Part shown: positions 1 through 52,242 of the stretch, piece by piece
Layout: each line of letters begins with the position of its first letter
Numbering within the stretch: the first letter of the stretch is position 1
From: Oscillospiraceae bacterium
GTDB taxonomy: Bacteria; Bacillota; Clostridia; Oscillospirales; Oscillospiraceae
Reading direction: 5' to 3'
NCBI GenBank assembly: GCA_902785905.1
Contig: CADAAM010000001.1
Coordinates: forward strand, 91,320 to 143,561
Length of the DNA stretch: 52,242 nucleotides
Program-made: the position numbers and the translations under genes
Notes under the pieces: model-generated
What the model was told of the DNA's origin: nothing
The model's database searches: none
What the model saw: the letters and a program-made list of their open reading frames with translations, nothing else

Positions 1-1116
1 TCGGTGTTCGGCTCGGCCGGTTATATCAGCAACCGTATGGATCTGGTCGGCGTGTTCAAAACGGCCTCCTATGTCGTCAAGGCTCTTTTTTTGATGACGG
101 CATATCTCCTTCTCCCGCCGCGGGCCTGGTATATGGCGCTGGGTATGCTTGCCGCGGCGCTGCTGTTAGGCGTTTCCGATTTCGGCATCAGCCGGAAGTA
201 TCTGCCCGAAATCACGGTTTCGCACCGGAATTTCTCCTTCGGCGCCGTCAAACAGCTTGTGCTGAACGGCTTCTGGGCCTCCTTCAATATGGTGGGGGAT
301 ATTCTCAACAGCGGACTTGACCTGCTCGTCTGCAACCAGATGCTCACCAATCTGGAAATGGGTCAGCTTGCGATTGCAAAAACCATGCAGACCATCATGC
401 AGGGCGTATACTACATTGTCAATCAAACCTTCATTCCGCGTTTTCTCAAGACTTACGCCACTGACGCGCCGGGAAAAGTGATTTGGGAGCTGAAGCTCGC
501 CATGAAGGTTTCCGGCATGCTGGCAAATGTGATTTTTGCCTGCTTTGCGGCTTTCGGGCTTGCGTTTTACAAACTCTGGATTCCCGAGCAGGACATCCGT
601 GTGATCTATGTGCTGACGATCATCACCATTCTTACATGCATTCCCAGCGGCCCCATGCAGCCGCTTTACTATATCTATACGCTTACCCTCAAGCAAAAGC
701 TGCCCTGCTTCATCACCGTGATCGGCGGCCTGATCAATGTGGCGAGTATGTACCTTCTCATACGATACGCCGGGATGGGCGTATATGCCGTGGCCTGGAC
801 GACGGTGGCGGTGATGTGCTTCATCAACTTTGTCACAAATCCCCTCTACATGGCGTATGTGCTGCATATGCCGCCCTCCACCTTCTACCCCGACATTCTG
901 CGAAACGTACTCTCCTGCGGCGTGTTGACCTCCCTCTTCTGCGGTCTGAGCCGTCTTTATATGCCAGACAGCTGGCTGACGCTTATCCTTTTCGGCGGCT
1001 TCTGTGCGCTGTTCGGCGCACCGCTGCATCTGCTGATCGTATGCAGCAGAGACCAGTTGGGAGCGTTGAAGGCTCTTGTCAGGCGTGCGCCCAAATACAA
1101 GGAGGAGAATAAATGA
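1..1116 (+). CDS. Polysaccharide flippase (Wzx/MATE-like), 5' end outside window
   Basis: The frame is open from the first base, so the true start lies upstream; 371 codons are visible. The protein is almost entirely hydrophobic helices separated by short basic loops, including a conserved-looking stretch around NQTFIPRFLKTYA. This is the pattern of polysaccharide-repeat flippases (MVF/Wzx fold), which move lipid-linked repeat units across the cytoplasmic membrane. About 12-14 helices are usual, so roughly the last two thirds are present. Its stop overlaps the next glycosyltransferase start by ATGA, so the two are translationally coupled. The neighbouring glycosyltransferases and sugar transferase support a role in exopolysaccharide export. 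Substrate is unknown. Confidence 0.82.
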   Translation, partial: SVFGSAGYISNRMDLVGVFKTASYVVKALFLMTAYLLLPPRAWYMALGMLAAALLLGVSDFGISRKYLPEITVSHRNFSFGAVKQLVLNGFWASFNMVGDILNSGLDLLVCNQMLTNLEMGQLAIAKTMQTIMQGVYYIVNQTFIPRFLKTYATDAPGKVIWELKLAMKVSGMLANVIFACFAAFGLAFYKLWIPEQDIRVIYVLTIITILTCIPSGPMQPLYYIYTLTLKQKLPCFITVIGGLINVASMYLLIRYAGMGVYAVAWTTVAVMCFINFVTNPLYMAYVLHMPPSTFYPDILRNVLSCGVLTSLFCGLSRLYMPDSWLTLILFGGFCALFGAPLHLLIVCSRDQLGALKALVRRAPKYKEENK

Positions 1117-2207
1117 AGCTGCTGATGCACCGCATCAACCGGACGGACAAAAATGTACACCTTCAGAGAAACATCGAGATGTTCCGCAGGCTTGGCATTG
1201 AGGTCAGGGACGTCTATAATGACGATCTGCTGCGCGGAGATCTCTCCGGCGCCGACGCCATCTGTCTCAACTGGTTTGAGAACATCGACGGCGGGCAGGC
1301 CTTTATGCCCCCGCTGCGCTATGCCAGAAGACTTTTGCAGCTTCACCGGATCAAAAAGGCCGGGCTCTCCCTGCTCTTCTATATGCATAACCGCTTTCCG
1401 CACAACCCGCGCTATCCGAAGCTGAGCCGGGCGCTGTACCACAGGCTGGCAAAGCAGGCCGACGTGATCCTCACCTTTTCCGAGGAGACCGGTGCGGGAC
1501 TTGAGGAGCTGTTTCCGGGCGAGGGCTTTGGGGAGAAGACCGAGGTCATCCGCCCGCTCAACTACATTGGGGCGTATCCGTCCAATCCGGGCGCGCCCTC
1601 CTATGAAACAAGAAAAAAAAATGCCGGAAAGCTGCTGGTCTGCTTTCTCGGCAAGATTTCACCGTATAAAAATGTTGAACTCATCATCCGGGCCGCGAAG
1701 GAGCTGGCGCACAAGGACATCGCCTTCCTGATCTGCGGGGAGCCGGTCTCCCCGGAATACCGCGCGAAGCTGGAGGCGCTGGCTGCCCCCTGCAAGAATC
1801 TGAGCGCGGATTTCCGTCTGATCCCGGATTCCGAGATGGCGGCGATCCTCGACGTATCCGATCTGCTGGCCATGCCCTACGATACCCGGAGCGCCGCAAA
1901 TTCCGGTACCGGGCGTCTGGCCTTCTCCTACGGACGCAGCGTCATCACGCCCGATATTCCCTCCATGAACGCGATCCCCGAAGCGCTGATCTATAAGTAT
2001 CATTACGACAGTCCGGACGAGCACTATGAAATATTCCTTTCTGCGCTGAAACGCGCCTATGCCGACTGGCAGCATGATCCAGAACTACTGCGCGAAAAGG
2101 GCCGGGCGCTGAAACAGCTGATGGAGACGGATTATTCCGTGGAAGCCATCATGGAGCAGTACCGGGAAATCTTTCGTCGGCTGGCGGACAAGCGGCGCTC
2201 ACGCTGA
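1113..2207 (+). CDS. Glycosyltransferase, GT4-like (GT-B fold)
   Basis: 364 aa. GGAGGAG lies 6 bases before ATG 1113, which overlaps the flippase stop. The N-terminal half carries the receptor domain (RINRTDKNVHLQRNIEMFRR). The second half begins around residue 190 with the typical LLVCFLGKISPYKNVELII strand-loop of GT-B nucleotide-binding domains, followed by LICGEP and the donor-site region NSGTGRLAFSYGRSVITPD. It is therefore likely to add one sugar from a nucleotide donor to the lipid-linked repeat on the cytoplasmic face. Donor and acceptor cannot be read from sequence. It is followed 21 bases later by the adenylating enzyme, in an apparent operon. Confidence 0.85.
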   Translation: MKLLMHRINRTDKNVHLQRNIEMFRRLGIEVRDVYNDDLLRGDLSGADAICLNWFENIDGGQAFMPPLRYARRLLQLHRIKKAGLSLLFYMHNRFPHNPRYPKLSRALYHRLAKQADVILTFSEETGAGLEELFPGEGFGEKTEVIRPLNYIGAYPSNPGAPSYETRKKNAGKLLVCFLGKISPYKNVELIIRAAKELAHKDIAFLICGEPVSPEYRAKLEALAAPCKNLSADFRLIPDSEMAAILDVSDLLAMPYDTRSAANSGTGRLAFSYGRSVITPDIPSMNAIPEALIYKYHYDSPDEHYEIFLSALKRAYADWQHDPELLREKGRALKQLMETDYSVEAIMEQYREIFRRLADKRRSR

Positions 2208-2228
2208 ACAATGAAGGAGCCATGCACA

Positions 2229-3713
2229 ATGCGAAATATTTTGACCCAATTTGAAGCGACAGCCGCGCGGCTGCCGGAGAAGAGAGCGATCGCGGATCAA
2301 AGCGAGAGCTTTACCTTTGGGCAACTGCGGGATCTTGCCCGCCGCGTCGGCGCGGCGATCGGGACAGGCGAGAAAAACCGCCCCGTCGGTGTCTTGGCCG
2401 CTCGGGATATCCGCACGCCTGCCTTCTTCCTCGGGGCGCTGTACAGCGGGAATTACTATGTACCCATCGACCCCGACATGCCGCCGGAAAAGAAGCAGGC
2501 AATTCTGGACGAAACGGGAATGACCGTCATCCTCGGCACGGAGGAAAACCGCGCCCTGCTTGAAGCTCTGCGCTTTGACGGGGTCTATCTCACGCAGGAC
2601 ATGCCGGATTCGGAATACGCCGCTCTGCCGGACGTCGGGGACAACGATCCGCTCTACATGGTCTACACCTCCGGCTCCACGGGCAAGCCCAAGGGCATCC
2701 TCAAGAGCCACCGGGCAGAGATCAGTTATATTGAAACCTGCTGCGATTATTTCGGCCTTTCCGAAGACGAGGTGATCGGCAATCAGACGCCCTTCTTCTT
2801 CGACGCCTCGGGCAAGGATCTGTATATGATGATCTGGCTCGGCTGCACGCTGGAGATTCTGCCCACCAAGCTCTTCTCTTTCCCCACTGAGCTGATGGAA
2901 TACATGAACGAGCGGCGCGTCAGCTTTATCTCCTGGGTGCCGACCGCCATCTCTATCGTCGCGCAGCTCAATCCCTTCTCCCTGGTGAAGCCGGAATATC
3001 TGAAACGTGTCTTCTTCGTCGGCGAGGTCATGCCCATGAAGTATCTCAACAAATGGCGGCGCGCCCTGCCGGAAATCCAGTATGTGAATCTCTACGGACA
3101 GTCTGAGCTTGCGGGTGTGTGCTGCTGCTTTGAGGTGCGGGGCGAGTGGGACGACAAGGCGGTGCTGCCCATGGGCAAGCCGCTGCCAAACTGCCGGGTC
3201 TATCTGCTCGACGGGGAAGCCGTTGTTCAAGAGCCCGGCCATATCGGGGAGCTCTATATCGTCAGCGACGCGCTGGCCTTGGAATACTTCCGCGATCCGG
3301 AGAAGACCGCCTCTTCCTTCCTCACGAAGGACTTCGGTGAGGGCATGGTGCGCTGTTTCAAAACCGGCGACATGGCCCAGTACGACGGCGAGGGAAATCT
3401 GGTTTTCGCCGCGCGGTCGGACTTTCAGATCAAGCACATGGGGCGGCGCATCGAGCTCGGCGAGATCGAAGCCATCGCCACGACGCTTGATGAGATCAAA
3501 ATGTGCTGCTGTCTGTATAACCCTGAGAAGCAGTGGATTTACCTCTTTGCGGAGCTGTCGGACGGATACGCGCTCAGCGGTCAGGAGCTGCGCAGCATTC
3601 TGCGGGGAAAGCTGACGGACTACATGCTGCCGCGCAAAGTCGTCATTCTGGATAAAATGCCCCTGAGCCCCAACGGAAAATTGGACCGGCAGACGCTCAA
3701 GGGGCGGATGTAA
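2229..3713 (+). CDS. Amino-acid adenylating enzyme, DltA-like
   Basis: 494 aa from ATG 2229, chosen over an in-frame ATG at 2211 because AAGGAG (2214-2219) is spaced for 2229. It shows the adenylation-domain motifs in order: the P-loop-like YTSGSTGKPKG near residue 146, FFFDASGKDLYM with Asp192, NLYGQSEL, FKTGDMAQYDGEGNLVF, the hinge region SDFQIKHMGRRIELGEIEA, and C-terminal SPNGKLDRQTL with the catalytic Lys. In DltA and NRPS domains the Asp of the FDxS motif binds the substrate alpha-amino group, so an amino acid substrate is likely. It would activate the amino acid with ATP and load the carrier protein encoded next. The order here is A-C-B-D instead of canonical dltABCD, and the setting is a polysaccharide locus, so the target may not be teichoic acid. 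D-Ala specificity is not proven. Confidence 0.85.
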   Translation: MRNILTQFEATAARLPEKRAIADQSESFTFGQLRDLARRVGAAIGTGEKNRPVGVLAARDIRTPAFFLGALYSGNYYVPIDPDMPPEKKQAILDETGMTVILGTEENRALLEALRFDGVYLTQDMPDSEYAALPDVGDNDPLYMVYTSGSTGKPKGILKSHRAEISYIETCCDYFGLSEDEVIGNQTPFFFDASGKDLYMMIWLGCTLEILPTKLFSFPTELMEYMNERRVSFISWVPTAISIVAQLNPFSLVKPEYLKRVFFVGEVMPMKYLNKWRRALPEIQYVNLYGQSELAGVCCCFEVRGEWDDKAVLPMGKPLPNCRVYLLDGEAVVQEPGHIGELYIVSDALALEYFRDPEKTASSFLTKDFGEGMVRCFKTGDMAQYDGEGNLVFAARSDFQIKHMGRRIELGEIEAIATTLDEIKMCCCLYNPEKQWIYLFAELSDGYALSGQELRSILRGKLTDYMLPRKVVILDKMPLSPNGKLDRQTLKGRM

Positions 3714-3727
3714 GAAAGAAGGAGCGA

Positions 3728-3961
3728 ATGATGGAAGAACTTCTCGAAATTTTACAGGACATCAATCCCGACGTGGATTATGAAACCGAGGACAATCTCA
3801 TCGACGGCAAGGTGCTCGACTCTCTGAGCATCATACAGATGATCAATGAGATCTGCGAGACCTTTGATATTGAGATCGGTCCCAAGTGGATGCGCAATGA
3901 GAACTTCAACAGCGCACAGAAGATCTGGGACATGATCCAGGCAATCCGGGAAGAAGAGTAA
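3728..3961 (+). CDS. Acyl/aminoacyl carrier protein, DltC-like
   Basis: 77 aa, acidic, with AAGGAG just upstream of two adjacent ATGs (3728, 3731). The phosphopantetheine attachment motif is VLDSLSII with Ser32. The following helix (QMINEICETFDIEIGPKWM) and the later NSAQKIWDMIQ resemble DltC more than fatty-acid ACP. It should carry the activated amino acid as a thioester from the upstream adenylating enzyme to the downstream MBOAT protein. It lies 14 bases after the adenylating gene and 6 bases before the MBOAT gene. An alternative is a carrier for a non-amino acyl group. Confidence 0.87.
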   Translation: MMEELLEILQDINPDVDYETEDNLIDGKVLDSLSIIQMINEICETFDIEIGPKWMRNENFNSAQKIWDMIQAIREEE

Positions 3962-3967
3962 AGCTGC

Positions 3968-5572
3968 ATGTCGATCACGAGCTTTTCATTTTTCTTCTTC
4001 GTCTGCGCGGTGCTCCTGCTCTATTTCCTTGTTCCGCGAAGATTCCAGTGGGTCGTGCTGCTCATTGCAAGCTGTGCCTTTTACCTCTCTTACGGGGCGC
4101 AGTACATCCTCTATGTCCTTTTTACCTCTGTCACCGTGTATTTTGCCGCGGTTTACATGCAGGGGATCACGGACAGGCAGCGCGCCTGGCTCAAGAGTGA
4201 GGGCAGGACGCTTGAGAAGGAAGAGAAAAACCGCGTCAAGGCGCAGAACAGAAAGCTGAAAAAGCGCGCCATGCTCGCTGCGCTGCTGGCAAATCTCCTT
4301 GTTCTCTGCGTGTTCAAATACGCCCATTTTGCCATCGAGCAGCTCAACGCCGTGCTTCGTTTTCTGCGCGTACAGCCCATTGAGGACCGGCTCCGGCTGA
4401 TCGCCCCGCTCGGCATTTCCTTCTATACCTTCCAGATGATCGGCTATCTGGTGGACGTGTATTGGGATAACGTGAAGGCGGAGCGGAATTTTTTCAAGAC
4501 ACTGCTCTTCTGTTCCTTTTTCCCGCAGATCACCCAGGGCCCGATCAGCGAGTTTGGGAACCTGGCCGAGCAGCTTTTCGCCGAGCATGAATTTTCCTAT
4601 AAGAATTACTCCTGGGGCATGCAGCGCATGTGCTGGGGTTTCTTCAAGAAGATGGTGATCGCCGACACCCTGGCCCCGCTGGTGGCGGACGTGTTTGCCC
4701 ACTATGGCTCGTATGCCGGTATTACCACGCTCATCGGCGCCTTTCTGTACAGCATCCAGATCTACACCGATTTCTCCGGCTATATGGACATCATGTGCGG
4801 CCTATGCGAAGTCATGGGCATCCGCCTGACCGAGAACTTCGAGCGGCCGTATTTTTCCAAGTCCGTCGCCGAATACTGGCGGCGCTGGCATATCAGCCTC
4901 GGCGTGTGGTTCAAGCGTTTCATCTATTATCCTATCGGCATCTCCAAATGGAACCGCAGTCTCGGCAAGGTCTCCCGGGAAAAATTCGGGAGGAAGTTCG
5001 GCGACATGCTGCCCGCTTCGGTGGCGCTGGTGGTGGTTTGGCTGGCCACCGGTCTCTGGCACGGGGCGAGCTGGGCCTACATCGTCTGGGGTCTGGTCAA
5101 CGGCCTGTTCATCATCCTCGGCCTCTGGCTCGATCCCGTCTATGCCGCCTGCCGGGCAAAGCTCCATATCAACGAGAACGCCCGGCTATGGCGCGTGTTT
5201 CAGACGCTGCGCACCTTCGTCCTCGTCACCTTTATCAAGGTGCTGCCGGAGGTGGGTACGCTCTCCGAGGGGTGGGGACTCTGGATGCGCATTTTCACGA
5301 ACCATGAAATTCCGGGCAGTTTGCAAAAGCTTCTCCCCTTCCTTGACTGGTCGTCTCTGTTTACCCTTTCGCACTTTGGCATGGCCATGCTGGGAACCGT
5401 CTGCCTCTTCTTCTTTTCGCTGATCGAGCGCCGCCGCCCGGTACGCAGCTATACCGAGAAGTGGCCGATGCCCCTTCGGGCGGCTGCGCTGGGATGCCTG
5501 TTTTTCCTGATCTTTACCTTCGGCATTCAAAACAGTTGGGAAGGAGGCGGATTCCTGTATGCGCAATTCTAA
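3968..5572 (+). CDS. MBOAT-family acyltransferase (DltB/AlgI-like)
   Basis: 534 aa, about 10-12 membrane helices. Diagnostic features are LGISFYTFQMIGYLVDVYW, the FFPQITQGPI segment, YWRRWHISLGVWFKRFIYYPIG, and the catalytic histidine in GLWHGASWAYIVWGL. This is the DltB/AlgI/PatA branch of membrane-bound O-acyltransferases. In the Dlt system DltB takes the aminoacyl group from the carrier protein and passes it outward; in alginate systems AlgI passes acetyl groups. The adjacent DltA-like and DltC-like genes argue for an aminoacyl donor. Its 3' end overlaps the SGNH gene by 14 bases. The start at 3968 has only a weak AAGAAGAG and probably relies on coupling. Confidence 0.9.
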   Translation: MSITSFSFFFFVCAVLLLYFLVPRRFQWVVLLIASCAFYLSYGAQYILYVLFTSVTVYFAAVYMQGITDRQRAWLKSEGRTLEKEEKNRVKAQNRKLKKRAMLAALLANLLVLCVFKYAHFAIEQLNAVLRFLRVQPIEDRLRLIAPLGISFYTFQMIGYLVDVYWDNVKAERNFFKTLLFCSFFPQITQGPISEFGNLAEQLFAEHEFSYKNYSWGMQRMCWGFFKKMVIADTLAPLVADVFAHYGSYAGITTLIGAFLYSIQIYTDFSGYMDIMCGLCEVMGIRLTENFERPYFSKSVAEYWRRWHISLGVWFKRFIYYPIGISKWNRSLGKVSREKFGRKFGDMLPASVALVVVWLATGLWHGASWAYIVWGLVNGLFIILGLWLDPVYAACRAKLHINENARLWRVFQTLRTFVLVTFIKVLPEVGTLSEGWGLWMRIFTNHEIPGSLQKLLPFLDWSSLFTLSHFGMAMLGTVCLFFFSLIERRRPVRSYTEKWPMPLRAAALGCLFFLIFTFGIQNSWEGGGFLYAQF

Positions 5573-6590
5573 ACGGGTACTGCTTTCGGCGCTGTGCTTC
5601 TTGCTGACCTTCGCCCTGATCGCGGGACTCAGTCTCGGGCTCTATTACGGCTCGGAGACCCTGATTATCATGGACGCGAATCTGCGGGCCTCTCTCGCCG
5701 GGAGTCTGGACCGGTTAATGATCGGCTCCTCCCATGCATGGAACGGCTTTGCTCCCGCCATATTCGATGAGCGGCTGCACAGCAGCACCTATAATCTCTC
5801 GGGCGGTGTCTTTCCCATGTATGCCAAGCGCTATTTTCTGGAAAAGGAGCTTGGGCGCAATCCGCTCAAGGTCGTGTATATTGAGCTTTCCGACGACACC
5901 CTGACCCGCACGAATGAGCGGGACTATGCCGAGGGGGACGAGATCGCCATTGCGCGCCTCGACTCCTGGGGGGAACGGTTCTCCTATATGAGGCAGTTCC
6001 TGCGTTTTGAGGACTGTGTCAATGTCTATTCCCGCGCGCTCCTTCGGGGTTTCCAGGCTGCAGCCGCGATCCTGCGGGGCAAGAGCACCATGGACTACGC
6101 CGCCCGCGGCTACTATGCCAAGAGCGGCACAGACGTGAGCATGACACCCGATGAGGCGGAACGGAGCCGCGGTGTTGACCGGATCTCTCCGGCGGACTAC
6201 AGGCCGGAGAACATCGATCAGCTCACCGCCCTGCTGCAGATCTGCCGGGATGCCGATGTGCAGCCGGTGATCGTGGTGCTGCCCGTATCGGACAAGCATC
6301 TGTGGAAGACGGAGGGCGAGGAAGACTGCCGCCTCTGGCTCGAATCGTTCTGCCGGGAGCAGGGCTGCCCCTTCTACGACTTCAATCTTCTTCGTGACCG
6401 TTACGAGCTTTTCTCGGACAAGGAATCCTTCCGGGACGGCGGACATCTTTGCAGCCGCGGAGCCGAGACCTTCACGGCGGTTTTTGCCGATCTGATGGAT
6501 AAAGCGGAACGGGGCGAGAACATAGACGGCTGCTTCTTTGACAGCTATGACGAGCTGCTGCGGCAGTCGCCCTATCTGCCCGCCGCCTGA
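5559..6590 (+). CDS. Membrane-anchored SGNH-like protein (DltD/AlgX-like role)
   Basis: 343 aa. One N-terminal helix (residues 7-30) anchors an extracytoplasmic domain. The nucleophile block reads MIGSSHAWN (Ser57/Ser58) and the distal Asp-His block reads RDGGHLCSRG (Asp293, His296), a catalytic set compatible with the SGNH fold shared by DltD and AlgX/AlgJ. A strong GGAGG precedes ATG 5559 inside the MBOAT gene. By analogy it would complete transfer of the group delivered by the MBOAT protein to the glycan outside the cell. Whether it is a DltD orthologue or an independent SGNH transferase cannot be settled by eye. It closes the operon before a shared terminator. Confidence 0.75.
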   Translation: MRNSKRVLLSALCFLLTFALIAGLSLGLYYGSETLIIMDANLRASLAGSLDRLMIGSSHAWNGFAPAIFDERLHSSTYNLSGGVFPMYAKRYFLEKELGRNPLKVVYIELSDDTLTRTNERDYAEGDEIAIARLDSWGERFSYMRQFLRFEDCVNVYSRALLRGFQAAAAILRGKSTMDYAARGYYAKSGTDVSMTPDEAERSRGVDRISPADYRPENIDQLTALLQICRDADVQPVIVVLPVSDKHLWKTEGEEDCRLWLESFCREQGCPFYDFNLLRDRYELFSDKESFRDGGHLCSRGAETFTAVFADLMDKAERGENIDGCFFDSYDELLRQSPYLPAA

Positions 6591-6596
6591 CAGAGC

Positions 6597-6631
6597 AAAA
6601 GCACCCCGGCTGCTTGCGGCGGGGTGCTTTC
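6597..6631. terminator. Bidirectional terminator between convergent genes
   Basis: AAAGCACCCCG pairs with CGGGGTGCTTT around a 12-base loop, giving A/T tracts on both sides. It can end both the Dlt-like operon (+) and the asparagine-synthetase-like gene (-). Confidence 0.85.
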
Positions 6632-6642
6632 GGGAAATAGTA

Positions 6643-8127
6643 TCAGTTCTTTTTCTTCATCATGCCGATGTAGAGACTCAGCGTACGGAGCAGGCCGCGT
6701 GTCTCAATGCGGCAGCCAAGGCGTTTGAGCTTGTGCGCCAGGATTTTCAGAATCGTCTGATCCGGCACGGTGTTCTTCCCGAATGGGACGTCCGCGATCG
6801 CCGGACAGGCAAAGCGTATGATACGCGCCTGGTGCTCCTTTACGATTCTCTCCTCACGGGGGAATTTCAGCAGCATGGAGATCAGCAGACGGCAGTTGGC
6901 AGGCTGCAGCGAAACAGTGTGCTCAAGAAGGTCAAAGCCGTCTTCAATGGCGGAGAGCCAGCAACCAGCCCGCTGCTCCCAGTAGAATGCGTCGCAGGGG
7001 GCTAGCCCCGGCCTGGAGACATGTTTCTGCCAGTCAAAGTATTGATCGAGGGATTGTTTCTCCCTGGATTTCTCCGGCACACAGAACCAGTCGCAGAAGT
7101 CCTCCTTCGGTCCGCTGCCGTCAAAGGACCGGCCGTAAAACTCCACAGCTGTCTCCCATATGGAGCCTCGCAGCAGCGCCGTCTCGCCATAGGGTGCGGC
7201 CAGCTCCTGATACTGACCGTGCGCATAGAAGAGTCGGTCGGCATCGCGGATCAGTCCTGCCGTATGCCGCAGATATTCATCCTCCAGCTCGGCCGAGTAA
7301 CGGCTGTGATCGCGTGGGATAAAATGGTGCTGCGTGCCGGTAAGACGGCAGAGCTCCTTTGGCAGCTCCGTATCTTCCAGATAGATACCGTCATACTCCA
7401 GGGTATAGGCGTCAAAATCCAGGCCCGCATATTTAGCCAAAGCAAAGAGAGTGCGGGAATCGTAGCCGCCTGTCAGCGCCAGCAGAAATGTATGCTCCGG
7501 CAGCTTCTCCCGCATATTGCGCAGGGAGTTTGCGAAGACGTCGGCAAAGACGCGCACGCGCTCCTCCTCATCGGCGACGTCGGGGCAGGCATGCGCAAGC
7601 AGCGGACGCAGACGCGTCTCCCCGCTGTCGAAGCAACAGATCTGACTCGGCATAACGCGCGTGATTTCCGGATAGGGCGTCAAAGGCCCGGGCATCCAGT
7701 TCATGACCTTGCCGGGCTCGTAGATTTTTGTGTCCAGTTCCATCGCTTCGGCCAAAAGCGTCAGGCTGCAGGAGACGCCCGCCGCAGAGCGGAAGACCGG
7801 CATCAGCCCGCAGGCGTCAAGGAAGACGCGATCACCGCATATCAGCACATAGCGGCCGCACCAGCTCTCCTCCAGCTCCATGAGCCGGTCATCCTTGAGA
7901 GGGCCTTCGCAGCACTCCGACAGGGCTTCCAGCTCCCGCTCGGGAGATGCCTTCCCCGGCAGCGTCTGCCAGGCCAGACCGAGCAGCAGCACTTCGTGCT
8001 TTGGCAAATAAAACACTCTCAGCGCTTCATGACAGCTCAGCACCCATCCGCCTGACAGCGGAAGCGTCCGGAAGCCGGGCAGGGTGAGCGGTTTTTTCAG
8101 GATTACAAATTGACCGGGGTACGGCAT
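6643..8127 (-). CDS. Asparagine synthetase-like protein lacking the glutaminase cysteine
   Basis: 494 aa; start ATG 8127 with AGAGGTG upstream. The protein begins MPYPGQ, not the MCGI of glutamine-dependent enzymes, so the N-terminal nucleophile is absent. The Ntn-like fold is still suggested by CGRYVLICGDRVFLDACGL near residue 90. The synthetase half contains the pyrophosphate-binding loop as LLALTGGYDSRTLF, which corresponds to SGGxDS. It should adenylate a carboxylate with ATP, but would need free ammonia, another amine, or glutaminase help in trans. It is transcribed toward the Dlt-like operon and shares a terminator with it. Possible roles are amide formation on a uronic acid or a dedicated ligase. 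Function is not assigned. Confidence 0.72.
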   Translation of the reverse strand: MPYPGQFVILKKPLTLPGFRTLPLSGGWVLSCHEALRVFYLPKHEVLLLGLAWQTLPGKASPERELEALSECCEGPLKDDRLMELEESWCGRYVLICGDRVFLDACGLMPVFRSAAGVSCSLTLLAEAMELDTKIYEPGKVMNWMPGPLTPYPEITRVMPSQICCFDSGETRLRPLLAHACPDVADEEERVRVFADVFANSLRNMREKLPEHTFLLALTGGYDSRTLFALAKYAGLDFDAYTLEYDGIYLEDTELPKELCRLTGTQHHFIPRDHSRYSAELEDEYLRHTAGLIRDADRLFYAHGQYQELAAPYGETALLRGSIWETAVEFYGRSFDGSGPKEDFCDWFCVPEKSREKQSLDQYFDWQKHVSRPGLAPCDAFYWEQRAGCWLSAIEDGFDLLEHTVSLQPANCRLLISMLLKFPREERIVKEHQARIIRFACPAIADVPFGKNTVPDQTILKILAHKLKRLGCRIETRGLLRTLSLYIGMMKKKN

Positions 8128-8157
8128 ACTGCATTCACCTCTTTATGATTCGGGGAT

Positions 8158-8324
8158 TTAAGGCAACACCGCACAATCCGCCTTCGGCGCCTCCTGGAAA
8201 AATTGTGCTCTGATTTTGTCACTTTTTCTTGGAATACACAAAGTATTCCTGCAAAAAACTGCCTTCATCAGAACCCAATTTTTCTCAGGATTCGCTCTCA
8301 CCGAATTATGCGGAATTGCCTTAA
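8158..8324. mobile_element. MITE-like palindromic element, 167 bp
   Basis: Ends are 20-bp inverted repeats with 17 matches: TTAAGGCAACACCGCACAAT at the left and the complement of TTAAGGCAATTCCGCATAAT at the right. Inside, GAAAAATTGTGCTCTGAT pairs with the complement near 8258-8285 (16 of 18), and GGAATAC/GTATTCC forms the tip. The whole element folds into one long hairpin and encodes no protein. It sits between divergent promoters. Confidence 0.8.
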
Positions 8325-8385
8325 GTATACTTCTTTCACCCCTGCTTGGCAAGTACAAGCTTTTGCCCTCATGCGGCAGAGCTGT

Positions 8386-8435
8386 GTGAGGAACGCGCGA
8401 CCAGGCGTCTGATACGCAGGCGCGCGATGCCTCAC
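8386..8435. repeat. Long stem-loop in intergenic DNA
   Basis: GTGAGG-aa-CGCGCG pairs with CGCGCG-atg-CCTCAC over a loop of about 19 bases. It has no U-tract on either side, so it is not a classical terminator. Role unknown. Together with the elements on either side it fills the 518-bp gap 8128-8645. Confidence 0.6.
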
Positions 8436-8455
8436 TGATAATACATGGAATCATT

Positions 8456-8607
8456 GCTGTGAAAGCGCTGCTTCCACAGTAATAAATTGATTAAAGCGCG
8501 TGCTTCTCGCCCCTTACGGGGCAACCGAATCACATGCGCAAAAATCCCCATGCGAATGCTTTCATGTGTCGTGGCGCGATTTACAGCGCATGGGGATTTA
8601 ATCAGTA
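8456..8607 (+). repeat. Dispersed structured repeat, family R, copy 1
   Basis: About 152 bp, related to 34976-35130 (same orientation) and 36980-37131 (inverted). It contains three hairpins in order: CTGTGAAAGC/GCTTCCACAG, GCCCC-ttac-GGGGC inside a longer GTG..CAC stem, and an outer AATCCCCATG/CATGGGGATT pair closing a conserved core with GTCGTGGCGCGATTTACAG. It ends 38 bp before the next gene start, so it may lie in that gene's leader. Confidence 0.8.
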
Positions 8608-8645
8608 AACACTATGAATGGATAAGCATCCGGAGGATCAGGGAA

Positions 8646-11600
8646 ATGTCCGCACAACGGCGAAACAGGAGAATACGGTTCGGGTATATAAATCTGCGGT
8701 GGCCGCTGTGCGTTCTGGCTGTACCGGCGGCACTGCTGAGCGCGCTGAGCATCAGCGTGTTCTGCTGCATGCGCGCTCTCCCCGACGTCGAAAAATACTA
8801 CAGCGGGGAGCTTTCCGGCCTGCTGAAGCACAGTCTTTCGTTCGGCACACTGGTGCTGGCGGCGGGCCTTTGGTTGTTCTATTTCTTCGCCTTCCACGCA
8901 ATCCGCTGGCGGCATTTGAGCGGCGCGGCGGTCGCTCTGACGCTTGCTTTCAACATGCTGGTGTCGCTGTCCATGGAGCACAGCTCCCTGCGGGAGCTTC
9001 TCCTCCCCTGCGGTCCGGTTGGCAATACCGCCGTACTCCTGGGCTTCGCGCTGCTCATCTATACATGCATGGAGCTTATTTTCCTGCGCTGTGACGACAA
9101 GACCCGTTACCGGATCTGGCCGGATGCCGCTGACGGCCTGCAGATCTTTTTTGGCGCGTTCGCCTGTATTCTGTTGCTCTGGCTGCCGATTCTGTACTGC
9201 TGCTATCCCGGCAGCGTACACAATGACACCCGCTACCAGATCATGGGCTGGCTGGGGCTTGTACGGATCACGGCGTCTCACCCGATCCTGACGACAGTGT
9301 TTTACGGCGCGCTGTATCAGCTGGGCAACATGATCGGCGGGCAGGAGAAGGCCATCTTTCTGTGCCTGCTCTGCCAGGATCTGGCGGTCTCCGCCGCCAT
9401 GGCTCTTGCCGCGCTGTATGTCTACCGTTATACGCGCTCGAAAAACTGGTACTGGGTGACGATCGTTTTCTTCGGTCTGCTGCCCGTGTGGCAGAGCGCC
9501 GCGCAGGTTCTGCTCAAGGATGTGCTGCATACCGGCTGCTTTCTGCTTTTCGTGTGTGTGTATCTCAACTGTCTGCGCAAGCGGGAAAAAAGCTGGCGCA
9601 ACGTGTTGCTGCTGTTTCTGTCGGCCGTCCTCGTGGCCTATACCCGTAAAGCGACCTTCTATCTCGCGGTAATCGGCATCATTGTGATCGCGCTCTGGCA
9701 TTGGCGGACCTTCCTGCTGCCCTATCTTGCGATGCTGGGGGTCTTTGTCAGCCTCTTCTGGTTCAGCAACAACATCCTCTATCCCCGTCTCGGCATCACA
9801 AAGGAATGGGAGAGCGATAACTACAGCCTGCAGTTCCAGCAGGTTGCCCTTTACTGCCGTACCTATAAGGACGAGATGAGCATTGACGAAATCGCCACTG
9901 TCGACAGCACGCTCGATTTTGACGCGATCGTGCGGGATTATACGCCCATGATCTCCGACCCGGTCAAGGGCACCTATATTGATGACGGGACTGACCACGC
10001 CGAATTCTGGCAGCTCTATCGCAAGATGTTCCGCCGTCATCCCATGCTTTTCGTGAAAGCCGCTGTCATGGGCTCCTTTGAGCATTTTAATCCCTGGATC
10101 GAAGATATCAGTTACAATGTCTATATCTCCCGGGAAGACGACTTCCTCACGGTCGATTACAGGAGCGGACTGCACACTACGCTCAACCAGCTGTGGCTCG
10201 ACTGTCTGAAAATTCCGGTGCTCCGCCTGTTTCTCGGAACCGGCCTGTACGCCTGGGTTCTGCTGTTCGCCATTGCCTACTGCGTCCGGAAGAAATCCTG
10301 GCTGGCTTTTTTGGGGCTTACGCCTTCCGTCGTGCTCATGCTGGGGCTGCTGATGAGCCATGTCAACGGCAATATCCGTTACGGCTACCCGCTCATTGCC
10401 GCGGCGCCGCTGAACGCCGCGTGGGTACTGTACGCGGTATCCTGCCGGTCACCGGAAAATCCGAACGCCGCCGCGTCGCGCCTTGAGGAACGCGAGCCCT
10501 TCCACTTTATCCTTCGCCCCATGACGGAGGATGAGCTCAGAGAAACCGAGTTTGATCCCGGCCAGCCGCCTTCCGAGCTGCCGCCGGAGGAAAAAACTGT
10601 CGGCGATACGGGCAAGGAAAAGCGGCCCGGCCCAGTTCTCCGCTTTTTAACGCGCTTTATCCCCATTCCCAAAACGCCCAAAACCTATCTGGATGTGCTG
10701 AAGGTGCTGGCGATCTTCCTCGTGCTGTGGAACCACACCGATACCGGTTTTGATCTCTATAACCGCGTGCTCGACATGCCGCAGCATATGCTGTACCTGT
10801 GCTTCTCCATCTTTGACAAGATCGCCGTGCCGCTGTTCTTTATGTGCTCCGGCGCGCTGCTGCTGGGGCGGGAGGAGAGCTGGCGGAAGCTGCTCACCCA
10901 CCGCGTACGGCGCTTCGCGCTGATCCTGCTGATCGTATCAGCGATCAACTACCTCCAATATTACAACGACAGTTCAAGATTCTCCTTCTACGACTTTATC
11001 TCCCGCCTTTATACCGGCTCTGTTCGCACACCGCTCTGGTACCTCTATGCCTACCTCGCGTTTTTGCTGTCGCTGCCGTTTCTGCGCAAGCTCGCCCGCT
11101 GCATGCGCGATCAGGATTATATCTGGCTGCTGGGATTCTTTATCGTGACGCAGCTTCTCAGTGTTGTTGACTTTTTCTGGTTCCAGGGGGAGAACTACCA
11201 CAGTTCCGATTTTCGCTTCTTTACCAGTCAGAACTATGTCGTCTACTCCCTGTTCGGCTTTTACATTGAGCGTGTCATGAAGAAGGAACGCCTGAATATG
11301 GAAACGCTCACGGTGCTTGTCATGCTCAGCGCCCTCTCTGTCGGAGCTACCTATCTGCTGACGCAGTGGCGCATGGCATACCTCCATGTCTGGACGTCCA
11401 GCAACTCCCAGGCCTTCCTTAATACCTTCATTGCTGTTCCGAGCATTACAGTATTCTTCTTTGCAAAGCTCTGGTATACCCGCCACCCTGTCTCGGAACG
11501 CGCGGCAGCCAGGTGGGCTCTGCTTTCCGCCGGCACCTTCGGCACTTATCTCTTTGAACGCTTCTGGCGCGACAACACCGAGGCGGTCTTCGACCTTTTG

Positions 11601-11867
11601 TACGATAAGCTCGGTTCCTTCGGCAGTTCTCTTGTTCATATTCTGGCTGCCTGTGCGCTCGGCATTGCGATGACGCTGCTGTACAAGCTCGTGACCGGTA
11701 TCATGAAGGCCGCCTTTCAGGGTAAGAAGTTCTCTGCCCCACGTGTCGTCAAGCGGGAAAAGCCGGAACCGACCTACACCGTGCCGACAGAGGACATCTC
11801 CGATCTGGAAGAGATGGAGACGCTTCTGGTCGGGAGACACCGCGGCCGGGACGGACAAAATCCATAA
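8646..11867 (+). CDS. Large membrane protein: multi-helix N-terminal region fused to acyltransferase-3 domain
   Basis: 1073 aa from ATG 8646, chosen because GGAGG (8632-8636) precedes it; upstream in-frame codons run into repeat family R. Residues 1-600 hold about 12 helices plus an extracytoplasmic loop region, with motifs such as SVHNDTRYQIMGWLGL and VLLKDVLHTGCF; this resembles GT-C-like or DUF6020-type membrane proteins. A charged E/P-rich linker covers about 605-675. From residue 679 (TYLDVLKVLAIFLVLWNH) to about 1040 it is an acyltransferase-3 domain with the family histidine, VPLFFMCSGALLL and TPLWYLYAYL. The C-terminal tail is acidic. Such domains O-acylate (often acetylate) surface sugars. 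The fusion may couple sugar transfer to acylation. The N-terminal assignment is tentative. Confidence 0.78.
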   Translation: MSAQRRNRRIRFGYINLRWPLCVLAVPAALLSALSISVFCCMRALPDVEKYYSGELSGLLKHSLSFGTLVLAAGLWLFYFFAFHAIRWRHLSGAAVALTLAFNMLVSLSMEHSSLRELLLPCGPVGNTAVLLGFALLIYTCMELIFLRCDDKTRYRIWPDAADGLQIFFGAFACILLLWLPILYCCYPGSVHNDTRYQIMGWLGLVRITASHPILTTVFYGALYQLGNMIGGQEKAIFLCLLCQDLAVSAAMALAALYVYRYTRSKNWYWVTIVFFGLLPVWQSAAQVLLKDVLHTGCFLLFVCVYLNCLRKREKSWRNVLLLFLSAVLVAYTRKATFYLAVIGIIVIALWHWRTFLLPYLAMLGVFVSLFWFSNNILYPRLGITKEWESDNYSLQFQQVALYCRTYKDEMSIDEIATVDSTLDFDAIVRDYTPMISDPVKGTYIDDGTDHAEFWQLYRKMFRRHPMLFVKAAVMGSFEHFNPWIEDISYNVYISREDDFLTVDYRSGLHTTLNQLWLDCLKIPVLRLFLGTGLYAWVLLFAIAYCVRKKSWLAFLGLTPSVVLMLGLLMSHVNGNIRYGYPLIAAAPLNAAWVLYAVSCRSPENPNAAASRLEEREPFHFILRPMTEDELRETEFDPGQPPSELPPEEKTVGDTGKEKRPGPVLRFLTRFIPIPKTPKTYLDVLKVLAIFLVLWNHTDTGFDLYNRVLDMPQHMLYLCFSIFDKIAVPLFFMCSGALLLGREESWRKLLTHRVRRFALILLIVSAINYLQYYNDSSRFSFYDFISRLYTGSVRTPLWYLYAYLAFLLSLPFLRKLARCMRDQDYIWLLGFFIVTQLLSVVDFFWFQGENYHSSDFRFFTSQNYVVYSLFGFYIERVMKKERLNMETLTVLVMLSALSVGATYLLTQWRMAYLHVWTSSNSQAFLNTFIAVPSITVFFFAKLWYTRHPVSERAAARWALLSAGTFGTYLFERFWRDNTEAVFDLLYDKLGSFGSSLVHILAACALGIAMTLLYKLVTGIMKAAFQGKKFSAPRVVKREKPEPTYTVPTEDISDLEEMETLLVGRHRGRDGQNP

Positions 11868-11883
11868 GAAGAGGGGTTTTGAC

Positions 11884-13017
11884 ATGAAGCTTGCGATTCT
11901 CTGCACAATGATGAAGCGCTTCGGCATGAAGGGCTTTTATAACAGCCAGGAGATCGGTCTCGGGCGGGCGCTGGCCGAGATGGGACACACGGTCATGATA
12001 TACAAGGGCGTCAAGGATCGGAAACAGGCCGAGACCATCGAGATTCAGGACGGGCTGACCATCCGTTATATGTTCATGCCCTACTTTGGGGCGCACGGCT
12101 GGTTCTTCCCTTCCCTGCTGGACAAGGATCTGGACGGGCTGTTCTGCTTTGCGGATCAGCAGATTTTTCTCCCGCACGTCGCGGCCTGGTGCAAACGGCA
12201 CGGGATCGTCTTTGTCCCCTATGTGGGTACCACCTACAGCCTGTATGTCAACACCCTGCGCGGCAGGGTCATGGATACGGCCTTTGCCTGCACGACGCTG
12301 CGGTTGTATAAAAGGATTCCCATTCTCGCCAAGACAGAGGCCGCCAAAAAGGAGCTGGAAGCCCTCGGCGTGGACGGAAGCCTCATCTCCCTCGCTCCGG
12401 TCGGGTTGGACACGGGCGTTTTGAAAAAGGACTTTCTCGAAGCCGACCGCGCCGCGCTGCGCCGGGAGCTGGGCTTCGAGGAGGACGATGTGATCCTTTG
12501 CAACGTCGCGCGCCTTGAGGAAGACAAGCGCCCGTTCGATCTCCTGAAGGTCTTCATGAACACCAGAGACAAGAAGAAATTCCGCCTCCTGATGGTGGGC
12601 AAGGGTGCGCTGCGTCAGGCGGTGGATCAAAAGATTGTGGAATACGAGATCGGGGACAAGGTGAAAATCTTTGACCGGGTCCCGTATACGGACATGTGGA
12701 AAATCTACACGGTTTCGGATTACTACCTGAACATGAGCGAGGTGGAAATTTTCGGCATGGCCATCATGGAGGCCATGTATTACCGCTGCTCTGTGGCGGC
12801 GCGGCGGGCAATCGGCCCTTCGCTCACGCTCAAGGGGATGCGTGGCCACAAGCTCTGCGACAGCGACGCGGAGATTGAGGACTGGATCACCGGTCCTTAT
12901 CCCCCGGAGGAGGAGCTTGCAGAGAGCGCGGAAAAGATCGTCACGGATTTTTCGTGGAGACCTTGCGCGAAAGCCTTTATTCAGCAGATCGAAGCGCAAA
13001 TGGCGCGACGGGGGTGA
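11884..13017 (+). CDS. Glycosyltransferase, GT4-like
   Basis: 377 aa from ATG 11884 (MKLAILCTMMKRFGMKGFYN), 16 bases after the preceding gene. The N-terminal domain has an acceptor-side loop at GFYNSQEIGLGRALAEMGH. The C-terminal GT-B domain shows CNVARLEEDKRPFDLLKVF, LLMVGKGALRQ and the donor-binding EVEIFGMAIMEAMYYRC (E-x7-E-like motif of GT4). It probably adds one sugar to the repeat unit inside the cell. It is followed 7 bases later by an asparagine synthetase and appears to be in one operon with it. Confidence 0.85.
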   Translation: MKLAILCTMMKRFGMKGFYNSQEIGLGRALAEMGHTVMIYKGVKDRKQAETIEIQDGLTIRYMFMPYFGAHGWFFPSLLDKDLDGLFCFADQQIFLPHVAAWCKRHGIVFVPYVGTTYSLYVNTLRGRVMDTAFACTTLRLYKRIPILAKTEAAKKELEALGVDGSLISLAPVGLDTGVLKKDFLEADRAALRRELGFEEDDVILCNVARLEEDKRPFDLLKVFMNTRDKKKFRLLMVGKGALRQAVDQKIVEYEIGDKVKIFDRVPYTDMWKIYTVSDYYLNMSEVEIFGMAIMEAMYYRCSVAARRAIGPSLTLKGMRGHKLCDSDAEIEDWITGPYPPEEELAESAEKIVTDFSWRPCAKAFIQQIEAQMARRG

Positions 13018-13024
13018 AATTGAT

Positions 13025-14857
13025 ATGTGCGGAATCTGCGGATTTTACGATCCGGACAAAAAACTGCCGGAGAAGGCGGCGCTGCTTCAAAAAATGAACG
13101 CGGCGCAGAAGCACCGCGGCCCCGATGACGAGGGCGTCTATCTGGACGGGCCGGTCGGCCTCGGACATGTGCGGCTGTCGATCCTGGATCTCTCCAGCGC
13201 GGGACACCAGCCCATGCACTACGGGGATCGCTATACCGTCGTATTCAACGGTGAGATCTATAATTATATCGAGTTGCGCGAGGAACTTGCCAAAGCGGGC
13301 TATATCTTCCGCACCAACTGCGACACCGAGGTTCTGCTCGCGGCCTACGATCACTGGGGCGAGGCCTGCCAGACCCGCTTCAACGGCTTCTGGGCCTTTG
13401 CCGTTTATGATAAGCAGACCGGGGATCTCTTCCTCTCCCGCGACCGCTACGGGGTCAAGCCCCTGTATTATACGGAACTGCCCGGCTATCTGCTCTTTGC
13501 TTCTGAGATCAAAACACTGCTGACGGACAGGCGTGTGAAGCGTATCGCCAATGACGCGGCGATCTTTGACTATCTGGTCAACGGCTTCGTCGACTGCACG
13601 GAGGAGACCTTTTTCGACGGTGTTTATCGTCTGGAGGCCGGCTGCTGCATGCGCCTGAACCCGGAAGGGGAAAAACAGATCCGCCGCTATTACGAGCTCC
13701 CCTACCGCGAGAGCCTGGTGGAGCCGGTGGGCTGCACGATGATCCGGGAATTCCGGCGGCTCTTTGAGCAGTCCATCGCGCTCCGTCTGCGGGCGGACGT
13801 GCCGGTGGGAAGCTGTCTGTCCGGCGGGCTGGATTCCTCCGCCATTGTATGCGAGAGCAATCGGCAGCTTCGCGCCATGGGCGGCGGAGACGGTCAGCAG
13901 ACCTTCTCCTCCTGCTATGCAGGCGATCCGAACGACGAACGGAAGTTCATGGACGCCGTTATCGGGAAGACCGGCGTAAACGCGCATTTTACCTATCCCA
14001 CAGGCGACACGCTGTACGAAGATCTGGAGCATCTGATCTACACGCAGGACGAGCCCTTTGTCTCCACCAGCATGTACGCCGGTTACTGCGTGATGCGCCT
14101 GGCCCACGAAAACGGGGCCAAGGTGCTGCTGGACGGGCAGGGCGCGGACGAAATCCTCTGCGGCTACCGCAAAGCGCGCGTTTATTACATCAAGCGCCTG
14201 CTCGGAGCGAAGCGCTTCGGCCGGGCTTCAAGGGAACTGATTGCCTATCTGCCGTACATGCGCAAGGGAAAGAATGTCTCCCTGCTCGCCGATCTGAACA
14301 TGATCCGCCAGTTTCTGGGCAAGACCAGCAGTACGGATATCCGCCACCGCTATCTGGAGGACAGCTTCGCCAAAAGGACGCTGCGAGACAGCTATCGGGA
14401 GAACGACCGCTTCCTGCTCAACGACTTTGACCGCATCGTGCTTCCGGCGCTGCTTCGCTATGTGGACCGCAATTCCATGGCCTTCTCCATTGAAGACCGG
14501 CTGCCCTTCCTGGACTTCCGCCTGGTGGAATACGCGATGAATCTGCCGCTCAACGCGAAAATCGCGGACGGCTACTCCAAGGCCATCATGCGAAAGGCTT
14601 TGGATATGCCGGAGATCATCCGAAAGCGCCGCGACAAGATCGGCTTCTACACCCCGGAGAAAGCCTGGATGGATGCTCACCTTGACGAGTACCGCGCCGT
14701 CTTCGAGAATCCGGATTTCCGAGCCGGACGCTATATCAATTCCGCGAAGATCTTAAACGACTGGGACAGCCTGACCCGCGGCATGGACGATATCGGTCTG
14801 TTCCGCTATATCTGTCTGGAAAAGTGGATGCATGTTTTTGACGTGCAATCAGCCTGA
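13025..14857 (+). CDS. Glutamine-dependent asparagine synthetase-type amidotransferase
   Basis: 610 aa from ATG 13025, which gives the mature MCGICGF with the nucleophilic Cys2 of class II glutaminases. N-terminal residues 1-230 contain HRGPDDEG, GHVRLSILD and FNGEIYNY; the synthetase half has SCLSGGLDSSAIV and later YVDRNSMAFSIEDRLPFLD. It transfers ammonia from glutamine to an adenylated carboxylate. Located between two glycosyltransferases, it may amidate a uronic acid (as known for the AsnB homologue WbpS in O-antigen synthesis) and not make asparagine. That substrate is inference. Confidence 0.88.
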   Translation: MCGICGFYDPDKKLPEKAALLQKMNAAQKHRGPDDEGVYLDGPVGLGHVRLSILDLSSAGHQPMHYGDRYTVVFNGEIYNYIELREELAKAGYIFRTNCDTEVLLAAYDHWGEACQTRFNGFWAFAVYDKQTGDLFLSRDRYGVKPLYYTELPGYLLFASEIKTLLTDRRVKRIANDAAIFDYLVNGFVDCTEETFFDGVYRLEAGCCMRLNPEGEKQIRRYYELPYRESLVEPVGCTMIREFRRLFEQSIALRLRADVPVGSCLSGGLDSSAIVCESNRQLRAMGGGDGQQTFSSCYAGDPNDERKFMDAVIGKTGVNAHFTYPTGDTLYEDLEHLIYTQDEPFVSTSMYAGYCVMRLAHENGAKVLLDGQGADEILCGYRKARVYYIKRLLGAKRFGRASRELIAYLPYMRKGKNVSLLADLNMIRQFLGKTSSTDIRHRYLEDSFAKRTLRDSYRENDRFLLNDFDRIVLPALLRYVDRNSMAFSIEDRLPFLDFRLVEYAMNLPLNAKIADGYSKAIMRKALDMPEIIRKRRDKIGFYTPEKAWMDAHLDEYRAVFENPDFRAGRYINSAKILNDWDSLTRGMDDIGLFRYICLEKWMHVFDVQSA

Positions 14858-14873
14858 GGGAGGTCGGAAAGCA

Positions 14874-16079
14874 ATGGAAAAAGAGAGAAAAATCCTGATC
14901 ATCGTGGAAAACCTGCCCGTACCCTTCGATACCCGCGTCTGGCAGGAGGCTGTCACCCTGGCGTCGAACGGCTACACCGTCTCCGTGATCTGTCCGGTCG
15001 GCAAGGGCTATACGGCGGAGGAGGAGACGCTGGACGGCGTACATATTTTCCGCCACACGCTGCCGCCCGAAGGCAACGGCGCCATCGGTTATTTCCGCGA
15101 GTACGGTTCGGCCTTGCGTGAGGAGCTGCGGCTGGCGAAAAAGATCTACCGGGAGATCGGCTTTGACGTGATCCACGGCTGCAATCCGCCGGACGATATC
15201 TATATGGTCGCCTCCCGCTTTAAAAAGTACGGCGTAAAATACGTCTTTGACCACCACGATATCTGCCCCGAGCTTTTCGAGGCAAAATTCGGCAGCACGA
15301 AGGGTCTTCTCTACAAGAGCCAGGTATGGCTGGAGCGGCAGACCTACAAGCACTGCACCTTCGCCTTTGTGACCAATGAGAGCTACCGTAAGATCGCCAT
15401 CGAGCGCGACCGTATGCCGCCCGAAAGGGTGATCGTTCTGCGCAGCGGGCCGAAGCTGGAGCGTCTCAAGCAGCTCCCGCCGGACCCCTCCATCCGCCGC
15501 GGCTATCCCTATATGGCGGGCTACCTGGGCGTGATCGGCCAGCAGGAAGGCGTCGAATACATCCTGCAGGCAGCGCAGTACATCAAGGAGCGGGAGAATA
15601 ACGTCTTCTGGGGCATTGTCGGCGGCGGCCCGCACCTCGAGGCCATGAAAAAGCAGGCCCATGCCATGGGCCTGGACGACTGTGTGGAGTTCACCGGGCG
15701 CGTGCCGGACGATCAGATGCTGCGCTATCTGAATACGGCGGATGTCTGCGTCAACAGCGACACCTATAATGCCATGAATGACAAGAGCACCATGAATAAG
15801 GTGCTGGAATACATGGCGTTGGGCAAGCCCATCGTGCAGTTCGACCTGACCGAGGGGCGCTACTCCGCGCAGGAGGCCTCGCTGTACGCAAAGAGAAACG
15901 ACGCTGCCGACATGGCGGAAAAAATCCGTCAGCTTCTGGCTGATCCGGAGCTTCGTGAGCGCATGGGCCGCTTCGGACACGAGCGCATTGTCAACGAGCT
16001 GAGCTGGGACAACACCAGCAAGGCCCTTCTTGAAGGTTACGAAAAGTTCTTCACCGGGCAGTTTGATACTCTTTCCTGA
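14874..16079 (+). CDS. Glycosyltransferase, GT4-like
   Basis: 401 aa from ATG 14874 preceded by GGGAGG. The N-terminus KILIIVENLPVPFDTRVWQEA is a hallmark of the WbuB/WcaL-type branch of GT4. The donor domain has GYLGVIGQQEGVEYILQA, GIVGGGPHLEAM and LEYMALGKPIVQFD. It adds a sugar to the repeat unit in the cytoplasm. This is the last gene of the plus-strand run that starts at 8646; a hairpin-rich gap follows, then the convergent asparagine synthetase. Confidence 0.87.
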   Translation: MEKERKILIIVENLPVPFDTRVWQEAVTLASNGYTVSVICPVGKGYTAEEETLDGVHIFRHTLPPEGNGAIGYFREYGSALREELRLAKKIYREIGFDVIHGCNPPDDIYMVASRFKKYGVKYVFDHHDICPELFEAKFGSTKGLLYKSQVWLERQTYKHCTFAFVTNESYRKIAIERDRMPPERVIVLRSGPKLERLKQLPPDPSIRRGYPYMAGYLGVIGQQEGVEYILQAAQYIKERENNVFWGIVGGGPHLEAMKKQAHAMGLDDCVEFTGRVPDDQMLRYLNTADVCVNSDTYNAMNDKSTMNKVLEYMALGKPIVQFDLTEGRYSAQEASLYAKRNDAADMAEKIRQLLADPELRERMGRFGHERIVNELSWDNTSKALLEGYEKFFTGQFDTLS

Positions 16080-16238
16080 TCAAATTCTTTCATCAGGAAA
16101 GCCGCTGTTCCTGCGGCGTTCTCAGCGTGAAACGCCGAACACTCTTCTCATACAAGAATCTCTGCGCGCCTTATGGCGCTATGAAAATGTTTAAGGAATT
16201 AACAGTTTTCATGAGGTTCCGGTATGACTGATAAAAAG

Positions 16239-16322
16239 CATGTCATCCTGAACGTAAGCAATGGATCTTTCCGCCGGTATACGACGGGGCAAAAGATTCT
16301 TTGCTTCGCACAGAATGACACA
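16239..16322. repeat. TGTCATYCTGA-type palindromic intergenic repeat
   Basis: Imperfect inverted repeat: the left arm starts TGTCATCCTGAACGTAAGC and the right arm ends with the complement of TGTCATTCTGTGCGAAGC. It belongs to a repeat style seen widely in Firmicutes genomes. It lies with other short hairpins (GCCGC/GCGGC near 16103, GGCGTT/AACGCC near 16115) in the 276-bp gap 16080-16355. Confidence 0.7.
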
Positions 16323-16335
16323 ATAGTTTGAAGAT

Positions 16336-16369
16336 AACATCCTGGACTGTATGTCTCAGGATGTTTTTT
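16336..16369 (+). terminator. Rho-independent terminator of the plus-strand glycosyltransferase operon
   Basis: AACATCCTG pairs with CAGGATGTT and is followed by a T-run. Its right arm is inside the last codons of the convergent asparagine synthetase gene. Confidence 0.75.
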
Positions 16370-18263
16370 GCAATCCCGGCTCCTGCTGGCTGCGGTACCA
16401 CTGTTCGGCCATCAGGATGTTGAAGGTGAGCTGGTGTTTTTTCCGATTCTTCCGGAAGTACTCCCAGACGGAGAGTACGGTTTTCTCATCCAGCCATCCG
16501 TCGCGGGCGAGGTGGCTGTGCTCCAGGAGTTCTCTTGCATATTCGAAGGTGCTCCCCTCCAGCAGCCATTTCCGGATCGGAACATAGAAGCCCTGCTTCG
16601 GTCTGTCCAGCAGGCTCTTCGGTACGTACTGATACAGAAGATCCCGCAGGATGCGCTTGCTGACGCCGTTATGATACTTAAAATCCTGCGGCAGCGTCCA
16701 GGCAAATTCCAGAAAGTCCCGATCCAGCATGGGAATGCGGCTTTCCAGCGAGTGGGCCATGCTGGCGCGGTCCAGCTTGTAGAGGATATCGTCGGTAAAA
16801 TAATACTCCATATCCGCAAGCTGCATGGCGGCATAGGGATTTTTGAGCTTTACGCCGACAGCAGAGAGCGGCGTGATATGCGCTCCGGGGACGAGGTGCT
16901 GCGTCTCAATATCCCGGCGGTACTGGATCATCTCGCGGATCTGGTTGACATTGTCTGCTCTGAGACAGGCGTCAGTCTTGTAGAAGAAGGGCTTTTTCGT
17001 AAGCCCCAATCCTTCCAGCATCGCCCCGGCAGGGCGGCGCAGAACACCGGGTACGGCGCTGATCTTGTTCCACAGCTCCGGCGTCTCCCAATAGCGCTCA
17101 TATCCGCAGAAAAGCTCATCCCCCGCGTCGCCGCTCAGGGAGACCGTGACCTTTGTGCGGGCAAGCTTGCTCACAAAAAAAGTGGAGATCAGAGAGGAGT
17201 CGCTCAGCGGTTCGGAGAAATAATAGGGCAGCTCGGGAATGAGCTCCTTCATCTCCCGCTCGCTTAGGATGAGCTCCGTATGCTCGGTGCCGAGGTGACG
17301 AGAGATCTCTTTAGCTGCCTCGGACTCGTTGATCTGCGGATCGTCGTAGCCGATGGTAAAAGTCTTGACCGGTCTGTCCGACAGCTTCTGCATCAGGGAC
17401 ACCACCAGGGGGCTGTCAATACCGCCGGAAAGGAACGCGCCGACCGGCACGTCCGCCACCATCTGCTCCCGGATGGAGGCGGTCAGCAGGGCTTCCAGCT
17501 CCTCCCTCGCCTCCTCATAGCTGCCGGCAAAGGGGTGTGTCTCACCGTAAACCGCAGTCTCGACCAGCGACCAGTACGCCTGGATCTTCGGACTGTTGAA
17601 GGGCTCCCTCAGGGTGAGAATGCAGCCCGCCGGGAGTTTATAGACCCCTTTGTAAATCGACTTGGGCGCGGGGACGTATTTATACGTCAGGAACGCCGCC
17701 AGCGCGTCCCGGTCGATTTCCCGCAGGAAGCCGGGGATACACAGAAAGAGGGCGAGGTCGGAGGCGAAGGTGAAGTAGGGATTCCCCGTTCCGTCGTACG
17801 CCATGCCGTAATACAGGGGCTTCTCTCCGGCCCGGTCTCTTGCCAGCCGCAGCACCTTCTCTTCCCTGTCGTAAACGGCGAGGGCGAACATGCCCTTGGA
17901 GAGCTTCAGCGTCTCCTCCAGCCCGTAAGCCTCGATGGCCTCCAGAAGGATCTCCGTGTCCGAATGTCCGCGAAAAGCCGTGACGCGCCCTTCGGAGAGG
18001 AGCTTGTCGCGCAGAACGGCGGCATTGTAGATTTCCCCGTTGTAACTCATGACGAATCGGCCGGAGGCGGAGAGCATAGGCTGCGCGCCCGATTCGGACA
18101 GATCCAGAATCGAAAGGCGGCGGTGCCCCAGCGTCCAGCCGGAGTGCTCGTCCAGCCAGAAGCCCTCGGCGTCAGGCCCGCGGTGGCGCATGCGGTCCGT
18201 CATGGCGCGGATCAGCTCCATACGGTCGGTGCGGCTGTTATAAAATCCGGCGATACCACACAT
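16356..18263 (-). CDS. Glutamine-dependent asparagine synthetase-type amidotransferase (second copy)
   Basis: 635 aa; ATG 18263 has GGGAGG upstream. MCGIAGFYNSRTD gives Cys2. Other motifs are HRGPDAEGFW, LGHRRLSILDL, SYNGEIYN and the ATP loop GAFLSGGIDSPLVV. It differs clearly from the copy at 13025 in sequence, so it is not a recent duplicate. It starts 28 bases after the stop of the AlgD-like dehydrogenase on the same strand, so the two are probably cotranscribed. That pairing (uronate former plus amidotransferase) supports amidation of GDP-mannuronate or a derived sugar. Housekeeping asparagine synthesis remains possible. Confidence 0.88.
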   Translation of the reverse strand: MCGIAGFYNSRTDRMELIRAMTDRMRHRGPDAEGFWLDEHSGWTLGHRRLSILDLSESGAQPMLSASGRFVMSYNGEIYNAAVLRDKLLSEGRVTAFRGHSDTEILLEAIEAYGLEETLKLSKGMFALAVYDREEKVLRLARDRAGEKPLYYGMAYDGTGNPYFTFASDLALFLCIPGFLREIDRDALAAFLTYKYVPAPKSIYKGVYKLPAGCILTLREPFNSPKIQAYWSLVETAVYGETHPFAGSYEEAREELEALLTASIREQMVADVPVGAFLSGGIDSPLVVSLMQKLSDRPVKTFTIGYDDPQINESEAAKEISRHLGTEHTELILSEREMKELIPELPYYFSEPLSDSSLISTFFVSKLARTKVTVSLSGDAGDELFCGYERYWETPELWNKISAVPGVLRRPAGAMLEGLGLTKKPFFYKTDACLRADNVNQIREMIQYRRDIETQHLVPGAHITPLSAVGVKLKNPYAAMQLADMEYYFTDDILYKLDRASMAHSLESRIPMLDRDFLEFAWTLPQDFKYHNGVSKRILRDLLYQYVPKSLLDRPKQGFYVPIRKWLLEGSTFEYARELLEHSHLARDGWLDEKTVLSVWEYFRKNRKKHQLTFNILMAEQWYRSQQEPGLQKTS

Positions 18264-18291
18264 TGTGTTGCCCTCCCGTTATGGCAGGTTT

Positions 18292-19665
18292 TCAATACTC
18301 CGTCGTCAGCATCCTGCGTTCAAGGGGCTTGTACTGGGCGGGATTGTCGTTGACGTTGGCCCAGCTGATGCCCTCATAGTTGCCGTCGTAATCAAGTGAC
18401 TTGAACTGCCGTACCAGATCGACGATGCACTTGTTGGGGTAACGCTCGGGCAGGTCGGCAAACTCGGCCTCCTTGTTTGTCACCACCAGCACGTCGCAAT
18501 TGGAACAGACCGCATCCAGATCGTCTGTGATAATCTGGTGCAGGTGCGGAAGCTTTGCCCGGATGAAATCGGCGTTGGTGCCCGTGAGCTGGGACAGACG
18601 CACGTTGCGGTCATAGATCATCAGGTCGTAGCCCTTGCCGTGGAGCGTCTGCACCACGTCGACAATCGGGCTGTTGCGCAGATCGTCCGTGCCGGCCTTG
18701 AAGCTCAGGCCGAGGATGCCGATTCTGCGCTGGCCCTTGCTCTCGATGATCTCGACAGCCAGCTTCTTCTGGATCTCGTTGGATGCGTCAATGCTGTTGA
18801 TGACGGGCACATCCACATACAGGTCATGCGCCAGGGTGCGCAGCGCCTTGGAATCCTTCGGCAGACAGGAGCCGCCGTAGGCAAAACCGGGCTTAAAGTA
18901 ATACGGGGAGATATTCAGCTGCTTATCCTTGCAAAAAATCTCCATGACCTTGTGGCTGTCGATATCCAGCGCCTTGCAGATATTGCCGACCTCATTGCCG
19001 AAGACGATCTTGAGGGCGTGGTAGGTGTTGTTCACATACTTCATGATCTCGGCCACGCGGATATCGGTGCAGACGAATTCCGCCGGGATATCCTTGTAGA
19101 TCACGCGGAAAACGGCCTCAGCCCGCTCACTGTCGGTGCCGACCAGCGTCAGGGGCGGATTCATATAGTCGCGGACAGAGGTACCCTCACGCAGAAACTC
19201 GGGATTGGAGACGACGGTGAAGTCCTTGCCGCGCTCCTTGCCGGAGGCCTCCGCAATGATCTCGCCCACCTTCTGGTTGGTGCCGGGCAGAACCGTACTG
19301 CGTATGGCGACGATGTGAAAGCTGTCCTTCTCCCGAATGCCCTCGCCGATCTGCCTGGCAACACGGAAAATATAGCTCAGATTCAGGTGCCCGTCCTTCC
19401 CGCTCGGCGTGCCGACACAGATGAAGGAGACGTCGCTGTTCTTCACGGCACAGATATAATCCGTCGTCGCCGTGAGCATGCCGCTGTCATGGGCCTCTTT
19501 GACAAGCTCGTCAATCTCTGCCTCGATAATGGTGGGCTTTCCTGCGTTGATGAGATCGACCTTGCCCTGGGTATGGTTGACGCCGATCACACGATGGCCG
19601 AGCTTTGCAAGGCAGGCGGCGCCAACGCAGCCCACATAGCCCAAACCGAAAATGCTGATATTCAT
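18292..19665 (-). CDS. algD-like: Nucleotide-sugar dehydrogenase, GDP-mannose 6-dehydrogenase-like
   Basis: 457 aa from ATG 19665, selected because AAGGAGAAG lies just upstream; an earlier in-frame start would add 15 residues. The NAD-binding glycine-rich motif is FGLGYVGCVGAAC at residues 6-18. Family motifs CVGTPS, AIRSTVLPGT and NPEFLREGTS follow. The catalytic cysteine is Cys267 in GFAYGGSCLPKD, very close to the position in Pseudomonas AlgD. It oxidises the C6 hydroxyl of a nucleotide hexose twice to give a uronate. The divergent manC-manA-phosphohexomutase operon makes GDP-mannose, so GDP-mannuronate is the likely product; UDP-glucose is the main alternative. Confidence 0.85.
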   Translation of the reverse strand: MNISIFGLGYVGCVGAACLAKLGHRVIGVNHTQGKVDLINAGKPTIIEAEIDELVKEAHDSGMLTATTDYICAVKNSDVSFICVGTPSGKDGHLNLSYIFRVARQIGEGIREKDSFHIVAIRSTVLPGTNQKVGEIIAEASGKERGKDFTVVSNPEFLREGTSVRDYMNPPLTLVGTDSERAEAVFRVIYKDIPAEFVCTDIRVAEIMKYVNNTYHALKIVFGNEVGNICKALDIDSHKVMEIFCKDKQLNISPYYFKPGFAYGGSCLPKDSKALRTLAHDLYVDVPVINSIDASNEIQKKLAVEIIESKGQRRIGILGLSFKAGTDDLRNSPIVDVVQTLHGKGYDLMIYDRNVRLSQLTGTNADFIRAKLPHLHQIITDDLDAVCSNCDVLVVTNKEAEFADLPERYPNKCIVDLVRQFKSLDYDGNYEGISWANVNDNPAQYKPLERRMLTTEY

Positions 19666-19727
19666 CGTTCTTCTCCTTTTTATTCTCTGTTTCAGAAATC
19701 GGTAATCCATATAAAACGTTTTTGCTC

Positions 19728-19756
19728 ATTATATCACAGTTTCTGTCACATAGCAA
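19728..19756 (-). promoter_or_regulatory. Sigma-A promoter of the dehydrogenase/amidotransferase operon
   Basis: Reading the minus strand: TTGCTA, 17-base spacer, TATAAT (perfect -10). The 5' leader to ATG 19665 is about 55 bases. Confidence 0.8.
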
Positions 19757-19806
19757 TTCCAAGCGAAAGATTCTCACAAAATACCGCATAAATATCTATC
19801 CTGTTA

Positions 19807-19835
19807 TTTACTTTCCTATGTTTCTGGTGTAAACT
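19807..19835 (+). promoter_or_regulatory. Promoter of the manC operon
   Basis: TTTACT, 17-base spacer, TAAACT, ending 37 bases before ATG 19873. It is back to back with the dehydrogenase promoter, so GDP-mannose supply and its oxidation start from one 200-bp control region. Confidence 0.65.
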
Positions 19836-19872
19836 GATAAAAAAGCAGCAGCATACCGGGAAAGGAAATGTC

Positions 19873-21204
19873 ATGAACATCGTTCTGTTATCAGGCGGCT
19901 CCGGCAAACGCCTCTGGCCGCTGTCCAATGAGGTCAGATCAAAGCAGTTTATTAAAATATTCAAGAAAAAGGGCGCGGCTCCGGAAGACGGCGTCAGCTA
20001 TGAATCCATGGTGCAGCGCGTCTACCGGCAGATCCGGAGCGTCGACCCCGAGGCAGAGGTGACGGTTGCGACGTCCAAATCCCAGGTTTCCGCCATTTAC
20101 AACCAGCTCGGCACGGACGTGGGCATCTCGGTCGAACCGTGCCGCCGGGACACCTTCCCCGCCATCGCCCTCGCCACCGCTTATCTCCACGAGATCAAAG
20201 AGCTTTCCGCGGATGACGCCGTTGTGGTCTGCCCGGTCGATCCCTATGTGGACGCCGATTACTTCCGCTGCGTGCGCGATCTCTATGAGGCTGCCCGGCG
20301 CGGTGACAGCAATCTTGTCCTGATGGGGATAGAGCCGACATTTCCGTCGATGAAGTACGGGTATATCAAGCCCTTCAAGCATCCCGACGGATCCACCGGC
20401 TACACCTTCACGGAAAAGCCCGCCAGGGAGAAGGCGCGCGAGTATATCGCGGCGGGCGCATATTGGAACAGCGGTGTCTTCGCCTATCGTCTCTCCTACG
20501 TGCTGCGCAAATCCAGAGAACTTCTGGGGACAGACAGCTATCAGGTCCTTCTGCAGAATTACGCGGGGCTCCCGAAAATTTCCTTTGACTATGCCGTTGT
20601 GGAGAAGGAACCCGGCATTGAGGTTCTGCCCTATCACGGGACCTGGAAGGATCTCGGCACCTGGAGCACCTTTACCGAGGCGATGGAAGAGCCTGTGATC
20701 GGCCGCGGCATCCTCGGCGAGGGCTGTGAGCGCGTCCATATCGTCAACGAGCTGAACCTGCCGATCCTCGTCATGGGGCTGAAGGACGCCGTAGTCGCGG
20801 CAAGCCACGACGGAATCCTGATCTCGGGGATGGACGAGTCCGCCCGGATCAAGCCATATGTAGAAGCCATCAACCAGCAGATCATGTTTGCCGAGAAGAG
20901 CTGGGGCAGCTATCAGGTAATGGATGCGGACAAGGGCTCCATGGTCGTGCTGGTCACGATCAATCCCGGACACCATATGAGCTATCACAGTCATGCGCGG
21001 CGCGATGAGATCTGGACGATCCTGCGCGGTTCCGGCTCTACGATCGTAGACGGGATGGAGCAGCCGATCAAGCCGGGCGACGTCGTGACGATGGCCGCCG
21101 GCTGCCGCCATACCGCTGTTGCGGGAGAAAACGGGCTTCAGCTTATCGAGATTCAGCTCGGCGACGAAATTGACTCCGCTGACAAGCAGAAGTTCGAGCT
21201 ATGA
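19873..21204 (+). CDS. manC: Mannose-1-phosphate guanylyltransferase with cupin domain
   Basis: 443 aa. The nucleotidyltransferase signature LLSGGSGKRLWPLSNEVRSKQF is at residues 5-26, with PVDPYVD and FTEKP further on. The C-terminal 110 residues form a cupin (PGHHMSYHSHARRDEIW, IKPGDVVTMAAGCRH), as in type II ManC/XanB proteins that also carry phosphomannose-isomerase activity. It converts mannose-1-P and GTP to GDP-mannose. A separate class I isomerase follows immediately, with a 4-base overlap, so the cupin half may be redundant or regulatory. Confidence 0.92.
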   Translation: MNIVLLSGGSGKRLWPLSNEVRSKQFIKIFKKKGAAPEDGVSYESMVQRVYRQIRSVDPEAEVTVATSKSQVSAIYNQLGTDVGISVEPCRRDTFPAIALATAYLHEIKELSADDAVVVCPVDPYVDADYFRCVRDLYEAARRGDSNLVLMGIEPTFPSMKYGYIKPFKHPDGSTGYTFTEKPAREKAREYIAAGAYWNSGVFAYRLSYVLRKSRELLGTDSYQVLLQNYAGLPKISFDYAVVEKEPGIEVLPYHGTWKDLGTWSTFTEAMEEPVIGRGILGEGCERVHIVNELNLPILVMGLKDAVVAASHDGILISGMDESARIKPYVEAINQQIMFAEKSWGSYQVMDADKGSMVVLVTINPGHHMSYHSHARRDEIWTILRGSGSTIVDGMEQPIKPGDVVTMAAGCRHTAVAGENGLQLIEIQLGDEIDSADKQKFEL

Positions 21205-22175
21205 GACTCCCGTTTCTTTTGGAGCCTTCCGCCAAGGACTATCTCTGGGGCGGAACAAGACTGAATGATGATTTTGGGAAAGGGATCGACCTCATCCCTC
21301 TTGCGGAGACATGGGAATGCAGCACCCATCCGGACGGGGAATCCCATGTAGGCGGCGAGACGCTGAGCAAGGTTCTCACCCGTCACCCCGAGTGGCTGGG
21401 CACACATCCGCTCGCCACAACGCACGGCAGACCAGAGCTGCCCATCATGATCAAGCTCATAGATGCGAAGACCAATCTCTCCGTGCAGGTACATCCGGAC
21501 GACGAATACGCGCTCAAACATGAGGGCTCGCTCGGCAAGACCGAGATGTGGTATGTGCTCAAAGCGCGGTCGGGGGCAAAGCTTGTTTACGGCTTTAATC
21601 GAGACGTCACACCCGAGATCGTCCGTGAGGCTCTGGAGAGCCGCAGCATCGAATCCCTGCTCAACCATGTTCCCGTGCATAAGGACGATATTTTTTATAT
21701 TGAAGCAGGCACGGTACACGCCATCGGCGCCGGCTGTCTGGTTGCGGAGATCCAGGAAAGCTCCAACCTTACATACCGCCTGTATGATTACGATCGTATT
21801 GACGCCAATGGGCAGCCGCGGCCGCTCCATGTGGAAAAAGCGCTCGAGGCGGCCAATCTCCGCTCCTCCACGGTGCCGCGCCAGCCGATGCGCGTTTTCC
21901 GCTACCACCGGGGCCGCGCGTCCGAGCTGCTGACCCGCTGCAAATATTTTCAGGTAGAACGCATGCTTCTGAACACGGAAATTCACCGCTCTCTTGTCCC
22001 CTATCAGACCGGCCCCAACTCCTTTCACGCGCTGCTGTGTCTCGACGGCTGCGGCAGTATCAGCGGCGAGGGCTTTTCGATGAATTTCTTCAAGGGCGAC
22101 TGCTTCTTTGTCCCGGCGGAGAGCATTCCCATGAAGCTGCACGGCAAGGCCCAGTTTCTGGATATCAGTTGTTGA
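21201..22175 (+). CDS. manA: Class I mannose-6-phosphate isomerase
   Basis: 324 aa; its ATG overlaps the manC stop. Motifs include YLWGGTRL, AETWECSTHPDGES, the metal-site region LSVQVHPDDEYAL with Gln and His ligands, EMWYVLKA, and YIEAGTVHAIGAG. It interconverts fructose-6-P and mannose-6-P, feeding the GDP-mannose route. It lies between manC and the phosphohexomutase in one operon. Confidence 0.93.
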   Translation: MRLPFLLEPSAKDYLWGGTRLNDDFGKGIDLIPLAETWECSTHPDGESHVGGETLSKVLTRHPEWLGTHPLATTHGRPELPIMIKLIDAKTNLSVQVHPDDEYALKHEGSLGKTEMWYVLKARSGAKLVYGFNRDVTPEIVREALESRSIESLLNHVPVHKDDIFYIEAGTVHAIGAGCLVAEIQESSNLTYRLYDYDRIDANGQPRPLHVEKALEAANLRSSTVPRQPMRVFRYHRGRASELLTRCKYFQVERMLLNTEIHRSLVPYQTGPNSFHALLCLDGCGSISGEGFSMNFFKGDCFFVPAESIPMKLHGKAQFLDISC

Positions 22176-22184
22176 GGATATAAT

Positions 22185-23840
22185 ATGGACTATCAGAGAG
22201 AATATCAGCGCTGGCTTGCGCACGTCACGGATCAGGAGCTGCTGAGCGAGCTGCGCTCCATGGACGCCGCCGCAATGGAGGACGCCTTCTACCGCGATCT
22301 GGCCTTCGGCACGGGCGGCCTGCGCGGCACCATCGGCGCGGGCGCGAACCGCATGAACATCCATGTGGTCGCACGGGCCAGTCAGGGACTTGCCAACTGG
22401 CTCGGCGAAGGTGCAAGCGTGGTCATCGGATACGACACCCGCATCAAAAGCGATCTTTTCGCCCGCACCGCTGCCGGTGTCTTTGCCGCAAACGGCATAC
22501 TTGTCCGCCTCTGGCCCGAGCCGCTGCCGGTTCCCACGGTGTCCTACGCCGTCAGGGCGCTGGACGCCTGCGCGGGCGTGATGATCACTGCCAGCCATAA
22601 TCCCGCAAAATACAACGGTTACAAGGTCTACGGGCCGGACGGTTGTCAGATTACCACCGAAGCTGCGGCAGAGATTCTCGCCGAGATCATGCGGGTCGAC
22701 CTGTTCACCGACGTGAAAAGCATGGATTTTGACGCAGCGCTGGCAGAAGGCCGGATTCAGCAGATTGACGGCGGCGTTCTCACGGCGTTTCTGGAAGAGG
22801 TAAAGCGTCAGAGCGTGCTGTTCGGCGACGAGATCGACCGCGACGTCGCGATCGTCTATTCGCCGCTCAACGGGACAGGACTCAAGCCGGTGACGCGCGC
22901 TCTCTCTGAATCCGGCTTTACCAACATCACCGTCGTGGAAGAACAGCGGGAGCCGGACGGCAATTTTCCGACCTGCCCTTATCCGAATCCCGAAATCCGG
23001 GAGGCGATGGAGCTGGGGCTTCAATATTGCGAGAGAACCGGCGCCGATCTCATGCTCGCCACCGACCCCGACTGCGATCGCTGCGGCATCGCGGTAAAGG
23101 CTCCGGACGGAAGCTATCGGCTTCTGAGCGGAAACGAGGTTGGGCTTCTCCTGCTGGATTATATCTGCTCCCGGCGTATCCGTCACAGCAGAATGCCTGC
23201 GCATCCCGTCTTCGTCAAAACGGTGGTCACCATGGATCTGGCGGAGAGAATTGCCGCAAGCTACGGTGTGGAGACGGTCAACGTCCTCACCGGCTTCAAA
23301 TTCATCGGCGAGGTGATCGGTCGGCTGGAACAGGCCGGAAGAGTTTCCGATTACATCTGCGGCTTTGAGGAAAGTTACGGCTATCTGACCGGAAGCTATG
23401 TCCGTGATAAGGACGGCGTAAACGCCGCCTTCATGATCAGCGAGATGTTCGCGTTCTACAAAACCCGGGGCGTCAGTCTTCTCGACAAGCTCCGTGAGCT
23501 GTATGCGAACTATGGCTACTGCATGAACACCCTGCACTCCTACGAGTTTCCGGGCAGCGCGGGCATGGAAAAGATGCGCGCGATCATGGCTGCTTTTCGC
23601 CGCGCCCCGGACCGCATCGGCGGGAAAAAGCTCCTTCGTATGGAGGACTACAGTCTCGGTCTGAACGGCCTGCCGAAATCCGATGTGCTGAAATTCTTTA
23701 CCGAAGACGCTTCCGTCGTGATCCGTCCCTCCGGGACGGAGCCCAAGCTCAAAACTTATATCAGCGTCACGGCGGAGAATGAGGAAGCCGCTCGGCGCAT
23801 CGAGGAAAAGATCAGCGGCGAGCTGGAAAAGAGCTTTTGA
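22185..23840 (+). CDS. Phosphohexomutase (phosphoglucomutase/phosphomannomutase, PgcA type)
   Basis: 551 aa. FGTGGLRGTIGAG near residue 45, the phospho-serine loop MITASHNPAKYNGYK, the Mg-binding TDPDCDRCGIA, the sugar-recognition GFEESYGYL and the phosphate-binding RPSGTEPKLK are all present. It would interconvert hexose 6- and 1-phosphates. In this operon the mannose-6-P to mannose-1-P step is the missing link between manA and manC, so phosphomannomutase activity is probable. Members of this long subfamily often also use glucose phosphates. Confidence 0.9.
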   Translation: MDYQREYQRWLAHVTDQELLSELRSMDAAAMEDAFYRDLAFGTGGLRGTIGAGANRMNIHVVARASQGLANWLGEGASVVIGYDTRIKSDLFARTAAGVFAANGILVRLWPEPLPVPTVSYAVRALDACAGVMITASHNPAKYNGYKVYGPDGCQITTEAAAEILAEIMRVDLFTDVKSMDFDAALAEGRIQQIDGGVLTAFLEEVKRQSVLFGDEIDRDVAIVYSPLNGTGLKPVTRALSESGFTNITVVEEQREPDGNFPTCPYPNPEIREAMELGLQYCERTGADLMLATDPDCDRCGIAVKAPDGSYRLLSGNEVGLLLLDYICSRRIRHSRMPAHPVFVKTVVTMDLAERIAASYGVETVNVLTGFKFIGEVIGRLEQAGRVSDYICGFEESYGYLTGSYVRDKDGVNAAFMISEMFAFYKTRGVSLLDKLRELYANYGYCMNTLHSYEFPGSAGMEKMRAIMAAFRRAPDRIGGKKLLRMEDYSLGLNGLPKSDVLKFFTEDASVVIRPSGTEPKLKTYISVTAENEEAARRIEEKISGELEKSF

Positions 23841-23929
23841 TACCGTTCACAAAATTTTGCTGTATTCTGTCACCGCAGAGGGCGGCACGGTATACCGCAG
23901 TACCTTATGTTTGTCATATGAAATGCTCG

Positions 23930-24014
23930 GGGCCGATGCCTTCATCCGCCCGCCTTTGACCCGCTGTCTGCGGGTCGGCGGGTCGATCAAGGGATCGGCC
24001 CTGAACGCTTTTTT
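23930..24014 (+). terminator. Nested hairpin with T-tract after the manC operon
   Basis: Three nested stems: GGGCCGAT (23930-23937) with ATCGGCCC (23994-24001), CCCGCC with GGCGGG, and GACCCGC/GCGGGTC at the tip, followed by GCTTTTTTG. It is unusually long for a terminator. The rest of the gap 23841-24073 is only the short MITE next to it. Confidence 0.6.
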
Positions 24015-24027
24015 GTATTCCTGTTTT

Positions 24028-24074
24028 ATACTATTTTTCAATAAAAGTCGACACTTTTTATTGAAAATCAGTAT
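24028..24074. mobile_element. Minimal MITE of family M, two terminal repeats joined
   Basis: Reads ATACTATTTTTCAATAAAAG, then GTCGAC at the centre, then the inverted arm ending ATTGAAAATCAGTAT. It matches the ends of the longer elements at 26437-26576 and 26840-27002 and looks like an internal-deletion form. Its last base is part of the stop codon of the convergent sugar transferase gene. Confidence 0.75.
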
Positions 24075-25579
24075 TATTTCACAACGGTTTCTTTCGTCTC
24101 GCCGCGCTGCTCCGACGCGTCTTCCTTCTTTCCAAAGATCAGTCTCCGCAGGAACTGCCTCGCCGTCTCTATGACAATTCTGAGATCCAGCCCCAGCCCC
24201 CAGTTGGCTATGTATTCGGTGTCAAGCGCGACAATATCGTCAAAGCTCATGGTGTCCTTGTCGAGCCTGATCTGCCACAAGCCGGTCAGCCCCGGCTTGA
24301 CGGACATGCGCGCCCTGTGACGGTACTGGTACTTTTTCCATTCGTCGGGCGTCGGCGGGCGTGTACCCACGATGCTCATATCCCCCTTGAGGACGTTGAA
24401 AAACTGAGGAAACTCATCCAGACTTGTTTCCCGGATGAAGGCGCCGATCCCCTTTTTCTTTGTCCCGTCCGGAAGAATGCGGTTGCCGATCACGCGGGGG
24501 TCAAAATCCATTTTGAACATCATGCCGTCCGCGTGGGAGCTCTCCGCCATCAGCGCCGCTTTCCTCTCCTCTGCGTCCATATACATTGAGCGGATTTTGT
24601 ACATCTTGAATTTGCGCCCGTTTTCGCCGATGCGTTTCTGACAGAAGATCAGCGGGCCGGGGGATGCCGCGCAGATGAAGGGACCGAACACGATCAGCAG
24701 CAGAACCGCGGCAATGCTGCCGAAAAAGCCGACCACGATGTCAAAGCTTCTCTTGATAAAGGCGTCCAGCGGCTTCATAAAGTTGATATTCGCCGTCAGC
24801 ACCTCATACCCCGCGATATATCCGATCGTGATTTTTCTCTCATCGATACCCTGCACCGCAACAGAGAGATGGATCGTCAGGGCCATCTGACGGCACTGCT
24901 CGATCAGCGTCTGCGTCTTGTCGCCCAGAGAGCAGCGGAAGAAAAGGACCTCATCCACCCATTCCCGGCAGAGATAATCCGCCGCATTTCCCAGATTCGC
25001 GACTACCGGCACATCCTCAAATATCTCTCCCTCCGCGTCCCGATCCGTAAAGACAAAGCCGATGACATTATAGCGGAGAAAGGAATGGGTTCTTATCCGA
25101 TCCAGGATCTCCTGAGCATACAGGCTTTTTGTTACGATCAGGATCGGGCTCTTCGTCTCTTCGGGAATCGGATGTCGGCGAAGAAAACCTTTCCAGAAAA
25201 TGCGCGTCCCGTAAGAATAAAGAAAATATAGGATCAGAACCAGGATAAAAAAGCCATCCGGATAGGTCATTTTCTCCAAACGGAGCACGATCGCCACCGA
25301 AATCAGCCCGATCACCAGAAGCACATGCCGCAGCGTCATGCCGAGCTCCACGAGGTATCCGCGCGTCACCACATGACCGAGCCCGTCAAAAGCGATCAGG
25401 ACGCCGAGATCTATCATGAGTATCATGACAATAAAGCCGGGAATATTGGGATCTGAAAAAGTCTGCCCGTTTTGCCTGATGACCCAGATTCCCGTCAGCA
25501 AAGAAAGAAGGAGGGAAAAAAGATCAAGCAGGATAAAGTCAAAGTGCTTGAGCCAGCCCTTAACGGTCATCTTATACAT
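24074..25579 (-). CDS. Polyprenyl-phosphate sugar phosphotransferase (initiating sugar transferase)
   Basis: 501 aa. Four N-terminal helices (residues 10-130), a CoA-binding-like soluble domain (ILIVTKSLYAQEIL), then the bacterial sugar transferase domain: KRSFDIVVGFFGSIAAVLLL helix, GPLIFCQKRIGENGRKFKMYKIRSM, IRETSLDEFPQFFNVLKGDMSIVGTRP and KPGLTGLWQI. It transfers a sugar-1-phosphate from a nucleotide sugar to undecaprenyl phosphate, the first step of repeat-unit assembly. Its C-terminal tail is charged and its stop codon lies at the edge of a MITE. The start ATG 25579 is preceded by GAAGGT. Confidence 0.93.
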   Translation of the reverse strand: MYKMTVKGWLKHFDFILLDLFSLLLSLLTGIWVIRQNGQTFSDPNIPGFIVMILMIDLGVLIAFDGLGHVVTRGYLVELGMTLRHVLLVIGLISVAIVLRLEKMTYPDGFFILVLILYFLYSYGTRIFWKGFLRRHPIPEETKSPILIVTKSLYAQEILDRIRTHSFLRYNVIGFVFTDRDAEGEIFEDVPVVANLGNAADYLCREWVDEVLFFRCSLGDKTQTLIEQCRQMALTIHLSVAVQGIDERKITIGYIAGYEVLTANINFMKPLDAFIKRSFDIVVGFFGSIAAVLLLIVFGPFICAASPGPLIFCQKRIGENGRKFKMYKIRSMYMDAEERKAALMAESSHADGMMFKMDFDPRVIGNRILPDGTKKKGIGAFIRETSLDEFPQFFNVLKGDMSIVGTRPPTPDEWKKYQYRHRARMSVKPGLTGLWQIRLDKDTMSFDDIVALDTEYIANWGLGLDLRIVIETARQFLRRLIFGKKEDASEQRGETKETVVK

Positions 25580-25648
25580 GGTCGATACCTTCTCTGTCTA
25601 TGGTATGAACGCCGAGCCTTTGAAAAAATGCCGCAGTCTCTTTTGATT

Positions 25649-25678
25649 ATTATACGGACTGTTTCCCCGCCGCGTCAA
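25649..25678 (-). promoter_or_regulatory. Promoter of the initiating sugar transferase
   Basis: Minus strand: TTGACG, 18-base spacer, TATAAT, with about a 65-base leader to ATG 25579. Confidence 0.75.
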
Positions 25679-25734
25679 GTTCTTTCGGCTTCTTTTCCCA
25701 TGTTTTTATGTTTATTGAACGTTTACCGTCTCCT

Positions 25735-25769
25735 CAACCAAAAAAGCGCCCCGCATTTGGCGGGGCGCT
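25735..25769 (-). terminator. Terminator of hsp20
   Basis: AGCGCCCCGC-atttg-GCGGGGCGCT followed, on the minus strand, by TTTTTTGG. It lies 11 bases after the hsp20 stop. Confidence 0.9.
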
Positions 25770-25780
25770 GCATATCAGGA

Positions 25781-26227
25781 TTATCCCTGGATCTGAATGG
25801 TCTTGCGTTCCGGAAGAGCCACCGGCTTCTCCTTCGGGAAGTCCAGCGTCAGGACGCCGTCCTCGAACTTGGCCTGAACGTCTTCTTCCTTCACATTCTC
25901 GCCGATATAAAAGCTCCTCGTCATGGAGCCCTCATACCGCTCCTGATGAACGATACGGCCTTTCTTGTCCTTGCCCTCTTCTTCCAGCCCTTTAGCTGCG
26001 CTGATGGTCAGATAGCCGTTCTGCAGCTGCAGTTCGATCTGATCCTTCTTGAAGCCCGGCAGGTCAATCTTCAGCTCATAGCCGTCATCATGTTCCTTCA
26101 GATCTGTCTTCATTACATGCGCGGCATGTTTGCCGTACAGCTTGCGGTCCATGTCAGATCCAAAGTCTCTGAACGGAAAGCCCATCCAGTCATCAAACAA
26201 ACTCTCTCCAAAAATACTCGGTAACAT
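25781..26227 (-). CDS. hsp20: Small heat shock protein (Hsp20/alpha-crystallin)
   Basis: 148 aa. The alpha-crystallin domain runs from about residue 40 (KTDLKEHDDGYELKIDLPGF) to FEDGVLTLDFPK; the C-terminal IQIQG holds the I-x-I tail that docks between dimers. It is an ATP-independent holdase that binds unfolding proteins in the cytoplasm. GGAGG precedes ATG 26227. The promoter carries a CIRCE box, so HrcA repression is expected. It is monocistronic between its promoter and a strong terminator. Confidence 0.95.
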   Translation of the reverse strand: MLPSIFGESLFDDWMGFPFRDFGSDMDRKLYGKHAAHVMKTDLKEHDDGYELKIDLPGFKKDQIELQLQNGYLTISAAKGLEEEGKDKKGRIVHQERYEGSMTRSFYIGENVKEEDVQAKFEDGVLTLDFPKEKPVALPERKTIQIQG

Positions 26228-26326
26228 AAGTCATGCCTCCTTCAAATACTGCAATCATTTTGTCTGTTACCTGAGCAAGGGGGATGGAGGTCATTTATTC
26301 GATCTTCGTTCCTCTGTTCGATTATG

Positions 26327-26354
26327 ATTATATCACTCTTTTTAGCACTGTCAA
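26327..26354 (-). promoter_or_regulatory. Consensus sigma-A promoter of hsp20
   Basis: Minus strand TTGACA, 16-base spacer, TATAAT, both hexamers perfect. The -35 lies inside the CIRCE element. Confidence 0.9.
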
Positions 26355-26368
26355 GCTGTGAGTGCTAA
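26342..26368. promoter_or_regulatory. CIRCE operator (HrcA site)
   Basis: TTAGCACTG, 9-base spacer, GAGTGCTAA. This matches the CIRCE consensus TTAGCACTC-N9-GAGTGCTAA except for one base of the left arm. It overlaps the -35 and spacer of the hsp20 promoter. Confidence 0.92.
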
Positions 26369-26436
26369 TTCTCGCATGAACAATTTGTGAACAATTTTAT
26401 ATATTATAACGCACAACTTTTGTCGTCGAGCAAATG

Positions 26437-26576
26437 ATACTATTTTTCAATAAAAAGTCGACACTTTTTATTGAAAAGATGCCGCCTGCGGCGGCATACA
26501 GTTGCTGACGCAACTGACGTCTCATACGATTTTCAACGCGCGCAGATCTTGTCTACTTTTTAATGAAAATCAGTAT
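26437..26576. mobile_element. MITE of family M, 140 bp
   Basis: Left end ATACTATTTTTCAATAAAAA; right end is the complement of ATACTGATTTTCATTAAAAA, so about 22 of 26 end bases match. Interior hairpins are ATGCCGCC/GGCGGCAT and CAGTTGC/GCAACTG. No coding capacity. Confidence 0.8.
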
Positions 26577-26650
26577 GACACCGGACATATGCATTTTGGT
26601 ATTCCTGTCTTGACCGAAGGTATACGGCTGTGGTTATTCTTCTCTTTCAG

Positions 26651-26715
26651 GACCAACCTGGTTTGCGGGGGGTTGTCTACAGTCTGCGGGGCTGCCTTGT
26701 GAGGCAGCCCCTTTG
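26651..26715 (+). repeat. Family T repeat with terminator hairpin, copy 1
   Basis: Begins GACCAACCTGGTTT and ends with GGGGCTGCCT-tgtg-AGGCAGCCCC plus TTTG. It resembles 51656-51720, where the same opening leads into a different hairpin. Confidence 0.6.
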
Positions 26716-26839
26716 CTCCCGGGCCGCCCATACTTTTTCAATTTTTTGTCACAACTCCCGCGGTTTTTCAAGGGTTCGTTCCGGATTTTCCACTCTCCGG
26801 GGGATTTTTTGAGAGAGGGCGGAAACATCCGTCGGAATA

Positions 26840-27002
26840 ATACTAATTTTCAACAGAAAGCAGACAAAGATTTGCGAGACAGAATTGTGTCCGGCGAGGC
26901 AAATCCCGCAAGGCATAATGGAGATATATGGTCAAGGGCTTTAACGAAGCATGGCGCAATTCCGGCCGCAAAGATTGTCTTGTTTCTATTGACAGTTAGT
27001 AT
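26840..27002. mobile_element. MITE of family M, 163 bp
   Basis: Left end ATACTAATTTTCAACAGAAA..AGACAAAGATTTGCG; right end complement ATACTAACTGTCAATAGAAA..AGACAATCTTTGCGG. The similarity extends about 45 bp inward on both sides. Together with the other elements it accounts for much of the 875-bp gap 26228-27102; 26716-26839 shows nothing I recognise. Confidence 0.78.
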
Positions 27003-27004
27003 AA

Positions 27005-27040
27005 GATATCCCTCTGAGCATAATCGCCCAGAGGGATATC
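27005..27040. terminator. Strong hairpin after the Mo-enzyme operon
   Basis: GATATCCCTCTG pairs perfectly with CAGAGGGATATC. The T-tract is poor on the minus strand, so it may act as a weak terminator or an RNA 3'-end stabiliser. Confidence 0.55.
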
Positions 27041-27102
27041 TCGTTTCCTATTCTTTTTCATCCGGCCAACTTTTCTCTATGGGCGCCGGACGGCCCGCGC
27101 GA

Positions 27103-27654
27103 TCAGGGTTCCTTTTCTTCAAAGTCGGCGGAGGCGGCGAACTTGCTGGCCTTGATGAAGAAATTGGGGCCGGTGCCGCCGTCGGGGAAGCACGGCAGCT
27201 CCGTGACAAGATCATCGCCGTACAGGGCCTTGAGCTCGTCAACGGGCCCCGCGGGCTCCTCGCCCTTGCGGACAAGCTCAATGCAGCCGTTGCATTTGCC
27301 GACCGCCTCGCGTTCGGGGATGAAGACAGGGTGGCCGTAGGGGCAGGCCTTGACGCACATCTGGCACATCTCGCCGAGACACTTGATGTTGTCGTCATGG
27401 CATACAAGCCCGGTCTCCTCGTCCTTCACGGTGCGCTTGGTGGGGCAGGCCGCCACGCAGGCGGGGTTGTCGCAGTGGTTGCAGGTGGTGGCCAGGTGAT
27501 AGATGCCGGGGTTGGGGTATTCGCCCGTCTCGAAGGTGCGGACCTTGCGGTAGAGCGTGCCGACGTCGAGCCGGTTTTTATCCTTGCAGGCGATCTGACA
27601 GGTGTGGCAGCCGGCGCACACGGTCTGATCGAAATAGAATCCATACTGTGCCAT
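27103..27654 (-). CDS. Four-cluster ferredoxin subunit of a DMSO-reductase-family enzyme (DmsB-like)
   Basis: 183 aa. Cysteine groups CAGCHTCQIACK, CNHCDNPACVAACP, CLGEMCQMCVKACP and a closing CNGC make the standard four [4Fe-4S] ladder of DmsB/NrfC subunits. It passes electrons between a donor and the catalytic subunit encoded immediately upstream (16-base gap). It has no signal peptide and would be exported as a complex with the Tat-targeted partner. No NrfD/DmsC-type membrane anchor gene follows; a hairpin ends the operon. Confidence 0.92.
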   Translation of the reverse strand: MAQYGFYFDQTVCAGCHTCQIACKDKNRLDVGTLYRKVRTFETGEYPNPGIYHLATTCNHCDNPACVAACPTKRTVKDEETGLVCHDDNIKCLGEMCQMCVKACPYGHPVFIPEREAVGKCNGCIELVRKGEEPAGPVDELKALYGDDLVTELPCFPDGGTGPNFFIKASKFAASADFEEKEP

Positions 27655-27670
27655 GTTTTACCCTCCTCAC

Positions 27671-30358
27671 TCAGTCAAACAGAATCGTCTGGGGGACATC
27701 CTTGTCGTCGGGGATCTCCTCGCTGTACTTGCTCACTTCGACGTTCAGCGTGTTGTAGCCGCTGCAGCCGAGGCCGCGGGCGACCTGGCCGGTGATGTAG
27801 TTCTCGGAGCCGCTCTGATCGATGCCGGTCTTCTCGTCCACGCGGATCCACGGGCCGTGGGGCAGGCCGACCACGCCGGGCATCAGGCGGGCGGTGACAT
27901 AGGCCTTGCGCAGGGTCTCGCCGTATTTGGAGGCGATCTTCACCGTGTCGCCGTCAGCGATGCCGCGCGCCTCGGCGTCCTTCTTCGCGAGGAAGACGGG
28001 GTTCGGGCAGGCCTCGCGCAGCCAGGGGACATTGTCGAAGATGGAGTGGGAACGGCGCTGGTAGTGCGGGTTGATGCACTGGAGAGGATACTCGCTCTTC
28101 TCGCCGCCGAGCTTGCCGTCCACGAAGGTCTCCTCGTAGCCCTGGGTCGGGACGCGGTACTTCGGGATGGCGCTGTACTCCTCCTCGGAATAGCCCTGGG
28201 AGTTGAGGATATCGGCCCAGGCCTGGCAGGCAAACTCGATCTTGCCGGAGGTGGTGGTGATGGGATGGCCCTCGGGATCGTCGCGGAACTCCTTCTTGTG
28301 GATGAAGCCGAAGTTGTCGCCGATGTGGCGGTCGACGCGGTAGAGGCCGTCCTCCATATACTTGGCGATGGGAACGCGGCCCTCCTGCGGCTCGCCCTCG
28401 ACGCCCCATTCCTTGATATCGTCCTCGGTGATGGAGACGAGGTTTTCCCAGCTCTCGCCGTCCTCCTTGATGACCGTGGAGGTGGCGACGGCGTTGAACA
28501 GGCGCTGCTTTTCGGACACGGTGCCCCACATCTCGGGCGCGAGACCGAACTTCGCGCCGATGGTCATCATGGCCTCGTCGTCGCTCTTGGACTCATAGAA
28601 GGGGTCGAGCATGCCGCGGTTGATGAGCAGGATGTCACGGTTCATGTAGCCCTCCCAGACGTAGGATCCCTCGCGCTCCCAGTTGGTGGTGATGGGCAGG
28701 ACAATGTCGGCGTACTTGTTGGTGGCGGTGAGGAAGTGGCCCTGGCCGACCACGAACTCCACGGAGCGCATGGCCTCCACGCCCTCCTTGGCGCCTTCGC
28801 AGGTGGTGAGCTTGGCCTTGTTGGTGGTCCAGATCATCTTGATGGGGGCCTTGATGTACTCGACCTTCTTCGTCAGGTCATAGCCTGAGACCACGTCCTT
28901 CCAGCCGTCGGGGCCCGCGTCGTTGAGAGCGGTGAAAATGCCGGTGGGGTTGAAGGCCTCGCCCTTGACGGCCTTCCAGATCTGGTTGTCGCAGATCGGG
29001 GTGGCCGCGCCGGTGCCGCCGGTCGCGCCGGAGGAGCCGCCGGAGCCCGCCTTGACAAGACGGGGGCCGAAGTTGTTGGTGTGGTTCCAGGCGGTGGGGC
29101 CGACGCTGTTGCCGCTCTTGCCGATGTGGCCGCCCATGGCGCCGAGGGCAATGGCGGTCTGGGGAAGCTGCTCGGTGTCATAGGTGCGGGCGCTGGCCCA
29201 GGAGGAGAGAAGCGCCACGTTGTTGTCCTTGCCGAGGATGCGCGCGACCTCGCGCAGGGTGTCGGCGGGAACGCCGGTGATCTCCTCGGCCCACTCGGGG
29301 GTCTTGGGGATGCCGTCGTATTCGCCGCGCAGATAGTCGAAGTAGTTCTCGTCAGACTTGACGTCGGCGGGCATGTGATCCTTGTCCTGGCCGACGCAGC
29401 ATCGGTCGAGGAAGTCCCAGTCGATGAGAGAGCCGTCCTTGTCCTCCTCCAGCAGCACATAGGACATGGCCATCATGGCGGCCATATCGGTGCCGGGGCG
29501 GATGGGGACCCACTGCGCGTCCAGAATGGCGGAGGTATCGGTGTAGATGGGGTCGAAGATGATGAACTTGACGCCCGCGTTCTTCCAGGCGACGGCGTAG
29601 TTGGTGGCGTTGCCGAGGGCCGCCCAGGCGGGGTTGTAGCCGAAGGCCACCACATAGTCGCAGTTCATGAAGTCCAGACGGTCATTGTTGCAGTCGTAGT
29701 AGTTGCAGCCGTCGCCCCAGCCGAAGACACCGGGGGCAAACCAGGTGCCCCAGGAGCTGGTGGTCCAGGAATTGAGGTAGTTGATGTTCAGCTTGTTCAG
29801 AAGGCTGGAGCATCCGCCGCCGAAGGTGAGGATGGCGTTGTCGCCGTAGGTGGAATTGATGCGCTCGATCTCGTCATGGATGTAGGCCGCGGCCTCGTCC
29901 CAGGAGATGCGCTCCCACTCGTCCTGACCTCTGAGCTCGGGATTGGGATTGTCGGGGCTCCAGTTTTTGCGCTTCATGGGGTATTTCAGGCGGTCAAGGC
30001 CCCTCGCCTGATACTGCTGGGAAAAGCCGCGCAGGCAGGCGCGCTGCTGACGGTTGACCTCGTCGTCGGTGTTGAAGCTGTCGGTGCCCTGGCGGAGAAT
30101 GACGCCGTCCTTGACATATGCGCGGACAAGACACTTGCCGCCGCAGTTGTGCCAGCAGGGCGCGGCGACCCATTTGCCGCCCTCGGCCGCGTCGCTGACG
30201 ACCGGCGCGCCCGCGGGCGCGGTCCCCTCAGCGGAGGCCTTGAGACGGTTTTCGCCCCCGTTTGCGATCCCGAGACCGGCCGCCGCCGCGGTGGCGGCAA
30301 GCGTGCCCTTGAGGAAATCGCGGCGGCTGAACTTTGCATTCAGAACGTCTTCAATCAT
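27671..30358 (-). CDS. Molybdopterin oxidoreductase catalytic subunit, Tat-exported (DmsA-like)
   Basis: 895 aa. ATG 30358 is chosen because GGAAGGAG is 9 bases away; nearer upstream ATGs are too close to it. The Tat signal has KFSRRDFLKGTLAATAAAAG at residues 9-28. A [4Fe-4S] motif (CWHNCGGKC...CLRG) follows near 75-120, then Moco-binding domains (DEWERISWDEAAAYI, FGGGCSS) and the C-terminal cap domain with HGPWI. The usual Mo-ligand Ser region appears as FGWGDGCNYYDC; by eye a Cys sits where DmsA has Ser. Electron acceptor is unknown. It overlaps the torD stop by 8 bases. Expression is probably controlled by the structured leader at 31066-31190. Confidence 0.9.
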   Translation of the reverse strand: MIEDVLNAKFSRRDFLKGTLAATAAAAGLGIANGGENRLKASAEGTAPAGAPVVSDAAEGGKWVAAPCWHNCGGKCLVRAYVKDGVILRQGTDSFNTDDEVNRQQRACLRGFSQQYQARGLDRLKYPMKRKNWSPDNPNPELRGQDEWERISWDEAAAYIHDEIERINSTYGDNAILTFGGGCSSLLNKLNINYLNSWTTSSWGTWFAPGVFGWGDGCNYYDCNNDRLDFMNCDYVVAFGYNPAWAALGNATNYAVAWKNAGVKFIIFDPIYTDTSAILDAQWVPIRPGTDMAAMMAMSYVLLEEDKDGSLIDWDFLDRCCVGQDKDHMPADVKSDENYFDYLRGEYDGIPKTPEWAEEITGVPADTLREVARILGKDNNVALLSSWASARTYDTEQLPQTAIALGAMGGHIGKSGNSVGPTAWNHTNNFGPRLVKAGSGGSSGATGGTGAATPICDNQIWKAVKGEAFNPTGIFTALNDAGPDGWKDVVSGYDLTKKVEYIKAPIKMIWTTNKAKLTTCEGAKEGVEAMRSVEFVVGQGHFLTATNKYADIVLPITTNWEREGSYVWEGYMNRDILLINRGMLDPFYESKSDDEAMMTIGAKFGLAPEMWGTVSEKQRLFNAVATSTVIKEDGESWENLVSITEDDIKEWGVEGEPQEGRVPIAKYMEDGLYRVDRHIGDNFGFIHKKEFRDDPEGHPITTTSGKIEFACQAWADILNSQGYSEEEYSAIPKYRVPTQGYEETFVDGKLGGEKSEYPLQCINPHYQRRSHSIFDNVPWLREACPNPVFLAKKDAEARGIADGDTVKIASKYGETLRKAYVTARLMPGVVGLPHGPWIRVDEKTGIDQSGSENYITGQVARGLGCSGYNTLNVEVSKYSEEIPDDKDVPQTILFD

Positions 30359-31040
30359 GTGCATGTACTCCTTCCGATAATAAGTCATTCAGGGTTTCAC
30401 GATCTTGTTTCAAAAAGCTGTCAAGAATCCGCAGAAGCTGCGGATAGAGCAGGGCCGTCCCCGTTTTTCCCGCTCTCTCCGCAAGCTGCGGAACCCAGAC
30501 CAGCAGGTGCTCCTTCAGAAAATCCCGCGCCCCCCGTAGCGCTGCGTCAAGCGTTTCGGCGTCCCCCGCCCCGAAGGCGTCCGCTGCGCGCCGGGCAAGC
30601 TCGGCCATAAACCCCAGCTCCAGCGCCAGACTGTCGTCGGCCACCCTTGGGTATTCCTCCGGCAGCAGCCCGAAGCAGCGATAGCAGGCCCGGACCTGCA
30701 GAGTGCTCTCCTGGAAGAGCATCCCCTCCTCGCCCACGTAGACCGACTCCCAGGGCGGGGCGTCCATCTCCAGCGGGCCGACAAAGAGGCGCGTATACTC
30801 CTCGCGCAGGCGCTCCGTGAAAGCGGCGTCGTCCGCCTTCCCGCGCAGGCGCGTGAGTCCGGCGGAGAGCTCCTCGGGAATCCCGACCCCGAGCAGCTCA
30901 AAGCAGCCGCGGGTCGTCTCCGACGTCAGCAGCTCCAGAAAGGCCTTGTCCGGCTCGCGCGCGAAGGCTTTGTACAGAAGCTGATAGAGATAGTTCCGGC
31001 TGACGAGCAGCAGCTCACAGGCTTCGTTCCTGTCGATCAC
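30351..31040 (-). CDS. TorD-family Mo-enzyme maturation chaperone
   Basis: 229 aa from GTG 31040 with GGGAGG 5 bases upstream. Longer frames read into the terminator hairpin of the leader and are rejected. It is an all-helical protein with LYKAFAREPDKAFLELL and EYTRLFVGPLEMDAPPWESVY; the last resembles the TorD/DmsD E-Y-x-R-L-F-x-G-P motif. It binds the Tat signal of the adjacent catalytic subunit and delays export until cofactor insertion. Coupled translation with the oxidoreductase fits that job. Confidence 0.88.
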   Translation of the reverse strand: MIDRNEACELLLVSRNYLYQLLYKAFAREPDKAFLELLTSETTRGCFELLGVGIPEELSAGLTRLRGKADDAAFTERLREEYTRLFVGPLEMDAPPWESVYVGEEGMLFQESTLQVRACYRCFGLLPEEYPRVADDSLALELGFMAELARRAADAFGAGDAETLDAALRGARDFLKEHLLVWVPQLAERAGKTGTALLYPQLLRILDSFLKQDRETLNDLLSEGVHAHD

Positions 31041-31065
31041 ATTCACCTCCCGAAAAGAAGAGAAA

Positions 31066-31108
31066 GAACACCGACGCACCCTGCCTTTCGGCGGGTCTTT
31101 CGGTGTTC
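31066..31108 (-). terminator. Conditional terminator in the torD leader
   Basis: On the minus strand GAACACCGA pairs with TCGGTGTTC around an inner ACCCGCC/GGCaGGGT stem, followed by TTTCTCTTCTTTT. The first arm overlaps the 3' arm of the preceding aptamer-like stem, so the two folds exclude each other. Confidence 0.85.
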
Positions 31109-31190
31109 CTTCGCAAATCTGGCAAGCGGCGCGGTTGCCCCCGCCACTCATCGGCTGAACCTGCCCGGAGGGTAGGGACAGCTTGGAACC
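31105..31190 (-). ncRNA. Structured leader, candidate Moco (molybdenum cofactor) riboswitch
   Basis: Minus-strand order: closing arm GGTTCC (31190-31185), a CCCTCCGGGCAGG hairpin, AGCCGATGAG, a GGCGGGGGCAACCGCGCC hairpin, then the closing arm GGAAC that overlaps the terminator. The layout and the CCTCCGGGCAGG / GATGAGTGGCG features remind me of the Moco RNA family, and the operon encodes a Moco enzyme. If ligand stabilises the closing stem, the terminator cannot form and the operon turns on. Family assignment is from memory. Confidence 0.6.
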
Positions 31191-31211
31191 GATATGGTAA
31201 TGATCAAGTAT

Positions 31212-31241
31212 ACTATATATGCTGCGGCCCGCTTTTGTCAA
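31212..31241 (-). promoter_or_regulatory. Promoter of the torD-dmsA-dmsB operon
   Basis: Minus strand TTGACA, then TATATA (spacer 16) or TATAGT (spacer 18). It starts 14 bases beyond the stop of the upstream Fe-S gene. Confidence 0.75.
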
Positions 31242-31254
31242 GCACAAAAAGTCT

Positions 31255-32334
31255 CTATTTTCGGCTTTTCGCCGCTTTTGCGCAGCGTCGGCAGATCGGC
31301 GGATCTGTCCCCGGCAGAAGCACCGCCCCGCAGCTTTCGCAGGAGAGGCTTTTTACGCGCACCAGCGGCAGCTTCTCCAGGTGCGGCAGCGCCAGCGCCT
31401 CCAGACCGTCCAGGCCCTTATGCGGACAGAGCCCCACACAGAGCGAGCAGGCGGTGCATTTATACGGCTCGATATACACAAGGCGCGTACCGCCCTCCTC
31501 CCGCACGAGGGACAGGGCCTGATGGGGGCAGACCTCCGCGCAGATCCCGCAGCCGAAGCAGTTGAGATTGAAGCGCGGCAGCGGCAGAACAACATGCAGC
31601 CCAGGGTTTTCCCGGCGCTCATCCCTGACGGCTTCGGCCAGCAGCCTGCGCGCGGCGAGGGGCTCCGCCTGTTCGCCGAGCAGGAGCGGGAGACGTTTTT
31701 CCGCCTCCCTGAAAAGCCGCTTTTCGGCGCGGCGGCGTATGCCGCCGAAGAGCTCCCGCCTTGTCACGGCGGGCATCTCCGGCGTCTCCTCCGGAACGGC
31801 GGGCGGCGCGTCTTCTCCGTCAACGATCTGAACCCGTTCACGAAAAAGCTCCTGGCCGAGGAAGCTTTTCAGCGCCTCAACGGCGGCCGTCACCGCCGCC
31901 CTCTGCTTTTCGCGCGGACAGGAGGCGCAGGCGCGCGTATACAGGCAGAGCTTTCCGCGCAGCGCGAACACAGCCGGAAGCTCCCACGGGACGGAGGCGA
32001 GGCAGCCGACACAGAGCGTACCGACGGCAGCCTCCCGGCGGCAGGTGATGCGGACCTGCGCACTCTCCAGAGCCTCCGTATAGTCCCGGCGCGTGGGTTC
32101 GGAGGGGATCAGCGCCCGCGTCGGGCAGGCGGAGACGCACAGCGAGCAGTCCGTACACAACTCCCAGCGCATGGCCCCGCCGCTTTTAAGCGGGAAGACG
32201 CCGTGGGGGCAGATCTCCGCACAGCGCGTGCAGGGCTCACGGCGCTGCAGACGGTTCAGACAGAGCTCGGCCCTGAGCGCCGGACGGCTGTTAAAATCCA
32301 TGGCACTGCCGACGCTTTCGCTCAGAAAGCCCAC
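31255..32334 (-). CDS. Multi-[4Fe-4S] protein with internal RR motif
   Basis: 359 aa from GTG 32334 (GAGGTGAT upstream). Clusters: CTRCAEICP and CTDCSLCVSACP in the first 71 residues, CVGC and CLYTRACASCP in the middle, then CFGCGICAEVCP and CTACSLCVGLCP, and a terminal CESC...CRRC pair that resembles a zinc ribbon. At about residue 205 it carries TRRELFGGIRRR, a twin-arginine-like stretch in an internal position. It is likely an electron-transfer or maturation partner for the Mo-enzyme next door, in the style of NapF-like proteins. It is divergent from the radical SAM gene. Exact role unknown. Confidence 0.75.
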   Translation of the reverse strand: MGFLSESVGSAMDFNSRPALRAELCLNRLQRREPCTRCAEICPHGVFPLKSGGAMRWELCTDCSLCVSACPTRALIPSEPTRRDYTEALESAQVRITCRREAAVGTLCVGCLASVPWELPAVFALRGKLCLYTRACASCPREKQRAAVTAAVEALKSFLGQELFRERVQIVDGEDAPPAVPEETPEMPAVTRRELFGGIRRRAEKRLFREAEKRLPLLLGEQAEPLAARRLLAEAVRDERRENPGLHVVLPLPRFNLNCFGCGICAEVCPHQALSLVREEGGTRLVYIEPYKCTACSLCVGLCPHKGLDGLEALALPHLEKLPLVRVKSLSCESCGAVLLPGTDPPICRRCAKAAKSRK

Positions 32335-32400
32335 AGGATCACCTCATTTCAGTTGCGCGAAAGGAGAATTTAGAGTAGAATAGCGCCGGGAGGGATGCAC

Positions 32401-33732
32401 ATGCTGGAAGAAATCACACGCCAAAACCTGGGCAGCATCCGCAATTCCACATTTCGGCACTACGCTCGGATCTACGTGGATATCTACGAGAGCTTTCTGG
32501 AGCAGGTCGGACAGTTCGGCCTGCCCTTTGAGACCGACGCCGCAGCGCAGACGCAGATCGCGCAGGAGCGGGCCGCGCTGCGGACCCTCCCGGAGATCGC
32601 GCCGCGCTGCGAGGGGGCGAGCCTTGTATACAAACGCCTCTCCCCTGCGTGCGAGGTTTGCAGGCAGGGCGTCAACACGCTGACAAGCCACATCTCTTTC
32701 CGCTGCCATCGGCATTGTTTTTTCTGCTTCAATCCCAATCAGGAGAATTTTGAGGCGCATCTTGCGCAGGAGAACGACTGGCGGGCGGAGCTGGACGCCT
32801 ATCGCCGCGCGGGGCAGACGCTCACGCACATCGCCCTCACCGGCGGCGAGCCACTGCTGCATCCGCGGGAGTGTGAGGCGTTTTTCGGTCTCGCGCGTGA
32901 ATACTGGCCCGGCGCCCACCTGCGCCTGTATACCTCGGGAGACCTGCTTGACGCGGCGGAGCTTGAGAGACTGCGCGCGGCCGGGCTGGACGAGATCCGC
33001 TTCAGCTATAAAATGGAGGACGATCCCGCGCTTCAGGCGAAGGTTCTCGCCAACATGGCGCTGGCGCGGGACTATATTCCCGCCGTCATGGTGGAGATGC
33101 CGGTCATGCCGGACATGGAGGAGGAAATGCGCGCGCTGCTCCTTCGGCTGGATGCGATCGGAATTTGGGGCGTCAACCTTCTGGAGCTCTGTTTTCCCTA
33201 TCACAACGCGGAGGCTTTTCGCGCGCGCGGCTTTCGCCTGAGATATCCGCCCTACCGCACACTGTACAATTTCTGGTATGCGGGCGGCCTGCCGGTCTCC
33301 GGCAGCGAGTCGTCGGCCCTGCGCCTGCTCCGCTTCGCGGCGGAGCGGAAGCTCGGCCTCGGGGTACACTACTGCTCGCTCGAAAATAAAAACTTCGGCC
33401 AGATGTATCAGCAGAACAATCACCCGGCGCTGATCCCGTCCACCGTCCTGTTTTCCGAACGGGACTACTATCTCAAAACCGTCAAAGCCTTCGGAGAGGA
33501 TGCGCTTGCGGTCAAAAAGCTCTTTGACAAACGCGGCAGCAGACGGTATCTCCATGATGAACGGAGCGGCTATATTCAGATTCACCCGGCCGACGCCGCG
33601 CGCCTTGTCGGGCGGAGGTATGAGCTTGCCCTGTCCGTGAATGTCCTGGAGGAGCGCGGCGGGGAGCCCTGCCTGCGGGAGCTCAAGCTCCTGCGCGCCT
33701 CTCCCGCCGACTGCGATCCCGCCGCTCTGTGA
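32401..33732 (+). CDS. Radical SAM protein of unknown role, Mo-island associated
   Basis: 443 aa. ATG 32401 is preferred over 32395 because GGGAGGG directly abuts the latter. The SAM/[4Fe-4S] motif is CHRHCFFC near residue 105, with TGGEPLLHP and a TIM-barrel pattern after it. An N-terminal region of about 100 residues (RYHARIYVDIYESF-like helices) and a C-terminal region of about 170 residues have no features I recognise. It diverges from the multi-Fe-S gene with about 66 bases between starts and abuts the moeA stop exactly. Location suggests a role in Mo-enzyme maturation or in modifying its partner, but this is context only. Confidence 0.75.
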   Translation: MLEEITRQNLGSIRNSTFRHYARIYVDIYESFLEQVGQFGLPFETDAAAQTQIAQERAALRTLPEIAPRCEGASLVYKRLSPACEVCRQGVNTLTSHISFRCHRHCFFCFNPNQENFEAHLAQENDWRAELDAYRRAGQTLTHIALTGGEPLLHPRECEAFFGLAREYWPGAHLRLYTSGDLLDAAELERLRAAGLDEIRFSYKMEDDPALQAKVLANMALARDYIPAVMVEMPVMPDMEEEMRALLLRLDAIGIWGVNLLELCFPYHNAEAFRARGFRLRYPPYRTLYNFWYAGGLPVSGSESSALRLLRFAAERKLGLGVHYCSLENKNFGQMYQQNNHPALIPSTVLFSERDYYLKTVKAFGEDALAVKKLFDKRGSRRYLHDERSGYIQIHPADAARLVGRRYELALSVNVLEERGGEPCLRELKLLRASPADCDPAAL

Positions 33733-34953
33733 TCACGGCGCCAGGAAGAAGCCCTGGAGCACCGTTCCGGCCTTTACCGGACCGCTGCCCGCGGGGATCA
33801 TGGCCGCGAGATCACAGCCGACAAGACCGCTGAGCTTCACGTTGCCCTGTCCGGAGGAGAGTATGAGCCTCACCGTCCCGTCCCGCAGGTCGGAAAAGCC
33901 GCGCAGCAGGCGGTTCATCGGGCTTTTTTTCCCAAAATCCTCCGTCAGCGTGACGGGAAATTCCTTTGTCTCGCACTCCCGCAGGCCGCACAGACGGCGC
34001 AGCGCCGGAAGTGCGACGACATACAGGTTTGTGAGGGAGGAGGCCGGGCTGCCGGACAGACCGCAGAGGAGCTTCCCGTCCCGCCGCGCATAGCAGCAGG
34101 CCATACCCGGCTTCAAATCCACGCCGCGAAACAGGATCTCCGCCCCTATGGCCTTCTGGGCGGCGGGCGTGAGGTCATAGTCTCCCACCGAGACGCCGCC
34201 CGTCGTGATGAGCGCATCGCAGGAGGAGAGGGCCCGATCCATGGCGGCTTCGATTTCGTCCAGCCTGTCGGGGACGCTGTCGAACAGGACAGGCTCCGCC
34301 CCGAGACGGGCGAGCAGCGCCAGGAGACTGTAGCGGTTGGTATCGTGGATCCGGCCGGGCAGGAGTGGCTGCCCGGGCTCTGTAAGCTCGCTTCCGGTGG
34401 AGAGAATACCGATACGCGGCCGGCGGAAAACCAGGGGCTCCGCGACGTTTTGTGCCGCGAGGGAACCCATCAGGCCAGCGTCGATGCGCTGCCCCGGTTC
34501 GGCCAGAACGGCTCCGAGGCGGACATCCTCGCCCTTTCGGACGATGTTCTCCCCCTGCCGCAGCGGCGCGTACAGCGTCACTTCGTGTTCGGTGAAATCT
34601 GTCCGCTCATAGGGGACGACGGCGTCGCCGCCTGTGGGGATCGGCGCGCCGGTCAGGATTTTGGAGGCCTCGCCGGGATCGAGCGCGCAGCGCGGCACGC
34701 AGGAAGCCGGTATTTCCTCCAGGATACGCAGCGTGACCGGATGCTCGCGGGACGCACCGCGCGTATCCTCCTCGCGGAGAACATACCCGTCAAAGGCGGA
34801 GCGGTCAAAGGGCGGCACATCGCAGGCGGCTGTCAGCCTCTGCGCAAGCACACGCCCGGCGCAGGCGCTGAGCGCGAGCTTTTCCGTTCCGACGGGCTCT
34901 GCGGCGGCCAGGAGTACGGCCCTCGCTTCGCGGTATGGCATGGTTGTTGTCAT
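33733..34953 (-). CDS. moeA: Molybdopterin molybdenumtransferase
   Basis: 406 aa from ATG 34953 (AAAGG upstream). Motifs: PPFDRSAFDGYVL, GEDVRLGAVL, GILSTGSEL, the active-site loop TTGGVSVGDYD, and LSGSPASSLTNLYV. It inserts molybdate into adenylylated molybdopterin to finish Moco. Its stop codon abuts the convergent radical SAM stop with no base between, and the two stops form TGATCA. No terminator is visible there. Upstream lies repeat family R copy 2 and then mobBA. Confidence 0.93.
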   Translation of the reverse strand: MTTTMPYREARAVLLAAAEPVGTEKLALSACAGRVLAQRLTAACDVPPFDRSAFDGYVLREEDTRGASREHPVTLRILEEIPASCVPRCALDPGEASKILTGAPIPTGGDAVVPYERTDFTEHEVTLYAPLRQGENIVRKGEDVRLGAVLAEPGQRIDAGLMGSLAAQNVAEPLVFRRPRIGILSTGSELTEPGQPLLPGRIHDTNRYSLLALLARLGAEPVLFDSVPDRLDEIEAAMDRALSSCDALITTGGVSVGDYDLTPAAQKAIGAEILFRGVDLKPGMACCYARRDGKLLCGLSGSPASSLTNLYVVALPALRRLCGLRECETKEFPVTLTEDFGKKSPMNRLLRGFSDLRDGTVRLILSSGQGNVKLSGLVGCDLAAMIPAGSGPVKAGTVLQGFFLAP

Positions 34954-34975
34954 GGAAATCACCCTTTGTCAGGTT

Positions 34976-35130
34976 TACTGTGAAAGCTCCGCTTCCACAG
35001 TAAATATTTGATAAAGCGCGTGATTCTCGCCCCTTACGGGGCAGCCGAATCACATGCTCAAAAATCCCCATGTGGATGAACCTTCATGCGTCGTGGCGAG
35101 TTTTACAGCGCATGGGGGATTTTTTCAGTA
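34976..35130 (+). repeat. Dispersed structured repeat, family R, copy 2
   Basis: 155 bp in the divergent moeA/mobBA gap. Same architecture as copy 1: CTGTGAAAGC hairpin, GTGATTC..GCCCC-ttac-GGGGC..GAATCAC nested hairpin, and AAATCCCCATG/CATGGGGGATTTTTT outer stem with a T-tract. Begins TACTG and ends CAGTA. Confidence 0.82.
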
Positions 35131-35177
35131 TCATATCACAATCATAATGATTATTCAATCGGAAGGAGAACGGCAGA

Positions 35178-36221
35178 ATGAAACCCAGGCCCTGTGTCGT
35201 CGCCGTCTCGGGCGTCAAAAACAGCGGTAAGACACGCCTGATCACCCGGCTTGTCCCGGAGCTCACGGCGCGCGGTCTGCGCGTCGCCGTCATCAAGCAC
35301 GACGGACACCGCTTTGAGGCAGACCGCCCGGGGACGGACAGCCATGCGTATCTCGCCGCCGGAGCGGTCGGCACCGCGGTCTTTGACGGCGAAAAGTTCC
35401 AGCTCATACGCCGCGCACAGGTCGACGAAAGCGCGCTGCTTGCGCAGTTTCCCGATGCGGATCTCATCCTGCTGGAGGGCTTTAAGCACTCCAGCTGGCC
35501 GAAGCTGGAGCTTTTGCGCAGCGGCGTTTCGGATGGGGCTGTCTGTCACAGCTCCACGCGGCTTGCCTTTATAGCGGACGCGGCGCCCCCCGAGCCGGGC
35601 TTCCCTGTCTTTTCTCCGGAGGATCCCGCGTCTGTGGCGGCGTATCTGGCAGACTTTGCGCGTCTGGGGAAAAGGTATTCCGCAATCCTGCTCGCGGGGG
35701 GCAGGAGCTCCCGCATGGGCAGCAGCAAGGCTGAACTCCCCTTTGACGGCAGACGCATGCTCGACCATCAGATCGAACGGCTCTCCATGCTGGGGATCGA
35801 CGATGTGATCATCTCCGGTTATGGCGGCGCCGTCTCGGGCGGGCGAACGGTGCCGGACAAGCTCCCGCACCGGGGGCCTCTCGGGGGATTGGCCTCGGCA
35901 CTCCCGGCGGCGGCAAACGAAAGCTGCCTTGTCCTGAGCGTTGACGCGCCGCTGGTCCCCCCGGCTGTTCTTTTCGCGCTCATGCGGCAGCATCGGGGCG
36001 GGATCACGGTCGTTGAGCACGGCGGGCAGACTGAGCCCCTGATCGGCGTGTATGACCGTGTGCTCTCTTCCGCCTGCGAGGAGCTGCTCAAAGGCGGGCA
36101 GGGCTCCGTAAAACGTCTTTTCGGCGCGGCGCACTTTACGTCCCTGCACTGTGAAACGCAAGCGCTTCTCCTGTCAAACTGCAACACAGGCGAGGAGTAC
36201 CGCCGCATGGCGCAGCTTTGA
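35178..36221 (+). CDS. mobBA: MobB-MobA fusion protein (Moco guanylylation)
   Basis: 347 aa. Residues 1-165 are MobB-like: P-loop SGVKNSGKTRL, VIKHDGHRFEADRPGTDS and LILLEGFKHS. Residues 172-347 are MobA-like: nucleotidyltransferase signature ILLAGGRSSRMGSSKAELPF and PHRGPLGGL, then VLSVDAPLVPP. MobA links GMP to molybdopterin to form the MGD used by DMSO-reductase-family enzymes; MobB binds GTP and helps. The fusion gives one polypeptide for both and fits the dmsA-like enzyme nearby, which needs bis-MGD. RBS GGAAGGAG. Confidence 0.92.
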   Translation: MKPRPCVVAVSGVKNSGKTRLITRLVPELTARGLRVAVIKHDGHRFEADRPGTDSHAYLAAGAVGTAVFDGEKFQLIRRAQVDESALLAQFPDADLILLEGFKHSSWPKLELLRSGVSDGAVCHSSTRLAFIADAAPPEPGFPVFSPEDPASVAAYLADFARLGKRYSAILLAGGRSSRMGSSKAELPFDGRRMLDHQIERLSMLGIDDVIISGYGGAVSGGRTVPDKLPHRGPLGGLASALPAAANESCLVLSVDAPLVPPAVLFALMRQHRGGITVVEHGGQTEPLIGVYDRVLSSACEELLKGGQGSVKRLFGAAHFTSLHCETQALLLSNCNTGEEYRRMAQL

Positions 36222-36366
36222 CGCGCCGCAGACACGGCGATATTCGTTCATAGTCGCTCGGGACTTTTCCGTTGCGGATGGGTGATGGGATTCTCTCGGC
36301 ACATCGGGATTTATCGGGATAGATCAGATAACTGCAGAACAAATCCGAAAACCAGGGGGTGATTCT

Positions 36367-36975
36367 TTGACTGAATGGGAAAAACTAAAGCAAGGTCTTA
36401 TGTACAATGATTTTGACAATGATTTGTTTAAACGCAGAATTCGCGCAAAGAAAATATTTAAGGAATACAATAAAACCGATGATTCAGAGGTGGACAAGCG
36501 GCAGAAATTACTGACGGAATTGTGCGGCAGCATCGGAAAGAATGACTGGATAGAACCGGATTTCAGATGTGAATTCGGGAGCAATATTTCAATTGGGAAT
36601 AATGTGTATATCAATTTTGGCTGTATCATTCTTGATTGCGCAGAAGTTCACATTGGGGATAACACCTTGCTTGGTCCCAATATAGGGATATATGCCGTTA
36701 ATCATTCTATTGATGCGGAGGAACGGATAAACGGCGGCTGCACAGGTAAGCCGGTATATATCGGAAATAAAGTATGGCTTGGCGGCGATGTCAAAATTAT
36801 GGCCGGAGTTACTATCGGTGATGAGAGTATTGTCGGTGCCGGCAGCGTTGTTACCAAGGATATACCGAGCGGAGTTGTTGCTGCCGGCAATCCCTGCAGG
36901 GTTATTCGCGAAATAACAGCAAATGATAAGACAGCTGAACATACCCGGGATTCCTGTTTGGAAAGAATTCGCTGA
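36367..36975 (+). CDS. Maltose/galactoside O-acetyltransferase-like (left-handed beta-helix)
   Basis: 202 aa from TTG 36367 with GGGGGTG upstream. The N-terminal helix MTEWEKLKQGLMYNDFDNDL is typical of the Maa/NodL group. Hexapeptide repeats run from about residue 60 (SIGNNVYINFGCIILDCAEVHIGDN), with the catalytic His in YAVNHSID and a C-terminal GAGSVVTKDIPSGVVAAGNP coil. It acetylates sugars from acetyl-CoA as a trimer. The gene is visibly AT-richer and more Lys/Asn/Ile-rich than its neighbours and is flanked by family R repeat, which suggests acquisition. Confidence 0.9.
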   Translation: MTEWEKLKQGLMYNDFDNDLFKRRIRAKKIFKEYNKTDDSEVDKRQKLLTELCGSIGKNDWIEPDFRCEFGSNISIGNNVYINFGCIILDCAEVHIGDNTLLGPNIGIYAVNHSIDAEERINGGCTGKPVYIGNKVWLGGDVKIMAGVTIGDESIVGAGSVVTKDIPSGVVAAGNPCRVIREITANDKTAEHTRDSCLERIR

Positions 36976-36979
36976 ATTT

Positions 36980-37131
36980 CAGTATAAACACCCATGCGCT
37001 GTAAATCGCGCCACGGCACATGAAAGCTCATAACACATGGGTATTTTCGCTTCTGTTTCGGTTTCCGCGCCTGCAGCGAGGAACAGGCGTTTCAATCAAA
37101 TCTTTACTGTGGAAGCGGAGCTTTCACAGTA
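36980..37131 (-). repeat. Dispersed structured repeat, family R, copy 3 (inverted)
   Basis: Read on the minus strand it starts TACTGTGAAAGCTCCGCTT and ends TATACTG. The middle hairpin is replaced by CGCCTG/CAGGCG, and the outer stem carries a paired change (C-G in copy 2, A-T here). The conserved core GCCGTGGCGCGATTTACAG is kept. Confidence 0.75.
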
Positions 37132-37138
37132 GAGAGAT

Positions 37139-37180
37139 GGAAAACGAGCGTCTCTTCAAGTTGAGAGACACTCGTTTTCC
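37139..37180. terminator. Terminator-like hairpin after the hybrid kinase
   Basis: GGAAAACGAGCGTCTCT pairs with AGAGACACTCGTTTTCC with one mismatch. It lies 48 bases past the kinase stop. Confidence 0.65.
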
Positions 37181-37227
37181 ATATATGGCTGTCCGGGACG
37201 CAGCCTTTTGTGTTTTGTTTGCCACTG

Positions 37228-39681
37228 CTAACGCAAAAGCCCTTCCAGCGTTTCAAACAGGATGTCCGGTTCCACCGGTTTACTCAGGTGCGCGTTCAGA
37301 CCAGCCTGCATGCTGTGCTGAACATCCTCATCAAAGGCGTTTGCCGTCAGGGCTATGATCGGGATATCCTTCGCATCCGATCTGTTCATAGCCCTGATCC
37401 TTCGTGTCGCCTCCAGGCCATCCATTTCGGGCATCCGCATATCCATCAGGACGGCATCATAATAGCCCTCTTCATGTTCCCCGAACATCTCCACGGCGAT
37501 ACGCCCGTTTTCCGCGTGATCCACCTGCATCTCGCGCATAGAGAGCACCATCTTCATGATTTCCGCGTTTACCGGGACATCTTCCGCCATCAGGATCCTG
37601 CGGTTTTTGAGATCCGCCTTCTCCCGGACGGGCTTCGTTTTTTTCTTTTTGAAGGCTTCCCTGAACTCATCGAGCACGGTCGAGGCGAACAGCGGTTTTG
37701 AGGCAAATGTATCCACGCCCGCCGCCTTCGCCTCTTCCACGATTTCATCCCAATTATAGGAGGTGAGAATGATCACCGGCGTTTCGTCTCCGACGGCAGA
37801 GCGAATCCGGCGGGTCGTCTCCAGCCCGTCCATCTCAGGCATACGCCAATCCACAAGGATCAAGGTATAGGGCTCGCGTCTGGCATGGCGAACTTCCACC
37901 ATTTTCAGGCCTTCCGCACCGGACAGGGCCTTATCACAATTCACGCCCACCTGCCCGAGCACGAGCTGGGCATGTTCACAGGCGATCGGATCATCATCGA
38001 TCACCAATACGGATATTTCATGGGGCTGCAGGATGCTGTCCTCTTCCCCGGAGTTTTTGCGATCGCAGTCGATCAGCGTGACCGTGACCGTAAACGTCGT
38101 TCCTTTATTCTTTTCGCTCTCCACCGAAATGGTTCCGTGCATCAGCTCAACAAAGCTTTTGGTTATGGCCATTCCCAAGCCGGTACTTCCAAAGCGGCTC
38201 GTACTGGAGGAGTCCTCCTGACTGAACGCGTCAAACAGCTTGGGAAGATATTCCTTGCTCATCCCGATGCCGGTATCGCTGATGACAAAGCGAAGCGTGG
38301 ATTTTCCATGGAATCGCGCCGCCGCTTCCACGACGAAGGTGACCGTACCGCCCGGCGGTGTAAACTTGACCGCGTTGCCGAGGATATTGATCATAATCTG
38401 CCGCAGCTTCATGTCGTCGCCGATATAATAATCGTCGACCGCGCCTTTCACCCGGCATTCATACTCAAGGCCCTTGTCCCTGCACTGTTCGCTTATGATC
38501 GTATTGACCTGGGCCAGCGCATTCTCAAAAGAGAACTCCTCGTTTTTCACGATGATACGGCCGGACTCAATACGGCTCATGTCAAGAATGTCGTTGATGA
38601 TGCTGAGCAGATGCTGGGCAGACAGCCCGATCTTCTCAACATGCTCTCGTGTTGTTTCAGAGATGCTGGGATCATTCAGCACGATGCGGTCCAGCCCGAT
38701 GATCGCATTCATCGGCGTGCGGATTTCATGGCTCATATTCGCCAGGAACGCCGTCTTTGCCTTGTTGGCCTGATTGGCCTCTTCCAGCGCGACACTCAGT
38801 GATTCACGCTGCTGCGCCAGTTCCCGCATCATTTCTTTTTGCTTGGTGATGTCTATGAACACACCTATATATTTGATAGGCGAACCATCCGGACGGCGTA
38901 TGGGTTTGCCGACAGCCTGATACCAGCGATACCCACTGTTTTTTGTCAGCAGACGATACTCAACGTCATAGGTCTTTTGACCGGTGTAGTCGGAGATCGT
39001 CTCGCCAAACTCCTTCAGCACGTGCTCCCTGTCGTCAGGATGGAGCAGGTCGGACCAGGATTCCAGTACGTCCGGAAAATCATCCGTGCCGTGATACCCG
39101 AGCATTCTTCGGAATTCGTCGCTCCAGCTGACCCGGACCATCGCACCCGCTTCATCAAAATCCATTGTCCATTTGCCGGAACCGAGCATCTCATGAATGG
39201 TGTCGAGCGACGCCGCTTCGTTTTGCAGCGCATCATACAGAGCGTCATGTTCCTTCTCGTTGGTTATGTCGATCGTCACGCCTCTGCACTTTACCGGCCT
39301 GCCTTCAGGATCACGGGACAGTAATCCCCTGCTTCGAAACCAGCGAACAGAGCCGTCTTTTTTGATAAAGCGGAAATCCTTGCCCGTTGTACGCATGATG
39401 TTTTTATCAAAAATACTGGCCGTCATTTCAGCAAGGAAAGCGTCCCTGTCTTCCGGGTAAATTCCCCGCACGAATGATTCAAGTTCATTTGGAAAATCAT
39501 TTTGATCATGATATCCCATCAGTCTGCGGAAGCCATCGCCCCATTGTACCGAGGCCAAAGCGCCATTCGGCAAAAAGCTGATAACCCAGCTTCCCGCTTC
39601 TGTCAGATCAGTAAGAAGACGGATCGTGGCGGCCTGTTCTTCTATAGTATTTCTGTCCTTTTCATAGCTTATACAACTCAT
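37228..39681 (-). CDS. Soluble hybrid sensor histidine kinase, PAS-PAS-HK-REC-REC
   Basis: 817 aa, no membrane helix, so it senses a cytoplasmic signal. Two PAS/PAC units (residues ~20-140 and ~160-285; DGSVRWFRSRG and NSGYRWYQAVG). A coiled stretch leads to HisKA with phospho-acceptor His318 in MSHEIRTPMNAIIG, and HATPase_c shows NAVKFTPPGG and DTGIGMSKEYL. The first receiver has LVDWRMPEMDGLE, the second AVLMDMRMPEMDGLE. No Hpt domain is attached and none is seen nearby, so the output partner lies elsewhere. Monocistronic; its promoter region contains a 19-bp palindrome. Confidence 0.93.
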   Translation of the reverse strand: MSCISYEKDRNTIEEQAATIRLLTDLTEAGSWVISFLPNGALASVQWGDGFRRLMGYHDQNDFPNELESFVRGIYPEDRDAFLAEMTASIFDKNIMRTTGKDFRFIKKDGSVRWFRSRGLLSRDPEGRPVKCRGVTIDITNEKEHDALYDALQNEAASLDTIHEMLGSGKWTMDFDEAGAMVRVSWSDEFRRMLGYHGTDDFPDVLESWSDLLHPDDREHVLKEFGETISDYTGQKTYDVEYRLLTKNSGYRWYQAVGKPIRRPDGSPIKYIGVFIDITKQKEMMRELAQQRESLSVALEEANQANKAKTAFLANMSHEIRTPMNAIIGLDRIVLNDPSISETTREHVEKIGLSAQHLLSIINDILDMSRIESGRIIVKNEEFSFENALAQVNTIISEQCRDKGLEYECRVKGAVDDYYIGDDMKLRQIMINILGNAVKFTPPGGTVTFVVEAAARFHGKSTLRFVISDTGIGMSKEYLPKLFDAFSQEDSSSTSRFGSTGLGMAITKSFVELMHGTISVESEKNKGTTFTVTVTLIDCDRKNSGEEDSILQPHEISVLVIDDDPIACEHAQLVLGQVGVNCDKALSGAEGLKMVEVRHARREPYTLILVDWRMPEMDGLETTRRIRSAVGDETPVIILTSYNWDEIVEEAKAAGVDTFASKPLFASTVLDEFREAFKKKKTKPVREKADLKNRRILMAEDVPVNAEIMKMVLSMREMQVDHAENGRIAVEMFGEHEEGYYDAVLMDMRMPEMDGLEATRRIRAMNRSDAKDIPIIALTANAFDEDVQHSMQAGLNAHLSKPVEPDILFETLEGLLR

Positions 39682-39837
39682 AGGGGGGCTCCCTTCATCC
39701 AGGTCGGCTTAAGCCGCAGGGCTATGATGTACCGATATCGTCTGCTGTCGGCTTATCCTTTTTTCGATACATCGGGTTTTACATCAGGTTCGATTTTGTT
39801 TTTCGGCATGGCGATTCTCGACTCTTTAATGTGAGAA

Positions 39838-39856
39838 ATCAAACGATTCGTTTGAT
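39838..39856. promoter_or_regulatory. Perfect palindrome, candidate operator
   Basis: ATCAAACGATTCGTTTGAT is self-complementary around one central base. On the minus strand it lies just downstream of an extended -10 (TGGTATTAT, 39862-39870), near the expected start of the kinase transcript. Confidence 0.65.
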
Positions 39857-39884
39857 ATATAATACCATGGTTCGTCAAATAATT

Positions 39885-40013
39885 CTATCCCCAAAATGTC
39901 AAAAGCCCCCGGAGGAGCGTCCGGGTCGGGAGAAGTGCACCGTCCGATGCGTACAGCATATTACGAAACTTCTCCAGCTCAGAGGATAAGAGTCCGAAAG
40001 ACTGCAGCAGCAT
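39885..40013 (-). CDS. Possible small protein, 42 aa
   Basis: Starts ATG 40013 with AGAAGGAT about 10 bases upstream and reads MLLQSFGLLSSELEKFRNML..., ending RGLLTFWG. A GC-rich hairpin with TTTT (39904-39924) falls at its 3' end. I recognise no family, and it may be chance. It is the only candidate I see in the 473-bp gap 39682-40154. Confidence 0.25.
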   Translation of the reverse strand: MLLQSFGLLSSELEKFRNMLYASDGALLPTRTLLRGLLTFWG

Positions 40014-40073
40014 GATGGTTCACATCCTTCTGTGACAGGCGTGCCGCTCCGAGAGAAGCGCCCGCCGGATAGG

Positions 40074-40118
40074 AAAAAAACCCCACGGCAAAGATCATCA
40101 GTCTTTACCATGGGGTTT
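40074..40118 (-). terminator. Terminator of the feo operon
   Basis: On the minus strand AAACCCCATGGTAAAGA pairs with TCTTTGCCGTGGGGTTT and is followed by TTTT. It lies 36 bases past the last feo gene. Confidence 0.88.
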
Positions 40119-40154
40119 CTTATCATTTACACGCTGACAGGGTCGCGCAGAGAA

Positions 40155-40367
40155 TCATCTGCTCAATGTGTGCGTCATATCGTTTGCGGGTCTCTGCCCG
40201 CAGGAAGCGCACCCGCCGCAGGCCCCGCAGGAGGCGCAGTTGCCGCCACAGGAGGATTTGCCCGCCTTTTTGTCGCGGATCATGCTGCGGATCAGGAGGC
40301 CGACGACGAGCGCGATCACGGCGATCAGCGCGATGTTGATGAGATTGGCGGTGAGCCACGCGAACAT
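40155..40367 (-). CDS. FeoB-associated Cys-rich membrane protein
   Basis: 70 aa from ATG 40367 (AAGGAAGTGAT upstream). One N-terminal helix (residues 5-27), a basic segment (RSMIRDKKAGK), then a Cys/Gly cluster CGGNCASCGACGGCASCG. This is the small FeoB-associated family found after feoB in Firmicutes. The cysteines face the cytoplasm if the basic loop follows the positive-inside rule, and could handle Fe2+ entering through FeoB. Confidence 0.9.
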   Translation of the reverse strand: MFAWLTANLINIALIAVIALVVGLLIRSMIRDKKAGKSSCGGNCASCGACGGCASCGQRPANDMTHTLSR

Positions 40368-40458
40368 AAGATCACTTCCTTTAGGATGCGCGGCAGCACG
40401 GTGAGGGAGGAGGTACTGCCCGCACCGCGCTGCCATTAGGAGAAAGAATAGAGAGGAT

Positions 40459-42747
40459 TTACTTGACGGTGAGCTTCTGCGCTTCCTTGTAGGGCTTGAA
40501 GAGCTGCCAGAGGATGAGCGCCAGCATGACGAGCGCGAGGACAAGGCCGACAACGTTCATGCCGCCCGCAAACACCCGGCCGAGCTGCCAGACGATGAAG
40601 GCCGTGACCCAGGCAAAGCAGCACTGATAGCCGATGGCAAACCAGGTCCACTTGCGGCTGTTCATCTCGCGCTTGATCGCGCCGATGGCCGCGAAGCAGG
40701 GCGCGCAGAGGAGGTTGAAGATCATGAAGGTGTAGGCCGCGAGCTTGCCGTGGCCGCCGGAGAAGGCATTGAAGTCCTCGGCGACGCGGTCCCAGATCTG
40801 ATCGCCGTTCTCCTCCAGCTCTTCTTCGCCGTCCTGATCGTCATAGGCGTACATGATGCCGAAGTTGGCGACGACCTCCTCCTTCGCGACAAGGCCGGTG
40901 ACGGTGGCGGCGGTGGGCTTCCAGTCGCCGAAGCCCAGGGGTTTAAAGACGATGGACACGGGCTGGGCGACGCGGGCCAGGATGGAGTCGTCCATGGGCT
41001 CGACCTCGTCCTCGGGGATGCCCATGCGGTCAGCCACGACGGCGACGTACTCGTCGGTGACGACGGTCTCGTCCTCATAGAGGGCGTCCACCATGCCGAA
41101 CCTGCCGTTGACGGAGCCGAAGCTCGTGAGGAACCAGATCACGATGGAGGACACGACGATGACCGTGCCCGCGCGCTTGATGAAGGACCAGCCGCGCTCC
41201 CAGGTGCCGCGCAGGACGTTGCCCCAGGCGGGCAGATGGTAGGCGGGCAGTTCCATGACGAAGGGGGCCGGGTCGCCCGCGAACATCTTCGTCTTCTTGA
41301 GCATGATGCCGGACAGGACAATGGCCGCGATGCCGATGAAGTAAGCGGAGGTGGCGACCCAGGTGCTGCCTGCGAAGAGAGCGCCCGCGATGAGGCCGAT
41401 GATGGGCATTTTCGCGCCGCAGGGGATGAAGGTCGTGGTCATGACGGTCATGCGGCGGTCGCGCTCATTCTCGATGGTGCGGGAAGCCATGACGCCCGGG
41501 ATGCCGCAGCCGGTGCCGACGAGCATGGGGATGAAGCTCTTGCCGCTCAGACCGAAGCGGCGGAAGATGCGGTCCATGATGAAGGCGATGCGCGCCATGT
41601 AGCCGCAGTCCTCCAGCAGGCAGAGCATCAGGAACAGCACGAGCATCTGCGGCACGAAACCGAGCACCGCGCCGACGCCCGCGAGGATGCCGTCGGAGAT
41701 GAGGCCCACCAGCCAGGGGGCGACGTTCCAGCCCTCGAGGATGGCGCGGGAGCCGTCGGTCAGCCACGCGCCGCCCAGCACGTCGTTTGTCCAGTCGGTG
41801 AGGAAGGTGCCGACGGAGAGGCCGCCGTCCGCGATGGAGCTGCCCATGGACAGGGCGTAGACCAGCCACATGACCACCACGAAGATCGGCAGGGCGAGGA
41901 TGCGGTTGGTGACGATTTTGTCGATCTTGTCCGAGGAAGAGAGCTGCCCCTTCCCTTTCTTTTTGTAGATGCCCTTGAGAAGCTGACCGATATAGATATA
42001 GCGCTCGTTGGTGATGATGCTCTCGGCGTCGTCGTCCAGCTCTTTCTCGGCAGCGCGGATGTCGTTTTCGATATGGGCCTTAATCTCGTCGCTGAGCTTC
42101 AGGCTCTCCATGACCTTCTCGTCGCGCTCGAAGAGCTTGACGGCGTACCAGCGCTGCCGCTCCTCGGGGAGATTATGTACCGTGACCTCCTCAATGTGGG
42201 CCAGGGCGTGCTCGACCGGGCCGGAGAAGCTGTGCTGCGGGATGGTCTTTCCGTTCTTCGCCGCGTCGATCGCGGCCCTGGCGGCCTCGGTCACGCCGTC
42301 GCCCTTGAGGGCGGAGATCTCGACGATCTTGCAGCCGAGCTGCTTGGATAGCTCTTTGACGTTGATGCTGTCCCCCGCTCTGCGCACCAGGTCCATCATG
42401 TTCAGGGCGATGACCACGGGGATGCCGAGCTCGGTGAGCTGGGTGGTCAGGTAGAGGTTTCGCTCGAGGTTCGTGGCGTCGACGATGTTCAAAATCGCGT
42501 CCGGCTTTTCCTCGATGAGGTAGTTTCGCGCGACGACCTCCTCCAGCGTGTAGGGCGAGAGCGAGTAGATGCCGGGCAGGTCGGTCAGGATGACCTCTTT
42601 GTCGACGATGAGCCGGCCCTCCTTCTTCTCCACCGTGACGCCGGGCCAGTTGCCGACGAACTGAGCGGAGCCGGTCAGTTTGTTGAACAGGGTGGTTTTG
42701 CCGCTGTTCGGGTTTCCCGCCAGGGCGATGCGTATCTGCTTATCCAT
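40459..42747 (-). CDS. feoB: Ferrous iron transporter B
   Basis: 762 aa; GGAGG precedes ATG 42747. The N-terminal G domain has GNPNSGKTTLFNKLTG (G1, residues 10-25), DLPGIYSL (G3) and NMMD (G4). The membrane part shows the FeoB Gate/core motifs GCGIPGVMASRT and CGAKMPIIG, with a final helical block near LLCAPCFAAIGAIKREM. It imports Fe2+ across the cytoplasmic membrane under control of the G domain. An acidic loop around DEDEVEPMDDS-like residues is between helices. It is third in the operon after two feoA genes. Confidence 0.96.
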   Translation of the reverse strand: MDKQIRIALAGNPNSGKTTLFNKLTGSAQFVGNWPGVTVEKKEGRLIVDKEVILTDLPGIYSLSPYTLEEVVARNYLIEEKPDAILNIVDATNLERNLYLTTQLTELGIPVVIALNMMDLVRRAGDSINVKELSKQLGCKIVEISALKGDGVTEAARAAIDAAKNGKTIPQHSFSGPVEHALAHIEEVTVHNLPEERQRWYAVKLFERDEKVMESLKLSDEIKAHIENDIRAAEKELDDDAESIITNERYIYIGQLLKGIYKKKGKGQLSSSDKIDKIVTNRILALPIFVVVMWLVYALSMGSSIADGGLSVGTFLTDWTNDVLGGAWLTDGSRAILEGWNVAPWLVGLISDGILAGVGAVLGFVPQMLVLFLMLCLLEDCGYMARIAFIMDRIFRRFGLSGKSFIPMLVGTGCGIPGVMASRTIENERDRRMTVMTTTFIPCGAKMPIIGLIAGALFAGSTWVATSAYFIGIAAIVLSGIMLKKTKMFAGDPAPFVMELPAYHLPAWGNVLRGTWERGWSFIKRAGTVIVVSSIVIWFLTSFGSVNGRFGMVDALYEDETVVTDEYVAVVADRMGIPEDEVEPMDDSILARVAQPVSIVFKPLGFGDWKPTAATVTGLVAKEEVVANFGIMYAYDDQDGEEELEENGDQIWDRVAEDFNAFSGGHGKLAAYTFMIFNLLCAPCFAAIGAIKREMNSRKWTWFAIGYQCCFAWVTAFIVWQLGRVFAGGMNVVGLVLALVMLALILWQLFKPYKEAQKLTVK

Positions 42748-42759
42748 GTTTCCGCCTCC

Positions 42760-42981
42760 TTATTCGACTTCGATCATCTCAGCGTCCGCCTTGCGGAGAC
42801 TGAGCTCATAGTCCCGGACGGTGACCTCGATGGGGTCCCCCAGCGGGGCCAGCTTGCGCACATAGACCTCCACCCCGCGGGTGATGCCCATGTCCATGAT
42901 GCGGCGCTTGACCGCGCCCTCGCCGTGGAGCCTGACAACTTGAACGGTCTCGCCGACCTTTGCGTCTCTGAGTGTTTTCAT
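42760..42981 (-). CDS. feoA: FeoA domain protein, proximal copy
   Basis: 73 aa from ATG 42981 with AAGGAGAG upstream; a longer frame has no ribosome site. SH3-like fold: VGETVQVVRLHGEGAVKRRIMDMGITRGVEVYVRKLAPLGDPIEV. It is thought to bind and activate FeoB. It lies 12 bases before feoB. Confidence 0.93.
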   Translation of the reverse strand: MKTLRDAKVGETVQVVRLHGEGAVKRRIMDMGITRGVEVYVRKLAPLGDPIEVTVRDYELSLRKADAEMIEVE

Positions 42982-43009
42982 CCTTATCTCTCCTTTATAC
43001 CCATTTTGA

Positions 43010-43222
43010 TTAAACGAAAATTTTCGCCGCCATCTCGCGGCTGATGGCCACACGGGATTCTCTGACCTTCACGATCAGGTTGCCGCCGATGGTGTTCATC
43101 ACCGTGACGGAGCTGCCAACGGTAAAGCCCAGATCCTCCAAATGCTTTTTGGTCTCGGGATTTCCGCCGACCCGCCTGATCACAGCCTCCTCGCCGGGAT
43201 CCGTCAATGTCAGGGGCATCAT
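43010..43222 (-). CDS. FeoA domain protein, distal copy
   Basis: 70 aa, first gene of the operon, with GAAGGGAGG upstream. It has IRRVGGNPETKKHLEDLGFTVGSSVTVMNTIGGNLIVKVRESRVAI, a FeoA pattern different from the second copy. Two FeoA genes ahead of feoB are common in Clostridia; why two are needed is unclear. Confidence 0.9.
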   Translation of the reverse strand: MMPLTLTDPGEEAVIRRVGGNPETKKHLEDLGFTVGSSVTVMNTIGGNLIVKVRESRVAISREMAAKIFV

Positions 43223-43265
43223 GGGTCCCCGCCTCCCTTCAAGTATTCTATTCTTGTTTAGATAA

Positions 43266-43312
43266 CGCTAATTTGATGAGATTAAAAAGAGTTAGCTTTT
43301 CTTAACCTGGAT
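43266..43312. promoter_or_regulatory. Control region of feo with inverted GCTAA/TTAGC boxes
   Basis: GCTAA at about 43267 and TTAGC at about 43293 form an inverted pair, and GTTAGC-tttt-CTTAACC forms a second imperfect one. DtxR-family sites are often TTAG/CTAA-type palindromes, and a DtxR-type gene is divergent. Promoter hexamers for feo are not clear to me. Confidence 0.4.
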
Positions 43313-43399
43313 GCAGTTTAACGCCTTTAATCTGCGTTGTCAATGGCTAACTGACATTTTTTCCGGGAGGCGGCTATGGCGGATCGTGCGGTGTTGCCC

Positions 43400-43428
43400 T
43401 TGCTTTTTTCTTGGCTCCATGGTATGCT
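43400..43428 (+). promoter_or_regulatory. Promoter of the DtxR-type regulator
   Basis: TTGCTT, 17-base spacer, TATGCT preceded by TGG (extended -10). Confidence 0.7.
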
Positions 43429-43483
43429 GTAGCTGTGAACGCTGCGCCGTCACAATACATGGATTGATAAAACGGTGATCATG

Positions 43484-43855
43484 ATGAACATACACGAATC
43501 TGCGGAAGATTATCTGGAAGCCATGCTCATGCTCAAGGAGGAGCGGGGCTATGTCCGCGCGGTCGACGTGGCGGAAAAGCTCGGCGTGACCCTGCCCAGC
43601 GTCAGCTATGCCACCAAGCGCCTGCGGGAGGACGGCTATATCGCCTATGATCCCGCGAGGATGATCGTCCTGCTGGAGCCGGGGCTCAAAATTGCGGAAA
43701 AAATTCTGGAGCGCCACCGGCTTCTGACCGAGCTGCTGATCGGTCTCGGCGTCTCTCCCGCGACGGCGCGGGCGGACGCCTGCAAGATCGAGCACGATCT
43801 CAGCGAGGAGAGCTTCGACGCGATCCGCCGCCACGCGCAGGAGCACCGCGCGTAA
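43484..43855 (+). CDS. DtxR/MntR-family metal-dependent repressor
   Basis: 123 aa from ATG 43484; ATG 43481 and GTG 43475 in the same frame are also possible because no clear ribosome site decides. MNIHESAEDYLEAMLML is the family start. A winged helix follows (AVDVAEKLGVTLPSVSYATKRLREDGYI), then the dimerisation helix with metal-ligand-like residues (ERHRLLTELLIGLGV, ADACKIEHDLSEE). There is no SH3 domain, as in MntR/IdeR short forms. It probably senses Fe2+ or Mn2+ and controls the divergent feo operon. Confidence 0.92.
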   Translation: MNIHESAEDYLEAMLMLKEERGYVRAVDVAEKLGVTLPSVSYATKRLREDGYIAYDPARMIVLLEPGLKIAEKILERHRLLTELLIGLGVSPATARADACKIEHDLSEESFDAIRRHAQEHRA

Positions 43856-43859
43856 AAAA

Positions 43860-43898
43860 ATGCCCTCCGATCTGTACGCAAACGGATCGGAGGGTTTT
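43860..43898. terminator. Bidirectional terminator
   Basis: CCCTCCGATC pairs with GATCGGAGGG, with A-run on the left and TTTTATTT on the right. Shared by the regulator (+) and the glycyl-radical activase (-). Confidence 0.9.
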
Positions 43899-43906
43899 AT
43901 TTCTGT

Positions 43907-44746
43907 CTATACCACATACGCCTTTTTTGCGCCGAGCTCCAGGGCGAGGGCGGCGTAGCGCTCGGCATAAGCGGCGTCGGTCTCAAACTCGCCGAGGAGC
44001 TTTTGATACCTCTCCCGCACGCCGTAGGGGCGGTAGCGGATGATCTTGTAGAAGCAGCCGTCGGCGATGTGCGCGGCGACATAGCGGACGGTCTCCTCGT
44101 TCTCCCTGTCGCGGTTCGGGAGGATGACGGTGCGCACCTCATGGAGCTTGCCGACCGAGAGCAGGTAGTCGAGGTTTTTGAGCACGACATCCCGCGGGTG
44201 GGAGATCAGCTCGTCGCTCCAATGCCGCTCCACGGCCTTGACGTCGAGCATCACGCCCTCCGAGACCGCCAGCACGCGGGGGTCCTTTTCAAAATCGAAG
44301 GAGCCGTTGGAGTCGATGAGGCAGGTCTTGCCGAGCCTGTGCACCGCCGTGAAGAGCTCGATCAGAAACTCGTTGTGCAGGGTGCACTCCCCGCCCGAGG
44401 TGGTGATCCCCTCGATATAGGGGGCGGCGCGGCGGACCTCCTCCACCACGTCCTCCACCGTCATCCAGCGGATTTTGGGCGAGGCGTCGTGCGGACAGAG
44501 CCTGATGCAGGTGTCGCAGCCGACGCATTTGGCGCTGTCCCAGACGACGCTCTCCCCTTCCATGCGCAGCGCCCCGGCGGGGCAGCTCTGCACGCAGAGG
44601 CCGCAGCCCCTGCAGAGATGAATCGTCTCCGGGTTGTGGCAGAACAGGCAGTTGAAGGGGCAGCCCTGGAAGAAGATCGAGGTCCGGTTGCCCGGCCCGT
44701 CCACGTTGGAAAACGGGATGATCTTATTGACCGGCGCTCTCATCAT
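43907..44746 (-). CDS. yjjW: Glycyl-radical enzyme activase, YjjW-like
   Basis: 279 aa from ATG 44746, overlapping the end of the YjjI-like gene by 23 bases; longer frames only repeat that gene's antiphase. Radical SAM motif CPFNCLFC near residue 31, followed by two ferredoxin clusters (CRGCGLCVQSCP, CVGCDTCIRLCP) inserted as in PFL2/YjjW activases, then TTSGGECTLH. It makes the 5'-deoxyadenosyl radical that creates the glycyl radical on its partner. Translation is probably coupled. Confidence 0.88.
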   Translation of the reverse strand: MMRAPVNKIIPFSNVDGPGNRTSIFFQGCPFNCLFCHNPETIHLCRGCGLCVQSCPAGALRMEGESVVWDSAKCVGCDTCIRLCPHDASPKIRWMTVEDVVEEVRRAAPYIEGITTSGGECTLHNEFLIELFTAVHRLGKTCLIDSNGSFDFEKDPRVLAVSEGVMLDVKAVERHWSDELISHPRDVVLKNLDYLLSVGKLHEVRTVILPNRDRENEETVRYVAAHIADGCFYKIIRYRPYGVRERYQKLLGEFETDAAYAERYAALALELGAKKAYVV

Positions 44747-46244
44747 GGTGCTGGACCCGGCGGTCGAGGGCGTGGCCGCCGTCCTGCGCGCCCATGCCAA
44801 AGACGGTCACGTTGTTGAGGGACTGCTTTTTCGCGCGGAGCTTTTCGATCTCGCTCTTCTTGACGAGGTAGCCCGTGACGCGCACCACGTCGTTATTCTC
44901 CAGATACCCGGAGAAGTAGCGCAGGCCGTTTTGCAGCGAGCCCTTGATGATTGCCAGCACCGCCTCGGGGGTCTTGAGCCAGGTCTCCTCAAACTTGAAG
45001 ATGTCGCCCGTGCCGGTCGGGAAATAGGGGTGGAACTTCTCGTTGACCTCAAGCTGCTCGAGCATGGTGGGCTCCACGCCGATGGGGATGCGGGTGCCGG
45101 GGGAATCGTCCATGCCGTCGGTGTCGATGCCGACCTGGGCGTGGAGGCGGTAGCGGTGGCCGTAGGCCTCGCAGTAGGGGGCCTCGTGGGCTTTCACGCG
45201 CGCGTCGATGGCGTCCATGATGCGAAGGCCGAGGGCGGTGGCCTCCCTGTTCATGCCGAAGCCCTTCTTTTTGTCGGTGATGCCCAGCAGGTGGTTGCAG
45301 CACTCGGCGAGGCCCACCACGCCGAACATGCCGGTGAAGTTCTCCTGCTTGACAAAGCCCTCGGTGACGAGGAAGTTTGTTTTGAAGAAGCTGGACTGCT
45401 CGACAATGAACTTGACGCGCTTGTCCATGTACTCGAGCTGCAGGTCGATGTGGCGCGGCAGCTCGCGCGTGAGAAAGTCGTCCACGTCCTTCGCGCCGAG
45501 GGAGCACTCGTACAGGCGCAGTCTCGGCAGGGTGTAGCCGCCGCCGGCGATGGACAGGCCGTTATAGCAGGAGGCGATGGCGTAGCGCTCGCCCCACTCC
45601 TTCACGAACATGCGGTGGTTGGCAAAGGAGGGCTTGGCGGTCCTGAGCATGCATCTGACGCAGGCGAGGGCAAAGTCGTCGCTGGTCTTCTCGGGGTCGT
45701 AGCGCAGGGTGAGGTTCGGCACGGCGAGCTGCATCTCCTCGGTCAGCTCCAGCAGGAGGCGCGCGGTGACGCTGTCCTCGGGGCCGATGTCCGCGTGGAC
45801 GAAGGAGTCGGTCTGCACGCGGTCGATGTTTCTCAGGAAGAGCCCCAGCACCTTTTTGGCGAAGGCGCGGTCTTCTTTGACCACGAAGGGCTCCAGCAGC
45901 TTGTCCAGGTCGCCGAGGTAGACCGGGAAGGAGGTGATGGACGGGACGTGGCAGTAGAAGATTTCGAGGGCGTTGACCGCCTCGAGCAGATCCTTCGGCG
46001 GCTCGAGGTCGAGGAACTTGCAGCCGTTTTTGAACAGCAGCTCGTAGTCGGGGCAGATATAGCGCGGGCGGTAGGGCATGACGCCCTCGTTGAGGTCGCA
46101 GAGCGCGCCCTTTTTCTTGGCTTCGTAGTATTCGTCGGAATAGCGCAGGGAGTCGTCGGTGCTCTCGCCGAGGCGGGCCAGGGCGAGCAGCTCCTGTTTA
46201 TAGGTCAGGGTCGGGTCCTGGATAATGCGCAGGGCTTCGGACAT
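44724..46244 (-). CDS. yjjI: YjjI-family glycyl-radical enzyme
   Basis: 506 aa from ATG 46244 with GGAGG 9 bases upstream. The glycyl-radical site is Gly458 in VVRVTGYLVKK, 48 residues from the C-terminus, matching the RVxGY consensus. A candidate thiyl cysteine lies in the middle (SCYNGLSIAGGG, or ECCNHLLG). The length is well below pyruvate formate-lyase (~750 aa) and fits YjjI. The reaction is unknown for this family. With the activase it forms an anaerobic, oxygen-sensitive pair. A highly expressed-looking codon set (few rare codons) is notable. Confidence 0.88.
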   Translation of the reverse strand: MSEALRIIQDPTLTYKQELLALARLGESTDDSLRYSDEYYEAKKKGALCDLNEGVMPYRPRYICPDYELLFKNGCKFLDLEPPKDLLEAVNALEIFYCHVPSITSFPVYLGDLDKLLEPFVVKEDRAFAKKVLGLFLRNIDRVQTDSFVHADIGPEDSVTARLLLELTEEMQLAVPNLTLRYDPEKTSDDFALACVRCMLRTAKPSFANHRMFVKEWGERYAIASCYNGLSIAGGGYTLPRLRLYECSLGAKDVDDFLTRELPRHIDLQLEYMDKRVKFIVEQSSFFKTNFLVTEGFVKQENFTGMFGVVGLAECCNHLLGITDKKKGFGMNREATALGLRIMDAIDARVKAHEAPYCEAYGHRYRLHAQVGIDTDGMDDSPGTRIPIGVEPTMLEQLEVNEKFHPYFPTGTGDIFKFEETWLKTPEAVLAIIKGSLQNGLRYFSGYLENNDVVRVTGYLVKKSEIEKLRAKKQSLNNVTVFGMGAQDGGHALDRRVQHHDESAGQ

Positions 46245-46291
46245 GGTTATCGTCCTCCAATCGGGCGTTATCAATGAAGATTTGCGTGTAC

Positions 46292-46320
46292 AGTATACCC
46301 CGCGCGGCGCGCGGGGTCAA
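46292..46320 (-). promoter_or_regulatory. yjjI promoter with a GC-only palindrome as spacer
   Basis: Minus strand TTGACC, 17-base spacer, TATACT. The spacer is nearly all of the palindrome CCCCGCGCGGCGCGCGGGG (46298-46316), which is perfect around one central base. Confidence 0.75.
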
Positions 46321-46384
46321 GACCCGCCGGGCGATTCGGCGCGGGCGTTTCTATGAAACACCCGTGTTTTAAGGGCTCTCTCCC

Positions 46385-46413
46385 TTGCGTTTTTGGGGCG
46401 GATCGAGTAATAT
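46385..46413 (+). promoter_or_regulatory. Promoter of the PrsW-like gene
   Basis: TTGCGT, 17-base spacer, TAATAT; 58 bases before ATG 46472. Confidence 0.65.
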
Positions 46414-46471
46414 GAATACAAAAGCGGCGCGCCGCGCGCCTGTCTCAATTTGAACATTCAGGGAGGAAATC

Positions 46472-47117
46472 ATGGACATTCTTGCTGCGGCGATGACAAT
46501 CGTTATTCTGGGTCTGCTGTACTGGCGGATGATCAGGAGAGAGACCCCGGAGCGGATCGGGGCGGTTCAGGCTCTGGTCCCGCTCGCGCTCGGCGTCGTC
46601 TCCATGTTTATGGGGGGGCTTGCCACCGTCCTGCTTGCCAAAGCCCTCGGGGGCATGTCGAATATGATAAGCGGGAACAATGGATTCGGCTCCTCGCTGT
46701 TTCGTTCCTTTCTCATGGCCGGCGTTACGGAAGAGACGGCAAAGCTGCTCATGATCCTCCTTGCGCTGGCGATCCTGAAATCCAGGGTCAAAAACGTCTA
46801 TGAATACGTCCTGATCGGCGCGGCCGTCGGCTTTGGCTTTGCGTTGGCGGAGGAGTTCTATTACGGCGACTTCGGTGCCGAAGCAAGCGCCGAGGATTAC
46901 GTCTCCCTCGTCGCAAGAATGATCTCGGTTCCGGCGCACATGACGTTCAACATGGTCATGGCCGAGTTTCTGGGCAGGGCCAGATTCGGCAGGCTGACCG
47001 CTGGCGCTCGCGGGCTATGCGGGCCTGTTGATTTTTGAGCTTGTCGTGCTGATTCGATTCAGAAAGAAGACGGCGATGTTCTGCGGCATGAGCACCCTGG
47101 CGGAAGCGGCAGCATAG
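46472..47117 (+). pseudogene. PrsW-like membrane protease, frameshifted near 47000
   Basis: GGGAGG precedes ATG 46472. The intact part has several helices and the glutamate motifs of PrsW-type intramembrane proteases: VTEETAKLL (Glu87, Glu88, Lys91), FGFALAEEFYYG and ISVPAHMTFNMVM with a His. After ..RARFGRLT the frame turns into ARGLCGPVDF and stops at 47038. Removing one base near 47000 instead gives LALAGYAGLLIFELVVLIRF, a natural final helix, and a stop at 47117. So a one-base insertion (real or sequencing error) removed the last helix. Without it the protein would be about 215 aa. Confidence 0.75.
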
Positions 47118-47152
47118 GGCCGCGCCACGTCACCAAAAGGAGGAAAACTTCT

Positions 47153-48013
47153 ATGAAAAACAAAGAAAGCAAGCAGAGAAATCATGCGCTGAGCGAAAAG
47201 CGCCCCCTGCTGTCCATGCTGCTCTCGGTTGCCGCGGCATTCCTTGTCTGCGGTCTGGCCGCGACCTTCAGCTCTTCCGATTTTGTCCAGTATCTGTTGA
47301 TGAGCGCCGCGGGCATCCTGTGTTTGCTCGCGCAGAAGTGGTGGTTTTCTCCGGCGTTCAAGGGCGCGTTCAAAGCGGAGATTTCCATGAGAGAAATCGC
47401 GCTGATGTCTGTTCCGTTTCTGGTTCAGCTGCTCCTGTCCTGGCTGCTGAACGTGATGGATCACGGCCTGTTTTTCCGCGCGACGGCGCTGAGCGTCGCC
47501 ATGGCGCTATCCGCGGGCTTCGGCGAGGAGGCCATGTTCAGGGGTCTCGCCGTCCCGATCGGCATGCGATACCTCAAGGGCAGCAACAAAATCCTCCTCA
47601 CAGCCCTTGTCACTTCCGTCGTGTTCGGCCTGTCGCACCTGGGCAACGCCAAGGGCGGCAACGCCATAGGGATCGTACAGGCTGTCGCATCCATAGGCAG
47701 CGGCCTGTTTTACGCCGCCGTTTTTCTGAGGTCGGGCAGTATCTGCGTCCCTGTCCTCATGCACGCCCTGTATGACTGGATGTACTTTGTCACGAATCCC
47801 GCCCTGCAGAGCGGTGAGATGGCGGGTATGGGCGTCACGGCCGCGGTCATCCTCTCGTGCGTCGTCGACCTCTCGATGAGCGCTGCGGGGCTTTGGCTGA
47901 TCCGCCCGGCCGTCAGGGAGAAGATCGAAGCGGTCTGGCAGAACAAGTGGGATTTTGCCGACGGTGACGCCGGTACGGACATCCCCGTGCGGCAGTATCA
48001 GCCGAAGCACTGA
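47153..48013 (+). CDS. CPBP-family intramembrane metalloprotease (CAAX/Abi type)
   Basis: 286 aa, about 8 helices. The three CPBP motifs are present: GEEAMFRG (Glu125-Glu126, Arg129), FGLSHLGNAKGG with His, and HALYDWMYF. AAGGAGG lies upstream of ATG 47153. These enzymes cleave or bind peptides in the membrane; in Firmicutes some give bacteriocin self-immunity. It follows the PrsW-like gene by 35 bases, so two unrelated membrane proteases appear to share an operon. Substrate unknown. Confidence 0.88.
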   Translation: MKNKESKQRNHALSEKRPLLSMLLSVAAAFLVCGLAATFSSSDFVQYLLMSAAGILCLLAQKWWFSPAFKGAFKAEISMREIALMSVPFLVQLLLSWLLNVMDHGLFFRATALSVAMALSAGFGEEAMFRGLAVPIGMRYLKGSNKILLTALVTSVVFGLSHLGNAKGGNAIGIVQAVASIGSGLFYAAVFLRSGSICVPVLMHALYDWMYFVTNPALQSGEMAGMGVTAAVILSCVVDLSMSAAGLWLIRPAVREKIEAVWQNKWDFADGDAGTDIPVRQYQPKH

Positions 48014-48039
48014 GCGACTTGGTCTTGTAAGGATTTGTT

Positions 48040-48072
48040 GAGCCGCGGCAAAAATGCCGCGGCTCTCTTTTT
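48040..48072 (+). terminator. Terminator of the CPBP gene
   Basis: GAGCCGCGGC-aaaaat-GCCGCGGCTC followed by TCTTTTT. Confidence 0.92.
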
Positions 48073-48079
48073 CGGATTC

Positions 48080-48625
48080 TTACAGGGCGGCGATGACCGC
48101 TTCCCGCACCGCCTGCATGTCGGCGGTGGGCTCAAAGCGCGCGATGACCCGGCCCTCGCGGTCGATCAGGAACTTGGTGAAGTTCCATTTGATATAGGCC
48201 TTGTCGCCGTACTTCTTGTTGTTCATGTCCGCGAACTTGTTGAGCGCCGCGTTTTTCAGCCCCTTGCCGAAGCCCTCGAAGGGCTTTTCCTCCGCGAGGA
48301 AGGCATACAGCGGGTCCGCCGTCTCGCCGTTGACGTCGATCTTCTTGAACTGGGGAAACTCCGTCCCGAATTTCAGCGTGCAGAAGGAGTGGATCTCGTC
48401 GTCGCTGCCGGGGGCCTGGTTGGCAAACTGGTTGCAGGGGAAGTCCAGAATTTCAAAGCCGCGGTCGCGCAGCTCCTTATACATGGCCTCCAGCGGGTCA
48501 TAGTGCGGGGTGAAGCCGCAGCCCGTGGCGGTGTTGACGATCAGCAGCACCTTGCCGCGATAGTCCGCGAGACTGATGCTGCGGCCCTCTCTGTCCGTTA
48601 CGGTAAAATCATACACTGTTTTCAT
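48080..48625 (-). CDS. Glutathione peroxidase-family thiol peroxidase
   Basis: 181 aa from ATG 48625 with AAAGGGG upstream. Peroxidatic Cys36 in NTATGCGFTP (Cys, not Sec), followed by FPCNQFANQAPGSDDEI, whose Cys may resolve, and KWNFTKFLIDREGRV with the Trp-Asn of the catalytic tetrad. Such bacterial enzymes usually use thioredoxin to reduce lipid or organic peroxides. It is 25 bases after an OhrR-like regulator, a typical peroxide-response pairing. Confidence 0.93.
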   Translation of the reverse strand: MKTVYDFTVTDREGRSISLADYRGKVLLIVNTATGCGFTPHYDPLEAMYKELRDRGFEILDFPCNQFANQAPGSDDEIHSFCTLKFGTEFPQFKKIDVNGETADPLYAFLAEEKPFEGFGKGLKNAALNKFADMNNKKYGDKAYIKWNFTKFLIDREGRVIARFEPTADMQAVREAVIAAL

Positions 48626-48650
48626 TTTATTATCCCCTTTCAAAATTTTA

Positions 48651-49100
48651 TCATTTCATGTGATAGCCGCGCTTTTCCAGCAGCTCATAGAGCAGCGTGT
48701 ACAGCGCCCTCGCCTTCTCGGGCGGCAGGTCGATGCATCCGGCGGCCTTCTGCGGGATGTCCTTTGCCTGCTCCTGCAGGGCCCTCCCCTTCTCCGTGAG
48801 CGTGATCAAAACCACACGGTCGTCCTCCGCGCTTCGGCGCCTCTCCACATAGCCGGCCTGCTCCATCTTTTTCAGCAGGGGCGAAAGCGTGCCGTTATCG
48901 AGCATCAGCCTTTCACCGATCTCCGAGACGGGGACGGCGTCCTTCTCCCACAGCACCAGAAAAACCACATACTGTGTGTAGGTCAGGCCCAGCGGCTTGA
49001 GCCAGGGCGTATAGAGCCCGGTCACGTTCCTCGCGGCGGCATACAGCGGGAAGCAGAGCTGATTGGCCAGCTTCATGGTCTCACGGTAATCATACTCCAT
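48651..49100 (-). CDS. MarR-family regulator, OhrR-like peroxide sensor
   Basis: 149 aa; GGAGG precedes ATG 49100. Cys16 in LANQLCFPLYAAARN is the conserved reactive cysteine of OhrR. Winged helix: VSEIGERLMLDNGTLSPLLKKMEQAGYVERRRSAEDDRVVLITLTEKG. Oxidation of Cys16 by organic peroxides is expected to release the repressor from DNA and induce itself and the downstream peroxidase. A near-palindrome overlaps its own -10. Confidence 0.92.
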   Translation of the reverse strand: MEYDYRETMKLANQLCFPLYAAARNVTGLYTPWLKPLGLTYTQYVVFLVLWEKDAVPVSEIGERLMLDNGTLSPLLKKMEQAGYVERRRSAEDDRVVLITLTEKGRALQEQAKDIPQKAAGCIDLPPEKARALYTLLYELLEKRGYHMK

Positions 49101-49122
49101 TGCTCGGCCTCCTTTCTTGTTT

Positions 49123-49141
49123 GATACAAATATATTTTATC
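49123..49141. promoter_or_regulatory. Candidate OhrR operator
   Basis: GATACAAATATATTTTATC is a 19-bp palindrome with one mismatched pair (17 of 19) and covers the -10 of the regulator promoter. Confidence 0.65.
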
Positions 49142-49162
49142 ATATTTATTTTTTCCTGTCAA
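49134..49162 (-). promoter_or_regulatory. Promoter of the ohrR-gpx operon
   Basis: Minus strand TTGACA, 17-base spacer, TAAAAT. Confidence 0.85.
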
Positions 49163-49194
49163 GCGCAAAAAAAGACTTTCTCAAAAAAATTCTG

Positions 49195-49223
49195 TTGCCT
49201 GCTCCTGTCACTCATGGTATGAT
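49195..49223 (+). promoter_or_regulatory. Promoter of the diguanylate cyclase gene
   Basis: TTGCCT, 17-base spacer, TATGAT with TGG extended -10. It is divergent from the ohrR promoter with about 30 bases between the -35 hexamers. Confidence 0.75.
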
Positions 49224-49289
49224 AAGAAATAATCGCGTCGGCATGGACAACGCGGGAACCGGCGAATGGAAACGAAGGAGGAAACTGTC

Positions 49290-50324
49290 ATGGGTCTGCC
49301 TGATCAGAAATGGGCCAAGCGTCTGTTTGACCGCACGTCGCAGGGTCTGATTCTGCTGCACCTGATTATGACGCTCTACTATGCCATTCATTCCGTACCG
49401 CTGATGCTCGCGGTAAACGCGGTATGCGCTCTCTCCTGCGCGTTCGGTCTGTACAAGCTGAGAAAGGGACAGATTCGCTTCCATATACTGGCGGTCTATC
49501 TGACGGAGCTGATCCATCTGGCGGTCTCCGCGCTCTGCATGGGTTGGAGCGCCGGTTTACAGATCCCGCTGATCGGGCTGACGGCCATGATCTTTCTCGG
49601 CGAGTACCTGGGCCGCTCGATGAAGCTGCCGTTCATTCCGGCGCTGCCCACGGCGGCAGTGAATTTTGCGGTCTACGTGCTGGTCTTCCTGCGCTTTTTC
49701 CACCGCCCCGGCCTGCTCGACCTGCCGCACGACATGGTGTCCCCGGTTGAGATCGTGCTGAGTCTTCTGGCCTTCGGGCTGCTCGTGTGGGGGATGCTGT
49801 CGGTCGTGCAGCTTACGAGCGTGTCTGTGCACAGCCTTGCCAACAAGGCCGAGACCGACGAACTGACCGGTCTCTACAACCGCGCAGGCTACGACAGGCT
49901 CCTCGAGGAGCTCGATCTCAAAACGACCACCCTCCTGCTGGTGGACACCGACAAGTTCAAGGGCATCAACGACCGCTTCGGCCATGATATGGGCGACCGG
50001 GTACTGCAGAAAATTTCCCGCTCACTCCTGGGGAACTTCCGGCAGAACGACTATGTCTGCCGTATTGGCGGGGACGAGTTCGCGGTTTTGATGGTGAACG
50101 TCGGGGCACTGGAAGATGACAGGGTCAGTGAAAAGATCCGCTTCATCAATCGGGAGCTCGCCGCTACGGCGGCCGACGATCTGCCCGCCGTCTCCGTCAG
50201 CGTCGGGGTCGCCCACGGCGCGTCGGCGGAGAACTGGGCGGAGCTATTTAAACGCGCGGACTCCGTTCTGTACCGGGTCAAGCAGGACGGCGGACGCGGC
50301 TGCCGCGTCTACAGCGCGTCATAA
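49290..50324 (+). CDS. Membrane diguanylate cyclase (GGDEF)
   Basis: 344 aa from ATG 49290 (GGAGG 8 bases upstream). About six N-terminal helices (residues 15-170) make a membrane sensor without a clear extracellular domain. The GGDEF domain starts at DELTGLYNRAGYD; active site GGDEF at 260-264; the inhibitory-site RxxD is RQND five residues before it. It should make c-di-GMP and be product-inhibited. No EAL/HD-GYP gene is in the window. c-di-GMP may control the exopolysaccharide, but no effector is seen here. Confidence 0.93.
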   Translation: MGLPDQKWAKRLFDRTSQGLILLHLIMTLYYAIHSVPLMLAVNAVCALSCAFGLYKLRKGQIRFHILAVYLTELIHLAVSALCMGWSAGLQIPLIGLTAMIFLGEYLGRSMKLPFIPALPTAAVNFAVYVLVFLRFFHRPGLLDLPHDMVSPVEIVLSLLAFGLLVWGMLSVVQLTSVSVHSLANKAETDELTGLYNRAGYDRLLEELDLKTTTLLLVDTDKFKGINDRFGHDMGDRVLQKISRSLLGNFRQNDYVCRIGGDEFAVLMVNVGALEDDRVSEKIRFINRELAATAADDLPAVSVSVGVAHGASAENWAELFKRADSVLYRVKQDGGRGCRVYSAS

Positions 50325-50345
50325 GCTAACAACTCAACAACTGAA

Positions 50346-50466
50346 TACCTCCCCCTTCATCCGCGGAACGCGGCGCATGGAATCGGGTGAAACGCCCGGC
50401 GAGTCGGTCACTGTGAAGCCTTCTGTTTACGCAGAGGATAAGTCAGATACATGGGAGGGGGATGTG
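50346..50466 (+). ncRNA. Cobalamin (B12) riboswitch
   Basis: Core elements in order: GGAA-TCGGGTGAAACGCCCGG, GTCGGTCACTGTGA, and AAGTCAGATACATGG, closely following the B12-box family pattern. The closing stem pairs CCCCCTTC (50351-50358) with GGAGGGGG (50454-50461). It sits in the leader of an exported cobalt chelatase gene and is followed by a terminator. Confidence 0.85.
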
Positions 50467-50518
50467 CTTCTGCCGGAACCGGAGGCACGTTGACAGGCGC
50501 ACACGGCGTCTGCTTTTG

Positions 50519-50547
50519 ACGTGCTTTGAAAAAAGCACGTTTTTTTC
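50519..50547 (+). terminator. Expression-platform terminator of the cobalamin riboswitch
   Basis: ACGTGCTTT-gaaa-AAAGCACGT followed by seven T. GGCACGT at about 50484-50490 can pair with the ACGTGC arm and act as the antiterminator. Confidence 0.88.
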
Positions 50548-50603
50548 TTTTTCTGTCCAACAGGCGCGCGTGCGCCATATCTATATAACAAAGGAGAAGA
50601 ACA

Positions 50604-51539
50604 ATGAAAAAACTTCTGGCAATGCTTCTCATCCTCTGCATGGTCTCGGGACTTCTCGCCGCTTCGGCGGGCGCGGCCTTCGCCGAGGACGAGGAAAACT
50701 ACAGCACCGGCGACGCCTCTCTGGACGATCCCCTGAACGCAGACGGCATCGGCGAGAAGGAACTTCTGGTCGTGTCCTTCGGCACCAGCTTCAACGACAG
50801 CCGCCGTCTCACCATCGGCGCGATCGAGAAGGCCCTGCAGGACGCCTATCCCGACTGGAGCGTCCGCCGCGCGTTCACGAGTCAGATCATCATCGACCAT
50901 GTGGCAAAGCGTGACGGGGAGATCATCGACAACGTGCACGACGCGCTGGAGCGCGCGGTCAAAAACGGCGTCAAGGTCCTGGCCGTGCAGCCGACCCATC
51001 TGATGAGCGGCTTTGAGTACAACGATCTCAAGAACGAGCTCGCCGAGTACGCCGACGCCTTTGAGCAGATCATCCTGGGCGACGCCCTGCTGACCATCGA
51101 CCGTGACTATGACATGCTCGCCGAGGCCGTCACGGAGGCCACCGCCGCCTATGACGACGGCAAGACCGCCATCTGCTTCATGGGCCACGGCACCGAGGCT
51201 GAGTCCAACGCGGTCTACGCGAAGATGCAGACCGTGCTCAGCGAGGCCGGGTGCGAGCACTATTACGTCGGCACCGTCGAGGCCGAGCCCTCCGTCGAGG
51301 ACGTGCTGGCGGCTGTCAGAGAGGGCGGCTATCAGCGCGTCGTGCTGCGTCCGCTGATGATCGTGGCCGGCGACCACGCCAACAACGACATGGCCGGCGA
51401 CGAGGAGGACTCCTGGAAGAGCGTCTTTGAAGCTGCGGGCTATGAGGTCGTCTGCGTGGTCGAGGGCCTGGGCCAGCTCCCCGCCGTCCGTCAGCTCATC
51501 GTCGAGCATGCGGGCGAGGCCCTGGCAAAGGTGAAATAA
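50604..51539 (+). CDS. cbiK: Exported CbiK-type sirohydrochlorin cobaltochelatase
   Basis: 311 aa; AAGGAGAAG upstream. Signal peptide: MKK, hydrophobic core to about residue 20, and a likely cleavage after AAFA (residue 27); the next residues are acidic. Chelatase domain: LLVVSFGTSFNDSRR, QPTHLMSGFEYNDL with a metal-site His, CFMGHGTEAESN with the second His, and LRPLMIVAGDHANNDMAGD. Cytoplasmic CbiK inserts Co2+ into sirohydrochlorin; exported forms are known in Desulfovibrio and may handle cobalt or heme-like metals outside. B12 riboswitch control supports a cobalt/cobamide role. Confidence 0.92.
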   Translation: MKKLLAMLLILCMVSGLLAASAGAAFAEDEENYSTGDASLDDPLNADGIGEKELLVVSFGTSFNDSRRLTIGAIEKALQDAYPDWSVRRAFTSQIIIDHVAKRDGEIIDNVHDALERAVKNGVKVLAVQPTHLMSGFEYNDLKNELAEYADAFEQIILGDALLTIDRDYDMLAEAVTEATAAYDDGKTAICFMGHGTEAESNAVYAKMQTVLSEAGCEHYYVGTVEAEPSVEDVLAAVREGGYQRVVLRPLMIVAGDHANNDMAGDEEDSWKSVFEAAGYEVVCVVEGLGQLPAVRQLIVEHAGEALAKVK

Positions 51540-51563
51540 TACGGAACGATACAGCATAAGTGG

Positions 51564-51600
51564 CAAAAATGGGAACTTCCGAAAAAGTCCCCATTTTTGT
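51564..51600 (+). terminator. Terminator of cbiK
   Basis: CAAAAATGGGaACTT pairs with AAGTcCCCATTTTTG, with T-tract. Confidence 0.88.
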
Positions 51601-51655
51601 ATGAATTGTACGTGAAGGAGGACTCTCCGTCCCCCTTCACAGTTCCCCCTTACAA

Positions 51656-51720
51656 GACCAACTTGGTTTTCAAGGGTTTGTCTGCGATCTGAGGGAGGCC
51701 CCGTGCGGGGCCTCCCATTA
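51656..51720 (+). repeat. Family T repeat with terminator hairpin, copy 2
   Basis: GACCAACTTGGTTTTCAAGG, then TTGTCTGCGATCTG, then GGGAGGCCCC-gtgc-GGGGCCTCCC. The start and middle match 26651-26715; the hairpin differs in sequence but not in place. Confidence 0.62.
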
Positions 51721-51782
51721 TTTCGCCGCATAAACACAAAGCGGGTTTAAGTCCGCAAGGCTCTGGGCTGAACGGCTGCGGC

Positions 51783-52229
51783 TCAGGACCTGCCGCCGAG
51801 CTTGGAGGCGATCAACGCCCAGGCACGCTCCGTCTTCTCACAGTCCGGCAGGAGAAAGGCGCGCGTCGGGCTCACATACAGGTAGATGCAGCCCTTCCTG
51901 CGCCAGGCCCGGTATGCGTTTTCCCAGGAAAAGTCCGCCGCCTCTTTCCCCTTCTCGACGTGGATCTTCTCCGGCGAGAGCGTCACACAGTACTGGGTCC
52001 TGTCCGCAGAAAGGCCCATGCGCTTTGCCTGGCGGCTGACGGACAGGGCGTACATCCCGACCCAGACCAGCGGCAGCACGAGGCCGACGCCGAGCAGCAC
52101 GCCCCCCAGCAGCACCGCCTGCTCATGCGTCCGCCGCCCCATGAAGCAGACCGCCGCGAAGGCGGACAGGATGAGGGCGAACAGGGCCGGGCTTCTCCAT
52201 CTCTTTTTCACAAAAAAGGTATCGAACAT
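51783..52229 (-). CDS. Small membrane protein, YcxB-like C-terminal domain
   Basis: 148 aa. Two helices (residues 14-30 and 38-64) followed by a soluble domain: YCVTLSPEKIHVEKGKEAADFSWENAYRAWRRKGCIYLYVSPTRAFLLPDC. The beta-rich tail with F-L-L-P resembles the YcxB-like family (unknown role). ATG 52229 is 13 bases from the window edge, so a ribosome site cannot be judged fully. Function not assigned. Confidence 0.7.
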   Translation of the reverse strand: MFDTFFVKKRWRSPALFALILSAFAAVCFMGRRTHEQAVLLGGVLLGVGLVLPLVWVGMYALSVSRQAKRMGLSADRTQYCVTLSPEKIHVEKGKEAADFSWENAYRAWRRKGCIYLYVSPTRAFLLPDCEKTERAWALIASKLGGRS

Positions 52230-52242
52230 CGCAAAGCGCCGG

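Follow-up and report, generated by a model that had tools for sequence, protein, structure and literature searches.

Near the start of the window (the whole stretch of DNA analysed, 52,242 nucleotides from an Oscillospiraceae bacterium) an adenylation enzyme (A), a carrier protein (C), an MBOAT (B) and an SGNH-type protein (D) are encoded next to apparent exopolysaccharide (EPS) genes. The locus raises the question of whether this is a dlt operon or a different machinery. It is not a dlt operon, since none of the four proteins passes the corresponding Dlt family model and no DltX is present in the window. The cassette is probably a carrier-fed, DltX-less MBOAT-SGNH pathway for the acylation of a surface glycan.

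Organization of the locus

The first-pass annotation described a tight A-C-B-D order behind a flippase and a glycosyltransferase (GT). The coordinates agree (Table 1), and the residues it named, Asp192 of A, Ser32 of C and the GLWHGASW motif of B, are all present. In the ORF scan of the window the four genes lie on the plus strand, downstream of the GT and a Wzx-like ORF, with intergenic gaps of 14 bp (A-C) and 6 bp (C-B) and a B/D overlap of 14 bp. The distance from the GT end to A is 3 or 21 bp, depending on the start codon of A, for which an alternative in-frame ATG exists at 2211. The Wzx-like ORF gave no Pfam or NCBIfam match in profile searches, so the label flippase is based on its position and the first-pass annotation; a matching ORF is found at the equal place in loci L027, L029, L030 and L060 (63-96% identity).

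Table 1. Coordinates of the cassette and its upstream genes in the window
Feature	Position	Strand	Remarks
Wzx-like flippase ORF	4..1116	+	cut by window start; context gene
Glycosyltransferase group 1	1113..2207	+	PF00534, E 5.7e-8; context gene
A, amino-acid-adenylating-type enzyme	2229..3713	+	AMP-binding Pfam, E 1.2e-60
C, phosphopantetheinyl-type carrier protein	3728..3961	+	PP-binding Pfam, E 3.3e-4
B, MBOAT	3968..5572	+	PF03062, E 5.6e-12
B C-terminal tail FLYAQF	5552..5569	+	putative acyl-shuttle motif, residues 529-534; presumed acceptor Tyr531
D, predicted membrane-anchored SGNH-type transferase	5559..6590	+	AF2 fold; Ser58, Asp293, His296

In comparison with L029 and L030, A, B and D show dN/dS ratios of 0.12-0.14 and C ratios of 0.02-0.05; these values are rough, as dS exceeds 1 in 6 of 8 comparisons. 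The A-C-B-D order is retained in 24 of 46 GTDB loci, a count that includes L039 (A fragment only), L065 (B in two frames), L069 (A separated from C by one more gene), L063 and L067, the last two being class II loci. Low dN/dS and the retained order argue that the cassette is not a chance assembly. Of 20 order-wide loci fetched again around A matches, 17 also show this arrangement (62 A matches gave 30 loci; 18 of the 20 refetched stretches are among those 30), and an A-family match was found in 59 of 394 genomes of the order. The window has no Rfam match at gathering scores, and predicted promoters and terminators are no more numerous than in shuffled sequence. The protein encoded at 6643-8127 has a sole PDB match, GMP synthase (E 0.079).

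Carrier and transfer proteins

Invariance was read from alignments A1-A4, whose rows were chosen for completeness and cover a subset of the loci. The phosphopantetheine attachment residue of C is Ser32 (codon 3821-3823), and Asp31-Ser32 is invariant in 26 aligned rows. The carrier gene is conserved immediately 5' of B, and the genome encodes an AcpS-type transferase. In B, the GLWHGASW motif contains the catalytic-type His365 (codon 5060-5062), which is invariant in 34 aligned rows, as are Phe529 and Tyr531 of the tail. The AF2 model of B has DltB (6bug, E 1.3e-11) as its top solved match. The DltB-model match stops at residue 422, which corresponds to position 371 of the 380 in the model. Well past this point the predicted structure has two more helices (464-486 and 501-525, both hydrophobic), apparently TM helices that DltB lacks, after which the tail follows with pLDDT below 50. 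B alone among the ORFs of the window ends in F-x-Y-x-x-F. The scan for a separate DltX-like ORF with this end found none in the window; it finds one in the canonical control L099, where DltB ends in FSGRLLK and the separate ORF in FIYNGF.

D has no Pfam match. Its AF2 model (pLDDT 94.9), compared with solved structures as the first-pass annotation had proposed, has DltD as top PDB match (6o93, E 3e-6, TM 0.36), followed by SGNH-type hydrolases; against DltD chains, TM is 0.34-0.47 of the query. Ser58 and His296 are invariant in 33 aligned rows; Asp293 is not, being absent in L030 and L053, for example. A single hydrophobic segment spans residues 7-25.

In an MBOAT tree of 85 rows, all 56 carrier-adjacent rows fall within one 70-row branch (SH-aLRT 93). 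A carrier was detected in none of the 14 rows outside it (DltB apart), three of which are MBOATs of the window's own genome. A carrier here means a carrier-profile match within 1.5 kb at E <= 1e-4; for many loci the available flank is no longer than this distance, and distant or divergent carriers are scored as none. The tree excludes duplicates and MBOAT frames shorter than 470 residues (or 440 counted from the first Met), and the own-genome paralogue L074 is absent from it.

Proposed pathway and related systems

With a ligase and a carrier present and FLYAQF fused to the MBOAT as in acetyl-CoA-fed PatA/AlgI-type proteins, the cassette looks as if a Dlt-like first half, leading from the amino acid via AMP to the carrier, supplied a Pat-like second half. 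All catalytic steps, the identity of the amino acid and the acceptor are what we infer from gene order, conservation, motif invariance, predicted folds and the lack of a DltX-like ORF in the window. A would spend ATP on adenylating an amino acid and then form a thioester on the phosphopantetheine of C at Ser32. C would present the aminoacyl group to B at the cytoplasmic face, and His365 of B may help the acyl transfer to Tyr531 in the extracytoplasmic tail. The tail would pass the group to Ser58 of the membrane-anchored D, which would esterify it to a surface-glycan hydroxyl, in the simplest case that of the exopolysaccharide of the surrounding locus. Points that weigh against this pathway are the variable Asp293 of D, the score of A under the cut-off of the amino acid adenylation model, the pockets with Ser in place of Asp in part of the family, and the mostly different gene surroundings of distant cassettes.

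PatA-PatB/AlgI-type systems resemble the cassette in the two further C-terminal MBOAT helices, the FxYxxF tail and the conserved His, and in an SGNH partner with an N-terminal hydrophobic segment and conserved Ser and His; they differ in that the cassette itself encodes a ligase and a carrier. According to a 2025 paper (PMC12148441), PatAB/AlgI-type pathways have no carrier protein and are evidently acyl-CoA-fed, the Tyr-tail mechanism has been demonstrated in PatA, and carrier donors go with DltX, CoA donors with fused tails; the paper implies that a carrier front combined with a fused-tail back does not occur. No earlier description of such a system was found in the open-licence literature. 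AlmEFG is a lipid A glycylation system whose transferase AlmG is LPLAT-type, unlike the MBOAT B of the window. The cassette unites parts of two pathways kept apart in published work. Carrier and fused tail in one family would remove the need for DltX, and the family would allow the Dlt transfer step to be tested in a single-chain form.

Acceptor

The EPS setting reported in the first-pass annotation holds for the window and its close relatives L027, L029, L030 and L060, in which the cassette lies within a few tens of bases of the Wzx-GT pair, but not for distant relatives: it is a trait of the window's sublineage, and the sampled distant class I cassettes stand mostly among other genes. EPS as acceptor therefore rests on context. 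That the same machinery, unchanged, serves a general polymer of the envelope, be it peptidoglycan, an LTA-like polymer or a different wall glycan, is a serious alternative, to which we give somewhat less than an even chance. Around 14 distant class I loci (17 of 46 loci, minus 3 close relatives), 92 neighbour ORFs include four GT group 1 and two GT family 2 ORFs among the matches listed, which cover 25 of 147 neighbour families, so that rarer GT families may be missed. These ORFs were picked by homology and codon usage; 92 of 98 were scanned, after removal of four short ones and of the additional MBOAT/SGNH set in L047. The ten nearest neighbours of the distant cassettes include a DAHP synthase, a lyase, a phosphoesterase and a ChW-M23 protein, and the genome of the window encodes one sulfatase-domain membrane protein, possibly LtaS-like. 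Against a general envelope polymer stand the Wzx-GT pair directly upstream in the five loci named, the absence of any PF04464 (TagF/TagB) match in the genome, and the sugar-related company of some distant cassettes, namely three sugar epimerase-type and two nucleotidyltransferase ORFs among the matches listed and, directly adjoining, a GT (L047), a dehydratase-type gene (L065) and YfhO (L038).

Substrate and pocket classes

The best-matching NCBIfam model for class I A, the class of the window, is the amino acid adenylation model TIGR01733 (288.9 bits, under the cut-off of 317.4). The pocket code of A is DAKSFVLGVK, with Asp192 at position 235 and Lys196 at position 239; that of the control DltA is DLLILCLVAK. 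Position 239 carries Leu or Met in the two DltAs compared, and Val264 stands where BcDltA has Cys269, the pocket floor according to PMC4176424, so the D-Ala pocket is not matched. The comparison with DltA that the first-pass annotation had suggested thus reveals a different pocket, yet Asp192 would be compatible with an amino acid substrate. The Asp192/Lys196 pair perhaps favours, weakly, an acidic side chain; judged by its residues, Lys196 at position 239 would suit a substrate with an acidic or a carboxamide side chain better. With either the product would be zwitterionic or neutral, which makes the positive charge expected by the first-pass annotation doubtful.

In a pocket survey that excluded duplicates and domains spanning fewer than 250 model positions, 67 of the 78 distinct, strongly matching A domains have both Asp and Lys, the Lys being present in 67/67 that bear the Asp; one of the 78 (TGMLHGNGPK) appears misaligned. 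Ser replaces the Asp in 10 of 78, so amino acids are not the limit for the whole family. Among 14 low-scoring A domains one has both residues, the truncated class III domain of L109.

It is unlikely that A itself activates a hydroxy, keto or other carboxylic acid instead of an ordinary alpha-amino acid, with Lys196 neutralising Asp192. The sister class II would fit this, as its 10 A domains (code SM[TSL]YLALDIK) lack Asp and Lys jointly and the pair therefore seems to act as a unit; the A partners that adjoin other MBOATs of the family at L017 and L018 match weakly and have no amino-acid-type pocket, in a poor alignment. Opposed to it are the best-matching model of class I, the class IV A that passes the same model (319.6 bits) and the amino-acid-type PLP decarboxylase encoded between A and C in the sister class III. 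An amino acid, loaded on C, remains the preferred substrate.

The class III decarboxylases score 160-179 bits on TIGR03099 (cut-off 478.45), and A scores 157.5 bits on the exosortase-A-associated ligase model TIGR03098 (cut-off 592.35); these models share an AMP ligase and a PLP decarboxylase with the family, but both proteins are far under the cut-offs. For the on-carrier decarboxylation proposed for class III, BtrI/BtrK of the butirosin set are a precedent, although this is a small-molecule pathway with no MBOAT step, and its BtrJ is a loading enzyme of another type. In BtrK-BtrI, a PLP enzyme grouped with DAP decarboxylases acts on a glutamyl carrier protein (PMC7857480). The words decarboxylase, ligase, acyl and AMP- are absent from the PEP-CTERM paper (PMC1569441).

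A-C-B adjacency was seen repeatedly across pocket classes, and chance adjacency was rejected on this recurrence. In a search for A elsewhere in 13 genomes with a family MBOAT lacking a neighbouring A (L028, L040, L045, L052, L055 and L070-L072 were left out), 6 hold a class I A apart from B-D, 3 hold no A, and in the remaining 4 every A found belongs to a different class, frequently next to a D of its own and once also to B and C; this tally speaks against the proposed pathway. Three of the 6 split genomes have C beside B and an A with no detected C; in the other three, C adjoins A and not B, a complementary distribution that speaks for it. We offer as a tentative reading, short of a favoured one, that the family is a separate, Dlt-independent envelope-acylation lineage on a fused-tail MBOAT backbone, in which at least four pocket classes feed related B-D engines and attach different (amino) acids to surface glycans. 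The class of the window would use an acidic amino acid, the PLP class would decarboxylate its amino acid on the carrier ahead of export, and the class without the Asp would use an acid that is not an amino acid. The family suggests that many Clostridia may decorate surface polymers with acyl groups beyond acetate or D-alanine, and the decarboxylase-bearing class makes the loaded group predictable and assayable.

Comparison with dlt operons and acetyltransferases

That the cassette is a plain dlt operon for D-alanylation of (lipo)teichoic acid, beside EPS genes by location only, is very improbable; this reading was rejected on the family models, the absence of DltX from the window and the pocket described above. 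The four shared activities and the DltB and DltD folds would speak for it. However, A reaches 241.7 bits on the DltA equivalog TIGR01734 (cut-off 559.85), C 33.9 on the DltC equivalog NF003464 (68 needed) and B 148.5 on the DltB equivalog TIGR04091 (cut-off 375), no higher than the other MBOATs of the genome (148-168 bits), and a profile search with the DltD family PF04914 gave no match in the genome, D included. The gene order differs as well, teichoic genes are absent alongside, and the lack of a TagF match in the genome also tells against a dlt operon. The Dlt-like logic of the first-pass annotation (adenylation, carrier, MBOAT, SGNH) stands; the identity of the proteins as DltA, DltB, DltC and DltD does not, and the transfer step is PatA/AlgI-like. 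No canonical dlt set was found in this 85%-complete genome, whose 14 ligase matches all score under the DltA cut-off. One of them counts against our reading: the match on contig C23 (271.5 bits, above A of the window) lies in a 1070-codon frame, is taken from the frame length for part of a multidomain synthetase, and has a pocket with Asp and no Lys.

Least likely of all is that B-D is an acetyl-CoA O-acetyltransferase and A-C an unrelated neighbour: FxYxxF tails are otherwise typical of CoA-fed MBOATs (PMC12148441) and B-D stands without A-C directly upstream in 13 of 46 loci, but A-C-B recurs across pocket classes and the tails differ, F[IV]YF[QNR]F being found in 13 of 27 carrier-less rows and Phe after the Tyr in 0 of 56 carrier-adjacent rows. 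A Y-x-x-[FY] end is common to all 56 MBOATs with an adjacent carrier, and in 46 it is strictly FxYxxF.

Gene organization and surroundings

In the window, the genes of the adenylating enzyme (A), carrier protein (C), MBOAT (B) and SGNH-type protein (D) are separated by gaps of 14 and 6 bp, followed by a 14-bp overlap. A Wzx-like ORF and a group-1 glycosyltransferase lie directly upstream; the ORFs bear out the order and tight spacing given in the first-pass annotation. The cassette is followed by a convergent ORF, a DUF6020-AT3 fusion, glycosyltransferases, an asparagine-synthase-like gene, GDP-mannose-type sugar genes and a Bac_transf gene. With glycosyltransferases and sugar genes around the cassette, the setting is a polysaccharide locus.

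Features of the window and of compared loci (L numbers)
Feature	Coordinates	Strand	Length	Basis or remark
Cassette A-C-B-D	2229-6590	+		ORFs
A		+	494 aa	Pfam AMP-binding
C		+	77 aa	Pfam PP-binding
B		+	534 aa	Pfam MBOAT
D		+	343 aa	No Pfam domain found
Convergent ORF	6643-8127	-	494 aa	Adjoins cassette also in L027, L028, L029
DUF6020-AT3 ORF	8487-11867	+	1126 aa	Membrane domain fused to acyltransferase domain
L030 ORF	12663-18125		1820 aa	Two stretches resembling the window DUF6020-AT3 ORF
L047	1-13717			Two MBOAT-SGNH sets about 3 kb apart, each with own carrier gene, glycosyltransferase between
L069 ORF	1737-2549			Lies between A and C; encodes GNAT-type protein

The convergent protein had no match in Pfam or NCBIfam, and only GMP synthase (E 0.079) in the PDB. 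Its TGGYDSR stretch is PP-loop-like, and it is possibly an amidating enzyme.

Relation to the Dlt system

The searched genome comprises 2.73 Mb in 191 contigs and is 85% complete. B is 98% identical in 'uncultured Clostridiales bacterium isolate RUG518', where RUG stands for rumen. A dlt operon was rejected by family membership: A, C and B stay below the curated cut-offs of the DltA (241.7 bits, cut-off 559.85), DltC (33.9, cut-off 68) and DltB (148.5, cut-off 375) models, and PF04914 (DltD) has zero matches in this genome. B (149 bits) does no better on the DltB model than the four other MBOATs of the genome (148-168 bits). In the search for a separate dltABCD, as proposed earlier, none of 14 ligase matches in the genome reached the DltA cut-off; the best, in a 1070-codon frame (271.5 bits), outscores the window A. 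PF04464 also has zero matches there, and one sulfatase-domain protein is possibly LtaS-like. Because the genome is incomplete, these absences are of limited weight.

The AF2 model of D (pLDDT 94.9) has DltD 6o93 as its top PDB match (E 3e-6, TM 0.36), the outcome of the suggested structural comparison; other DltD chains reach TM 0.47, and TesA-type enzymes and PatB are also among the matches. As modeled, D is an SGNH fold with elaborations of its own. The B model matches DltB 6bug (E 1.3e-11, TM 0.71 on target).

MBOAT tail and carrier

According to PMC12148441, DltB takes up the acyl group from a carrier and hands it to DltX, a microprotein whose FXYXXF end holds the accepting Tyr. Other MBOAT/SGNH pathways, by the same account, have no carrier and evidently use an acyl-CoA donor; their FXYXXF is part of the MBOAT itself, where two extra TM helices bear it. 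The DltB-model match covers B only to residue 422 of 534; past that point, the AF2 model of B (mean pLDDT 88) shows helices 464-486 and 501-525, among others, and then a flexible FLYAQF tail. B is the sole ORF found in the window with an F-x-Y-x-x-F ending; in the canonical dlt control, L099, the same ORF-end scan found a DltX-like ORF, and DltB ends without the motif. The carrier gene lies directly 5' of B, so that carrier and fused tail occur together in the window. The Dlt system also encodes a carrier but has the motif on separate DltX, whereas PatAB/AlgI-type pathways share the fused tail but have no carrier. Literature searches limited to open-licence papers brought up no account of a carrier-fed MBOAT with fused tail.

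Of 85 MBOATs placed in a tree (quick SH-aLRT support, no bootstrap), 56 lie no more than 1.5 kb from a carrier match. All 56 end in Y-x-x-[FY], 46 of them in strict FxYxxF and none with Phe directly after the tail Tyr, and all fall in one 70-row branch (SH-aLRT 93) together with 13 rows without carrier and one undetermined. Leaving aside the control DltB, 14 rows lie outside, three of them MBOATs of the window genome, and no carrier was detected in these 14; the very long branch of DltB leaves its exact placement unsure. The ending F[IV]YF[QNR]F occurs in 13 of the 27 rows without detected carrier.

Adenylation pocket

The pocket check against DltA proposed earlier gave different ten-position codes, DAKSFVLGVK for the window A versus DLLILCLVAK for the control DltA. 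Val264 of the window A takes the place of Cys269, which in B. cereus DltA lies at the pocket floor (PMC4176424). Four classes cover all but a few further codes: I, the window's (DAK[SCFL]..LG[VI]K), II (SM[TSL]YLALDIK), III (DVK[IV][LM]SLCNK) and IV (DAKC[AC]GLGMK). Asp235 and Lys239 (window Asp192 and Lys196) occur together in 67 of 78 distinct strong A domains; ten, with the class II code, have neither, and one looks misaligned. The pair occurs in just one of 14 low-scoring domains, a truncated one of class III, and the window genome's synthetase domains L078 and L080 have the pocket Asp without Lys. The NRPS code for glutamate is DAKDLGVVDK; the D-A-K common to it and the window code is a lead only.

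Class II (L063, L067, L106, L123, L125, L126, L137, L140-L142) lacks pocket Asp and Lys, and its loaded group is therefore probably not an alpha-amino acid. Class III loci L152, L159, L161 and L162 have an extra ORF between A and C, which on the models for diaminopimelate decarboxylase and TIGR03099 reaches 157-179 bits (under the cut-offs), with PF02784/PF00278 in both ORFs scanned against Pfam; by these matches it is a PLP decarboxylase, DAPDC/TIGR03099-like. BtrK, which acts as a decarboxylase on a glutamyl carrier protein, is classed with DAP decarboxylases (PMC7857480). If class III is BtrK-like, the acid would be bound via its side-chain carboxyl and the alpha-carboxyl removed, and Lys239 could hold this second carboxyl; we infer this by analogy for a sister class, not for the window's.

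Acceptor

Wzx and glycosyltransferase genes precede the cassette in the window, L027, L029, L030 and L060; the exopolysaccharide setting claimed at first pass holds in these, but mostly not for the distant class I loci sampled. In 92 neighbour ORFs from 14 such loci, the matches listed (25 of 147 families) include four to GT group 1, two to GT family 2 and three to sugar enzymes of epimerase type. Ten nearest neighbours scanned gave a GT in L047, a sugar dehydratase-type gene in L065 and YfhO in L038; no clear glycan gene was seen in seven of the ten. The family trait is the cassette, not the EPS setting, and EPS is the best guess for the acceptor in the window's lineage only.

Distribution and locus layouts

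Relatives of B occupy 46 loci in GTDB contigs, arranged as A-C-B-D (24), C-B-D (5), B-D (13), B alone (3) and A-C-B at a contig end (1). Among the B-D loci, A-C sits after D in L040 and upstream, divergent, in L045; L028 is a contig end that starts inside B. Invariant are Phe529, Tyr531 and His365 of B (34 rows aligned), Asp31-Ser32 of C (26 rows) and Ser58 and His296 of D (33 rows, Asp293 variable). At E <= 1e-120, the A profile matched 59 of 394 genomes searched in the order; in the genus it matched 15 of 102 and in the phylum 13 of 398, and each count includes the genome of the window. This distribution is patchy, as for a mobile module. Twenty refetched loci held all four genes (17), A-C (1), A only (1) or A-C-B with D not detected (1), and their MBOATs end in Y-x-x-F in 18 of 18.

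Where the family MBOAT has no A beside B (13 genomes), the A profile found class I elsewhere in six and another class in four, in one of these split over two contigs; three gave only weak or synthetase-like matches. C is beside B in L048, L054 and L056, with none detected beside the distant class I A; in L046, L057 and L059 it adjoins the distant A and not B. The pieces of these six class I genomes fit together. L070 and L072 have a family MBOAT beside a cytidylyltransferase-like gene, with no carrier detected; L070 also has an SGNH gene with the MBOAT and a CDP-glycerol glycerophosphotransferase-like gene.
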